IMG/VR virus record: IMGVR_UViG_3300047195_000698
Coordinates: 1-35,567 of that record
Origin: a virus
Length of the DNA stretch: 35,567 nt
Reading direction: 5' to 3' (one strand)
Shown here: positions 1 to 35,567 of the stretch, piece by piece
Numbering within the stretch: position 1 is the first letter of the stretch
How the letters are laid out: each line of letters opens with the position of its first letter
Notes under the pieces: generated by a model
Database searches by the model: none
What the model was told of the DNA's origin: nothing
What the model saw: only the letters and a program-made list of their open reading frames with translations
Position numbers and translations under genes: made by a program

Positions 1-127
1 AAAGACTCAAGAGATGCTCACAAAACCACTCAAATAATTGGCCTGGGGCTACATGCCATCGGTACACTCAAATTGCGATTTGAGTGAAGCCGTAGAAGCC
101 CCATCCTTCAGGGTGGGGAGTAGTCAC
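1..127 (+). mobile_element. tnpB 3'-end / omega-RNA remnant, copy 1
   Basis: This stretch is identical over all 127 bases to 962-1088. Its 3' end (GAAGCCCC, short hairpin, GGTGGGGAGTAGTCAC) matches the layout of the 3' end of the intact tnpB element at 20608-20666 (GAAGCCCC, hairpin, GGTGGGGAGTGGTCAC). Frame 1 encodes a degenerate TnpB C-terminus: RDAHKTTQIIGLGLHAIGT aligns with RDQNAALNILRLGLQSLGQ of the TnpB at 19474. I read it as a decayed IS200/IS605-type right end that keeps the guide-RNA scaffold region. The left limit may lie outside the window. If transcribed, the bases after 127 would be the guide. Confidence 0.75.
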
Positions 128-130
128 TTA

Positions 131-144
131 ATGTTAATTAACAT
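131..144. repeat. 14-bp perfect palindrome upstream of the first gene
   Basis: ATGTTAATTAACAT is its own reverse complement. It lies 15 bases before the ATG at 160, directly after the omega-RNA remnant, where an operator could sit. No regulator can be assigned. Confidence 0.35.
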
Positions 145-159
145 ATATGAGGTAATAAA

Positions 160-636
160 ATGAGCGACGATCTTATAAAGAAAGCCGAGGATATTTGTCG
201 GAAACTTGATGGGTTTCCAGTAAGGTCGCTCGATAACATAAAAGATTCTGAAATGACATTTCGGCAATTGGTAGCTGAGATCAAGCGCTTACAAGCAGCC
301 CTGATCGATTCTAGAGCTGAATATCTGAACACAATCGATGAGAACCCAGACGGAACAGCATGGACATTTGATGAGCAATCCGCAGAAAGACAAGCAGAAC
401 TGAGACACGATGCTTGCCAGAGCCTAGCGATGGAAGAGCCTATTATACTCATGCAATTGGCCGACAAAGATGCCCGGATTAAACAATTAGAACAAATCGC
501 CATCGAAGCAAAAGCAGAAGCCTTATTTCTAAATGATTCTGATGATAATTATTATCGAGTGTGGGCAGACGAAAAAGTCAAAACAATATATCACACACAA
601 GCCGCTAAGGAGTTGGTTATTCGGGTGGGAGAATAG
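160..636 (+). CDS. Hypothetical protein, coiled-coil (158 aa)
   Basis: I do not recognise a family. The protein is charged and mostly helical. A likely coiled coil lies around residues 40-60 (MTFRQLVAEIKRLQAALIDS) and another near 95-125 (rich in K, A and E). A GAGGTAAT ribosome-binding site lies at 149-156 before the ATG. The stop is followed at once by the ATG at 637, so the two are co-transcribed. Similar coiled-coil accessory proteins are common in early regions of tailed viruses, but no function can be given. Confidence 0.7.
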   Translation: MSDDLIKKAEDICRKLDGFPVRSLDNIKDSEMTFRQLVAEIKRLQAALIDSRAEYLNTIDENPDGTAWTFDEQSAERQAELRHDACQSLAMEEPIILMQLADKDARIKQLEQIAIEAKAEALFLNDSDDNYYRVWADEKVKTIYHTQAAKELVIRVGE

Positions 637-831
637 ATGTCTGTCACCAAAGCAATAGAGCTATTAGATATCTGGATTAATTTTTATTCCAAAGGAGGAG
701 GAAGGGCACATGGGCCAGATCAAGCCGCACTTGAAAAGATACGCGCTGAACTAGAACGGAATGATATGAAATATTTATCTCACGGGGTTAAGGGGCCAAG
801 AAGACCCCAGGGCGAAGGTCAAGAGACCTGA
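637..831 (+). CDS. 5' part of a gene interrupted by a 307-bp insertion
   Basis: The open frame encodes 64 aa, but only the first 48 or so residues belong to the original gene; the tail after MKYLSH is encoded by the inserted element. Removing 782-1088 joins TCTC to ATTTA and restores an in-frame reading: MKYLSH continues as LKQEGEGCDYTIGCG and on into the frame at 1151. The restored ORF would have about 145 codons. Alternatively translation of the downstream protein began at the internal ATG (766), which from memory resembles the usual N-terminus of the small EGCDYTIGCG-type viral proteins. Function is unknown. The ribosome-binding site GGTGGGAG precedes the ATG. Confidence 0.6.
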   Translation: MSVTKAIELLDIWINFYSKGGGRAHGPDQAALEKIRAELERNDMKYLSHGVKGPRRPQGEGQET

Positions 832-871
832 GACCCTCGCCCTTCAGGGTAGGGATGAATTGGCCCCTTAA
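788..871. repeat. Nested hairpin inside the insertion
   Basis: TTAAGGGGCCAA (788-799) and TTGGCCCCTTAA (860-871) are a perfect 12-bp inverted repeat. Inside it AGGGCGA pairs with TCGCCCT and AGGTC with GACCT around an AAGA loop. The bases at 831-858 (ACCCTCGCCCTTCAGGGTAG and on) resemble a diverged version of the GAAGCCCC...TTCAGGGTGGGGAGT omega-RNA end, so this could be the subterminal palindrome of an IS end or a second, unrelated omega-RNA-like end. Confidence 0.6.
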
Positions 872-961
872 AGGATTACTTTCTTGCGCCTCCATCTTAA
901 GCGAAAAGTATAAATATCATTAGGTTATATAGATATTGTTTGGTTTGTCTCTAGCAGTTGA

Positions 962-1088
962 AAAGACTCAAGAGATGCTCACAAAACCACTCAAATAATT
1001 GGCCTGGGGCTACATGCCATCGGTACACTCAAATTGCGATTTGAGTGAAGCCGTAGAAGCCCCATCCTTCAGGGTGGGGAGTAGTCAC
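962..1088 (+). mobile_element. tnpB 3'-end / omega-RNA remnant, copy 2
   Basis: This is identical to 1-127, which implies a recent duplication or gene conversion. A TATA-like element 45-60 bases upstream (AAAAGTATAAATA, 904-916) could drive a short RNA ending in the GTAGTCAC scaffold end. The presumptive guide would be the first bases of the interrupted gene (from 1089). Confidence 0.75.
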
Positions 1089-1150
1089 ATTTAAAACAAG
1101 AAGGCGAGGGGTGTGATTATACTATTGGATGTGGTAGTGTATTAATTCCC

Positions 1151-1381
1151 TTGACGGAAGATACAGAAAAGGAAATAAAATCAGTTTTAGAACATTATGG
1201 GGTTATTAATGACGAGGAAAGGCGATTATCAGAATGTATGGTGTTTGAGTATTTCTTTGATGTAATGCCACTTTATGATGCTTTAGTTAAAGAAAGTCAA
1301 AATATAGAGTATGAGCAAAAGAAAAGAGATTTGGTTAAAGCCATCAATAAAATGACAGAAGAGTATATTTCTATGAAGTAG
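1151..1381 (+). CDS. 3' part of the interrupted gene
   Basis: The frame is open from 1085, just inside the insertion, and reads HLKQEGEGCDYTIGCG before the first usable start, a TTG at 1151. The 76-aa remnant is acidic and helical (EDTEKEIKSVLEHYG, later EYEQKKRDLVKAINKM). The EGCDYTIGCG segment looks like the most conserved part and lies upstream of the TTG, so the product from this start is probably truncated and may not be functional. Unknown function. Confidence 0.5.
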   Translation: MTEDTEKEIKSVLEHYGVINDEERRLSECMVFEYFFDVMPLYDALVKESQNIEYEQKKRDLVKAINKMTEEYISMK

Positions 1382-1390
1382 GTGATATTC

Positions 1391-1840
1391 TTGGGCATGT
1401 TCGATGAAATGAATATAGAAGTAGATTGTCCTTACTGTGGTCGAAAAATTACAGGATTTCAAACCAAGAGCGGACGATGTAATTTACACATCTATTTACC
1501 TGGCGACGTAGTGGATGAAGACGATAGCGACGAGTATTATAATTCTGACGAGGAGCCTGCAAAGTTCTATTGTTACTCAAGTTGTGATCATAGATATGAA
1601 GAGGGTAAAAAACGCCTTGATTATCAAGTTCTGCATCTTGCTAAATGGGTTTGGTGTTACGTTACAATCCCCGTAGAAAATCACATTATTTCACCAGATA
1701 GAGAGAAGTGGAAAATAGAGTTTGAAGTTCGAGAAGAAGACGGATACTCTGTTTGTAATACTTCAGAAGTTCCGTTAGATGTTAAAGCCTTTAATGCTAA
1801 AATAGAGGAACTGGAGAAGAAGATGGAGAAAAAAAGATGA
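1391..1840 (+). CDS. Small zinc-ribbon-like viral protein (149 aa)
   Basis: The start is placed at TTG 1391 because it gives the N-terminus MGMFDE, which I recognise as typical of a widespread phage family with CPYCG followed by FQTK. AGGTGAT at 1380-1386 has suitable spacing. A GTG at 1382 would add three residues. CPYCG lies near residue 15, and a second pair of cysteines (CYSSCDH) near residue 73. The C-terminus is charged and coiled (KIEELEKKMEKK). It overlaps the next start by ATGA. A metal-binding role is likely, function unknown. Confidence 0.7.
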   Translation: MGMFDEMNIEVDCPYCGRKITGFQTKSGRCNLHIYLPGDVVDEDDSDEYYNSDEEPAKFYCYSSCDHRYEEGKKRLDYQVLHLAKWVWCYVTIPVENHIISPDREKWKIEFEVREEDGYSVCNTSEVPLDVKAFNAKIEELEKKMEKKR

Positions 1841-2064
1841 AATTAAAAATAACGACGCACTTAAAAACTGGAGAAGAATTTGTCGAGTATATTGAATCTG
1901 ATTTAGAAATGGATAGAGACGAAATTAATGCTAGGGTTCTTTTCTTTACGGGCGCAATTTCTGCGGAAAAAGACGGCAAAATATACATTATACCGCCAGA
2001 AAATGTAAAATATGTGACATTTGAGTTAGCGGAGCAACTATGTACGCCTCTGAACCCGAAGTAA
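1837..2064 (+). CDS. Hypothetical protein (75 aa)
   Basis: The ATGA overlap with the upstream gene suggests translational coupling. The predicted pattern is beta strands with an acidic middle (ESDLEMDRDE) and a C-terminal strand (KIYIIPPENVKYVTFEL). No motif recognised. Confidence 0.65.
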   Translation: MKLKITTHLKTGEEFVEYIESDLEMDRDEINARVLFFTGAISAEKDGKIYIIPPENVKYVTFELAEQLCTPLNPK

Positions 2065-2420
2065 CCCTCTGGATGGAGTCTAGGGGCTATAGTGTATTAA
2101 AATCTTTAAATAAGATCTCTTATTTTAAAGATAAAGGTCGGATTAGATCTCATGTAAACTTTAATCAGGCCGCGAGTGAATTCTGTTATTCACGAAGTGA
2201 ATACAGGCACGGAACAGAAGGTCAGATTCTTAATGAACTTGGAAAAATCGCGAAGGTAAAAGATATAATTCTCAGGGCAGAGAATGGGTATGTTCTTGTT
2301 CGAATGGGAGAAAAAGGACCCGCTGTAATCTCAAGGGAAGAAGTAGACGATTCGGATGGAATAAAGAGGAAAAGAATGACGAAACACAAGATTAAGAAGG
2401 AGATTAAAAATGTCGATTAA
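2040..2420 (+). CDS. Hypothetical protein, basic C-terminus (126 aa)
   Basis: It overlaps the preceding gene by 25 bases and the next by 11. The last 20 residues are rich in lysine and arginine (KRKRMTKHKIKKEIK), which suggests nucleic-acid contact. No family recognised. Confidence 0.6.
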   Translation: MYASEPEVTLWMESRGYSVLKSLNKISYFKDKGRIRSHVNFNQAASEFCYSRSEYRHGTEGQILNELGKIAKVKDIILRAENGYVLVRMGEKGPAVISREEVDDSDGIKRKRMTKHKIKKEIKNVD

Positions 2421-3327
2421 GTGTTTTTACCACAGCGGAGATTTAGATGGATGGTGCAGTGGAGCAATCGTAAAATATAAGTTCCCAGAGGCAGAACTAT
2501 TTCCAATTAATTATGGAGATGCATTCCCTTGGGATGAGATTAAAAAAGATGATATAGTTTATATGGTCGATTTCAGTCTTAAGCCTTTAGAAATGGATAA
2601 ACTGGCTAGATTTTTAGGGCTTAAAGATTGCCGCGCAAGCGATAATTTCTTTTGGTTTGACCATCACAAGGGCATTATTGAGGATATGGAGGCTCTTAAG
2701 ATTTTGCCCAATGGTTGCTGGATTCGAGGTTATCGGCAAACTGGGGTTGCAGCCTGTGAATTAACCTGGCGGTATCTGTTCGGATCTGTAGTGCCAGATC
2801 ATATTAGGCTGTTAAGTTTGTATGATGTGTGGCAGCACAATGATGTAGATTTTGATTGGGATAATTATATTGAACCATTCCAATATGGATGTAAATATAA
2901 AGCGAAAGATCCCTCTAGGGATTGGACTTTTTGGAATAAGTTTTTTGGTTTTAGTCAGTCTCGCCCTAAAGAAGTTTTAGATTTTATACATTACCTTCTT
3001 GATTTTGGCTTCCCTATTAAATCTTATATTGAAGATCGATTCGAATCTACTTTAGAAACTAAATCATTTACTATAGATTGGGAAGGATATAAATGCCTAG
3101 TAGTTAATTCAGATCCTTACATCGCAAACTATATGACCAGATCTCAAGCATTTAAGGGATGTGATATAGCTATTAACTTTGTAAATGTTAAGAATCAATA
3201 TTGGGTAGTGAATTTACGTGCAGTAAGTGAGTGTATAGATCTCTCTGTCCTTGCGAAGAAGTATGGAGGCGGAGGACATCGATTGTCTGCGGGGTTTATA
3301 AGCAACACTTTGCCATTTGTTAGGTGA
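2410..3327 (+). CDS. DHH-family phosphoesterase (305 aa)
   Basis: DHH/DHHA1 enzymes hydrolyse phosphodiester bonds of short oligonucleotides or cyclic dinucleotides using two Mn ions. Visible motifs: motif I HSGDLDGW (residues 8-14, D11 and D13), motif II VDFS near residue 53, motif III FDHHKG (D84-H85-H86), an aspartate in YDVW near 138, and the C-terminal DHHA1 signature GGGGHRLSAGF around residues 287-297. All metal-binding motifs are present, so it should be active. It resembles NrnA/oligoribonuclease-type and predicted archaeal DHH proteins; RNA-primer or nanoRNA turnover during replication is an inference. Confidence 0.85.
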   Translation: MSIKCFYHSGDLDGWCSGAIVKYKFPEAELFPINYGDAFPWDEIKKDDIVYMVDFSLKPLEMDKLARFLGLKDCRASDNFFWFDHHKGIIEDMEALKILPNGCWIRGYRQTGVAACELTWRYLFGSVVPDHIRLLSLYDVWQHNDVDFDWDNYIEPFQYGCKYKAKDPSRDWTFWNKFFGFSQSRPKEVLDFIHYLLDFGFPIKSYIEDRFESTLETKSFTIDWEGYKCLVVNSDPYIANYMTRSQAFKGCDIAINFVNVKNQYWVVNLRAVSECIDLSVLAKKYGGGGHRLSAGFISNTLPFVR

Positions 3328-3334
3328 TAGAGAC

Positions 3335-3544
3335 GTGATCGACCTTAATCAAGCTGAGATAATTTGTAAACGTATAGAGATGGGTTATGTTAGAACTAAT
3401 CTTGGTTTTTATGATTTGAAGGAAATTCTCACAGCAGAGCATCAAGCTCTGAAATGGTTTCCAGAACTGGTCGAGGAATTAAAAATTGCGCGGGATAGAA
3501 TAAGGAAGTTAGAGGATTATCAAGATGGATTGGAGTGTGTATGA
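3335..3544 (+). CDS. Hypothetical protein (69 aa)
   Basis: The start is GTG 3335, with AGGTGAT (3322-3328) ideally spaced; a TTG at 3317 would lie upstream of that site. The protein is helical, with a C-terminal heptad-like segment (LVEELKIARDRIRKLEDY). It ends in an ATGA overlap with the next gene. Unknown function. Confidence 0.6.
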   Translation: MIDLNQAEIICKRIEMGYVRTNLGFYDLKEILTAEHQALKWFPELVEELKIARDRIRKLEDYQDGLECV

Positions 3545-3726
3545 AACAACTAACAATATTCGAAGAGACGGTAGATCTCGTTGGGATGGAAATCGTAGAG
3601 GAAAACGCCAGCACAATCATTTTGAGAGACATAGACAAAATTGATAATGACCCTGCGGAGTTTTATATCCTTAGGAGTGAAATTCCAAAGCTGATAGAGG
3701 GACTGAAACAGTTTATGGAGGGCTAG
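3541..3726 (+). CDS. Hypothetical protein (61 aa)
   Basis: ATG at 3541 forms an ATGA overlap with the upstream stop; a GTG at 3535 is also in frame. The N-terminus MKQLTIFEETVDLVGMEIV is followed by a short acidic stretch and a helix. No recognised motif. Confidence 0.6.
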   Translation: MKQLTIFEETVDLVGMEIVEENASTIILRDIDKIDNDPAEFYILRSEIPKLIEGLKQFMEG

Positions 3727-3727
3727 T

Positions 3728-4369
3728 ATGATTCTGTCGGGCCAGGATATCAAAAGGTTTGGGCTTCTTTTAAATGCTAAAGATAGTAACTATCAAGCTC
3801 AAGGTTGTGATATTCGGGTAGAAAAAGTTTTTAAAACTGTAAACAAACCCTTCGGAGAAAAGATAGTTGAAGAAGACTATGTTGAGCCCGTAGTTCAGCG
3901 AGAAAAAATGTTTAAATTTAATTGTACCGCTCAGGTATGGGGTGAAAATGATAAGTTTTTATACTACTGGATTCCACCAGAAAGTGCGGTTTTATTTAAG
4001 ATTATGGAGACGGCGGATTTGACTCCAAAACTCGATACAATAGGGGATGTTTGGGAAGAGTCTGGGAGAACGTGGAATAATATTCAACACATAACTCGTT
4101 ATTTCAACGCCTACATCCTCCCCAAATCTTCCCTCTCGCGCAGGGGCATCATAGTACACTCTGCCTGGTGGGATGCGGGATATAAAGGATCGGGGTTTGT
4201 ATTAGTAAAAACTACAGATAATCCGTTAAAGATAAAGCCGGGAGCAGAGTTTGCCCAGATGGTCTTTTTAGAGGGAACTCCAACAGAGAGAGTTTATGAG
4301 GGGCAGTATCAGGGAGAGAATTTGAGTCTTGAATCTTGTAGCGAGCTTATAGAATGTGTGTCTTCTTAA
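3728..4369 (+). CDS. dUTPase / dCTP deaminase family protein (213 aa)
   Basis: The protein belongs to the trimeric dUTPase/Dcd superfamily. The N-terminus MILSGQDIKR is typical of Dcd-like members. LPKSSLSRRGIIVHSAWWDAGYKG (about residues 137-160, shown in pieces: the PKSSLSRRG motif and the DAGYKG motif) corresponds to the nucleotide and catalytic motifs, and KPGAEFAQMVF near residue 175 to the next conserved motif. Family members hydrolyse dUTP to dUMP or deaminate dCTP; I cannot tell which. With ThyA at 15657 and the uracil glycosylase fusion at 23211 it fits a role in keeping uracil out of viral DNA. Confidence 0.8.
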   Translation: MILSGQDIKRFGLLLNAKDSNYQAQGCDIRVEKVFKTVNKPFGEKIVEEDYVEPVVQREKMFKFNCTAQVWGENDKFLYYWIPPESAVLFKIMETADLTPKLDTIGDVWEESGRTWNNIQHITRYFNAYILPKSSLSRRGIIVHSAWWDAGYKGSGFVLVKTTDNPLKIKPGAEFAQMVFLEGTPTERVYEGQYQGENLSLESCSELIECVSS

Positions 4370-4374
4370 GCGAC

Positions 4375-4388
4375 AGGGTTAAATAGCT
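4375..4388 (+). promoter_or_regulatory. TATA-like promoter
   Basis: AGGGTTAAATAGC lies about 28 bases before the ATG at 4408, the spacing seen at other presumed leaderless starts here. The match is weaker than at the other promoters. Confidence 0.4.
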
Positions 4389-4407
4389 TCCAAGCATAGA
4401 GATTACT

Positions 4408-4726
4408 ATGAAAAAGATGTTAGAAGAATTGAAGAGATTAGATCCAAGCACATATTGGACCGTGATGAGAAATTTATCCCCCGCGCGGCATTAATGAGTC
4501 AGGAGAAGGTTTAACTGAGATTGGAGAAGATATTTTACAAGGGCATATACAAAGGGCGATAGCGGAAAAAGGTTGGTTGTGGGGATTTTCTGTCCGCTTT
4601 CCTAATACGGACTTTAGCGGAGTAATATCAAAAGATGTTGGAAATAGTTTTATAAAACTAATAGGAGACTCACCCTCTAAAGCTATTCTCGCAACCTATG
4701 TGGAGGCTCTTAAGAATGTCATTTGA
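4408..4726 (+). pseudogene. Frameshifted (or +1 recoded) small viral protein
   Basis: From ATG 4408 one frame gives 28 residues ending LSPARH and a stop at 4492-4494. From the CCCCC run at 4478-4482 the next frame is open to 4726 and reads like a real protein (INESGEGLTEIGEDILQG, WGFSVRFPNTDF, GDSPSKAILATYVEAL). Shifting by +1 at TCC-CCC-G, or deleting one C, yields a continuous protein of about 105 aa with LSPRGINESGEG across the junction. The C-terminal part resembles phage proteins in which a substrate-like GDSP segment precedes AILATYVEAL. It may be a sequencing or assembly error, a real mutation or programmed frameshifting. Confidence 0.65.
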
Positions 4727-4925
4727 TCTCTCCGACCTTTTCGTTGTCCACGCAGGCAAACCTTGCTGGGGGTGTAATTTTCTCCATACCGAGATAATTA
4801 CTATGCAAGGAGAAGATTTTATCTGTAAAAAGAACAACTTAATTTTGGGAAGAATAAGGAAAATAATGGATGGTTGTATAGTTCCGCGGGAAATTGTAAA
4901 GGGGTGCTGGCGTGTGCGAGATTGA
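4716..4925 (+). CDS. Hypothetical cysteine-containing protein (69 aa)
   Basis: The start at ATG 4716 is chosen because GGAGG (4702-4706) lies nine bases upstream; an ATG at 4698 is also in frame. It begins inside the end of the frameshifted gene. CWGC near residue 20 and further cysteines (FICKK, MDGCIV, KGCWR) suggest a metal site. Unknown function. Confidence 0.6.
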   Translation: MSFDLSDLFVVHAGKPCWGCNFLHTEIITMQGEDFICKKNNLILGRIRKIMDGCIVPREIVKGCWRVRD

Positions 4926-5286
4926 AGAGTATTCAATTTATACTTATGATGAAAACGGGCGTGAAAGAGAATATTTAATTACAGATATGGAGAAATTTTT
5001 AGAATCTCAGGAAAGCCTTGATAAGCTGTTGGATGAACTAGAGTCTAGAGTAGGTTTTCAGAAAGATTTGAAGTATGGACTAGAAAATAACTTTATGGGA
5101 TGTTATGACGAAAAAACCAATTTTGATTCTTCAGAGGAGGAAATTGAGTATCTAGGGATGGCAATTGAAAGCAACTTAAAAGTAATCCAAAAAGTAAGAG
5201 AATATTTGGGTCTCAATCCGGAGCCAAATATTAAGCCGTCAATTTTAACAATAGAGTTTTTGAAAAGAAATGCGAGGTATAATTAA
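4912..5286 (+). CDS. Hypothetical acidic protein (124 aa)
   Basis: It starts with GTG, overlapping the previous stop by 14 bases, with AAGGGGTG just upstream. Long acidic helices (EKFLESQESLDKLLDELES) make up the body. No family recognised. The next ATG follows its stop directly. Confidence 0.6.
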   Translation: MCEIEEYSIYTYDENGREREYLITDMEKFLESQESLDKLLDELESRVGFQKDLKYGLENNFMGCYDEKTNFDSSEEEIEYLGMAIESNLKVIQKVREYLGLNPEPNIKPSILTIEFLKRNARYN

Positions 5287-5544
5287 ATGTTCGACGAAGA
5301 TGATGAAGTAATAGGGAAAAAGGTAGAAAGAATTGACCACTTTGATAGATATTTTGCTGAGGTAGTGAAGATAAACCTCTCTACGGGGCCTACAATCACC
5401 GGGAAGCTTGTAGAAATTGATGAAATCTGGATCGTAGTTCAGAAGAATGATGGAGATGAGGTATCTATCCGAAAGAAGGGAGTTTATGCAATTGGGATGG
5501 TGAAGCCAAGGTATAGTGATGGGGAAGATTTTAGGGCAGATTAA
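5287..5544 (+). CDS. Possible Sm/Hfq-like small protein (85 aa)
   Basis: The central segment TITGKLVEIDEIWIVVQKN followed by GDEVSIRKKGVYAIGMV has the strand pattern and spacing of an Sm fold: bent strands with a G-[KR]-L turn, then a terminal strand with an I-R pair. The N-terminal 20 residues (DEDDEVIGKKVERIDHF) and the C-terminus are acidic. Sm/Hfq proteins bind RNA as rings; the assignment rests only on this pattern. Its stop codon lies in the hairpin 5538-5560. Confidence 0.4.
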   Translation: MFDEDDEVIGKKVERIDHFDRYFAEVVKINLSTGPTITGKLVEIDEIWIVVQKNDGDEVSIRKKGVYAIGMVKPRYSDGEDFRAD

Positions 5545-5560
5545 GAAAAATTCTTAATCT
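5538..5560 (+). terminator. 10-bp hairpin at the end of a transcription unit
   Basis: AGATTAAGAA, AAA loop, TTCTTAATCT is a perfect inverted repeat overlapping the stop codon at 5542-5544, with the next promoter starting at 5562. It is a candidate terminator or RNA-processing/stability element. GGCAGATTAAGAA recurs at 22018-22030 after another gene end. Confidence 0.5.
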
Positions 5561-5561
5561 C

Positions 5562-5578
5562 CGCCAAGTATTTATAGT
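5562..5578 (+). promoter_or_regulatory. Archaeal TATA-box promoter
   Basis: CCGCCAAGTATTTATAG: the same 5' flank and TATA box recur at 12764-12780 (CCGCCAAGTTTTTATAG), which suggests a BRE plus TATA pair recognised by TFB/TBP. The ATG at 5599 is about 28 bases from the TATA centre, though a ribosome-binding site (GTGAGGAG) also lies in between. Confidence 0.7.
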
Positions 5579-5598
5579 TTGAGTGAGGAGTAGGTAGT

Positions 5599-5934
5599 AT
5601 GAATGGATTCGATATCAAAAGAGCACTAGATCTAAAAGATAGATTAATCGCCAAGGAAAGCGAGATTTTTCCTGGTATAGTTGGGTTGCCCGAGGAATTG
5701 TTTGAGATTCTAGTCTCTAACTGGGGTTATTTCGGAGCGATTGATAGAATTAAAGAACTAGAGGGTCACATTATATTGATCAGGGCTTATAAATTAATCA
5801 TTTCCATGAACGAAGAATGTCTTACAGGAAGAAAATGTACTCTACATTGTGAGGAAGATTACTTGAATTGTCCCGATATTGAGCACTTTAAAAAGCTGGC
5901 GCGAGAGGAGTTAGAGAAGGAAGGAGTGATTTGA
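5599..5934 (+). CDS. Hypothetical protein (111 aa)
   Basis: This is the first gene of a transcription unit. The N-terminal two thirds are helical; the C-terminal part has four cysteines (EECLTGRKCTLHCEEDYLNC), a possible metal site. It ends in a TTGA overlap. Unknown function. Confidence 0.65.
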   Translation: MNGFDIKRALDLKDRLIAKESEIFPGIVGLPEELFEILVSNWGYFGAIDRIKELEGHIILIRAYKLIISMNEECLTGRKCTLHCEEDYLNCPDIEHFKKLAREELEKEGVI

Positions 5935-5936
5935 AT

Positions 5937-6299
5937 ATGGAATTTAATCAAGAAGAGATAAAAAATATGTGGTTTAAAGCCGTTGAAGGGGCGCTGGTAA
6001 TTTGGAGAGATAGAGCGAGAGGTCTTTTTAATATTTCTTGTTGTCCGTTTTGTGAGATTGAGGGTTTACTTAATCAACATGACAATTGTAGTTCTTGTAT
6101 TTTGGGCAATTGTTTGACCTCTCCTTATGGGATGTGGCAATATTATGGAACCTCCAAATTCGGAGCTAAAAAGTCTGCGGGCGATATGGTTAAAATGCTG
6201 GAAGCTTATAGGGACGGGGATATGAATCTATTCAGGAAATACTTAAATTATTGGGATGATGACAATGAGGTCTGTGTTTTTGAGGAGGCCTCTGCGTGA
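5937..6299 (+). CDS. Cysteine-rich hypothetical protein (120 aa)
   Basis: The start is ATG 5937 because GGAGTGAT (5923-5930) is six bases upstream; a TTG at 5931 is also possible. Six or more cysteines cluster at residues 30-60 (SCCPFCEIEG, NCSSCILGNCL), the pattern of a zinc-binding domain followed by helices. I recognise it as a type seen in phage genomes but know no function. GTGA overlap with the ligase gene. Confidence 0.65.
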   Translation: MEFNQEEIKNMWFKAVEGALVIWRDRARGLFNISCCPFCEIEGLLNQHDNCSSCILGNCLTSPYGMWQYYGTSKFGAKKSAGDMVKMLEAYRDGDMNLFRKYLNYWDDDNEVCVFEEASA

Positions 6300-7252
6300 T
6301 CAGACAAATTGCTCCAGGGAAGGCAAGGGCAAAATTTAATGAAACGATGTGGGATAGTCCGAATTTTATTGGACAAGAAAAACTCGACGGAGAGAGGTTT
6401 TTACTTCATGCTTTCCCTGACGAAAATCGTTTTACGAGCAGGCATATATCTGTAAAAAATGGGCAATTTGTAGACAAAACTGAAAACATTCCACATTTAA
6501 AAAATATTTTTATTGACAAGCGCGTGGAATTTGATCTCCAAGGATGTATTTTTGACGGAGAAATTACTTATGGGAAAAATTCTATGAGTGTATCTAAGGT
6601 AATGGGTTCTCTTCCAAAAAAATCTATAGATCTACAAATTGAAAACGGGTGGGTTACGTATAACGCATTTGATATTTTACAAGATCGTGGGGTCGATATA
6701 ACTCAAAGGCCATATTCTTATAGAAGAAAAGCTTTACTAGATAAATTGTCACCGATTGACGATAAGTACTTTAAAATTGTTGAAGATGTTCAATATGATA
6801 AAAAGGGACTCTTTGAATCTATAATTGAATCTGGCGGCGAAGGAATAATTTTAAAGGACACGCGAGCAAAATATGGCGACGGCTGGTCGAAAGTGAAGCG
6901 ATCCGCGCAATGGGACGTAGTTATCTCGGGCTACAAAGATCCTAAAAAGATTACAAAGAAAACTTCTGGAGAGGAATCGACCTCAAAGTATTACGAAAAG
7001 GACTGGATTGGGGCAATTAGCTTTGGACAATACTTACCAGACGGACAATTTGCTGAATTTGGATTCTGTTCTGGTATAGACGAAGCTCTCCGTGAGAAAA
7101 TTTCGAACAATAAAGAGTTTTATATAGGAAAAGTAATAGAAATTACTGCACAAGAACGTTTGGCTTCAGGGCACTTCAGACACCCGCGTTTCTTAAGGTT
7201 CCGACCGGATAAAAATGCTGAAAGTTGCGTGTACCGAATAGGAGAGGTTTAA
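6296..7252 (+). CDS. ATP-dependent DNA ligase (318 aa)
   Basis: It seals nicks in duplex DNA via an enzyme-AMP intermediate. Motif I is EKLDGER with adenylated lysine K29; motif III is FDGEI near residue 82; motif IIIa YNAFDIL near 121; motif IV EGIILKD near 181; motif V WSKVKR near 197. The C-terminal OB fold ends in the RHPRFLRFRPDK motif usual in DNA ligases. It has no N-terminal DNA-binding domain, so it is a compact viral-type ligase. It starts with GTG in a GTGA overlap. Confidence 0.9.
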   Translation: MIRQIAPGKARAKFNETMWDSPNFIGQEKLDGERFLLHAFPDENRFTSRHISVKNGQFVDKTENIPHLKNIFIDKRVEFDLQGCIFDGEITYGKNSMSVSKVMGSLPKKSIDLQIENGWVTYNAFDILQDRGVDITQRPYSYRRKALLDKLSPIDDKYFKIVEDVQYDKKGLFESIIESGGEGIILKDTRAKYGDGWSKVKRSAQWDVVISGYKDPKKITKKTSGEESTSKYYEKDWIGAISFGQYLPDGQFAEFGFCSGIDEALREKISNNKEFYIGKVIEITAQERLASGHFRHPRFLRFRPDKNAESCVYRIGEV

Positions 7253-7254
7253 GC

Positions 7255-7455
7255 ATGGACAGGAATCTTTCAGGAATCTTTGTTCGAGTAAAGGGCGGGT
7301 CTGGTTACGAGAACAAGGACATAACTGACTGCACCGAGGAGCAAATAAGAACTCTTATGGATGGTAGATCTGCCGAGGAGCTAATTAATTGGATCTGTCG
7401 CCTTTGTGAGATATTCAAGGCTATGGGCGATGAGTGCGACATTGAGAGGGGGTAG
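7255..7455 (+). CDS. Hypothetical protein (66 aa)
   Basis: ATG 7255 is preferred to an upstream GTG at 7225 because GGAGAGGT (7241-7248) precedes it. The sequence has a strand-rich start (GIFVRVKGGSGY) and a helix with two cysteines (WICRLCEIF). Unknown function. Confidence 0.6.
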   Translation: MDRNLSGIFVRVKGGSGYENKDITDCTEEQIRTLMDGRSAEELINWICRLCEIFKAMGDECDIERG

Positions 7456-7475
7456 AATGATAAGGAGATATATCA

Positions 7476-7658
7476 ATGGCTTCATTTTGTAAAGATTGTT
7501 CAATAGCTATCTTTGGAGAGGATTTTAAAGAATTCGCTCACGGAGAAGTAGGTTTATTTTCCCAAGAACTTTGTGAAGGTTGCGGGTGGATTTGGGTTAA
7601 TTGGGAAGGTAGAAAGGTAGATGAAAATGGGAAGCCAAATTGGAGTGGGAGATCTTGA
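7476..7658 (+). CDS. Small zinc-ribbon protein (60 aa)
   Basis: CKDC at residues 5-8 and CEGCG near residue 34 form a two-knuckle zinc-ribbon pattern, followed by WIWVNWEGR. AAGGAGATAT precedes the ATG. Its stop abuts the ATG of the next zinc-ribbon gene. Confidence 0.65.
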   Translation: MASFCKDCSIAIFGEDFKEFAHGEVGLFSQELCEGCGWIWVNWEGRKVDENGKPNWSGRS

Positions 7659-7862
7659 ATGGGTTACTGTTCCTGTGGTCGATATTACATCTCCCCAGCA
7701 CCCACTTTCTGCGGAAAGTGTGGGAAGCCTATAACTGGTGGCTGCGCGGAGGGAGACAATTTTAGAGTTACGAGTCGAGTTCGTGACGTTATAGAGATCG
7801 GCGGGATGAGGATTGAGTTTCTGGATAGTCGAGATACGGGGAATGTGATGAGAGTGAGATAA
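7659..7862 (+). CDS. Small zinc-ribbon protein (67 aa)
   Basis: CSCGRYY and CGKCGKPI (residues 4-6 and 18-21) form a compact N-terminal zinc ribbon, followed by a strand-rich domain. It ends in a TAATG overlap with the next ORF. Function unknown. Confidence 0.65.
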   Translation: MGYCSCGRYYISPAPTFCGKCGKPITGGCAEGDNFRVTSRVRDVIEIGGMRIEFLDSRDTGNVMRVR

Positions 7863-8167
7863 TGGAAGAAGAATCTGTAACTTTTAATGATTTCGAAATT
7901 CGTTATCAAATGATTAGAGAGAAGTGTCCAGATATTGGAAATTGCGCATTTCGTGGATGTAAAAATCCACCCGATGATACTACATGTTCTTATCATAGGC
8001 TGCTTTTTGATCACTGGATGTATCAGATTAAGAGAGGAGGAATTGTAACAATGACCCCGCGAGGAAGGCGTATAGCATTTTCGCGGTGGGTAAATAAAAC
8101 AGGGAAAGAAGTTTGTGATTCGATTGTGTTAGATATGGCACAAGATCCAATAAATTGGGAGTGTTGA
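7862..8167 (+). CDS. Cysteine-containing hypothetical protein (101 aa)
   Basis: Cysteines and histidine in CPDIGNCAFRGCKNPP and TTCSYHRLLFDHW suggest a zinc site; the second half is basic (TPRGRRIAFSRW). Small nucleic-acid-binding protein is a guess. Unknown family. Confidence 0.6.
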   Translation: MEEESVTFNDFEIRYQMIREKCPDIGNCAFRGCKNPPDDTTCSYHRLLFDHWMYQIKRGGIVTMTPRGRRIAFSRWVNKTGKEVCDSIVLDMAQDPINWEC

Positions 8168-8169
8168 AG

Positions 8170-8352
8170 ATGAGAGATCTAGAACGTATAGATCGTATTT
8201 GTGACGATCTAAAGACCTTGTGGAAACTGCAACCAGACCAGCGTTTCGGACAAATCCTGGAGAACCATGTCTTTGGTTGCATGACATGTATATTTTTCAA
8301 AGAAGATGATGTAACTGAGCTACAATTAAAAAGGGCACTAGAAGGGCAATAG
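8170..8352 (+). CDS. Conserved small viral protein (60 aa)
   Basis: The pattern IDRICDDLKTLWKLQPDQRFGQILEN, then FFKEDDVTELQLKRAL (in pieces WKLQPDQRFGQILEN and EDDVTELQL), matches a common family of short phage proteins in which W..NPDLR.GQL precedes an EDD segment. The function of that family is unknown. The start is ATG 8170, not the TTG at 8155. Confidence 0.65.
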   Translation: MRDLERIDRICDDLKTLWKLQPDQRFGQILENHVFGCMTCIFFKEDDVTELQLKRALEGQ

Positions 8353-8366
8353 AAAAGTATTTAACC
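8351..8366 (+). promoter_or_regulatory. TATA-like promoter for nrdG-nrdD
   Basis: AGAAAAGTATTTAACC lies at the end of the previous gene. The ATG of nrdG is 60 bases further on, with AGGGATAGG in between, so the message would carry a short leader. It is the only promoter candidate seen before the nucleotide-reductase genes. Confidence 0.5.
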
Positions 8367-8420
8367 CTTGAGAACTAAGTAGTAGCTTGCCCGGATTGAT
8401 AGGGATAGGTAGCGGTTTTT

Positions 8421-8840
8421 ATGATTTTTAGGTGCGCGGGGATTGCGGATTCGATGAATGATGGGAGAGGTGCGGCGCTCGACATTTTTTTTCAGGGCTG
8501 TTCTATTGGGTGTAAAGGGTGTCATAACCCCGAACTGCAAGATAAGGATGGAGGATTTGAATTAGATACAGATGAAATAATAGAACATCTTGATAAACAC
8601 AAGGGTTTTTATGAGTCAATAGTGTTTTTAGGAGGAGAGCCGCTCAATCAGAGAGAAGTTGTAATAGATATTATAAATCGTGTGGACTTATATAAAGTTT
8701 TGTATACTGGTTACTTATATAAAGATATTCCTAATGAAATTCGGTCTGTTATGAATATGATAGTAGATGGACCTTATATAGAAGAATTGAAGACAGATGG
8801 ATTTCCGGCGAGCGAGAATCAGAGAATATATTACTTATAG
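8421..8840 (+). CDS. nrdG: Anaerobic ribonucleotide reductase activating protein
   Basis: This radical SAM enzyme makes the glycyl radical on NrdD. The [4Fe-4S] motif is CSIGCKGCHNP (C27, C31, C34), preceded by the usual GRGAALDIFFQG, and the SAM-binding GGEP motif lies near residue 74. At 139 aa it is slightly short, as phage NrdG proteins often are. It lies eight bases upstream of nrdD, the standard operon order reversed from many bacteria. Confidence 0.92.
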   Translation: MIFRCAGIADSMNDGRGAALDIFFQGCSIGCKGCHNPELQDKDGGFELDTDEIIEHLDKHKGFYESIVFLGGEPLNQREVVIDIINRVDLYKVLYTGYLYKDIPNEIRSVMNMIVDGPYIEELKTDGFPASENQRIYYL

Positions 8841-8848
8841 GTGATTTT

Positions 8849-10729
8849 ATGTTAATCGAAACAACTTTTAGTGAAGATTATGACAATCTTTATAACAAAT
8901 TTAATCAAAATGAGCATGGCAAAAAGCTTTTGGACATTGACGGAATTTCCCGAAGATGTTTAGATGTAGGTTCTATGTCCCACGCCTATTTTACCCAAAA
9001 TCTTTCAAACGTGACTATAGATAATAATGCAAACGCGGATGAAGGTATATCTCCTAATAATTATGGAAGTGAAATTGTCCGAGGAATTCAAAAATTGGAA
9101 GGATATTATTTAATTCATAGGTATGCGACAAAGAGGTTTGATTTAAAGAGGGCGAATGAACTCTTGCGTTCTATTTGGTTAGGTGATGTTTATTTCCATG
9201 ATAGTAGCGGAATCGGAGTGCAGCAGCCATATTGTTTTGCGGCAAGCACAACTATGATTATGTTAGAGGGCAGACCTTATGGGAATTTACATAGTTTACC
9301 CCCAAAACATAGCGAATCATTTATTGGACAGTGTATTGAGTTTACGATGGATTTATCTCAGGCGTTTGTAGGCGCAATAGCTCTTGGAGATTTTTTTGTA
9401 AACTTTGCTTGGTACTCTAAAAAGGAAAATTTATCAGATAAAACTATACAAAACGAGTTACAAAAATTTGTACATGTCGTTAATAATTCTTTTCGCGTAG
9501 GCGGACAATCTCCATTTACAAATCTTAGTCTTTTTGATAGACCAAATCTTGAAAAAGTTTTCGAACATCATTTATATCCTGATGGGTCAAAACCCGATTT
9601 TGATTATATTGTTCATATACAAAAAATATTTGCAGAGTGGTTCGCAAAAGGAGACCCCGCTAGTGGTTTTCCGTACCGCTTTCCAATTGTAACAATAAAT
9701 TTATTAACTGATTTAAATAAAAATATAGTTGACAAGGATTTCCTAGATTTTATTTCAAGAGTTAATCTAGAGAGGGGTTGTTTCAACATTTATGTAAATT
9801 CTGGTGAGAAGGTGGCCAGCTGTTGCAGGCTTATAAATGACTCTTCTCGAATGAATTTTAAATCGGATACTCTAGGAAATGGTGGAGTTCAAATTGGTTC
9901 TCATAGAGTTGTTACCCTTAATTTACCTAGAATAGCTCTAAGATCAAAAGGGGATTTAAAGAAGTTCTACTCAGAATTAGATACTATACTCGAAACTTCT
10001 CGGGATCTACTCCAAATCCACCGAGAAGAAATCCTACGGAGAAGAGTTGAGCGAGGATTTTTAAAATTCTTTGAGCCTCTTAAATGGTTTTCGCTTAAAC
10101 ATCTGTTCTCCACTGTAGGCATAATAGGAGTTAGTGAAATGAATAAGTTAATGGGGTTTGATATAACATCTGAAGATGGAACTCAATTTACTCTTGATGT
10201 TCTTAATTATATCGAAGATTTTGCTAAAAAGACAAGTATTGAAACTAAACATAGCTTTAACGTAGAGGAAATTCCAGGAGAATCGGTTGCGTCCAAACTT
10301 TGTCAGAAGGATAAGGTTATTTTCGGGGAAGATAAAGTTCCGTTTGAATTATATTCTAATCAGTATATACCTCTAATTGAGAATGTTTCCTTACCCGAAA
10401 GAATAATTACTACAGGAAAATTTATGGAGATTCTTTCTGGCGGAGGTATTTTACATCTGAATGTGGCGGAACAAATTAAAGATTCCACTATTATGAAACA
10501 TTTAATTGAGTATTCTGTTCAGAACGGGATATCACATATGGCCGTGAACTACGGTTTTGGTACTTGTAAAAACAGCCACACAACTATATGTGGAAATTCA
10601 CCAAAATGCTCGATTTGTGGAGAAGATATTGACGATTATGTTACAAGAATTATTGGATATTTCAGCAAAGTATCAAATTGGAGTAAAACGAGAAGACAAT
10701 TTGAGTTTCCCAAGAGGGTCTTCCAATGA
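8849..10729 (+). CDS. nrdD: Anaerobic ribonucleoside-triphosphate reductase, catalytic subunit
   Basis: It reduces NTPs to dNTPs with a glycyl radical, strictly without oxygen. The C-terminal radical loop is RIIGYF with Gly603; the four-cysteine zinc site that precedes it is C573, C581, C587, C590 (TICGNSPKCSICGED). Cysteines of the active site lie in CFAAST (near 132) and in ERGCFNIYVNSG (near 311). The 626 residues begin directly with the catalytic domain: no ATP-cone is seen, so dATP feedback control may be missing, as in other viral reductases. AGGTGAT precedes the start. It ends in an ATGA overlap. Confidence 0.93.
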   Translation: MLIETTFSEDYDNLYNKFNQNEHGKKLLDIDGISRRCLDVGSMSHAYFTQNLSNVTIDNNANADEGISPNNYGSEIVRGIQKLEGYYLIHRYATKRFDLKRANELLRSIWLGDVYFHDSSGIGVQQPYCFAASTTMIMLEGRPYGNLHSLPPKHSESFIGQCIEFTMDLSQAFVGAIALGDFFVNFAWYSKKENLSDKTIQNELQKFVHVVNNSFRVGGQSPFTNLSLFDRPNLEKVFEHHLYPDGSKPDFDYIVHIQKIFAEWFAKGDPASGFPYRFPIVTINLLTDLNKNIVDKDFLDFISRVNLERGCFNIYVNSGEKVASCCRLINDSSRMNFKSDTLGNGGVQIGSHRVVTLNLPRIALRSKGDLKKFYSELDTILETSRDLLQIHREEILRRRVERGFLKFFEPLKWFSLKHLFSTVGIIGVSEMNKLMGFDITSEDGTQFTLDVLNYIEDFAKKTSIETKHSFNVEEIPGESVASKLCQKDKVIFGEDKVPFELYSNQYIPLIENVSLPERIITTGKFMEILSGGGILHLNVAEQIKDSTIMKHLIEYSVQNGISHMAVNYGFGTCKNSHTTICGNSPKCSICGEDIDDYVTRIIGYFSKVSNWSKTRRQFEFPKRVFQ

Positions 10730-11076
10730 CCTCCCCTTATGCCCTCTCTTTATTGGAGAGAATAAAAAAGAAGAACAAAAAGAAGCCCGTAACAGTAGAA
10801 CTTATGATAGAGAGAAAAACCTATCGTGCTTCCGGAAAGATCGCAAATGCAATCAAAGAACTCCGAGCGCAAGGTTTAATTAGTTATAGAACCATACAAG
10901 ATCACGGTAGATATGCTACCGAGATCGTGTTTGACGGAGCGATTAAACACGATAGGGCTCCTAGGAAGCTAGGAAAAGACGAGGGCGGCGAAGACTCAGA
11001 GTCTAAGGGGACTAAAGAATTTTCAAAGCCTACCCGTAAATATCAAAAGAGAAAAGTGCGGAGGAGTGCGATCTGA
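10726..11076 (+). CDS. Basic protein, possible winged helix (116 aa)
   Basis: Residues 20-70 (PVTVELMIERKTYRASGKIANAIKEL, then LISYRTIQDHGRYATEIVF) have the helix-turn-helix-wing pattern of a DNA-binding domain; the last 40 residues are a highly basic tail (RKYQKRKVRRSAI). DNA binding is likely, target unknown. ATGA overlap with nrdD. Confidence 0.55.
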   Translation: MTSPYALSLLERIKKKNKKKPVTVELMIERKTYRASGKIANAIKELRAQGLISYRTIQDHGRYATEIVFDGAIKHDRAPRKLGKDEGGEDSESKGTKEFSKPTRKYQKRKVRRSAI

Positions 11077-11366
11077 AATATCGGTGTCCAATATGCAAAA
11101 GTTATATGGTTGGGGCCTTTGGTGTAGTAATGACTGATTATTTTACCTCAGTATTTTTGCAATGCGAGTGTGGAGAGGTATTTGATGAAATACTTAAGGT
11201 TGACACAATCATGATCACTATAAGAGACCTCGCAACACAATCTACTCAACAAATTGTGCAGAGAATAATGGCAGGAGAGACGGGCGAAGAACCTAAGACT
11301 ACCCTAGAATCTCTTTGGAAAGAATTTCAAGAAGAGAAGACCAAAATTGAAAAAGATAAGGAATGA
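11073..11366 (+). CDS. Zinc-ribbon protein, probable CTG start (97 aa)
   Basis: The first ATG (11106) would leave out CPICK, the first knuckle of an otherwise complete zinc ribbon (CPIC near residue 5, CECGE near residue 36). Reading from CTG 11073 gives an N-terminus KYRCPICKSYM, preceded by GGAGGAGTG (11060-11068) and overlapping the upstream stop as CTGA, like the ATGA/GTGA/TTGA junctions elsewhere here. The C-terminal half is helical. If CTG is not used the product is 86 aa from 11106. Confidence 0.55.
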   Translation: MKYRCPICKSYMVGAFGVVMTDYFTSVFLQCECGEVFDEILKVDTIMITIRDLATQSTQQIVQRIMAGETGEEPKTTLESLWKEFQEEKTKIEKDKE

Positions 11367-11372
11367 TTAAAT

Positions 11373-11786
11373 ATGCCTAACATGGAATTCAAGTGGGACA
11401 TCTCGAGAGATGTTACTGAATACGATCCGATCTTAGAAAACCACAGAGTCTTAATAAAGGCCGACGGAGTTTTAACCCGATGCGAACTACCGTTTGAGTA
11501 TCTAGAAGGTTATCCAAAGATTTTCAAAGAAAATGGGATTTTGTATATCATGGATAAGCAGACTTATTCCTGCGAGGTCTTCACAGAAACCAACTATGTC
11601 ACATATCATCTTAAGGTTTGTGAAGGGGTTCCGACCTTCGAAAAGTCCATTTCTATTACAGATATGGAGAATATAATGGATATTGTAGCTATTGCTGGCA
11701 ACAGGCTTCACAAGATCAATCGGAAGCTTAAAGAAAAGGAAGAAGCTTTTGAACGCGAGGTAGATATTTTAACCTACAGGATTTAA
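11373..11786 (+). CDS. Hypothetical protein (137 aa)
   Basis: It has a strand-rich N-terminal two thirds (HRVLIKADGVLTRCELPFEY, then ILYIMDKQ) and a C-terminal coiled coil (HKINRKLKEKEEAFEREVDIL). No family recognised. Confidence 0.65.
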   Translation: MPNMEFKWDISRDVTEYDPILENHRVLIKADGVLTRCELPFEYLEGYPKIFKENGILYIMDKQTYSCEVFTETNYVTYHLKVCEGVPTFEKSISITDMENIMDIVAIAGNRLHKINRKLKEKEEAFEREVDILTYRI

Positions 11787-11788
11787 AT

Positions 11789-11953
11789 ATGAGACTCTGC
11801 TCCAAAATCGATTGCCCTGAAAGAGAAGGAAAGGGCTATAAATGCGCGGTGCCCGTTTCTAAGTGTAGAGGAGAATATACGGAGACTATGTTTAGAAGCT
11901 CGGGCGTTAGTGAAAAAGATATCCAGGAAATGAGAGAGTGTAGAGTGATTTGA
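11789..11953 (+). CDS. Small cysteine-rich protein (54 aa)
   Basis: The reading frame MRLCSKIDCPEREGKGYKC continues to RGEYTETMFRSSGV and ends MRECRVI. Five cysteines in 54 residues and tight spacing to both neighbours support it as a real gene despite its length. A metal site is likely; unknown function. Confidence 0.5.
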   Translation: MRLCSKIDCPEREGKGYKCAVPVSKCRGEYTETMFRSSGVSEKDIQEMRECRVI

Positions 11954-11954
11954 A

Positions 11955-12443
11955 ATGGAGAAGGTATTTGAAATAGGGGATAAAGTAGAGATTCGTAAAA
12001 TTAAAGAATTATTATCAGGATTAGTAGATAATCAAGGATCGCAGTCCGATAATATGGGGATAGCTATCAATAACATGGAAAAGACCATCGCGCGGCTATT
12101 TGCCATCGAGTCTTGCGGGCTAGAGCAAATACCTGCCATTGTGGAGAAACTATTTGCTATCGAGAAGCGACAAGATAAGCAATCCACAACTAATGAACTG
12201 ATCGTGGATAAACTAGAAGAATTCATGAAGAGACAAGATGCTCAAAAGAAGCGAATGGATTTTATAGAAGCCATTCAGAAAGGCGAAATACCTGAAGATA
12301 AAACAATGAATAATCCTATCCAGATTTATATTAGTCGAGGAGATGTATCTCATCAGAAAAAGGTTGATGATCCCATAGACGGCATGAAGTTTGCTAAGAA
12401 GGTGTTGGACAGCATGAGAAACAAGGGAGATTTAAAAGAATGA
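11955..12443 (+). CDS. Coiled-coil protein (162 aa)
   Basis: Residues 10-110 are almost entirely amphipathic helix with an internal repeat (ARLFAIESCGLEQIPAIV, then EKLFAIEKRQDKQ), suggesting an elongated coiled coil. The remainder is polar. No family recognised. Its stop overlaps an ATG that opens an 11-codon frame (12440-12475) directly before the next gene, probably not meaningful. Confidence 0.6.
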   Translation: MEKVFEIGDKVEIRKIKELLSGLVDNQGSQSDNMGIAINNMEKTIARLFAIESCGLEQIPAIVEKLFAIEKRQDKQSTTNELIVDKLEEFMKRQDAQKKRMDFIEAIQKGEIPEDKTMNNPIQIYISRGDVSHQKKVDDPIDGMKFAKKVLDSMRNKGDLKE

Positions 12444-12475
12444 AAGTTGTGTATAATTACATCCCGCGGAGGTAA

Positions 12476-12742
12476 ATGTTAGATCTCCTTATTGCCGATA
12501 TTCTCACTAAACCCATCTTTTATTTTACCATGATTTTGTCTGTTTCTGGAGCGCACTTAACCTCAGGAACATCTCAAAGGTTGCGTGGTATCGGTTTTGC
12601 GGTTTGGATTATTTCCAATGGATTAATAATGATAGATTATTATATTAATCAGAATTATCCCATGACGCTAACTTTTTTAATTTATCAGGGATATAATATC
12701 CGCGGAGTTTTTAATAATCTCCCCTGGTTGAAATTTTGGTAG
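12476..12742 (+). CDS. Small membrane protein (88 aa)
   Basis: There are three hydrophobic segments: about residues 12-30 (IFYFTMILSVSGAHL), 38-53 (IGFAVWIISNGLIMI) and 60-75 (TLTFLIYQGYNI). The layout GIGFAVWIISNGLIMIDYY followed by IRGVFNN resembles small phage membrane proteins of unknown role. GGAGG precedes the start. Confidence 0.65.
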   Translation: MLDLLIADILTKPIFYFTMILSVSGAHLTSGTSQRLRGIGFAVWIISNGLIMIDYYINQNYPMTLTFLIYQGYNIRGVFNNLPWLKFW

Positions 12743-12763
12743 GTATAGGTCCGCAGAGCTATA

Positions 12764-12780
12764 CCGCCAAGTTTTTATAG
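12764..12780 (+). promoter_or_regulatory. Archaeal TATA-box promoter (leaderless)
   Basis: CCGCCAAGTTTTTATAG differs by one base from 5562-5578. The TATA centre is about 27 bases before the ATG at 12802, so the transcript probably begins at or next to the start codon. Confidence 0.7.
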
Positions 12781-12801
12781 TTTTAAAACATAGTGGTTAG
12801 T

Positions 12802-12969
12802 ATGTCAGTAGCCTTTAGAGCAAAGCCTATACAAGCAATTTGTAGTAATTGCGAAAAATGGAGAGAAAATTATGATTATGAAAATACTGGAACCTGTAGG
12901 CTTACTGGGGATTCACATTTTATAACCATAGATGTGATGTGTCGGAGGAGAAATGATCGACTATATTAA
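12802..12969 (+). CDS. Small zinc-binding-type protein (55 aa)
   Basis: The frame encodes MSVAFRAKPIQAICSNCEKW, then GTCRLTG and VMCRRRNDRLY: a CxxC pair at residues 14-17 and two further cysteines, a pattern typical of small viral zinc proteins. It directly follows a strong leaderless promoter and overlaps the next gene by 17 bases. Function unknown. Confidence 0.6.
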   Translation: MSVAFRAKPIQAICSNCEKWRENYDYENTGTCRLTGDSHFITIDVMCRRRNDRLY

Positions 12970-13594
12970 ACCCGATTGGTGTAGGCTTGGAATTCCAAGC
13001 GAGAAGTTAAAAATCTTTGACTTCGAAGCAGAAAAAATAAATGTCAAGGGTATAATGGAGGTTAACAAGCAAAGATATGTTGATGAATATGATATCATCT
13101 CTCAAATATTAAAACTTACTCTCCAAGTTTATGGTGATAATTCGAAGCAGTATAAATATGTTAAATACAATTTTGATATTCCAAGACCTCCGATGCTTGA
13201 TGAATCTTTGAGAAACCATGAGGATAGAAAGAAGAAGATGTTAGAAGAAGAGAAAAAGACACTAAAAGCCAAAGAAAATCAAAAGGAACAATCAAAGCAC
13301 CTTTTGGAAGCAACAATTTATCTCCTAGATCATGGTAAGACTTTTGGTGTCGATTTTACTGAAGAAAATGCTGTTTGTGAAGCTAACGCGATTGCTTGGG
13401 ATTTGGAGATTGAGAAGATTGTATGTGAAATAAAGAAAACGGGGCAGGCTATTCCCTTTGGCGGAGACGATGAATGTATCGATTGTAGTGGCTGGGATGG
13501 AGAATCGCGCAGATGTCAATGTGGAAACCGTAGAGTGAGTTGGGAATTTGAAGGAAACTTTAAAAAGCCCTGGGTAAGAGCGGAGGCGTGGTAA
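12953..13594 (+). CDS. Hypothetical protein, C-terminal zinc motif (213 aa)
   Basis: A charged helical middle (RKKKMLEEEKKTLKAKENQK, near residues 83-110) separates an N-terminal domain from a C-terminal one with four cysteines (ECIDCSGWDGESRRCQCGN). GGAGGAGAA precedes the ATG. No family recognised. Confidence 0.65.
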   Translation: MIDYIKPDWCRLGIPSEKLKIFDFEAEKINVKGIMEVNKQRYVDEYDIISQILKLTLQVYGDNSKQYKYVKYNFDIPRPPMLDESLRNHEDRKKKMLEEEKKTLKAKENQKEQSKHLLEATIYLLDHGKTFGVDFTEENAVCEANAIAWDLEIEKIVCEIKKTGQAIPFGGDDECIDCSGWDGESRRCQCGNRRVSWEFEGNFKKPWVRAEAW

Positions 13595-13599
13595 GTAAC

Positions 13600-13842
13600 A
13601 TGGATACTTTTGCTGTTTATAAAGACGGTCTTGTAGAAGAGATAGTTTCAGGAGAAATTGGAGATCTGCTTTACCAGATGGAAACCGATTATTCTCCTAG
13701 AAAAGGTATCTTTTGGAAGCCTCTAGGGTTTACTTTATCTGATGGTCGAAAAGTAATACGATTGGGAGATTATGATGAATATATAAAAATAGAACAAGAA
13801 ATAGAAGAATTTGTTAAGGAAAATCAAGTCTTGGAGAAGTAA
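13600..13842 (+). CDS. Hypothetical protein (80 aa)
   Basis: The start is placed at ATG 13600; a GTG at 13588 is in frame but lies too close to GGAGG (13582-13586). Short strand-rich protein (TFAVYKDGLVEEIVSGEIG) with an acidic C-terminal helix. The stop overlaps the helicase ATG as TAATG. Confidence 0.55.
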   Translation: MDTFAVYKDGLVEEIVSGEIGDLLYQMETDYSPRKGIFWKPLGFTLSDGRKVIRLGDYDEYIKIEQEIEEFVKENQVLEK

Positions 13843-15548
13843 TGGTTCAAATGGTTTACGGATTGCCGGAAGGGTTTAAAGATAAGGTTCTTGCTGTTTT
13901 AACTGACAGCTCTACAGAACTTAGGTCTAGGTTGGGTGTTCTTGGATTTAATTTCAATCCTCTTGGACGTTTTTGGACTCGAAAAGATTTTCAACCACAT
14001 GTAGTCTCGACTCTCAGGTCTTTTGGTGTAGAACCATCAGAAGCAGTTCTGGAGGAATACAAAGAGCAGACCTGTTTTAGACCCATGCGGGTTTTTGAGG
14101 ATAATTTTAAATATGAGATGTTGCTTCCTTATCAGGAAGAGGCCCTTAATTTTACCAAGAATGCAAAATCGTGTGTAATAGCCTTATCCATAGGACTAGG
14201 GAAGACCATTGTAGCTATAGGCTACGCCGATTTTTTAGGTCAGAAAAATCTTATAGTTTGCCCCGCTTCGTTGAGATCGCAATGGAATTCAGAGCTGGCT
14301 AAATTCAACAACAAAGAGCCGTCTAGAATTGTAATTGAGGGAAATAGAACAAAACGCAAAAATCAATGGGAATTAGCTCAAGATTGTCAATATGTGGTGT
14401 GTTCATACGATTTATTACGCCAGGAAGAAGACTTGATACAAGCGAAAAAATACTTAAGTGGAGGGCTGCTTATATGTGATGAAATAATGAGGGCCAAGAC
14501 ATCTTCTTCTCTACGAGCTAAAGCTGTAAAAGATCTTCGAAGTTCTGCTTATTGTTGTATAGGACTTACTGGTACTTTAATTGACAATCACTTAGGAGAA
14601 TTTTATACAATTTTAAATTTAGTCAGCCCTAATTTTATGCCATCTTATGAGAGATTTGCAGAAACATTTCTTGTAAGAGAACAAAAATTTGGTATGCATG
14701 GAAAAAATTACTGGATAATTCATGGCACGAAAAATATTGATGAGTTTAGAAATTTAATAAAACCACTGGTAATTAGAAAAGAGAAGCGAGAGTGTTTGGT
14801 ACTTCCACCGGCAAGCACAATAATTCGAAATATAGAAATGTCCAAGGAGCAAAAAAGAATTGAGAAAAGACTCTTAGAACTCGCAAAAGACGACCCAGAT
14901 AATATCTTGAGGTATTTTACTTATGCACGGGAAAATACAATATCTCCTGATTTAATCCCGAAGGTTTTTGACCAACCCACCAGCAAGGGGCTGGATTTAT
15001 GGGCCTCTGTGTTGGGTGATGATTTAGGGGTAATAGATTCTGCTCCAAGTAGAGTCAAGCAACTGATCGAAGGTAGGATAAAGCCAGATGAGATCGTGTT
15101 GACTCCGAGGTTAGAGGAAATAAGAATCTTAATAGAGGAGTCGGGTTCCGAAAAACTAATTATTTTCTCAACCTATGTAAAAGCTTTGGAATTAATAAAA
15201 AGATGTATATTAGAAGAACCTTGTGCGATGGTTATAGGGGGCTGTAGTGTTGAGAAAGAAATAAGCAAATTCAGAAATGATCACAGAATACTCTTACTTT
15301 CTGAGGCCGGTATAGAGGGCCTTAACCTACAATTTACAAAAAATTTGGTTATAACCAATAGTGCCTGGACAATGAGCCGCATGGACCAGCTCCGTGGGAG
15401 AATTGAGAGGTCTGGGCAGATTCATCCCATGACTTTTTATGAACTTCGGAGCCCAAGCATAGTTGAGAGTAGAATTTTAAAAATCTTGGAAAGAAAAGAA
15501 AAATTGTCCGAGAGAGTATTGGCAAAAGAGGTAATGGGGGTGATATAA
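13842..15548 (+). CDS. SNF2-type superfamily 2 helicase/translocase (568 aa)
   Basis: ATP-driven dsDNA translocase or remodelling enzyme. An N-terminal domain of about 80 residues (GVLGFNFNPLGRFWTRKDFQ) is followed by LLPYQEEAL, Walker A GLGKT at 118-122, motif II DEIM at 213-216, motif III LTGTLIDN near 241, and in the second RecA domain motif V AGIEGLNLQ and motif VI QLRGRIERSGQ. All ATPase residues are present; the usual DEMGLGKT has become SIGLGKT and DEAH has become DEIM. Similar compact helicases occur in many phages near replication genes. A role in replication or recombination is inferred. Confidence 0.85.
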   Translation: MVQMVYGLPEGFKDKVLAVLTDSSTELRSRLGVLGFNFNPLGRFWTRKDFQPHVVSTLRSFGVEPSEAVLEEYKEQTCFRPMRVFEDNFKYEMLLPYQEEALNFTKNAKSCVIALSIGLGKTIVAIGYADFLGQKNLIVCPASLRSQWNSELAKFNNKEPSRIVIEGNRTKRKNQWELAQDCQYVVCSYDLLRQEEDLIQAKKYLSGGLLICDEIMRAKTSSSLRAKAVKDLRSSAYCCIGLTGTLIDNHLGEFYTILNLVSPNFMPSYERFAETFLVREQKFGMHGKNYWIIHGTKNIDEFRNLIKPLVIRKEKRECLVLPPASTIIRNIEMSKEQKRIEKRLLELAKDDPDNILRYFTYARENTISPDLIPKVFDQPTSKGLDLWASVLGDDLGVIDSAPSRVKQLIEGRIKPDEIVLTPRLEEIRILIEESGSEKLIIFSTYVKALELIKRCILEEPCAMVIGGCSVEKEISKFRNDHRILLLSEAGIEGLNLQFTKNLVITNSAWTMSRMDQLRGRIERSGQIHPMTFYELRSPSIVESRILKILERKEKLSERVLAKEVMGVI

Positions 15549-15556
15549 AGACAGAA

Positions 15557-15576
15557 AGATTTATATACTATTTATA
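15557..15576 (+). promoter_or_regulatory. Archaeal TATA-box promoter for thyA
   Basis: AAGATTTATATACTATTTAT contains two overlapping TATA-like boxes. The expected transcription start falls near 15585-15600, giving a 60-70 base leader with GGAGG before the ATG at 15657. Confidence 0.55.
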
Positions 15577-15578
15577 CT

Positions 15579-15656
15579 ATGAAAAAGTATTTCGGGTCTG
15601 AATATGATAACGTGCTCGTTATGATTGAAAAACTATACAGCGTGGAGGAAATATAA
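15579..15656 (+). CDS. Possible 25-aa peptide upstream of thyA
   Basis: ATG 15579 opens MKKYFGSEYDNVLVMIEKL and ends with a TAA abutting the thyA ATG, like other gene junctions here. Depending on which TATA box is used, the start may fall upstream of the mRNA start. It may be translationally coupled to thyA or may be chance. Confidence 0.3.
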   Translation: MKKYFGSEYDNVLVMIEKLYSVEEI

Positions 15657-16421
15657 ATGCATCCCCTCTTCACCCCTGAAGAAAACTATGATTTTCTGAA
15701 CCATTCCATTAAGGCAGATTCTATAGCCTCCGCATACAAACAAGCCCTAACAACTATTTTAACCCACGGAATTGATTTCAAGGATGAGCGCGGGGATAAA
15801 ATGAAGACCCTTTTTAATTTGATGGTGACGGTTAAAAGGCCTCTGGAGGGGTTAGAAGAATTAGAAGAGATGCATAAGCGAGGTTTGTCTCCTTATAGTA
15901 GAGAGTTTTTAGATTCTTATGCAGATCAACTTATTAATGGCCCAAAAGAGAGCGAATACCCCTTTGAATATAATTATAATGAAAGATTGAGAAAAAGATG
16001 GTCCCGATTGGGTAAAAATGAGTTTCAATCTTTAGAGAATGATGAAGTAGTTGATTCAGAATATTTAGATCAAATAGACCAAGCAATCAAAAATTTGAAT
16101 AAAAATCCTAATTCAAGAAGAATTGTTTGTGTTACCTGGATTCCATCTGTGGATACTAGAAAAATTGATGTGCCTTGTTTGAACTACCTTGTATTTTATA
16201 ACATAAGCGGTAAGTTGCACCTAAGTGTAGCATTTCGCTCACACGATGTTTTCGGAGCGTATGCTTCAAATCTTTACGGGATATCGCGACTATTGGAATA
16301 TGTGGCCTTAAGGACGGGTTTGAAAATAGGAACTTTAACCGTAATTTCTGTAAATGCTCACTACAACAGGTTGTTCGAAGAGGATGTAATTCGGATAATA
16401 AAATATAAAAGGCGGTGTTAG
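15657..16421 (+). CDS. thyA: Thymidylate synthase, ThyA family (254 aa)
   Basis: Converts dUMP to dTMP using a methylene-folate or archaeal pterin donor. Recognised from the conserved half: NSRRIVCVTW near residue 155, catalytic Cys174 in DVPCLNYL, the phosphate-binding RSHDVFGAY, SNLYGISRLLEYVA containing the asparagine that selects dUMP, and VNAHYN. The short length and the DVPCLNYLVFY wording resemble the methanogen-type ThyA rather than bacterial ThyA. The asparagine argues against dCMP hydroxymethylase. Pairs logically with the dUTPase-family gene at 3728. Confidence 0.85.
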   Translation: MHPLFTPEENYDFLNHSIKADSIASAYKQALTTILTHGIDFKDERGDKMKTLFNLMVTVKRPLEGLEELEEMHKRGLSPYSREFLDSYADQLINGPKESEYPFEYNYNERLRKRWSRLGKNEFQSLENDEVVDSEYLDQIDQAIKNLNKNPNSRRIVCVTWIPSVDTRKIDVPCLNYLVFYNISGKLHLSVAFRSHDVFGAYASNLYGISRLLEYVALRTGLKIGTLTVISVNAHYNRLFEEDVIRIIKYKRRC

Positions 16422-16424
16422 AGA

Positions 16425-16625
16425 ATGAACCAAGATTTAGACAAAGAATATTTTTGTGATGAAAATGGTCTCGGATTACTAGAAGAGGCTTTGAGTCTTT
16501 TAGAAAAAGTTCGTGAAAAGCGAGTTCTGGATAGAGAAGTAATGTATGCTATCAATAGGTCAGCTCATAATTTAATGTGGTTCTTGGGGAATGAGATTAG
16601 GGAAGTAAAGGACCGAAAACTATAA
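16425..16625 (+). CDS. Hypothetical protein (66 aa)
   Basis: It follows thyA by three bases. All-helical and acidic (LGLLEEALSLLEKVREKRV). Its stop lies inside the next promoter. Unknown function. Confidence 0.6.
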   Translation: MNQDLDKEYFCDENGLGLLEEALSLLEKVREKRVLDREVMYAINRSAHNLMWFLGNEIREVKDRKL

Positions 16626-16633
16626 ATAGTTTT
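16616..16633 (+). promoter_or_regulatory. TATA-box promoter within an 8-bp inverted repeat
   Basis: AAAACTATAAATAGTTTT: the TATA box ACTATAAATAG is flanked by 8-base inverted arms around AA, so it could also be an operator or be active on both strands. Transcription to the right would start near 16650. Confidence 0.6.
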
Positions 16634-16792
16634 AGTGTGCTATTATATCAGGCGGGAGCTAAATACATACCTATAGCCGTTTAAATTGCGGCCCCGCCAC
16701 CTCCGCTTCAACAGAGAGTCTGTGGAGTAATTTGGTGTGACCATTTCTACTTCACAGATTTGATGTTGTTTCTAGAAGGAGATGTCTAAACT
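16634..16792 (+). other. Structured untranslated leader of the gene at 16793
   Basis: About 140 bases lie between the expected transcription start (near 16650) and the ATG, unusually long here, where several genes look leaderless. GGCGGG (16651-16656) pairs with CCCGCC (16693-16698), and ACAGA (16711-16715) with TCTGT (16719-16723), extendable by CTCC/GGAG. AAGGAGATG precedes the start. It could be a regulatory leader or a small RNA. No coding frame seen. Confidence 0.45.
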
Positions 16793-17524
16793 ATGTCGAG
16801 TCTTAATGGATTTTTAGTCCAGGTTCCCGAATGTTTAGAGGAAACCTGCGACAACTATGTTGTAATGCAACACGGTCAGCAATATTCTTTAAAGCTATCA
16901 AACCACCACAAAGATAGCGGGTCTTGTAAACCGTGTGACGCAGATGCGTATATCGATGGGAAATTCGTGGGATCATGGCGCATCCCATTTGGTCAGAATA
17001 TTCTTTTAGAAAGATCTGTAAATGATTCTGGAAAGTTTACAGCCTATCGAAAAGATTCCGCGGAGGCTAAACAGGCTGGGATTGATTCTAATTCTTCGGA
17101 ATTAGGTCTAATTAAGGTTGTATTTAGACCGGGGACAAAGAAAATACAGGTGGCGAGGGTGGTAATAAGTTATCCTTATGTCCCGTTGCCTTATATTGAT
17201 CCCAACCCTTGGCCCTGGCATATATATTGGAATACGACATCTGATAGTAACACCTACAGTTGTAATACAACCAGCACCGCTTCTTATAACTCAGGAAATG
17301 AGCCACAAGGAACTCTTACTAGGTCTTGCGAAAATCTAGTCGGCGGAGGAACTGGACTATCTGGGGAAAGCAGCCAGAGGTTTAGCGAGGTTGAAGAATT
17401 GTCTTACGATGAGCCCTGTACTACGATATTTTTAAGATTGGCCTTCAGGGATGAAGAGCCTAGACCTTTGGAGAAAGTCGAAAGGAGGGTGTATAGTACT
17501 ACCATTCCAAGACCGCTGAGGTGA
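16793..17524 (+). CDS. Conserved virion-type protein (243 aa)
   Basis: The body follows a pattern I recognise from hypothetical proteins in tailed phages and large eukaryotic viruses: YSLKLSN, then CDADAYIDGKFVGSWRIPFG, LERSVNDSGKFTAYR, GLIKVVFRPG, and near the C-terminus GGTGLSGESSQRFSEVE followed by TTIFLRLAF. The middle contains a Pro/Trp-rich stretch (YIDPNPWPWHIYW) and a Ser/Thr/Asn-rich linker. The family has no proven function to my knowledge; beta-rich build suggests a structural or surface protein. It has its own promoter and long leader and is followed by a T-rich tract. Confidence 0.6.
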   Translation: MSSLNGFLVQVPECLEETCDNYVVMQHGQQYSLKLSNHHKDSGSCKPCDADAYIDGKFVGSWRIPFGQNILLERSVNDSGKFTAYRKDSAEAKQAGIDSNSSELGLIKVVFRPGTKKIQVARVVISYPYVPLPYIDPNPWPWHIYWNTTSDSNTYSCNTTSTASYNSGNEPQGTLTRSCENLVGGGTGLSGESSQRFSEVEELSYDEPCTTIFLRLAFRDEEPRPLEKVERRVYSTTIPRPLR

Positions 17525-17546
17525 ATTTTTAATTTTATTTTTTAAT
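17525..17546 (+). terminator. T-rich archaeal-type terminator
   Basis: Directly after the stop, AATTTTTAATTTTATTTTTT carries three T runs. Oligo-T tracts without a stable hairpin are the common archaeal termination signal. Confidence 0.5.
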
Positions 17547-17563
17547 AATAAAGGAGAATTATA

Positions 17564-17713
17564 ATGAGTTTAAAAAATCCCAAAACCGTTATCTTTGAGG
17601 AAAAATATGGAGTAAACATTGAAGATTTCTCTACTACCCAAGAAATAGATAAATTCATAGAAAAGAGAGAAGGTAGAAAATTAAAAGTGATTACAGTAAA
17701 TTTGATAAGTTAA
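17564..17713 (+). CDS. Hypothetical protein (49 aa)
   Basis: AAGGAG (17551-17556) is well placed before the ATG. The frame begins MSLKNPKTVIFEEKYGV and ends KLKVITVNLIS. Short mixed alpha/beta protein, unknown function. Confidence 0.5.
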   Translation: MSLKNPKTVIFEEKYGVNIEDFSTTQEIDKFIEKREGRKLKVITVNLIS

Positions 17714-17714
17714 T

Positions 17715-18038
17715 GTGGGGATAAAGAACTTGACCCGAACCCTTCGTAGGTATAACCTTGGCCCAATTTTATCAGGCCCAGGATACAGAAGTTACGTTAT
17801 GAGCAATCTAGATAACCTAGAAATTGTACAAGAAGCAGAGTGGGATTATTTTTTCAAGAGATATGGATATTATTGCTGCGGAAACTGTAAAGGCTGTAAG
17901 AAATATAAAATTAAAGAGGATTTAGAGCGCAAGGCTAGAGAGAAGAGATGGGTGGAGATGGAGATTGAAAATATAGATCTAGAAGAAATACATCCTTTGG
18001 GTATCGACGATTATGATTATGATTTTGGGTTTGATTAA
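17715..18038 (+). CDS. Cysteine-motif hypothetical protein (107 aa)
   Basis: GTG start two bases after the previous stop; no clear ribosome-binding site, so coupling is likely. CCGNCKGCKKYK (residues 55-66) is a probable metal site; the C-terminus is acidic and aromatic (DDYDYDFGFD). Unknown function. Confidence 0.6.
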   Translation: MGIKNLTRTLRRYNLGPILSGPGYRSYVMSNLDNLEIVQEAEWDYFFKRYGYYCCGNCKGCKKYKIKEDLERKAREKRWVEMEIENIDLEEIHPLGIDDYDYDFGFD

Positions 18039-18077
18039 CCGAAACCTATTTAATCTCATAACTCTATTTTATAGAGT
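18039..18077 (+). promoter_or_regulatory. Promoter plus start-adjacent inverted repeat
   Basis: The TATA-like CCTATTTAATCTC (18045-18057) is about 28 bases before the ATG at 18078. ACTCTAT (18061-18067) and ATAGAGT (18071-18077) form a perfect 7-bp inverted repeat that ends at the ATG, placed over the expected transcription start: a good operator position. Confidence 0.5.
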
Positions 18078-18311
18078 ATGAAAGACATTTCTGTAAAAAT
18101 AGTAGGAAGGAAAAATTTCATCGATTTAAAAGTTAAAGATAACTCAACAATTAACGATCTTAAAATTAAACTAGCGGATCAAATAAGTGTTACTCCTAAA
18201 AATTGGGGAATTTATATTAGAGGACCAAATCGTCTATACCGAGTTGATGACAGAAAATTAGTAACAGATAAAATAAAATACTATTTTTACCCCAATATAG
18301 TTATTCGATAA
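18078..18311 (+). CDS. Possible ubiquitin-like (beta-grasp) protein (77 aa)
   Basis: The length and segment order match ubiquitin: a first strand (ISVKIVG), a second (NFIDLKV), the STINDLKIKLADQ helix at the place of ubiquitin's TIENVKAKIQDK, a VTPKNWGIYIRG segment like PPDQQRLIFAG, and a last strand NIVIR. There is no C-terminal di-glycine, so it is not an obvious conjugated modifier. The similarity is by eye. It stands alone under its own promoter. Confidence 0.4.
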   Translation: MKDISVKIVGRKNFIDLKVKDNSTINDLKIKLADQISVTPKNWGIYIRGPNRLYRVDDRKLVTDKIKYYFYPNIVIR

Positions 18312-18322
18312 TCTTTTTGGCC

Positions 18323-18339
18323 CGTTAACTATTTATACT
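18323..18339 (+). promoter_or_regulatory. TATA-box promoter (leaderless) for RNA ligase
   Basis: CGTTAACTATTTATACT recurs exactly at 19063-19079. The ATG at 18360 lies about 28 bases from the TATA centre and no ribosome-binding site is seen, so the transcript is probably leaderless. Confidence 0.75.
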
Positions 18340-18359
18340 CACGGCACCTATTTCTGTCT

Positions 18360-19058
18360 ATGTCCGTCAAAGTCCTAGGCAGAAAAGCCTACCATAGAAT
18401 TCCTCACCTTTCTCAAGGGAGTCATTTGGGCGCGGGAGATTTTAGAATTTCTGAAGGACAGAGCAAAATCTGCACCGAGAAAGCAAGGAAGGGTGATTAT
18501 ATAATTTGCCAGGAAAAATTAGACGGCACATCCGTAGCAGTAACACGAAAAGATGGAATTTTAATACCAATAAATCGCGCGGGCTATGAGGCCATAAGTG
18601 CTAAATGGAAACAGCATCACCTTTTCGCTAACTGGGTTTATAAAAATTTAGATCATTTTGAGTTTTTAGAAGAAGGACAACGGCTTTGTGGTGAGTGGCT
18701 GGCTCAAGCCCACGGAACTTTATATAATTTAGAACATATTCCGTTTGTAGCTTTTGATCTAATTGGACCAGGCGGGGTTAAAGTGTATAATGATTTTGAC
18801 TCTATTGTGCCTAATTGGTTTCCAAGGCCTTATTTGCTTCATCAAGGTGGGCCTTTTTCTATTCAAGATGCAGAAAATGCGATTGGGGAACTTGGACATC
18901 ATGGAGCTACTGAATTAGCCGAAGGCGTTGTGTGGAGGGTAGAGCGAGACGGAAAAATAGAGTTTATGGCTAAGTATGTTCGAGGGAGCAAAGTAATTGG
19001 TAAGTATCTAGATGGCGAAATAGAGGTTTGGAATCTTGGACTGGAGAAGTGGATTTAA
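18360..19058 (+). CDS. RNA ligase, Rnl2-like nucleotidyltransferase (232 aa)
   Basis: ATP-dependent ligase that joins RNA ends through lysine adenylation. Motif I EKLDGTS with K53, motif III GEWLAQAHG near residue 117, motif IIIa FVAFDL near 134, motif IV AEGVVWRVE near 193 and motif V FMAKYVR near 209. The HLSQGSHLG start and short length fit the T4 Rnl2/viral RNA ligase group, without an OB fold. RNA repair, such as tRNA resealing after host cleavage, is the usual proposal; the true substrate is unknown. Confidence 0.82.
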   Translation: MSVKVLGRKAYHRIPHLSQGSHLGAGDFRISEGQSKICTEKARKGDYIICQEKLDGTSVAVTRKDGILIPINRAGYEAISAKWKQHHLFANWVYKNLDHFEFLEEGQRLCGEWLAQAHGTLYNLEHIPFVAFDLIGPGGVKVYNDFDSIVPNWFPRPYLLHQGGPFSIQDAENAIGELGHHGATELAEGVVWRVERDGKIEFMAKYVRGSKVIGKYLDGEIEVWNLGLEKWI

Positions 19059-19062
19059 CGGG

Positions 19063-19079
19063 CGTTAACTATTTATACT
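19063..19079 (+). promoter_or_regulatory. TATA-box promoter, copy of the RNA-ligase promoter
   Basis: CGTTAACTATTTATACT is identical to 18323-18339. Here a 10-15 base leader with GTGTGAT precedes the ATG at 19116. Confidence 0.7.
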
Positions 19080-19115
19080 TATAGTGCTCATAGTTTGAGC
19101 GCGAGTGTGATATAA

Positions 19116-19442
19116 ATGAAAATGACTATTGAGATGGATGTAAATCGGGAGCAAGCTATAACGCTCCGCGAGATGTTTAAATATTGGAATAGACTTGCTG
19201 GAATTGGATCAAGTAGATATGTTGCATTTTTTGTAGATGGGGATGGAAATTTTCATCCAGACATAAAAATGGAGTTCTCTGAAGAATTACCTAAACTTGA
19301 AGAAAAATATTTAGAATCTGCAATAAAGAAAAATCCACATGGTTATAAGGTTTATGAAGGTGATAGATTCTATGACTTTGATCCAATAGGCTGGGCTCTT
19401 TTAAAGAAAGAACACCCGGAAGAGTTTAAGCGAAAAGTATAA
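19116..19442 (+). CDS. Hypothetical protein (108 aa), 3' end in the IS left end
   Basis: It begins MKMTIEMDVNREQAITLREM and contains VAFFVDGDGNFHPDIKMEF, a pattern seen in small phage proteins. The C-terminal FKRKV and stop fall inside the 20-bp segment shared with the insertion at 897, so the last residues may be encoded by the transposon and the original gene may have been slightly different. Confidence 0.6.
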   Translation: MKMTIEMDVNREQAITLREMFKYWNRLAGIGSSRYVAFFVDGDGNFHPDIKMEFSEELPKLEEKYLESAIKKNPHGYKVYEGDRFYDFDPIGWALLKKEHPEEFKRKV

Positions 19443-20666
19443 ATACTATGAAGTACATAATACCAAGAGTCCTATGACTAAGAAAACCTATAAATTTAGG
19501 ATTTTTCCTTCTAAGGAACAAGTCCGTATCTTGAACGAGACGCTTGATCTTTGTAGGTGGACCTATAATCAAACCTTGGCTTACAGAAAGAACCTTTGGG
19601 AAACTGAGCAGAAAAATACATCTAAGTACGATTCTCATTATTTGCTCCCTATTTGGAAACAGGAAAAGCCGGAGCTAAAAAATGTATTCTCACAGGCGCT
19701 CCAGAATGTTCAGGAAAGAGTAGACTTGGCTTTTCAAGCATTCTTCCGTAGAGTAAAGGCTCACGAAAATCCGGGCTATCCTAGATTCAAGGGAAAGGGT
19801 TGGTATGATAGTTTTACCTATCCTCAGTCTGGGTTCGGACTTAAAGATGATAAGATCCTTTGGCTTTCCAAGATTGGTGAAATCAAGATAAAACTTCATA
19901 GAAAAATTGAAGGCACAATAAAGAGGCTTACGATCAACAGATCAACACGAGGAAAGTGGCATGTGTCTTTTTCTGTAGAACAACGGTTAAATCACGATTT
20001 AACTGAACCCCAGGTTTCACACAGCGATTTGGTTATAGGCATTGATCTTGGTTTAACTAGTTTCGCCACTTTCTCGGACGGTAGCAAAATTGAGAACCCT
20101 AGGTTTTTTAGAATCGAAGAAAGGGCGCTCTCTAAAACCCAATCCAAAAGAGATAAGTTGCCGAAGGGTTCGTTAGAGAGGAACAAAGTAACTAAAGTTG
20201 TACGAAGAATTCATGAGAGAATTGCCAATAAAAGGCTGAATTTCGCACATCAACTCAGTCATGATTTGGTGGAGAAATACGGAATTCTTTGCTTTGAAGA
20301 TTTGAATATAAAAACCATGATGCAGACTGCTCCGCGCAGTCTAGCCAAGAGCATATCCGACGCTTCTTGGAACTTTCTAGTAAGACTAACACAGTACAAG
20401 GCTGAAAGTGCTGGTAGTGTAGTGGTTTTAGTAGATCCAAAGAATACGTCCCAAATGTGCTCAAGGTGCGGGGTAATTGTACCCAAAGACCTCTCTGTTC
20501 GAGTCCATAAATGTACTTGTGGATTAGAAATGGATAGGGATCAAAACGCCGCATTGAATATTTTGAGACTGGGACTACAGTCTCTCGGCCAAATAAAACG
20601 GGTCGTAGAAGCCCCGCTCTTTCACCCGAATTGTTATTCGGGTGCTTTAGGGTGGGGAGTGGTCAC
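19426..20666 (+). mobile_element. TnpB-only IS200/IS605-type element
   Basis: The left limit is set by TTAAGCGAAAAGTATAAATA (19426-19445), identical to 897-916 in the non-autonomous element; the right limit by the GGTGGGGAGTGGTCAC omega-RNA end shared, with small changes, with 1-127 and 962-1088. It carries tnpB but no tnpA transposase, so movement would need one supplied elsewhere. Exact ends are uncertain by several bases. Confidence 0.7.
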
Positions 20667-20685
20667 ACTTAGCAAACCTATATAG
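19474..20685 (+). CDS. tnpB: TnpB RNA-guided nuclease
   Basis: TnpB proteins are RNA-guided DNA endonucleases, ancestors of Cas12, using an omega RNA from the element's right end. The N-terminus (KFRIFPSKEQVRILNETL, RWTYNQTL) is the usual helix-turn-helix region. The RuvC-like residues are present: D191 in GIDLG, E275 in FEDLN, and DRDQNAALNIL around D356. The zinc ribbon is CSRCG (near 329) with CTCG. The 403-aa protein appears complete and active. A TATA box (AAAAGTATAAATAC) is about 32 bases before the ATG. The last 30 codons overlap the omega-RNA region. Confidence 0.93.
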   Translation: MTKKTYKFRIFPSKEQVRILNETLDLCRWTYNQTLAYRKNLWETEQKNTSKYDSHYLLPIWKQEKPELKNVFSQALQNVQERVDLAFQAFFRRVKAHENPGYPRFKGKGWYDSFTYPQSGFGLKDDKILWLSKIGEIKIKLHRKIEGTIKRLTINRSTRGKWHVSFSVEQRLNHDLTEPQVSHSDLVIGIDLGLTSFATFSDGSKIENPRFFRIEERALSKTQSKRDKLPKGSLERNKVTKVVRRIHERIANKRLNFAHQLSHDLVEKYGILCFEDLNIKTMMQTAPRSLAKSISDASWNFLVRLTQYKAESAGSVVVLVDPKNTSQMCSRCGVIVPKDLSVRVHKCTCGLEMDRDQNAALNILRLGLQSLGQIKRVVEAPLFHPNCYSGALGWGVVTLSKPI

Positions 20686-20686
20686 C
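20540..20686 (+). ncRNA. Predicted omega RNA with guide
   Basis: The 3' scaffold has nested stems: GCCCC with GGGG outside and CACCCGAA (20623-20630) with TTCGGGTG (20637-20644) around a TTGTTA loop, ending at GGTCAC (20666). By analogy with studied TnpB systems the following ~16-20 bases (ACTTAGCAAACCTATATAGC) would be the guide. The 5' end is not known and is set arbitrarily. Confidence 0.6.
20677..20686 (+). promoter_or_regulatory. TATA-like promoter next to the IS right end
   Basis: CCTATATAGC lies about 24 bases before the ATG at 20704, and overlaps the predicted guide of the omega RNA. The IS may have inserted just upstream of this promoter. Confidence 0.45.
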
Positions 20687-20703
20687 GTATCAAGGTAAAA
20701 ACC

Positions 20704-22017
20704 ATGACAGAAAAAACCTTTAATTTAGAGGCCTCGATTCAACGCGGAATTGAAGCCACGGGTCTAACGACCGAAGTATTTACAGACAAGTATAGCCAGA
20801 AGATTAAGGTTCTGAAGGATGGGAAAGTCAAGCCCATGACTTACAGGACGAAGGAAGGAGAAGAAAAGATCCTAACTGTAGAAGAAATGGCGGTTAATCA
20901 GGTTATTTCCTGTGAAAAAGCTGCGTCCAAGGGAGTTACCGAAGTTCTGATGCACATCGAATCTCAGGACCCCGTGGCTCTTACAAAGACCAACAGGCCA
21001 TATAGCAATATCTATATAGTGGTTCCTGTTGGGAATAACAAGGAGCTGTTCCACGATGAGCCGCAGGTTGAGGGTTGTGTAAAAGTTAAGGCTACCCATT
21101 GGTCCGATAAGTCTTTCAGGCCTGGGTTCTATAGAGCAAAACTCAGCAAGAAGATGAACGAGTGGAATGGTCGCATGATTGCGAACTATAAGCTCGATGA
21201 TATTGGAACAACCGAGAGGACTTTTACGGTTCCTGAGAACATGGGAGAAGGAAAGGCCACGGCATTTAGAGTACTGTCTGCCTTCGAAGCGAAGCCCGTT
21301 ATGAGCACCAAGAAAGATGCTGATGGAGAAGGGATGAAGGATGAAGAAGGAAATTGGATTCGCGAACCCAGGTTCAGAAACAAGAACGGAATCCAGGAAC
21401 CTCTTATGTCTCGATCTATGGAACTCTTAATTCAGAATCCCGATGGAACTAAGTCTGTAAGAATGGTTAGTACCGTGTTCGACGAATGGATGGGGATTCA
21501 AATAGATCCAAGTCAAACCTACAAAGGAATCCTGCGGGAAAACGGGGTTTATTTGAACTTAAACTCCGTGCCCATTAAGTCTAATGAGAAGATCGAGATG
21601 GACGATAGTGTTCTCTGTGATGTCCTTGCAGACCTTTCTGATCTTAGGGCGCATATCGGGAAATTTGTGAAGCTTCGACCCATGTTTGGAGATGCTCCGG
21701 TAGAAGGAAAAGAGAACCCAGAGAAAAAGACCAAGATCTCCTACACAACGATCACAGATATGAGTGCAACGAGCGTCACTATCATCGGAGATCCGTCTGT
21801 GTTCGATTCTGTTATTGATAAAACTGGTAAGATGGCCGGAATTGTGCAGGTTATTGGTAGGGTAAATCATAACAAGAAGACAGATAGCGTAAGTATCTGG
21901 ACCTATCTTATAACTGATATCAGCAAGGGAATGCCCTCGGAGCCGATTAAGATTGATGAGAGCCGCGGAGCTAAGAAGGCTAGTGTGGCAGAGAATAGTA
22001 CGACGGACGCTTGGTAA
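20704..22017 (+). CDS. Probable ssDNA-binding / replication protein (437 aa)
   Basis: I do not recognise a firm family. The build suggests several beta-barrel (OB-like) domains: VLMHIESQDPVALTKTNRPY, later TITDMSATSVTIIGD and MAGIVQVIGRVNHNKKTDSV, SIWTYLITDI. The C-terminus is polar and flexible. Codons ending in G or C (AAG, GAG, ATC, GAC) are more frequent than in neighbours, which suggests strong expression, as expected for an ssDNA-binding protein. Its place beside polymerase and ligases agrees. A virion protein is the alternative. Confidence 0.4.
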   Translation: MTEKTFNLEASIQRGIEATGLTTEVFTDKYSQKIKVLKDGKVKPMTYRTKEGEEKILTVEEMAVNQVISCEKAASKGVTEVLMHIESQDPVALTKTNRPYSNIYIVVPVGNNKELFHDEPQVEGCVKVKATHWSDKSFRPGFYRAKLSKKMNEWNGRMIANYKLDDIGTTERTFTVPENMGEGKATAFRVLSAFEAKPVMSTKKDADGEGMKDEEGNWIREPRFRNKNGIQEPLMSRSMELLIQNPDGTKSVRMVSTVFDEWMGIQIDPSQTYKGILRENGVYLNLNSVPIKSNEKIEMDDSVLCDVLADLSDLRAHIGKFVKLRPMFGDAPVEGKENPEKKTKISYTTITDMSATSVTIIGDPSVFDSVIDKTGKMAGIVQVIGRVNHNKKTDSVSIWTYLITDISKGMPSEPIKIDESRGAKKASVAENSTTDAW

Positions 22018-22043
22018 GGCAGATTAAGAACAATATTTTTTTT
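22018..22043 (+). terminator. T8 terminator
   Basis: GGCAGATTAAGAA (also at 5535-5547) is followed by a run of eight T (22036-22043). The oligo-T tract after a strongly expressed gene fits archaeal termination, although the next gene starts only 12 bases later. Confidence 0.5.
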
Positions 22044-22054
22044 GAGGTAATTCT

Positions 22055-22297
22055 ATGTTAGACCAAAATATGATTGACGACCTGAAAGCAAATGCAGAAA
22101 AGTTGTTGAATACTGCCCAGGCTCTTTATAATAAGTCCCAGGAGCTGACGGCAAATCTGAGTGACAAAGATACGGCTCAGATCATTGTAGCTATTGAGGG
22201 ATACTTAGAACTGGTAGGTGTTGGTAAAAAAGATACCAATAATTCCAGGAAGATAATTGTTCAAGAACTGAATGTGAATGCGGGGATGATGGGATGA
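22055..22297 (+). CDS. Hypothetical helical protein (80 aa)
   Basis: Long amphipathic helices (DDLKANAEKLLNTAQALYNK) and a C-terminal strand (KIIVQELNVN). TTGAGGTAAT precedes the ATG; ATGA overlap with the next gene. Unknown function. Confidence 0.6.
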   Translation: MLDQNMIDDLKANAEKLLNTAQALYNKSQELTANLSDKDTAQIIVAIEGYLELVGVGKKDTNNSRKIIVQELNVNAGMMG

Positions 22298-22536
22298 AGT
22301 TCTCTATATTTTTAATTTACATATTTCAGATTTGTACCCTAGCTATATTCTTTTTGGTAGGATATGCGACACTATCTTATATAAACCCCACCCTTTTAAC
22401 TCTACCGTCGTCAGGATTTTTACCTATAACTATAAATTACTGGGGGTATGTTGCTATAGCAATGGTGGGATTCTTGTTTATCAGCCTAATAGGGGCGTTC
22501 TTTGATGGTGTTAGAAATAGCTTCGATTCCAAATAA
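22294..22536 (+). CDS. Small membrane protein, two TM helices (80 aa)
   Basis: Hydrophobic segments at about residues 3-30 (IFLIYIFQICTLAIFFLVG) and 48-70 (YVAIAMVGFLFISLIGAFF). A small viral membrane protein; a holin-like role is possible but nothing specific supports it. Confidence 0.6.
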   Translation: MKFSIFLIYIFQICTLAIFFLVGYATLSYINPTLLTLPSSGFLPITINYWGYVAIAMVGFLFISLIGAFFDGVRNSFDSK

Positions 22537-22915
22537 CCCTCTCCTTTTTCCTAGGCCCAAGCCTGTAAAATGCCCAAAAGACAAATGTGGCGCGGTATGG
22601 CATTGGAGAACCTGGTGGCGAGGAAAGTATAAAACTACATGTCCGGCGTGTAAAACTAAGGTTGTTCCTCAGATTCTGTCAACAGAAGAATTTGTGAATG
22701 TAAACACCCTTCTTATTAAGTGTTCGTTCTGTGGAGGGCTCCAATGGTATACGGGCAATAAAACGAAAACCACATGTACCTATAAAGAATGTGGGAAGAG
22801 AAACATTAAAGTAATAGAAGTTACTTATGATGAACTAGAGCAAATGATACAGGAGCGCGGGTATGAAGACCAGGAATATTATAAAGAGAGATTGGGGGAG
22901 ATGCAATGGGGATAA
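22505..22915 (+). CDS. Double zinc-ribbon protein (136 aa)
   Basis: Two zinc ribbons: CPKDKCGAVW with CPACK (residues 23-50), and CSFCGG with CTYKECGKR (around 73-98), then an acidic helix. The first starts are TTG 22502, ATG 22505 and GTG 22508, inside the previous gene. Likely nucleic-acid binding; unknown role. Confidence 0.65.
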   Translation: MVLEIASIPNNPLLFPRPKPVKCPKDKCGAVWHWRTWWRGKYKTTCPACKTKVVPQILSTEEFVNVNTLLIKCSFCGGLQWYTGNKTKTTCTYKECGKRNIKVIEVTYDELEQMIQERGYEDQEYYKERLGEMQWG

Positions 22916-23103
22916 TTCCGCAAGATAATCGTCTGCCCGCAATCCGCTGTCCGATCTTTAAAGAGATCTGCTATCGAGAATTGTGCGCGGCATTTATACC
23001 CGGGAAGAACACCTGTACTATATGCGGTGGAGAGAAGTTGGAGATTTTGGAGAACATAGCAAGGAGCTTAGAGCAGATTTCGACAGAGATGAGGAGGAGA
23101 TAG
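22906..23103 (+). CDS. Small cysteine-rich protein (65 aa)
   Basis: CPIFKEICYRELCAAF and CTICGGE supply five cysteines in residues 15-40, a small metal-binding knuckle seen in many phage ORFs, followed by a helix. Overlaps the upstream gene by 10 bases. Confidence 0.6.
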   Translation: MGIIPQDNRLPAIRCPIFKEICYRELCAAFIPGKNTCTICGGEKLEILENIARSLEQISTEMRRR

Positions 23104-23210
23104 ATTGTTCGAGAGAAATAAAATTTATAACGGAGAGGCTTGATTGACTTGAATAAATCTTATTGCGAAATGGCAGAAGGAAGAATAAACAGTATTTAGG
23201 ATTGATAATT

Positions 23211-26200
23211 TTGGATCTCAAAACTTTATCTCAAGAAATCAGAAATTGCAAGAAATGTAGCCTTTGTGAAACTAGAACCAATGTCGTTATCGGTAGAGGG
23301 GTTCCAAATCCAGAAGTGCTTTTCGTGGGCGAGGGACCAGGGGCTGAGGAGGATCTCCAAGGCAAGCCATTTGTTGGAAAATCTGGTATATTATTGGATC
23401 GATGTATATCGGAAAACGGAATTAAGAATTTTGCGATCATAAATATAGTAAAATGCCGCCCGCCCGAAAACAGGAAACCAACATCAGAAGAAGTAAAGGC
23501 TTGTAAGCCTTGGCTAGATCAGCAAATAGAACTACTGAGCCCGAAAATAATTGTTTGCCTTGGGGCAACGAGCTTAAATTATTTCTTCCCAGACAAAAAA
23601 ATATCCGAAGTTGCTGGTCAAACCCTAACTGATAGTAAAGGTCAAAGGTATGTCGGACTTTTCCATCCATCGTTCGCTTTGCGTGGGTCAATAAAAATTG
23701 AGGATTACATAAAATCCTACGGAAGAATAAACTTTTTTCTTGGGGATGGACAAACACGTAGCCTCTCTGAGGCTACGTTGCCAGCCCGATTAGAGAAATC
23801 GGGCGTGAGGGAAGCCCTGGTCGGGGACCCATTACCTTCGCCTATAAATTCTCCAATCCCGCCAAGTCCTAAGCCTAGCGCACCCTTACCCACAGGATCG
23901 CAGGCATATGTTCCGCTGCACGTTCATTGGGAACGTGGTAGTATCGGCGATGTTTTTGGAACTGACGCAGAAAGAGCGGAAGATCTTGCTCAAAAAGGAT
24001 TCACCGCAGCAGCTATTACAGACCACGGAAGCCTAAGTAGCTTAATTTACGCTCAAACCGAGTTAAAAGCGAGAGGGGTTAAGCCTATTCACGGACTCGA
24101 ATGTTATATCGATGAAGGCGAACGCGCCCAAAGCCACCTCGTTCTTTTGGTGAAAAATGAAATTGGGTACTCCAATTTATTAAAACTTCATACTCTATCT
24201 AAACAAAATACGCACAAAGTATTCTCAAAAATCTATCAGAAGTTAACTATAGATGAAATTTGTGCTCACTCTGATGGTTTAATCTGTTCTACTGCATGTA
24301 TCTCCGGAACCCTAGCCCGCCGCTGGAGAAGAGACGAACCTGAACTTGTAGACCCCCTTATTAGAAAACTACAGGCGGCGTTTGGCAATGATCTTTATCT
24401 CGAGCTTATGCCAAATCGCCTTGAAGAGCAATCTCGCTTCAACGAATACTTATTAGGACTATCTAAGATTTATAATATTAAAATGATTATTACTACAGAT
24501 AGCCATTACAATTCCAAATCAGATAGAATATATCATAATATTCTAAAAGCGATTAATTTTAAATCTACAATGGAAAATCAAGGTCAGAAGAAGTGGAGAC
24601 CTCCGGGATTTGGAGATGATAGTTTTTGTACCCTGACGACCGAGGAAATTACAGAACTTTTAAAAACCAATCACCCTAAGATTTATCCCATTCGGGACGA
24701 ACTATTTGCAAATACAATAGAGGTTGCGAATAAGTGCAATTTTGAGATTCCAGAGAACTTGGGTGATACTTTAATAGGTGGTGAACAAGAATCTCGTCAG
24801 AAGATTTTGGATCGGATGGACATCGAAAAATATAAAGAAGAAACTAAACACGATTCTAAAGTAGTAGATGATCGAATCGAAAAAGAACTCAAACTTATAT
24901 TTGATAGAGGTTTTGCAAAGTACTTTGATAAAGTTCTTGACATGTGTGACTACGCAGATGAGAATGAAATACCTCGAGGACCTGGAAGAGGCTCAGTGGG
25001 GGGATCACTAGTTGCTTACTTATTAGGAATAACAAAGGTTGATCCTCTAAGGTTCGGAACTCTCTTTGAGCGGTTTCTTTCTCCTACTAGAACTCCAGAT
25101 ATAGACATGGACTTTTCGGGCAAAAAAAGGGGTTCTGTAATAGGCCATTTAAAGGCCCGATATGGAGTTGGTAACGTTAGTTATGTCATCACTTTTTCAG
25201 AGTTCCAAGATCGGGTCGTCTTAAGGGACGTAGGAAGGGTTTATAATGTCCCAATAGAAGAAATCGGAAAAGTAACAAAAGAGTTGGCTACAAAGACCGC
25301 AGAGGATATTAAAATTGAGGATGCTTTGCTAGTATCCGATGTTGTGCAGCAATTCAACAAGAAATATCCTCAAGTAATAGATGCGGCCCTTAAATTACGG
25401 GGAAAGATTCGCCATATTGGAATCCATGCCGCTGGGGTAGTTATTTGTGACCACCTGCAAGAAAGAATCCCTACAGAAATTTATGATAAGGAAGATTCTA
25501 AAAATAGTCTAGTTACGAGCTGGGAAAAAGATGCCCTGGAGAAGATGGGTATAATTAAATTTGATGTCCTTGGAATATCTGTTCTTGATGTTATTGATGA
25601 ATGTCTTGGGGGAGCGGGGATAGGATGGAATGATTTACCCGAAGATTATAATGATCCAAGAGTATTCGAATTATTAAAATCTGGCAAGACAGCAGGTATA
25701 TTCCAGTTCGGATCTCAGTTGGTTACGGATTATTTGAGACATTTGAATCCTGATAAGTTTGAGGACCTATTATCTGCAAACGCATTATGTAGACCAGGAC
25801 CTTTAAGAGGCGGAGAATCTGCTCATTATATAGATAGAAAAAACGGGAAGGCGTGGGAATATAATCATTCTTTACTTGAAGGGATAACAAAAGATACTTT
25901 AGGGATTCTTGTTTATCAAGAACAAGTAATGCAAATTGCAAACCAGATTGGCGGATTTAGTATGGTAGAAAGCGAACGGTTTCTTAAACTTGTAAGTAAG
26001 AGTAAAGGAAGAGAAGCTATGCAAGAGAAGTATGATCAATTTTTATCTGGAGCAATAAAAAACGGTGTGTCAAAAGAAATAGCAGAAGATTTATTTCAAA
26101 AAATGTTAGAGTTCGGTGAGTATGCTTTTAATAAAATTCATTGCCTAGAATACTCAATGCTCGGCTACTGGACCGCGTGGCTTAAACTCTATTACCCCTT

Positions 26201-27263
26201 AGCCTTTTATTCATCTCTAATAAATAACGAAGGCGACGAGACAAACGTTCTTAAATATGTAAAAGAGGCGACCGATACGGGAGTTATTATTAAACCCCCA
26301 TCAATTGAATCTCCGGCGGAAAAATCTACTTTTGACCTTAAAACCAATACACTTTATTTTGGACTGAATAAAATTAAAGGAATTGGTCCCGCAGAAATTG
26401 AGAAAATAATTGAAGCGGGCAAGAATTTTGAAAAAATAAAGAAAGTTAGAAAAAATGTATTCGAAACTCTAGTAAGTATAGGATATTTAGATAGTATTGA
26501 GTCCAACAGGAAGCAACTCTTAACAGGCAAAGAACTATCTAGAAATACCTTATTTGCCTGGGCAGAGAATAAAAATGAAGATTCGTGGCCTGAGGAAGAG
26601 AAGTTAATAAGAATGAGAAAATATCTTACCTGCTGGCCTAGGACAGAAAGCGAACTTTTGAAAACGGAATATGAGGATAAAAGAAAAAGTCTGAGTATTT
26701 TAAAAGAGGAAGAGATTGAGAACAAAGCCTTCTTGTCTGTAGGTTGGGTATATGATTCCAAAGTCTATAATAACAGCTTTGGGAAGAGTATAGTCCTAAA
26801 ATTTGAGGACGGGGTCGATAGAGTTGACCTGTACCTATCCGATCACCTTTATGAAGCTAAAAAAGAATTCATAGACGACTTGATTGAGAATCCAACTAAA
26901 AATCAGGTTATGTTCTGCCTGCACCCGTATTTTCAAACTAGAGGAAAAGTTGAAACTCGAAGCGGGAAATTAAATGTGATGTGGGCGGGTCGCACAGATG
27001 ATGTGCTCCCAGATAGTATTTTAAGAGGCATGGACTTCGATAAAATCGAGCTAAAAGAAAAAGAGTATCTGATTACAAATATCGGCTACGGAACCTCGAA
27101 GGCAGGAAACAAATACTGCACCGTGGAGACTATAGATTGTGATGAAAATGTTACTAATGGGGTGTTAATGTTGAAGGGGATTCCGTATCCACCACAGTTA
27201 GGAACTATATTAAAAGGAACCTGGAGAAAATCTGACGCTGGGACGTTCTTTAAGGGGGAGTAA
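23211..27263 (+). CDS. Uracil-DNA glycosylase (family 4) fused to DnaE-type DNA polymerase III alpha (1350 aa)
   Basis: Residues 1-180 are a complete family-4 uracil-DNA glycosylase: [4Fe-4S] cysteines 13, 16, 82 and 98, motif GEGPGAEED (40-48) and HPS (152-154). A proline-rich linker (181-230) contains two DNA hairpins. The polymerase follows: PHP domain (HVH at 237-239, ITDHGS), palm with GPGRGS near 593 and catalytic D632 and D634 in DIDMDF and D785 in KFDVLG, fingers (CRPGPLRGG, YQEQVMQ, FNKIHC), a helix-hairpin-helix (KGIGPAEIEKI) and a C-terminal OB-like domain. All catalytic residues are present. TTG 23211 is chosen because it gives DLKTLSQEIRNCKKC, the normal glycosylase start; TTG 23163 would add 16 odd residues. 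Confidence 0.93.
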   Translation: MDLKTLSQEIRNCKKCSLCETRTNVVIGRGVPNPEVLFVGEGPGAEEDLQGKPFVGKSGILLDRCISENGIKNFAIINIVKCRPPENRKPTSEEVKACKPWLDQQIELLSPKIIVCLGATSLNYFFPDKKISEVAGQTLTDSKGQRYVGLFHPSFALRGSIKIEDYIKSYGRINFFLGDGQTRSLSEATLPARLEKSGVREALVGDPLPSPINSPIPPSPKPSAPLPTGSQAYVPLHVHWERGSIGDVFGTDAERAEDLAQKGFTAAAITDHGSLSSLIYAQTELKARGVKPIHGLECYIDEGERAQSHLVLLVKNEIGYSNLLKLHTLSKQNTHKVFSKIYQKLTIDEICAHSDGLICSTACISGTLARRWRRDEPELVDPLIRKLQAAFGNDLYLELMPNRLEEQSRFNEYLLGLSKIYNIKMIITTDSHYNSKSDRIYHNILKAINFKSTMENQGQKKWRPPGFGDDSFCTLTTEEITELLKTNHPKIYPIRDELFANTIEVANKCNFEIPENLGDTLIGGEQESRQKILDRMDIEKYKEETKHDSKVVDDRIEKELKLIFDRGFAKYFDKVLDMCDYADENEIPRGPGRGSVGGSLVAYLLGITKVDPLRFGTLFERFLSPTRTPDIDMDFSGKKRGSVIGHLKARYGVGNVSYVITFSEFQDRVVLRDVGRVYNVPIEEIGKVTKELATKTAEDIKIEDALLVSDVVQQFNKKYPQVIDAALKLRGKIRHIGIHAAGVVICDHLQERIPTEIYDKEDSKNSLVTSWEKDALEKMGIIKFDVLGISVLDVIDECLGGAGIGWNDLPEDYNDPRVFELLKSGKTAGIFQFGSQLVTDYLRHLNPDKFEDLLSANALCRPGPLRGGESAHYIDRKNGKAWEYNHSLLEGITKDTLGILVYQEQVMQIANQIGGFSMVESERFLKLVSKSKGREAMQEKYDQFLSGAIKNGVSKEIAEDLFQKMLEFGEYAFNKIHCLEYSMLGYWTAWLKLYYPLAFYSSLINNEGDETNVLKYVKEATDTGVIIKPPSIESPAEKSTFDLKTNTLYFGLNKIKGIGPAEIEKIIEAGKNFEKIKKVRKNVFETLVSIGYLDSIESNRKQLLTGKELSRNTLFAWAENKNEDSWPEEEKLIRMRKYLTCWPRTESELLKTEYEDKRKSLSILKEEEIENKAFLSVGWVYDSKVYNNSFGKSIVLKFEDGVDRVDLYLSDHLYEAKKEFIDDLIENPTKNQVMFCLHPYFQTRGKVETRSGKLNVMWAGRTDDVLPDSILRGMDFDKIELKEKEYLITNIGYGTSKAGNKYCTVETIDCDENVTNGVLMLKGIPYPPQLGTILKGTWRKSDAGTFFKGE
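23756..23804. repeat. Two perfect palindromes in the interdomain linker
   Basis: ACGTAGCCTC, TCT, GAGGCTACGT (23756-23778), and GCCCGATT, AGAGA, AATCGGGC (23784-23804) lie in frame in the coding sequence of the linker between the glycosylase and the polymerase. Two adjacent perfect stems in coding DNA are unlikely by chance and may mark a former palindromic insertion. Confidence 0.65.
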
Positions 27264-27266
27264 GAG

Positions 27267-27503
27267 ATGAATCCGAAAGAAGTTAAAATAAAAACAATGG
27301 AATCTTTTGAAAAACTTATAAGAACTTTTATCGAACGCGATTATGGAACCGATGAGACTACCAAAACCTTGGCTATATCATCACTAGAAAGGATTAATGA
27401 GGGTCTACACAACGGATTAAGTAATGATGATATCATTTCTTTAATCGAAAGAGAATGTGAATTTATAAAAAATATTAAACGAGCAGAAATAGATAGAGGT
27501 TAA
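27267..27503 (+). CDS. Hypothetical protein (78 aa)
   Basis: It follows the polymerase by three bases, with GGGGGAG as ribosome-binding site. Helical and charged (ESFEKLIRTFIERDYG). Its first six codons are identical to those of the next gene. Confidence 0.6.
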   Translation: MNPKEVKIKTMESFEKLIRTFIERDYGTDETTKTLAISSLERINEGLHNGLSNDDIISLIERECEFIKNIKRAEIDRG

Positions 27504-27507
27504 TCAA

Positions 27508-27711
27508 ATGAATCCGAAAGAAGTTTTAAAGAAATTAATAAGCAACAAGTGGTCGATTATTCTGTATCATGAGGAAATTGAGGGATCAAATTTTTCGGCC
27601 ACAGGGACATTTGTTAACGATGTCACTGGACAACAATTAAGGTTTGAATTCTTTCGTGAAGGAATCGGATCGGTTTTAAGATGGTTTGACCCTCGCGAGC
27701 AAAAGTTATAA
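27508..27711 (+). CDS. Hypothetical protein (67 aa)
   Basis: It shares ATGAATCCGAAAGAAGTT with the start of the previous gene, then diverges to strand-rich sequence (WSIILYHEEIEGSNFSATG). The stop lies in the next promoter. Unknown function. Confidence 0.6.
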   Translation: MNPKEVLKKLISNKWSIILYHEEIEGSNFSATGTFVNDVTGQQLRFEFFREGIGSVLRWFDPREQKL

Positions 27712-27716
27712 ATAGC
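27701..27716 (+). promoter_or_regulatory. TATA-box promoter (leaderless)
   Basis: AAAAGTTATAAATAGC is centred about 27 bases before the ATG at 27737 and overlaps the end of the upstream gene. Confidence 0.7.
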
Positions 27717-27736
27717 AACAAGGACTAGTTATAGAT

Positions 27737-28066
27737 ATGCACCTTAAAATCATCGAACTCCTCGGACACCCTTACTACATTGGCTATAGTGATGGAAACA
27801 AAATCGGAGAGATAGTAAAGAACTGTAGACAAGAAGGTTTTTCCATAGATCTATCTTTCGAAGGAGTTCGGGGTTTATCTCCTAGATTTATAGAAGGGAT
27901 TCTCTTTCCTCTTTATGACACATTTGGTGAAGAGGAAATACTCTCAAACATTAACTTAATTGATATCTCCGATAAGAGAAGATGGTATTTTGGTAGAATA
28001 GTTGAGAGCGTTATAGATATTAGGAAAAATCCTGAGAAATATATGAAGATATGGGAGGATGAATAG
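27737..28066 (+). CDS. STAS-like (DUF4325-type) protein (109 aa)
   Basis: Residues 30-75 (FSIDLSFEGVRGLSPRFIEG, then LFPLYDTFGEEEILSNI) fit the DUF4325 STAS-like pattern in which a strand ending F.GV is followed by S..F..G. In other systems these domains accompany sensor or regulatory proteins. It stands as first gene of an operon under a leaderless promoter. Function unknown. Confidence 0.6.
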   Translation: MHLKIIELLGHPYYIGYSDGNKIGEIVKNCRQEGFSIDLSFEGVRGLSPRFIEGILFPLYDTFGEEEILSNINLIDISDKRRWYFGRIVESVIDIRKNPEKYMKIWEDE

Positions 28067-28068
28067 TA

Positions 28069-28572
28069 ATGTCCGGCCAACACATTATTCCGTTCTCTGT
28101 AAATAAAATGGTAGATAAAATGGAAGATTTAAAAACTCCAGGCGAGGGAAAGTACACCCCCCTAGAAGATTTCCTCACCGAACTTAACAAACCATTACCA
28201 TGGTACGAGAAGATCTATAACTTTATTGTCTACAGAATCCCCTACAAGCTCGAATGCCTATGGGATTCCATATTTGTATTCCTCGAGCGCGGGAGGAAAG
28301 GCTATGCGAAATCAGATATGTGGAATGCTCATATTTACCTAAGCGAACTAATAAGCAACATAACCAGAGATTTAGCCAACGAATCTCACGGCTACCCACC
28401 AGAGTTGGAAAGTATAGAAGAGTGGAAAATAGTATTAGGAATGATAAGTTCTGGATTTGCAAAAGTTGTTGAGGTGGATAAAAGGGGAAATTGTGCTACA
28501 AAGGAAGAGCAAATGCAAATTGATGAGGCGTTTGAACTATTACAAAAGTATTTTATATACTTGTGGGACTGA
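28069..28572 (+). CDS. Conserved viral hypothetical protein (167 aa)
   Basis: I recognise a phage family by YRIPYKLECLWDSI, RGRKGYAKSDMWNAHIYLSE and the segment SHGYPPEL followed by EEWKIVLGMI. Members are found with virion or late genes; no function is established to my knowledge. Helical and acidic at the C-terminus (ATKEEQMQIDEAFELLQ). Confidence 0.65.
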   Translation: MSGQHIIPFSVNKMVDKMEDLKTPGEGKYTPLEDFLTELNKPLPWYEKIYNFIVYRIPYKLECLWDSIFVFLERGRKGYAKSDMWNAHIYLSELISNITRDLANESHGYPPELESIEEWKIVLGMISSGFAKVVEVDKRGNCATKEEQMQIDEAFELLQKYFIYLWD

Positions 28573-28574
28573 AT

Positions 28575-28787
28575 ATGTATTTCACAGCAAATGTTCAAAT
28601 AAGAACTACGTTCACTGGCACCGTTGTGGTCGAGGCTAAAGATGAAGAAGAGGCTGAAAAAATAATAGTGGAAGACGAAGATTTTGAGTTTGACTACGAA
28701 GACATGGAAGAGAAAATGGGTCCAGATATCCAAGTCGCAAACATAAGAAGATTTCGTGGGGATGTAGTGTGCCAGCCATTGAAGTAA
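28575..28787 (+). CDS. Hypothetical protein (70 aa)
   Basis: The start is ATG 28575; a GTG at 28563 lies inside the upstream gene. A strand (YFTANVQIRTTFTGTVVVEA) and a DEEEAEKII helix, then an acidic segment, resemble small alpha/beta phage proteins. Unknown function. Confidence 0.55.
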   Translation: MYFTANVQIRTTFTGTVVVEAKDEEEAEKIIVEDEDFEFDYEDMEEKMGPDIQVANIRRFRGDVVCQPLK

Positions 28788-28966
28788 ATATAGAAATTTA
28801 TTGTGATCGGTGCAACGAAGGTCTTTGTTATCAGACTAGAGTAACTAAGCCCTATGATGCCCCGCAGGCTTTTAAAGTTGGGATCTGTCAAAAATGTCTA
28901 GATGAGCTAACCGATAAGGCTTATAGAGAGGGGTTGGAGAAGGGGGTAAGGAAGAAAAATGAATAA
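28769..28966 (+). CDS. Small zinc-binding protein (65 aa)
   Basis: GTG start inside the upstream gene. CDRCNEGLC (residues 12-20) and CQKCLDEL (about 40-43) form a CxxC...CxxC zinc pattern. ATGA-type overlap with the next gene. Confidence 0.6.
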   Translation: MPAIEVNIEIYCDRCNEGLCYQTRVTKPYDAPQAFKVGICQKCLDELTDKAYREGLEKGVRKKNE

Positions 28967-29201
28967 ACCAACGCCTGAATTCCTATTTGTAGAGGATTTT
29001 AAAAACATAATAAAGGTAACACAAAACTATCTAGACTATATAGATAGCGGAGAATATAATGATGATAGAGTTTTAGACTACGAATACGATATCTTCGAAA
29101 CAGTTTTAGAAACGATTTATGGAGAAAGTGTATTCAATTGGATTACCGAAAGAATAGAAAGCAGCGAGAATACAAAAACTCCAAGCGCAAAGGACTACTA
29201 A
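28959..29201 (+). CDS. Hypothetical acidic protein (80 aa)
   Basis: Acidic and helical (YLDYIDSGEYNDDRVLDYEY); no family seen. It overlaps the previous gene by eight bases and is followed by the next ATG after one base. Confidence 0.55.
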   Translation: MNKPTPEFLFVEDFKNIIKVTQNYLDYIDSGEYNDDRVLDYEYDIFETVLETIYGESVFNWITERIESSENTKTPSAKDY

Positions 29202-29202
29202 C

Positions 29203-29418
29203 ATGCCAACCTGCCCGCTGTGTAAAAAGTTCTTCCCCTTTGAAATGATTGGGATTACTAATATCTTGGAAGGAGAAGATGCTGAGGAATTTTGGAGAAA
29301 TGAGAAGAAACTCGCAACCCCTGAACAAGTGGAGTTCTTTAAAGAAGCTATTAAAGTATATCGAGAGTCTGTAAAGGATGGGAGATTTAAGCCGTGTGGG
29401 GAGAAAGAAGATGATTAA
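29203..29418 (+). CDS. Hypothetical protein with N-terminal CPLC (71 aa)
   Basis: CPLCKKFFPF at residues 4-13 is a single zinc knuckle; the remainder is helical. Only one further cysteine is seen (PCGEKE). Unknown function. Confidence 0.55.
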   Translation: MPTCPLCKKFFPFEMIGITNILEGEDAEEFWRNEKKLATPEQVEFFKEAIKVYRESVKDGRFKPCGEKEDD

Positions 29419-29608
29419 AAAAGCACCTAATACCGCAATGAAATTTACTGATGACATTGTACAAATTCCAATTTCAAAAGAAGTTGCAGATATTCTCGAA
29501 AAAATTTCTAAAAATCCTATAAGCATGGATATAATCCTTGGTGGTGATGATGCAATAGTTTTTATTTTAAAAAACGAAGCACCAAAAGAGACTCAGAATG
29601 AACAGTAA
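29411..29608 (+). CDS. Hypothetical protein (65 aa)
   Basis: ATG 29411 is chosen, since an in-frame ATG at 29378 lies deep in the previous gene. Alternating strands and a helix (IVQIPISKEVADILEKISK). Unknown function. Confidence 0.5.
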   Translation: MIKKAPNTAMKFTDDIVQIPISKEVADILEKISKNPISMDIILGGDDAIVFILKNEAPKETQNEQ

Positions 29609-29852
29609 AATCGCCTGGGGAGAGAATCAAATTTTCATCTCAATAGAGTTCGATCCAGGACAATTAGGAGTAGAAGAATTGTTCAATATATATAAAAGGA
29701 AGAAACACCACTTGATACTTAATCTTTTCGAAGGTGGAGAGATTATGATTAAGATAAAGCCAAAAGGTGATTTAGATGGAATCCGAACTAGCATTAACGG
29801 ACAGCGGCGAACTGCTGATAAGATTAGGGCTAACAGAAGAGCAATTAAATAG
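29598..29852 (+). CDS. Hypothetical protein (84 aa)
   Basis: It overlaps the upstream gene by 11 bases and the downstream frame at 29776 by 77. Strand-rich start (IFISIEFDPGQLG) and a basic C-terminus (RRTADKIRANRRAIK). The last 25 residues may be partly dictated by the overlapping frame. Confidence 0.5.
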   Translation: MNSKIAWGENQIFISIEFDPGQLGVEELFNIYKRKKHHLILNLFEGGEIMIKIKPKGDLDGIRTSINGQRRTADKIRANRRAIK

Positions 29853-29955
29853 AGTTAAGATCTATTACGAGGACAAGCCTCATAGATCACAGGTGGTTGT
29901 TTATGGAGATGGGGAGATCGTGATTTATATTAAAAGGGAGCTTCGGCTTGGATGA
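29776..29955 (+). CDS. Small hypothetical protein (59 aa)
   Basis: The frame begins MESELALTDSGELLIRLGL and continues EEQLNRVKIYYEDKPHRSQ to VVVYGDGEIVIYIKRELRLG. The sensible helix-then-strands pattern and its position support it as a gene, overlapping the end of 29598-29852. Confidence 0.5.
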   Translation: MESELALTDSGELLIRLGLTEEQLNRVKIYYEDKPHRSQVVVYGDGEIVIYIKRELRLG

Positions 29956-30018
29956 ATATAGTTGGGAAGCTGGTGAGGTTTGGCGAATTTGGAGAATGAT
30001 GGAATGGGAGGTGTGGAT

Positions 30019-30291
30019 GTGGCAGTAAATGAATGTTCTGAATGTATTTATGAAATAAAATTATTTGATAAAGATCAATATCACTTAATAACTCTTTGTT
30101 GGAGAACTGTATTGCATGGAAAATGTATACCAGTTAAAGAGGAAAGAAAAAATAAGTATTTATCAAATTCGTGTGGAGAAAAGGGTAAGTTTTTTAGGGA
30201 GAGAAATTACACCACAGTTCATAACAAAGAAATATGTGCTGATCCCACCATTATGGAAAACTGGGGATACAAAGGGTTGGAACTTAAATGA
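30019..30291 (+). CDS. Cysteine-containing hypothetical protein (90 aa)
   Basis: The frame is open from TTG 29980, but GGAGGTG (30007-30013) is spaced for GTG 30019, giving MAVNECSECIYEIKLF. CSEC, LCWRT and GKC are spaced like a zinc-binding domain. ATGA overlap with the next gene. Unknown function. Confidence 0.55.
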   Translation: MAVNECSECIYEIKLFDKDQYHLITLCWRTVLHGKCIPVKEERKNKYLSNSCGEKGKFFRERNYTTVHNKEICADPTIMENWGYKGLELK

Positions 30292-30695
30292 TCTACCTTA
30301 ACCCAACCGCCAAAGCCCGTATAAAGGCTCAGGAAGAGTTTGTGTGCGAGGAATGTGGAAACTGCTGCACTACATGCTATCCGATTTCTGTTACCCAAAA
30401 AGATATTACAAGGCTGGCGGAGCATTTTAAAAAGTCTGAGAAAGTAATATTCAGAAGGCATTGTAAGCTAGGATCTAGTCCAAATACAGTAGTATTTAAG
30501 CAAGATAGGCCTTGTAAGTTCTACGACACTCGCAAGAAAAAATGTAAAATATATGAGGCTAGACCGGGAGTATGTAGGATGCATCCGTTCCTAAGTGGAG
30601 AATCGCGCGACAGCGAAACATTTACTGTACCTGAATTTTGTGCCGCGGCGGTTAGAGTATATGAGAAGATGAAGGAGAGGGGTGAAGTGAGGTGA
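30288..30695 (+). CDS. YkgJ-family Cys-rich protein (135 aa)
   Basis: The CxxCxxCC signature CEECGNCCTTC (around residues 19-29) together with CKFYDTRKKKCKIYEARPGVCRMHPF is the YkgJ/UPF0153 pattern, thought to bind zinc or iron, possibly an Fe-S cluster. All pattern cysteines are present. GTGA overlap with the next gene. Role in the virus unknown. Confidence 0.8.
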   Translation: MIYLNPTAKARIKAQEEFVCEECGNCCTTCYPISVTQKDITRLAEHFKKSEKVIFRRHCKLGSSPNTVVFKQDRPCKFYDTRKKKCKIYEARPGVCRMHPFLSGESRDSETFTVPEFCAAAVRVYEKMKERGEVR

Positions 30696-31183
30696 ACCTA
30701 GATAAAATTGACCCCAATTTTGTGAAGGACCTGCTCGCATCGGATCTCGCCGTTTGGGTGGTTGCGCGGAAATTAAGACTAAGTGGTTTTGATATCTTTT
30801 TACCCGCAATCAAAATTCGGCCCGATGTGTCGCAGATTCAAGAGTTTGGGGACTCTGGGGATTTGATAATCGGGTCAAGTATTATTGAGGTTAAACAAAG
30901 ACCTGATTTAGATTTTAATTCTTTGAAGGAGTTTCCTTATGAGTCGATTATAGTGGATACTACGGGGCATTATGACGCACTTAAAATCCCGCCCGCCTAC
31001 TACATAATTTGTAATCGAAGTCTCGATGGCGGGGCTATAATCAATACTCAGACGAAACCTCAATGGCAAGTATCCCGCAGGTGGGATAATAAAAGAAAAA
31101 GAGAGCGGACGTTTTACATTTGTCCGAAGGAGTTATGCAACTACTGGGATTTTCGTGAGGTTCCGAGGTTCAAGTTCGAATAA
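30692..31183 (+). CDS. PD-(D/E)xK-like nuclease (163 aa)
   Basis: GDSGDLIIGSSIIEVKQRPDLDF (about residues 53-73; core GDLII then IEVK) gives the D...ExK catalytic pattern of this fold, and the following FPYESIIVDT resembles a phage family with the same motifs and a late YYIICN. It ends with FYICPKELC. A structure-specific or resolvase-like nuclease is plausible; substrate unknown. Its 3' end overlaps a convergent gene. Confidence 0.65.
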   Translation: MNLDKIDPNFVKDLLASDLAVWVVARKLRLSGFDIFLPAIKIRPDVSQIQEFGDSGDLIIGSSIIEVKQRPDLDFNSLKEFPYESIIVDTTGHYDALKIPPAYYIICNRSLDGGAIINTQTKPQWQVSRRWDNKRKRERTFYICPKELCNYWDFREVPRFKFE

Positions 31184-31553
31184 ATCCGTAGTATAGCAAT
31201 CTCGGCATCGTGGTTTCGTAAGTTCTATCTTTTTTGTCTACTAACCACGAATGCTGTCTCCACAAGCCATCAGATGATAGGGCGTAGCCTGTTGCAATTC
31301 TGTATTTGTGTGGGTATTTTTCTTTCTGCTCTAATACATTCTCATGGCAATGACACATGGCTCCTCGGACTCTTTTGTAAGTAGCTTCGAAAAGTTGGCT
31401 ATTGGCGAGAATTCCGTCAATCTCTGATTCGCCTTCATCTAAAATAACCAGATCTTCTCCGCCGAGGTTTAAGAGGATTTCTCGGAGTCTTAAGATCTTT
31501 TCTTGCTCTTGTTTTGGTAGCTTATCAAATCGGGCTTGGAATATTTTGCGCAT
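31170..31553 (-). CDS. Conserved hypothetical protein (127 aa)
   Basis: On the minus strand, overlapping the end of the nuclease gene by 14 bases. The family pattern CHCHENV, then GYALSSDGLWRQHSWLVD and ETTMPRLLYYGF is one I recognise from phage and bacterial hypothetical proteins; no function is known to me. Its expected upstream region (31554-31600) is AT-rich with CTTATATCC on the minus strand. Confidence 0.65.
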   Translation of the reverse strand: MRKIFQARFDKLPKQEQEKILRLREILLNLGGEDLVILDEGESEIDGILANSQLFEATYKRVRGAMCHCHENVLEQKEKYPHKYRIATGYALSSDGLWRQHSWLVDKKDRTYETTMPRLLYYGFIRT

Positions 31554-31620
31554 ATGGAGATATAGGGGTTACAAGGATATAAGGATGGCGGGTGAGAAGT
31601 CAAAAGTAAAAGACGCAATA

Positions 31621-31637
31621 GAAAACTTTATATAGGA
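31621..31637 (+). promoter_or_regulatory. TATA-box promoter (leaderless)
   Basis: AACTTTATATAGG (31624-31636) is centred 27 bases before the ATG at 31657, with no ribosome-binding site. Confidence 0.65.
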
Positions 31638-31656
31638 TGAGAACTATCTAATATTA

Positions 31657-32760
31657 ATGTCTAAAGAAACTATTTTTGATATACTTTCTTCTTTAGAAGA
31701 AATATACTCTAAGGCTTTTCAGAATTTAGAAAAAGGTATCTTCAACAAAAAGTATGAACATAAATTAAAAATAAGAGAATATAAACATCAAAATTATCTT
31801 CAAAATAAAGAAAAAATTCTAGAAAGATCGAGAAAGTGGACAAAAGATAATAAGGAACATGCCAAAGAAACCAAAAAAATATATTACCAAAAAAATAGCG
31901 AAACAATAAAGCAAAAAGTAAAAGATTGGTCTGAAAACAACAAGGAATGGATAAAAGAACAAAGAAAAGATTTTAGATCTAAAAATAAAGAGTTATTGAA
32001 ACAAAGAACGAAAGAGTACAGATTGAAAAACCCAGAAAGAGTAAAAGAACTCTCTAAAAAGTCAGCGGAGAGGAGAAAGGATAAAATTAAAATTTATAAA
32101 GATAAATATTATATAGAAAATCGAGAGTGGATTCTTGAAGAACAAAAAGAACGAACCGCCGCAAGATTTAAGGAACGCTTGCAAATTAGAGTGGATATTT
32201 TTAATTTATTTGGTGGAAAGTGCGCGTGGTGCCCCGAGAACGATTGTGATGTTTTGGTTATAGACCACATTAACGATGATGGGGCGGCAGACAGAAAAGA
32301 AAATAAAATACGAGGTGGATTCAAAATTGTAGAGAGACTCATCAAAAGAGGGGTATCAGAAACTGATCTTAAACAAAAATATCAATGTTTGTGCGCAAAC
32401 CATAATTCTATTAAGCAATATAAAAAATACTTTGATTTACTCGATAGTGAACTAACAAACGCACAAAGATACAAAATAAAATTATGGAAAGAAGCTTTTA
32501 ATTTCTTCGGACCTTGTAAAATGTGTAAAGAATCTAATTTAAAATGTCTCAGCATTGATCATATACACGGAAATGGAAACGAGAAAAGAAAAAATGGAGA
32601 ACCGGTGGGAACGACGTTATTGGGCAAATTTAGACAAATGGGATGGCCGGAATCTATAAAAGAGGAATATCAACTTCTTTGTTTTAATTGTCATTATGGA
32701 CGAAAGCCAAAAATAAAGAATCCAAATCTTTCTGTAAGGGCTCTGTTAGAAACAATTTAA
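31657..32760 (+). CDS. Tandem-HNH endonuclease-like protein with repeat arm (367 aa)
   Basis: Residues 30-165 are lysine-rich repeats of about 12 residues (NKEKILERSRKW, NKEWIKEQRKDF, NKELLKQRTKEY), as in homing-type endonucleases. Two HNH-like zinc domains follow: CAWCPENDCDVLVIDHIND with CLCANHN, and CKMCKESNLKCLSIDHIHGNG with CFNCH. Both keep the IDHI histidine and paired cysteines. It stands alone between replication and virion genes, under a leaderless promoter, which fits a free-standing mobile nuclease. Confidence 0.75.
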   Translation: MSKETIFDILSSLEEIYSKAFQNLEKGIFNKKYEHKLKIREYKHQNYLQNKEKILERSRKWTKDNKEHAKETKKIYYQKNSETIKQKVKDWSENNKEWIKEQRKDFRSKNKELLKQRTKEYRLKNPERVKELSKKSAERRKDKIKIYKDKYYIENREWILEEQKERTAARFKERLQIRVDIFNLFGGKCAWCPENDCDVLVIDHINDDGAADRKENKIRGGFKIVERLIKRGVSETDLKQKYQCLCANHNSIKQYKKYFDLLDSELTNAQRYKIKLWKEAFNFFGPCKMCKESNLKCLSIDHIHGNGNEKRKNGEPVGTTLLGKFRQMGWPESIKEEYQLLCFNCHYGRKPKIKNPNLSVRALLETI

Positions 32761-32765
32761 CTTTT

Positions 32766-34058
32766 TTATGGTGCGATTATATCTGCCATAGCCTCTATAA
32801 TATTGTCGCCTGAAGCTATTTTATCCATTGCTTTGTTAATAGCGGGATCTACGCGAGGCTGGACTTTTTCGCCAGTAAAATCTTCTTCTAATCTTACCCC
32901 AATAACACAAGAATTAATCCAATTTCTGAACTCTTGTTGGCTAATATCGCCAATTTTTCTAGCATTAATCATAATTTGTAGTTCATTTTTTACATCTTTT
33001 GGTTCGACGGGCGCGGGCAAAATTTCATACCGGTAGCCTTGTTTTTTAAATCCATTCCAATCTAGCCAGTTATTTCCTATTTTATTCGCCTCTTTGCAAA
33101 ATTTCATCCTTCCAGATTGAATATATGCGAAGAAAGTTGAAACCTTAGCGGCAGCTGAAGAATTGTCCAAAAGCGCCCCGCCTTTGCCTTCTCCGCCATC
33201 TGAGAGCGCCGATATTGGAAATACGATCTTATAAAGCTCCCTTTGGGCAAAGGAGTAAAAAGAGAGCACATCTTTGCGATCGGAGTACTTAGGATGTTCT
33301 ATTTTCATATTGGATGGAATTGGAACCTTTTCTACTGCATTACTGCTCTCTAAGATCTTTTGAGCAATAGAATCGTTTCCAGGAAGGTTTTCATCGGTAA
33401 TTACCAGCTCAGAAGGGTTTAATTGCTGAGACATGACCACATAAATTAGATCGTAACTGAAGCTTGCTAAATCAAGGTATGGCAAAAGATACTCAAGTAT
33501 ACTTTCATCTATAAATCGTGAACCCAAAGGAGACAGCGAGAATACCTGTTTCGGATCGAGCGAAACTACCTGTCCAGATCTATCTCCATCAGCTATAGTT
33601 TGGTCAAAATGCAAAACGCCATTTTTGAAGTAGAGCCCTTTCCAGCGCAATGCGGTTGATGTTATCTTAGGGTCTTTAGGAGCGATGAAAGTGTCATAAG
33701 CTCGGCGCTCCATAGCGGTATAGTCTATATATCCAGACTCAGAGTTTTTGCCATATGCCATCTCAGCTATTCCGCGTCCACCCCTAAAAGCATCAGAGTC
33801 TGCAACCTGAGCCCAGCCGAAGAAATCTATATCATCTAAGTTCTCAGCAATATCGTGGCTCAGTTCAACGTCTACGTGACCTTTAGGGTCATAAACGTTG
33901 TGATAAAAAGGTTTAGAAAATTTCATTTGAGTATCTGTTGAACTCAATGCTTGAACCAACGGATTCATACTCGCCAGGAGCAAATCTCGATTCGTAACCC
34001 TTCTATTTAAAAGATTTTTCTCTAATCGAGATTGAACGTCTCCTTTAAAATCAGCCAT
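32766..34058 (-). CDS. Probable portal protein (430 aa)
   Basis: First gene of the minus-strand structural block. The layout, with an N-terminal helical start, a strand-rich centre and the late segment PISALSDGGEGKGGALLDNS before a helix rich in A and S (SAAAKVSTFFAYIQSGRM) and the acidic tail, resembles tailed-virus portal proteins, which form the 12-subunit ring for DNA packaging. Recognition is by overall pattern; no single decisive motif. Another virion protein is possible. Confidence 0.5.
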   Translation of the reverse strand: MADFKGDVQSRLEKNLLNRRVTNRDLLLASMNPLVQALSSTDTQMKFSKPFYHNVYDPKGHVDVELSHDIAENLDDIDFFGWAQVADSDAFRGGRGIAEMAYGKNSESGYIDYTAMERRAYDTFIAPKDPKITSTALRWKGLYFKNGVLHFDQTIADGDRSGQVVSLDPKQVFSLSPLGSRFIDESILEYLLPYLDLASFSYDLIYVVMSQQLNPSELVITDENLPGNDSIAQKILESSNAVEKVPIPSNMKIEHPKYSDRKDVLSFYSFAQRELYKIVFPISALSDGGEGKGGALLDNSSAAAKVSTFFAYIQSGRMKFCKEANKIGNNWLDWNGFKKQGYRYEILPAPVEPKDVKNELQIMINARKIGDISQQEFRNWINSCVIGVRLEEDFTGEKVQPRVDPAINKAMDKIASGDNIIEAMADIIAP

Positions 34059-34222
34059 CTGATTAAGAAGTTGGGCAAAATACTTATGTCATATTTTAAA
34101 AATATGAATTATATATTTTTGAGCCGCAGCAAGAAAATATATCGTAATTCATCAGAATAAAATTTCCGTTTGAGCGTTTCAGCGAAATTATATTTCGTTT
34201 TATTCATCAGAATTAAATTCGG
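34059..34222. other. AT-rich intergenic region with short repeats
   Basis: 164 bases between two minus-strand genes. ATTCATCAGAAT occurs at 34147-34158 and again at 34202-34213; CGAAAT, TAT, ATTTCG (34183-34197) is an inverted repeat. On the minus strand an AAGTATTTTG element lies about 25-30 bases before the start at 34058 and may be its promoter. No gene is seen. Confidence 0.45.
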
Positions 34223-34564
34223 TCAAGTATTTAATGGCTGCACCTTAACTGTACACTTAGCTCCATTTACATCCTCCGTGGCTACGATTTTTACATAGTC
34301 AGGGACCCCCTTCCAAACCGCAGCTTTTCCTGAATTGGTCTGGTAACTCATCTGAGTAGCTCCATCATACCAATCCGCGAAAGTCCCGCCGCTCGTCATA
34401 CAGCCAGTCACTTTAACCGTCCAATTCTGAACCGCATCAGTAATTGAGGTGTATACTAGCAAAGAATTATAACCCACACAGCTAATCTCAACACTCGTGG
34501 TAGTCTCTGTTATAAGACTGTGGGCTGTGGTAATTTTTCCTTTAGACTGTCTTCTGAGAATCAT
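34223..34564 (-). CDS. Small virion-associated protein (113 aa)
   Basis: It is beta-rich (VEISCVGYNSLLVYTSI, WTVKVTGCMTSGG, KIVATEDVNGAKCTVKV) and two bases after the fibre gene, so co-transcribed. Similar strand-rich proteins of this length accompany tail-fibre genes, but I recognise no family. Confidence 0.5.
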   Translation of the reverse strand: MILRRQSKGKITTAHSLITETTTSVEISCVGYNSLLVYTSITDAVQNWTVKVTGCMTSGGTFADWYDGATQMSYQTNSGKAAVWKGVPDYVKIVATEDVNGAKCTVKVQPLNT

Positions 34565-34566
34565 AT

Positions 34567-35567
34567 TTACACCGCCACTCCCATCAAAATCCAGCGGTTA
34601 GTAGTTCCCGCAATGTAAACCAATGTTGCCATTCCTGCGTTATTTGTCGAAACAGTCCCGCCCGTTGATGTCATAATGCGGTTTGCGGCATCAGATGTCG
34701 CATTATTTACAAACCCCATATCATTTGAAAGAGGGTTATAAATATACAAAACCGCCCCATCCGTTCCACCAGCAAAACCAGTGATCGTAAAATTACCGGT
34801 CGGACCCGCTATGACATAAACTCGAACTCCAGCCGTTAGAGCTATATTACTATTTGCGCCATTTGCTAGAGTTAAAGTTCCGCTTGGACGAGCAATATCC
34901 TGAATATTGAGCTGCCTAAATGTTGGAGTCGCAGCCGCAGCACCAACAGCCGGACCCGAAAGAACTGTACTTGCTGTCTGCGTATCAAGACTTATAGCTT
35001 GTCCTGTTAGGTCCATTAAACCTGTTGCGCTTGCTGCTAGTGTTACAGCAGGAGCCGCAGACAAAGCCGCTGTAGCAAAGTCCGAGACATCTGTACTAGA
35101 CAGGGTTCTAAAGGTTGGAGTGGCGTCTGCGCCCGCTGCGGGACCAGCTAAGATAGTATTTTTGACCTGCGTATCAAGACTTATAGCCTGACCAGTTAAG
35201 TCCATTAAACCTGTTGCGCTTGCTGCTAGTGTTACAGCTGGAGCGGCAACAAGAGCAGCCGCAGAAAAGTCTGATATATCTGCACTTGATAAAACTCTCA
35301 TAGTGGGCTTCGCCGCGCCACCAGAAGCCGGTCCCGCAAGAACTTTATTTGCAGTTTGTGTATTAAAGTCTATTTCTTGAGTGGAAAGGTCAAGAACAGT
35401 ATCTGCTGCTACACTAAGAGTTACTGGAGGCGCATCTAAAACCGTCTGGGTATGAAAATCTGAGATATCTGCATGAGAAAGTATTCTGAATGTGGGTGCC
35501 GCCGCTGGATCTGCCGCAGGTCCTGAGAGAACTGTATTTTTGGCTTGAGTGTCAAGACTAACCGCCT
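34567..35567 (-). CDS. Tail fibre, repeat-containing, incomplete at the window edge
   Basis: The minus-strand frame is open from the window end to the stop at 34567-34569, so the N-terminus lies outside. At least three repeats of 63 residues (189 bases) are seen, with the core PTFRxLSSADISDF, APAVTLAASATGLMDLTGQ, AISLDTQ and VLAGPAxG. After them comes a C-terminal domain (GTLTLANGANSNIALTAG, GGTDGAVLYIYN, ending RWILMGVAV) like the tip of phage tail fibres. An internal ATG at 35299 is not the true start. Its job would be host recognition. Confidence 0.8.
   Translation of the reverse strand, partial: AVSLDTQAKNTVLSGPAADPAAAPTFRILSHADISDFHTQTVLDAPPVTLSVAADTVLDLSTQEIDFNTQTANKVLAGPASGGAAKPTMRVLSSADISDFSAAALVAAPAVTLAASATGLMDLTGQAISLDTQVKNTILAGPAAGADATPTFRTLSSTDVSDFATAALSAAPAVTLAASATGLMDLTGQAISLDTQTASTVLSGPAVGAAAATPTFRQLNIQDIARPSGTLTLANGANSNIALTAGVRVYVIAGPTGNFTITGFAGGTDGAVLYIYNPLSNDMGFVNNATSDAANRIMTSTGGTVSTNNAGMATLVYIAGTTNRWILMGVAV
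35011..35239. repeat. 189-bp coding repeats in the tail fibre
   Basis: GTCCATTAAACCTGTTGCGC begins at 35011 and again at 35200; the flanking 60 bases are nearly identical, while the third unit (35380 onwards) has diverged. The near identity of two units suggests recent duplication or conversion. Confidence 0.7.

Follow-up and report, generated by a model that had tools for sequence, protein, structure and literature searches.

The stretch of DNA analysed here (the window, 35,567 nt) is the whole of the archaeal-virus record IMGVR_UViG_3300047195_000698, classed as linear in IMG/VR, and it very probably carries a complete 310-bp non-autonomous IS200/IS605 element of the palindrome-associated transposable element (PATE) kind, moved in trans. 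Its features are listed in Table 1, in which this element is copy 2; copy 1 represents the right-hand end of another copy, whose left part, boundary included, lies beyond the contig start. A first-pass annotation had described both places as identical, solitary tnpB 3' remnants. Self-comparison of the window confirmed the identity, at 127 of 127 bases, and also the decayed TnpB C-terminus in both copies, where one frame reads KDSRDAHKTTQIIGLGLHAIGT with a stop soon after (intact TnpB reads MDRDQNAALNILRLGLQSLG). The scaffold end GTAGAAGCCCC..GGGGAGTAGTCAC was likewise found in both, and the last bases of both are GTAGAAGCCCCATCCTTCAGGGTGGGGAGTAGTCAC; neither copy holds a nuclease gene, and the 403-aa TnpB is present at 19474-20685, as had been noted. 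The term solitary fails for copy 2, in which the element starts at 779 and includes a left-end hairpin and a BRE/TATA-like box.

Table 1. Coordinates of the element copies, their flanks and the resident tnpB in the window.
Feature	Position	Strand	Basis or remark
Right-hand 127 bases of second copy (copy 1)	1..127	+	Identical to 962-1088; R1 match 16-127; contig edge
Would-be guide of copy 1, TTAATGTTAATTAACATATA	128..147	+	Directly 3' of right end; predicted
Viral gene interrupted by copy 2, 5' part	637..778	+	Joined to 1089-1381 gives one 144-aa ORF
TTTAT target motif (TAM), left of element	774..778	+	G001 copy also preceded by TTTAT
Complete non-autonomous IS200/IS605-type (PATE-like) element, probable, copy 2, 310 bp	779..1088	+	Second site in G001; empty-site ORF; homologue across junction
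Left-end (LE) subterminal palindrome/hairpin	788..871	+	DNA fold, 12-bp outer stem, z -2.5
BRE/TATA-like promoter (CGAAAA 902-907, TATAAATA 909-916)	897..925	+	Resembles region upstream of tnpB
Omega-RNA scaffold of copy 2, end AGTAGTCAC	977..1088	+	R1, 49.0 bits, E 1.6e-9
Scaffold parts of copy 2	stem 1 1000-1019; stem 2 1021-1053; terminal hairpin 1060-1079	+	R1
Would-be guide of copy 2, ATTTAAAACAAGAAGGCGAG	1089..1108	+	Directly 3' of right end; predicted from TnpB biology
Interrupted viral gene, 3' part	1089..1381	+	Same 144-aa ORF after excision of 779-1088
TnpB, 403 aa, candidate partner nuclease	19474..20685	+	Pfam OrfB_IS605 and Cas12f1-like_TNB
Omega-RNA scaffold of resident TnpB, overlapping gene 3' end	20539..20666	+	R1, 70.6 bits, E 1.3e-14

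Boundaries and insertion site

A scan of viral contigs with the right end gave one further record, IMGVR_UViG_3300037264_009889 (G001), in which positions 2496-2793 match 774-1088 of the window at 92% identity. TTTAT on the left and the right end GTAGTCAC are common to the two copies, and the window and G001 share almost no DNA beyond the element and tnpB. Since the two records are otherwise nearly unrelated in DNA, the element occupies different places in two viruses and is mobile. The earlier suggestion of decaying elements accordingly stands for the protein part and not for the element itself, which has intact ends, target motif and scaffold.

The left junction of copy 2 reads TTTAT/CTCACGGGG (778/779) and the right junction GTAGTCAC/ATTTAAAAC (1088/1089), with TTTAT/ATTTAAAAC as the empty site. 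Two homologues of the interrupted gene (L183 and L184, 44% identity) read YLYMKQEGEGCDYTIGCG through the junction, compared with YLY/LKQEGEGCDYTIGCG in the window, and excision of the G001 copy in silico gave one zinc-finger-type ORF, ...CLCCEKEFYCNPGNIERGGGKFC. As ORFs were restored by both joins, insertion took place 3' of TTTAT without duplication, in the IS200/IS605 manner. We rejected a 5-bp duplication of the target (ATTTA) at copy 2, since the homologue retains the extra residues and the G001 site is without duplication.

At the left end, the layout GAAGACCCC...GGGATGAAT was also found upstream of related tnpB genes; the right-end (RE) hairpin at 1060-1079 has 8 bp, and the right end closes with TCAC. 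No ORF of at least 80 aa was found inside 779-1088, and in place of the internal tnpA or tnpB of an autonomous IS605 element there is the decayed TnpB C-terminus alone. The exact element core was not found in the genome contigs. The element very probably derives from a tnpB transposon that lost nearly all of its tnpB coding core. It retains both ends needed by a Y1 transposase, the BRE/TATA-like box of archaeal type and, at its 3' side, the omega-RNA scaffold.

Contig start and the length of the repeat

The record is linear and was analysed whole; the first base of copy 1 is therefore also the first base of the assembly, and the contig start cuts this copy off. The largest k in common SPAdes runs is 127, and contigs of Candidatus Methanocrinis natronophilus with SPAdes-style names end inside TnpB elements with exact 127-base matches to other copies (L098 against L107, and L107 against L033). 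The 127 bases are thus not a biological length, being what is expected of a de Bruijn assembly with k=127, and the true repeat at the contig start may be longer; more generally, exact repeat lengths at contig starts should be read with caution, as they may be set by the assembler. Another reading takes the duplication for an assembly artefact: there would be a single element, and the contig would open with a spurious 127-mer or join two variants of a mixed population. The exact length of the repeat, its start at base 1 and the occurrence of 127-base contig-end overlaps elsewhere speak for it. We consider it improbable, because a de Bruijn contig in which the 127-mer is followed by TTAATG requires reads across the junction, so that some members of the population, at the least, have an element end adjoining base 128, and because mobility of this element is seen in a second virus too. 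The reads should still contain the junction of copy 1 to base 128. At the other end of the record, a 189-base unit is repeated in tandem within a minus-strand ORF (34940-35567), in slightly more than three copies that are 72% and 61% identical to the first, and the contig end falls inside this array.

Omega-RNA scaffold

A covariance model (R1) was constructed from 37 TnpB 3' ends, taken from other viruses and from cellular genomes, with the window and G001 left out; double changes support 12 of its 15 pairs. Copy 1 was matched by R1 at 16-127 with the same score as copy 2 (49.0 bits, E 1.6e-9) and the G001 element with 65.0 bits, and the matches ranked next had E values above 0.2. The elements keep standard pairing at 14 of the 15 consensus pairs, the exception being one C-U mismatch in stem 1, so that the name remnant given to them earlier fits their protein part and not their RNA scaffold. 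Compared with the common TnpB stem, stem 1 carries three double changes, and the scaffold region of G001 differs from that of the window mainly in extra bases that fold into a hairpin within the loop of stem 2. These changes fit constraint on the RNA; they could also come from an unseen parent TnpB. The three scaffolds in the window, whose folds the first-pass annotation had proposed to compare, were all matched by R1; the element scaffold differs from that of the resident TnpB, whose terminal hairpin is longer. Single-sequence RNA folding of the element gave a minimum-energy structure without stem 1, which is not decisive. An Rfam scan at gathering thresholds and a tRNA scan returned nothing.

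Promoter-like box

The box, termed BRE/TATA-like from its sequence, lies in a region (897-925) that is 86% identical to 19426-19454 over 29 bases. The first 20 bases, TTAAGCGAAAAGTATAAATA, recur unchanged in the sequence that begins 48 bases before the start of tnpB. After the box come about 36 bases and then the tnpB 3' part. Transcription from the box, starting at about 935-940, would give an RNA of about 150 nt whose 3' end extends into the flanking sequence, the flank serving as the guide. Were the element mainly a mobile promoter serving the viral genes beside it, the direction of the box toward the downstream flank and the ORF start at 160, 32 bases past copy 1, would be in keeping with this; however, the hairpin-rich scaffold stands between promoter and flank, and copy 2 breaks a gene rather than driving one, which leaves this reading hardly credible.

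Resident TnpB, transposase and host

The resident TnpB has the RuvC and zinc-finger motifs GIDLG (189), FEDLN (274), CSRCG (329), CTCG (347) and MDRDQNAA (353) and matches solved TnpB chains (8bf8/8h1j) at about E 2e-49. Its nearest relatives are methanogen TnpBs, with 64-66% identity in Methanotrichaceae, and the nearest among phage records belongs to a Methanosarcinales virus (58%). Y1 transposase (Y1_Tnp) was not found in the window virus or in G001 and is present in several Methanotrichaceae genomes, which makes a host TnpA the likeliest mobiliser; the element was probably moved by it, and such an enzyme would excise and insert the element as single-stranded DNA. Right ends of Methanotrichaceae TnpB elements are at most 91% identical to the last 35 nt of the element, and one right end without TnpB is 94% identical. 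The left-end hairpin is absent from both viral tnpB copies (window 19425-19474; L007, from G001, 2950-3001), whose shared DNA runs from TTTAAGCGAAA. TnpA may no longer be able to mobilise these copies, and homing may be the way in which they spread.

The host is probably a methanogen. No near DNA relatives of the virus were found among phage records and no DHH gene in viral contigs, and relatives of the DNA polymerase reach only 25%. The virus also encodes anaerobic ribonucleotide reductase, thymidylate synthase and RNA ligase family proteins (8849-10729, 15657-16421 and 18360-19058), which fit an anaerobic host.

Function of the retained scaffold

Two readings of the scaffold were weighed. 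By a narrow lean, the element is probably a purely selfish PATE: TnpA needs the DNA ends alone, and the scaffold would be a passenger without guide function, carried over from tnpB through the overlap of the right end with the omega-RNA. The terminal hairpin and TCAC are parts of the right end anyway, methanogen right ends without TnpB occur with damaged scaffolds (L096 and L106), stem 1 has its one mismatch, and the double changes in that stem could come from the unseen parent. Against this, stem 1 is not part of the terminal hairpin but lies some 70-90 nt from the end, and it has been retained with three double changes while the neighbouring RuvC-III coding stretch decayed, and the TATA-like box has been retained as well.

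The other reading, already raised in the first-pass annotation, is that both copies supply guide RNAs in trans to the TnpB at 19474 or to a host TnpB, so that one nuclease would use several guides; judged from sequence features, this is possible, if somewhat doubtful. It is favoured by the recognition of the scaffold by an independent covariance model, the retained promoter-like box, a TnpB with active-site motifs in the same genome, the likewise joint presence of a TnpB and this element in G001, and the TTTAT motif, which is a published archaeal solo-tnpB motif (PMC10640517). On the other side, the element scaffold differs from that of the TnpB, and the guides are without a close off-site target in the sequences searched: in the window, G001 and two relatives (L137 and L138) no off-site match went beyond 11 nt and none had a TAM, matches of the copy 2 guide beyond its own flank reaching at most 11 nt, without TAM. 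In Sulfolobus islandicus the motif is TTTAA, and TTTAT for solo-tnpB elements (PMC10640517); the resident tnpB may use TTTAA and not TTTAT.

If the elements did supply guides, a virus or host TnpB could bind the element RNA and cut empty sites (TTTAT plus flank), favouring retention and spread. A viral TnpB served by several mobile, self-promoted guide mini-elements, homing or protecting dispersed nuclease-free insertions, would amount to a natural split gene drive in an archaeal virus, a proposal that we regard as unlikely. Nuclease-free elements with a working guide scaffold would illustrate how RNA-guided nucleases can come apart from their guides in nature, a step that the path from TnpB to CRISPR arrays also requires. 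Because the element is small (310 bp) and has known boundaries, with two predicted guides and a TnpB in the same genome, guiding in trans is directly testable.

Relation to known elements

PATEs of Haloquadratum walsbyi are IS605-derived, transposase-free elements that arose by core deletion, with subterminal palindromes, a short targeting oligonucleotide and no inverted terminal repeats (PMC3119063). The present element resembles them in having no transposase or complete gene, in its near-terminal palindromes (LE 788-871 and RE 1060-1079, the last 35 nt being 91-94% identical to methanogen IS605-type right ends), in its insertion 3' of a short oligonucleotide (TTTAT) without target duplication in both copies with known left ends, and in the dispersal of its copies over the window and G001. 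It differs from them in residing in a virus whose host is probably a methanogen, with a TnpB in the same genome, and, whereas the Haloquadratum PATEs consist of fused termini only, in two unusual features that it retains, the TATA-like box and the omega-RNA scaffold in full. As in the omega-RNA or reRNA of ISDra2 (PMC8612924) and SisTnpB1 (PMC10640517), the scaffold lies at the right end, the flank would be the guide and the motif is of the TTTAA/TTTAT type; unlike in those systems, the scaffold overlaps no tnpB gene, and a nuclease would be needed in trans.

Similar elements were found in methanogens. Methanoculleus chikugoensis (L100) has an LE-RE mini-element of about 285 bp after TTTTAT, and core-deleted tnpB elements of Methanotrichaceae consist of a C-terminal stub and the scaffold (L150, L151, L156 and L157). 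In L156 (G005:C90:11009-13700), from a Methanothrix harundinacea MAG, a Y1 TnpA is directly followed by the tnpB stub and an intact omega-RNA scaffold, giving a transposase-plus-guide element without nuclease. Stand-alone omega-RNA loci, in which the guide scaffold likewise has no adjoining nuclease, have reportedly been described in OMEGA systems by Altae-Tran in 2021 and Meers in 2023. The literature searched contained no account of a PATE that serves TnpB as a guide.

Insertion of the G001 TnpB element

The TnpB element of G001 (L007) splits a tail-type gene ten codons from its end; the gene is uninterrupted in the relatives L137 and L138. Two copies of the gene end flank the element (L007 2898-2930 and 4177-4209). 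The native end, GTGATTAGTTATAGAGATAAATGGTCGGCGTAA (VISYRDKWSA*), stands just right of the element and is the closer of the two to the L137/L138 ends, with agreement at 26 of 33 bases against 21 of 33 for the copy just left of the element, GTGATAAGCTATAGGGACAAGTGGAGTGCATGA. The left-hand copy codes for the same ten residues, but 8 of its 11 codons are altered, each synonymously, so that the gene product is restored. The guide of the G001 TnpB is the first 20 nt of the native end and has mismatches to the recoded copy at positions 6, 9, 15 and 18. No second case of a recoded end was found among the other TnpB loci scanned. This arrangement possibly resembles a natural 'home-and-rescue' drive, and it may be more unusual than the 310-bp element.

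Follow-up and report, generated by a model that had tools for sequence, protein, structure and literature searches.

What interrupts a small gene near the left edge of IMG/VR virus record IMGVR_UViG_3300047195_000698, and exactly where does the insertion begin and end? In the window, which is the whole record (35,567 bases), an open reading frame at 637-831 runs into foreign DNA and then meets a stop codon, while an open frame resumes at 1091-1381 to the right of the insertion. Joining the flanks yields a single frame to the stop at 1381, whether 782-1088 or 779-1088 is removed. An earlier note on this DNA had proposed that both halves belong to one gene, and we agree with it because uninterrupted homologues span the junction (L005/L006 4986-5288, L042 and LR756501). 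The two halves are thus not confined to separate genes; for the sequence before 766, the databases searched gave no homologue. Homology to L042 is a short conserved stretch, and LR756501, a 735-kb uncultured phage, was besides chance matches the only relative of the interrupted gene in phage and plasmid searches. No element-free version of this virus, which would show the exact empty site, was found.

We consider it highly probable that a non-autonomous element of 310 bp (PATE/MITE) inserted 3' of TTTAT and broke a gene of about 101 codons, and that this element is an internal-deletion derivative of an IS-tnpB unit. Subterminal palindromes at both ends and the lack of terminal inverted repeats are as in the IS200/IS605 family, and folding of the DNA at 770-1100 gave a z of -4.6. 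No nuclease gene lies within the element. The IS200/IS605-type, TnpB-derived origin suggested earlier is borne out by the omegaRNA model match and by a target and ends common to tnpB- and tnpA-bearing relatives, the right end and omegaRNA recurring in viral and Halobacteriota tnpB loci. The promoter-like block, which resembles one upstream of tnpB in a second virus (record G001), may act as a promoter. A coding likeness between the element and the C-terminus of TnpB was dropped, since shuffled sequences score equally. Feature coordinates are collected in Table 1.

Table 1. Coordinates of the interrupted gene, the inserted element and related features in the window.
Feature	Position	Strand	Basis
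Right-end part of a second element copy	1-127	+	100% identical to 962-1088; 31-127 matches omegaRNA model
43-codon 5' extension of the ORF, in the gene's frame	637-765	+	Open frame directly after stop of 160-636
Beginning of the broken gene (ATG AAA TAT TTA T..), up to and including TTTAT	766-778	+	Homologue L005 (MYYLYMKQ) starts at the same point
Target 5-mer TTTAT, expected to serve as the TnpB transposon-associated motif as well	774-778	+	Same 5-mer left of independent copies
Non-autonomous IS200/IS605-type element (PATE/MITE), 310 bp, without TnpA or TnpB ORF	779-1088	+	92% identical copy in G001; ends shared with tnpB elements
Left-end palindromes (TTAAGGGGCCAA/TTGGCCCCTTAA, inner AGGGCGAAGGTC/GACCCTCGCCCT)	788-871	+	Inverted repeats; 23/23 nt left-end match in G376
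Archaeal-type promoter-like block TTAAGCGAAAAGTATAAATA	897-916	+	20/20 nt shared with 19426-19445, which lies upstream of the resident tnpB; E 6e-5
OmegaRNA scaffold/right end, remnant of tnpB 3' end, ending GTCAC	992-1088	+	Covariance model R1, 59.5 bits, E 5.6e-12
Guide predicted for the element's omegaRNA, 16 nt (ATTTAAAACAAGAAGG); follows TTTAT in the empty site	1089-1104	+	Putative, by analogy with ISDra2 reRNA (PMC8612924)
Remainder of the broken gene, 3' side (..LKQEGEGCDYTIGCG...)	1089-1381	+	88-91 residues align with L005/L006 at 42-44% identity
The virus's own tnpB unit, with promoter-like block, ORF of TnpB (19474-20685) and omegaRNA/right end (20557-20666, ending GTGGTCAC)	19425-20685	+	Pfam, omegaRNA model, PDB 8bf8

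The omegaRNA covariance model was built from the 3' ends of 14 viral tnpB loci; sequences of the window and of G001 were excluded. It matches both right-end stretches of the window with the same score and the G001 copy at 66.1 bits, as well as the tnpB 3' ends of both viruses (56.2 bits for the window tnpB). In an alignment of 17 sequences, 95% of the cells are paired, two-sided changes occur in 14 of the 15 pairs, and covariation is 0.81 vs 0.19 when shuffled; pairing in these 17 sequences falls to 40-52% when the partners are shifted by 1-3 columns. One hairpin is short in the G001 copy and long at the same place in the window copy. By this model, the omegaRNA scaffold of the element appears complete.

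The earlier note placed the element at 782-1088 (307 bp) with ends defined to within one base. While the element is real and its right end at 1088 stands, that left end is very probably three bases short, and 779-1088 is the best-supported extent. The reading frame cannot fix the ends to one base because CTCAC (779-783) resembles GTCAC (1084-1088), and eight 307-bp removals (777-1083 to 784-1090) yield the identical protein MKYLSHLKQ... Removal of 779-1088 is in frame as well, gives MKYLYLKQ... and agrees with the TTTAT target of independent insertions. Rejoined in this way the gene reads MKYLYLKQEGEGCDYTIGCG, next to MYYLYMKQEGEGCDYTIGCG in its nearest homologue; with an insertion after TTTAT that duplicates nothing, the result is MKYLYLKQEGEG..., and this can be aligned gap-free to MYYLYMKQEGEG... 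of that homologue. The absence of a target duplication, already claimed for this insertion, holds for the joined flanks and for the other copies. TTTAT lies to the left of the window copy, of the G001 copy (locus L004) and of the left end in G376:C12, and in the printed flanks of five viral tnpB relatives (L023, L025, L026, L027 and L029) the left ends directly follow it. All right ends of the element and its tnpB relatives finish with TCAC, most of them with GTCAC. When all in-frame junctions were scored against three homologues, the nearest preferred 310 bp (109 vs 84), whereas the two distant ones preferred 307 bp (L042, 92 vs 76; LR756501, 66 vs 58), because the distance between their Met and the conserved Gln suits the shorter removal better. 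The totals of 243 for 310 bp and 242 for 307 bp nearly tie, so our choice rests mainly on the target-site rule. An element of 307 bp would leave a left flank ending in ATCTC, which is found at no other copy, and in our interpretive reading of the G001 copy, TTTAT followed by TGTAATCC forms a zinc finger spaced exactly as its neighbour; we therefore regard 782-1088 as improbable. An empty site reading TTTATATTTAAAACAAGAAGG would be incompatible with it, the junction expected for 779-1088 being TTTAT followed by ATTTAAAA. A literature search for TTTAT as a target returned nothing useful. As for the gene itself, the joined frame had been described as an ORF of about 145 codons; the frame is restored, but about 101 codons are supported and the rest is an unsupported extension from 637. 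The conserved block Q.G.GCDYTI.CG sits 8-10 residues after the start codon in L005/L006, L042 and the 735-kb phage, which puts the beginning of the homologous gene at the equivalent of Met766 (MKYLY). All three distinct homologues (L005, L042 and LR756501) begin there and none has the 637-765 part, so that the longer gene is unsupported. A two-domain protein genuinely starting at 637, with the insertion in the middle of its gene, is the less probable reading. In its favour, no stop codon occurs across 637-778, and the ORF, preceded by purine-rich sequence, begins immediately behind a stop codon. Against it stand the start of the homologues and an extension with no homologue in phages; nothing clearly similar was seen elsewhere in the searches, and the best PHROG match is weak (E 0.028). 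The extension may be a fused domain, a small separate ORF or spurious.

Could the gene be intact in the real virus, or still functional despite the insertion? The contig opens with a piece of the same element: positions 1-127 and 962-1088 agree over exactly 127 nt and diverge from the next base on, a pattern suggesting that the assembly graph broke at a repeat (k = 127) and implying a second element copy at the left contig edge, one that the earlier note did not mention. Such a break is what an assembly artefact or a mixture of strains might also leave behind. Nevertheless, the insertion follows the TTTAT/GTCAC rules of its family, both of its flanks lie within one continuous gene, and a comparable gene-splitting copy occurs in the independent contig G001, making an artefact very improbable. 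Removal of the insert from RNA is scarcely credible. IStrons, a known type, join a group I intron to an IS605-type element, and an insert of this kind could leave the gene functional; yet Rfam at gathering thresholds gave no match in the window, hence no group I intron core, and the 310 bp hold only a left end, a promoter-like block and a tnpB-type omegaRNA. This idea was dropped. At the other edge of the contig, 34567-35567 contains repeated segments (..GTATCAAGACTTATAGC.., about 190 bp apart) in a repetitive fibre-like gene running towards the contig end.

An inserted 310-bp element without transposase needs a source of mobility. Y1 TnpA was searched for in the window and in G001 and found in neither; one is present in each of two archaeal genomes with matching ends, G376 and G220. 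The left-end/palindrome region of G376, a Halobacteriota genome, is identical to the element over 23/23 nt, and G220 carries two tnpB genes 64-65% identical to that of the window, with the right end GGGGAGTAGTCAC. In a further tnpB-bearing virus record, G396, a partial Y1 TnpA domain sits immediately upstream of tnpB. The exact right-end pattern had no match in 84,980 species genomes. Five matches to a shorter pattern were taken as chance, as none was accompanied by a tnpB reading frame. A host probably provided, in trans, the TnpA that moved the element. Because of the matches to G376, G220 and G396 and the TATA-like block, an archaeal host appears likely from sequence comparison, and the virus is apparently archaeal.

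The same virus encodes an intact-looking TnpB at 19474-20685, apparently full-length. It has the Pfam domains Cas12f1-like_TNB, OrfB_IS605 and HTH, matches the solved TnpB structure PDB 8bf8 (E 1.8e-49) and contains, by reading, the expected RuvC active-site motifs GIDLG, FEDLN and DRDQNAA. No left-end palindrome was recognised for this tnpB unit, and no relatives were found for the gene to its right (20704-22014). The DNA of the unit (19425-20666) is 86% identical to the tnpB unit of an otherwise unrelated virus, and exchange of the tnpB unit between viruses is likely.

A second copy of the element lies in the otherwise unrelated virus G001 (IMGVR_UViG_3300037264_009889), likewise 3' of TTTAT and likewise splitting a gene. 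It is 92% identical to window 774-1088, so that the shared stretch opens with TTTAT in both viruses; apart from this, the two records share no more than the tnpB unit and a stretch of 44 bp. The gene split in G001 (L004 2221-2858) has C-x2-C...FC zinc-finger-like repeats, and their spacing is restored if the element starts after TTTAT. The 44-bp stretch at window 34077-34120 is 93% identical, in inverted orientation, to G001 20796-20839, a short way downstream of tnpB in that record, and includes the AT-rich motif AATTCATATTTTTAAAATATG, which also follows a gene end in L045.

Both flanks of the G001 tnpB (L037 18326-19471, L038 718-750; G001 19464-20750) correspond to the same gene end. A gene ending in VISYRDKWSA* precedes tnpB, and GTGATTAGTTATAGAGATAAATGGTCGGCGTAA directly after the right end spells VISYRDKWSA* in other codons. 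In the related viral contigs L045 and L046 this gene end occurs once and is not followed by tnpB; it resembles the right-hand G001 copy (92% over 26 nt), which is the predicted guide; the left-hand gene end is therefore the recoded one. The G001 tnpB looks like a homing-type insertion, in which the host gene would be kept intact and its recoded target would escape the element's own guide. Among 18 tnpB loci, G001 is the only clear case of a recoded gene end, and the window's own tnpB shows none. At L018 the recoded-end score is barely above shuffles (35 vs 33), but the match crosses a stop codon.

Elements consisting only of ends have been described before, including one in an archaeal virus, and the window element adds to them. 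Some palindrome-associated transposable elements (PATEs) of Haloquadratum arose by core deletion of IS605-type transposons; like the window element, they have IS605-related near-terminal palindromes and no inverted terminal repeats (PMC3119063), whereas ours sits in a virus contig and has a complete omegaRNA scaffold according to the covariance model. The tailed archaeal virus HRTV-DL1 carries a PATE that is also non-coding, IS605-derived and within an archaeal virus, with strong transcription reported from its end; unlike the window element it is 489 bp long, spans the gap between two ORFs and is shared with a known host, and the available part of that report gives no omegaRNA model (PMC10544981). 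A PATE-like element of Halanaerobium hydrogeniformans has the same anatomy, with part of the left end, the last 58 nt of tnpB and the right end, but lies in a bacterial chromosome and differs in sequence (PMC7290912). In ISDra2 the right flank provides the guide of the TnpB reRNA, and the target pentanucleotide doubles as the adjacent motif of the nuclease (PMC8612924). The resident TnpB of the window, homologous to a solved TnpB, compares well with this system, although ISDra2 is complete with tnpA and tnpB and its target is TTGAT instead of TTTAT (PMC8612924). For plasmids, drive of an insertion sequence by TnpB has already been described (PMC11870625).

The history of the element may be pictured as follows. 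An IS-tnpB unit would have lost its core, so that neither tnpB nor tnpA is left, and kept the left-end palindromes, the promoter-like block and the omegaRNA scaffold with the right end. This remnant could then have been mobilised as a single strand by "peel-and-paste" transposition, with TnpA acting in trans from an archaeal host. Once inserted, it may be transcribed into an omegaRNA whose guide would be the right flank. The TnpB encoded at 19474-20685 could possibly use this omegaRNA and cut empty sites consisting of TTTAT and ATTTAAAACAAGAAGG, and such cutting would favour retention of the element. A more far-reaching variant, which we think rather doubtful, is that the element serves as a stand-alone guide-RNA gene: an omegaRNA from its own promoter would, with TnpB in trans, cut genomes of co-infecting viruses that lack the insertion, resulting in RNA-guided drive between viruses.

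The locus offers a protein-less relative of TnpB whose ends, target and omegaRNA are well defined, and the apparently archaeal virus that carries it also encodes a matching TnpB. It makes testable the question of whether one resident TnpB serves the guide RNAs of separate protein-less elements. Without such use in trans, the insertion would be a routine transposition event that hit a small gene of the virus; if such use does occur, supposed dead remnants would be active guide genes.

Follow-up and report, generated by a model that had tools for sequence, protein, structure and literature searches.

The viral sequence analysed here (IMG/VR record IMGVR_UViG_3300047195_000698; 35,567 nt, hereafter the window) encodes a single polypeptide that begins with a family-4 Fe-S uracil-DNA glycosylase (UDG), followed, after a Pro-rich linker some 50 residues long, by a DNA polymerase of the PHP-DnaE type (family C). 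This fusion is real and is conserved in related viruses. The principle of joining a UDG to a replicase is already known; new are the N-terminal position of the UDG relative to DnaE, its intact active site and its presence in a lineage apparently infecting archaea. Judging from the sequence, we suggest that the protein is a viral replicase whose tethered UDG would remove uracil as the viral DNA is copied, a reading to which we give a probability of about 0.55.

The fusion gene forms a single unbroken frame with no internal stops (Table 1). An alternative TTG lies upstream, at position 23163, and would give a product of 1,366 aa; the starts of the relatives correspond to position 23211 (L391, ...MDLKEL; L284, GTG-IKLDLKTL). 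True homologues of the fusion were recovered by a scan for the GSVGGS motif and by two-sequence alignment, and human-faecal 'Bacteriophage sp.' matches (MT83xxxx) were excluded, as their flanks resemble bacterial chromosome. The fusion is present in five independently assembled records, i.e. the window, L284/L388, L389, L392 and L391. L284/L388, L389 and L392 are mutually identical over their common part and L391 is a variant. L284/L389, which originate from other metagenomes, carry the full-length homologue with the same linker, and both L391 and L392 cover the UDG/DnaE junction. A frameshift between neighbouring genes or an assembly join at the linker, named in the preliminary description as something that would refute the fusion, can practically be dismissed, since the independent assemblies share junction and linker, the frame is continuous and no point in favour of an artefact was found. 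Comparison of L284 with L391 gave a dN/dS of about 0.15 for the UDG part, which indicates purifying selection.

Table 1. Features identified in the window
Feature	Position	Strand	Evidence
dCTP deaminase/dUTPase family protein	3728..4369	+	best NCBIfam model is dUTPase NF002598
Anaerobic ribonucleotide reductase (NrdG-like, 8421-8840; NrdD, 8849-10729)	8421..10729	+	
Thymidylate synthase, methanogen type	15657..16421	+	TIGR03283, 6.5e-49
TnpB, IS200/IS605-type element	19474..20685	+	closest to Methanotrichaceae TnpB
UDG-DnaE fusion gene	23211..27263	+	1,350 aa from TTG 23211, stop ending at 27263; full-length homologue at 64% identity
Family-4 UDG domain, residues 1-178	23211..23744	+	Pfam, NCBIfam and PDB matches; signature table; model pLDDT ~90
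Pro/Ser-rich flexible linker, residues 179-230	23745..23900	+	alignment with L284; pLDDT <50 at residues 179-229
PHP domain	23901..24410	+	Pfam PHP, 4e-25; alignments
DnaE palm/NTPase domain	24831..25574	+	DNA_pol3_alpha (PF07733), 3e-68; invariant columns
DnaE fingers domain	25629..26066	+	PF17657, 2e-42
Helix-hairpin-helix HHH_6	26280..26519	+	PF14579, 1e-9
C-terminal region, ~247 aa	26520..27260	+	kept in L284; no OB-tail or UDG homology detected

The N-terminal domain is a family-4 UDG by score, by its Fe-S cysteines and by motifs A and B, and is predicted to excise uracil. The fusion protein matches Pfam UDG (PF03167, 2e-30) and passes the curated cut-off of NCBIfam UDG_fam4 (TIGR00758; 154.6 versus 125.3 bits). 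In the alignment with 1ui0 and 1vk2, cysteines C13, C16, C82 and C98 occupy the family-4 positions, and motif A GEGPG (E41; pattern G-E-x-P-G), N78 and motif B HPS (residues 152-154; pattern H-P-[SA]) are all present. The domain was also considered as a uracil-crosslinking UdgX and rejected: TIGR03914 gave 116.7 bits against a cut-off of 189.95, and the KRRRIH loop is absent, the site reading NRKPTSEEVKAC. The linker pattern DPLPSP..SPIP..P.P..PLPTG is common to the window and L284. Structural prediction with AlphaFold2 agrees with this architecture, as the model contains two confident domains, resembling family-4 UDG (best PDB matches 1l9g, 1ui0 and 4zbx) and DnaE (2hpi), with the disordered linker between them.

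The polymerase belongs to family C and is of the DnaE type, as indicated by its NCBIfam polc score (TIGR00594; 684 bits versus a curated cut-off of 434), the PHP, palm and fingers domains and three catalytic aspartates, D632 and D634 (25104-25112) and D785 (25563-25565), located on the invariant motifs PDID.DF and K.D.LG. With one frame, model scores above the cut-offs and residues aligned to solved enzymes, the preliminary description was right that both active sites of the fusion are complete. Alignment also revealed all of the residues that we take to be PHP ligands from Thermus and Mycobacterium tuberculosis DnaE (H237, H239, D247, H272, E297, H309, C363, D430 and H432), of which D430 and H432 fall just beyond the end of the Pfam PHP domain. 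As this set is present, a PHP proofreading exonuclease is possible. Comparison of the C-terminal part with profiles of several DnaE tails, where the OB and clamp-binding region would lie, gave no match. In the DnaE tree the window protein lies on an end branch of 2.5, with no close kin within that set, and its placement is not trustworthy.

Several lines of evidence support well the conclusion that the host of this virus is archaeal, most likely a methanogen belonging to the Methanotrichaceae or related to them. The virus and methanogens have mobile elements in common, as well as informational genes: TnpB and the right ends of the IS find their matches in Methanothrix, and the type of thymidylate synthase is that of methanogens. 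A TnpB fragment (78%) occurs in the relative, the TnpB gene of the window has no counterpart at its position in the collinear relative, and PTH2, found in the relative, was counted as host evidence as well. Archaeal TATA-like boxes are enriched, and sigma-70-type sites are no more frequent than expected by chance. Neither the promoters nor the host link point to bacteria, and the earlier impression of an apparently archaeal virus is very probably right. A DNA search of 50 Methanotrichaceae genomes found no host CRISPR spacer or provirus, and no DnaE match was present in 238 genomes of the class. Methanogens replicate their DNA with family B and D polymerases and use PCNA, having no beta clamp.

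The window and its 65.7-kb relative are linear IMG/VR records, possibly fragments, and no capsid, portal or terminase was recognised in the window or among the proteins scanned from the relative. A conserved 430-aa protein (32769-34058, minus strand) that resembled a portal by eye was discarded as a candidate, with empty profile searches and a model pLDDT of 31.

The view that no fusion of this kind had been described proved too strong. UDG-PolA fusions are widespread in phages (SPO1 gp31, the polymerase of Thermus phage phiLo, Rhizobium RHph_TM/Y65 and Methanomicrobiales virus vir526), and the chain whose structure was solved as 9qhs seems to be another example. Like the window protein, they combine an N-terminal family-4-like UDG, with catalytic residues kept in most, and a viral polymerase in one chain. 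However, that polymerase belongs to family A, includes a 3'-5' exonuclease domain and is unrelated to DnaE, and their UDGs branch elsewhere in the UDG tree. The window protein contains DnaE domains and no family A polymerase domain, and is therefore not a UDG-PolA phage replicase. Phages of bacteria also carry the two families found here in the reverse order: 44 viral DnaEs examined here (among them those of Rhizobium RHEph10, Pseudomonas nickie and ZY21) bear the UDG-like domain at the C-terminal end. These proteins are annotated merely as DNA polymerase III alpha, and their fusion was recognised in this analysis. Their UDGs differ from that of the window in forming a clade of their own (support 99) and in having mostly decayed active sites; the Fe-S cysteines are often kept while the catalytic N and H are lost, and strictly complete catalytic residues occur in only about 6 of the 44. 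The motifs are intact in L310 and L321, for example, and decayed in RHEph10. Literature searches, made largely outside the subscription journals, turned up no publication that describes a fusion of UDG with DnaE.

Among free-standing enzymes, Thermotoga TM0511 (1vk2), Thermus TTUDGA (1ui0) and the Sulfolobus tokodaii UDG (4zbx) share the family-4 Fe-S fold and residues of the window UDG (TMt 0.85-0.86). Bacterial DnaE proteins (Thermus 2hpi, M. tuberculosis 7pu7 and E. coli alpha 5fku) have the same PHP-palm-fingers-HHH arrangement and catalytic aspartates, at about 30% identity, but carry no UDG, and the C-terminal region of the window protein has no profile match to the DnaE tails compared. 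The vaccinia virus polymerase is of family B and unrelated to DnaE. As in the window, a UDG, the D4 protein, is found within the viral replication complex, although as a separate polypeptide that acts both as a UDG and as a processivity factor (PMC10253040).

We propose that the fusion is the replicative polymerase of a methanogen virus, in which the flexible tether would hold the glycosylase at the site of viral replication. Uracil arising from mis-inserted dUMP or deaminated cytosine would be excised, most likely from newly synthesised duplex alongside the polymerase or in its wake, and host enzymes would then finish base-excision repair. Against this proposal, no virus-coded AP endonuclease or clamp was recognised. 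The virus-coded dCTP deaminase/dUTPase-type protein, thymidylate synthase and ribonucleotide reductase may address the same problem at the level of the nucleotide pool.

By analogy with D4 (PMC10253040), the UDG might instead be mainly a DNA-holding module that confers processivity, with excision secondary. We regard this as unlikely, but it has points in its favour: neither in the window nor in its relative could a clamp gene be recognised, an archaeal host would provide PCNA in place of the bacterial beta clamp, and the decayed UDGs of phage DnaEs indicate that a replicase-attached UDG can persist for a non-catalytic reason, which counts against our proposal. On the other hand, the window lineage keeps all of the catalytic residues and its UDG is under purifying selection, which goes beyond the needs of simple DNA binding.

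Template checking, the coupling favoured in the preliminary description, is one of several and not the most probable. The UDG would here scan the template ahead of the polymerase and stop or mark the fork at uracil. Archaeal family B replicases stall at template uracil, a read-ahead sensing that family C lacks, and the use of DnaE instead of family B by a virus with an intact UDG active site would fit such a replacement. Nevertheless, if uracil were excised from single-stranded DNA in front of the fork, the resulting abasic sites would lie in a template without a complement and would block or break the fork, and the disordered linker does not position the UDG at the template entry; we therefore consider this reading rather improbable. 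Still less credible is a functionally independent repair enzyme, fused only to ensure co-expression. The disordered linker and the abundance of standalone phage UDGs agree with it, but co-expression alone poorly explains what appear to be separate gains on two unrelated replicases (UDG-PolA and DnaE-UDG) in both orders. Such gains suggest that the linkage itself is selected.

The presence of the nucleotide-pool genes on the same contig as the fusion is in line with the removal of uracil proposed above. Thymine-modifying or thymidylate-synthase genes were found near 7 of 19 UDG-PolA genes and near none of the 46 DnaE+UDG loci. As these 46 loci hold no ThyA-family gene, any role of the nucleotide pool would at best be peculiar to this virus.

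Joining uracil removal to the replicase is thus a recurrent viral strategy, which involves two unrelated polymerase families and either end of the chain, and is found in bacterial viruses and, apparently, in archaeal ones. Tentatively, the window protein might be seen as a replicase that polices itself: a bacterial-type polymerase would have replaced the uracil-sensing B and D replicases of the host, and an active tethered UDG would restore surveillance, a solution perhaps reached separately by phage UDG-PolA and DnaE-UDG. The fusion also points to a methanogen-virus lineage with a family C replicase of bacterial type, in hosts that depend on families B and D and possess no beta clamp. This raises the questions of how such a polymerase becomes processive and proofreads within an archaeal cell, and whether it takes the place of archaeal uracil sensing. 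The proteins of the window and L284 offer a compact single-chain enzyme in which these questions can be tested.

The fusion gene lies on the plus strand of the window, an entire IMG/VR virus record of 35,567 bases that is linear and may be a fragment, and forms one unbroken frame that opens at TTG 23163 or TTG 23211. The latter start, chosen in the preliminary description, is favoured since the relatives begin at the equivalent position (MDLKEL in L391, a partial homologue; GTG-IKLDLKTL in L284, a full-length one). The product exceeds the curated cut-offs of the NCBIfam models UDG_fam4 and polc, and falls under those of UdgX and PolC.

Coordinates of the fusion, its domains and other features (positions are those of the window unless a locus or record is named)
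Feature	Location	Remarks
UDG-DnaE fusion gene	23211-27263 (+)	stop at 27263
UDG domain	residues 1-178	1,350-residue product
Linker	residues 179-230	proline-rich
DnaE part		order PHP, palm, fingers, HHH
IS200/IS605-type right ends	about 65-131 and 1026-1092	near-identical direct copies
Left-end repeat	1-63	repeated near 960-1024
RNA-ligase-family protein	18360-19058	EKLDGTS, no intein
RNA-ligase-family protein, relative	L399:9681-11387	intein, EKLDG^C...HN^SS
HNH-type putative homing endonuclease	31657-32760
HNH-type putative homing endonuclease, relative	L399, record 55044-55820	directly 5' of UDG-DnaE gene
430-aa protein	32769-34058 (-)
PTH2-type peptidyl-tRNA hydrolase, relative	L400:533-910
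Primase-polymerase, relative	L397:6844-9243 (-)	800 aa
DnaEs with C-terminal UDG, examples	L335:5230-8664; L310:2189-5932

Alignment to known enzymes recovered every active-site residue that had been named for the protein. C13, C16, C82 and C98 align with the iron-sulphur cysteines of the Thermus and Thermotoga family-4 UDGs, as do E41, N78 and the HPS motif with their counterparts, and D632, D634 and D785 are the catalytic aspartates of DnaE. By alignment, the protein carries the full set of PHP metal ligands of self-proofreading DnaEs. An AlphaFold2 model of residues 1-1190 (mean pLDDT 82) gave about 90 for the UDG and polymerase and below 50 for the linker (179-229); in Foldseek it matched bacterial DnaE (2hpi, E 7e-57) as well as UDGs of family 4 (1l9g, TMt 0.85).

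The fusion is not an artefact, as both the unbroken frame and independently assembled homologues bear out. L284 emerged from a search for the GSVGGS motif of DnaE; its 1,340-aa product can be aligned with the window protein over the full length of both (62% identity by BLAST, 64% by pairwise alignment) and shares the proline-rich linker. A second scan, with the two-sequence alignment as query, added the full-length L389 and the partial L391 and L392, both spanning the junction. L284, L389 and L392 come from three metagenome records and are identical where they overlap, while L391 is a variant (dN/dS of its UDG versus L284, 0.15). The 65.7-kb record containing L284 (the relative) is collinear with the window over about 2.4 to 34 kb, with identities of 67% for NrdD, 58% for the ligase and 65% for the SNF2 helicase, among others.

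Fusion of a UDG to a replicase is already a known kind; what is new is a UDG placed ahead of DnaE. Phages commonly encode UDG-exonuclease-PolA chains (19 loci here, and GenBank phages by the dozen, SPO1 gp31 among them), and the N-terminus of the solved 1,142-residue chain 9qhs, named putative DNA polymerase I, matches the window UDG; the UDG-exonuclease-PolA chains also join UDG and polymerase, but the latter is PolA with an exonuclease rather than DnaE. Other phage chains unite the same pair as the window, with the UDG at the opposite, C-terminal end. Among the first 80 viral DnaE loci examined there were 5, and among the 85 DnaE frames retrieved by the GSVGGS motif there were 39 (within L268-L347). 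They include the isolate phages RHEph10, nickie, ZY21 and hairong, where the annotation reads simply DNA polymerase III alpha. These bacterial-phage family-4 UDG domains show graded states of decay: all scored catalytic positions are kept in about 6 of 44, and most lack the catalytic N and H, with the Fe-S cysteines still present in many. Among the matches listed, UDG matches in phage DnaE genes were C-terminal wherever checked, and no annotated phage record covers 80% of the fused protein. The window type is the only lineage with the UDG-then-DnaE order among the sequences searched here. A tree of UDGs sets the window type (support 94) apart from the C-terminal UDGs of DnaE (support 99) and both apart from the PolA types, with weak deep branches; the window DnaE forms a long, isolated branch in a DnaE tree. 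In the MT83xxxx "Bacteriophage sp." records from human faeces (L007-L011, L013, L014), housekeeping-type genes flank UDG or DnaE; these were left aside, as they resemble bacterial chromosome more than phage.

The lineage very probably infects methanogenic archaea, in line with the apparently archaeal virus of the preliminary description. Its TnpB is 58-68% identical to those of Methanothrix, Methanosaeta and Methanocrinis, with those of other methanogens coming next, and has vir525 of Methanosarcinales as its top phage match; the relative ends inside a TnpB whose 37 residues present are 78% identical to the window's. The right end at the window's left end, CCCATCCTTCAGGGTGGGGAGTAGTCAC, matches at 83-95% the sequence directly 3' of tnpB in Methanothrix and related genomes, and occurs many times in Methanotrichaceae; no tnpB adjoins either window copy. 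Mobile elements would not settle the host on their own. Of the thymidylate synthase models, the methanogen one, TIGR03283, fits the window enzyme by far the best (6.5e-49), with a score of 166, slightly below the curated 174.6. In the methanogen genomes tested the DnaE has no match, and the UDG they encode is free-standing and shares about 40% identity with the window domain. Bacterial promoters were not indicated in the first 20 kb (60 sigma-70-like sites versus 55.9 +/- 7.5 expected by chance); archaeal TATA-like boxes precede 6 of 15 hand-chosen gene starts, versus 1.3 in shuffles (p about 0.002). No matching CRISPR spacer or provirus was found in the 50 Methanotrichaceae genomes searched at the DNA level. 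As no virion gene was recognised in the window or among the proteins scanned from the relative, it is the IMG/VR listing and the gene content that support the label "virus". The relative also encodes a PTH2, the archaeal and eukaryotic type of peptidyl-tRNA hydrolase, an unusual translation gene for a virus.

That the catalytic residues are intact and under purifying selection speaks for a functional glycosylase, and the disordered tether speaks for raised local concentration rather than fixed docking. UDGs have repeatedly, and apparently separately, become fused to two unrelated replicases, which suggests that selection acts on nearness to the fork. In the most economical reading, uracil would be taken out of viral DNA during replication, mainly from the new duplex. 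It fits that dUTP may be controlled by the dUTPase/dCTP-deaminase-type protein, thymidylate synthase and anaerobic ribonucleotide reductase encoded in the window; no general link with ThyA-family genes emerged from the UDG-DnaE loci surveyed here. By analogy with vaccinia D4, a UDG with a DNA-clamping role (PMC10253040), the domain might serve as a DNA clamp instead; this main rival draws its plausibility from the decay of the C-terminal UDGs in phage DnaEs and from the fact that no clamp is recognisable in the window or the relative, whereas the window UDG keeps its catalytic residues. Template checking coupled to synthesis, as first proposed, is possible but less likely than removal from duplex, because excision on a single-stranded template would leave an abasic site and no second strand from which to repair it.

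The relative's primase-polymerase, which combines a CHC2 zinc finger with a helicase-like P-loop region and falls beyond the stretch covered by the window, is a candidate partner for the UDG-DnaE in replication. The 430-aa protein shares about 73% identity with its counterpart in the relative, ranks with the best-conserved shared proteins, and matched nothing in Pfam, PHROGs or PDB. The two HNH-type putative homing endonucleases are related, and the intein of the relative's RNA-ligase-family protein (Intein_splicing and LAGLIDADG) sits at the KxDG active-site motif.
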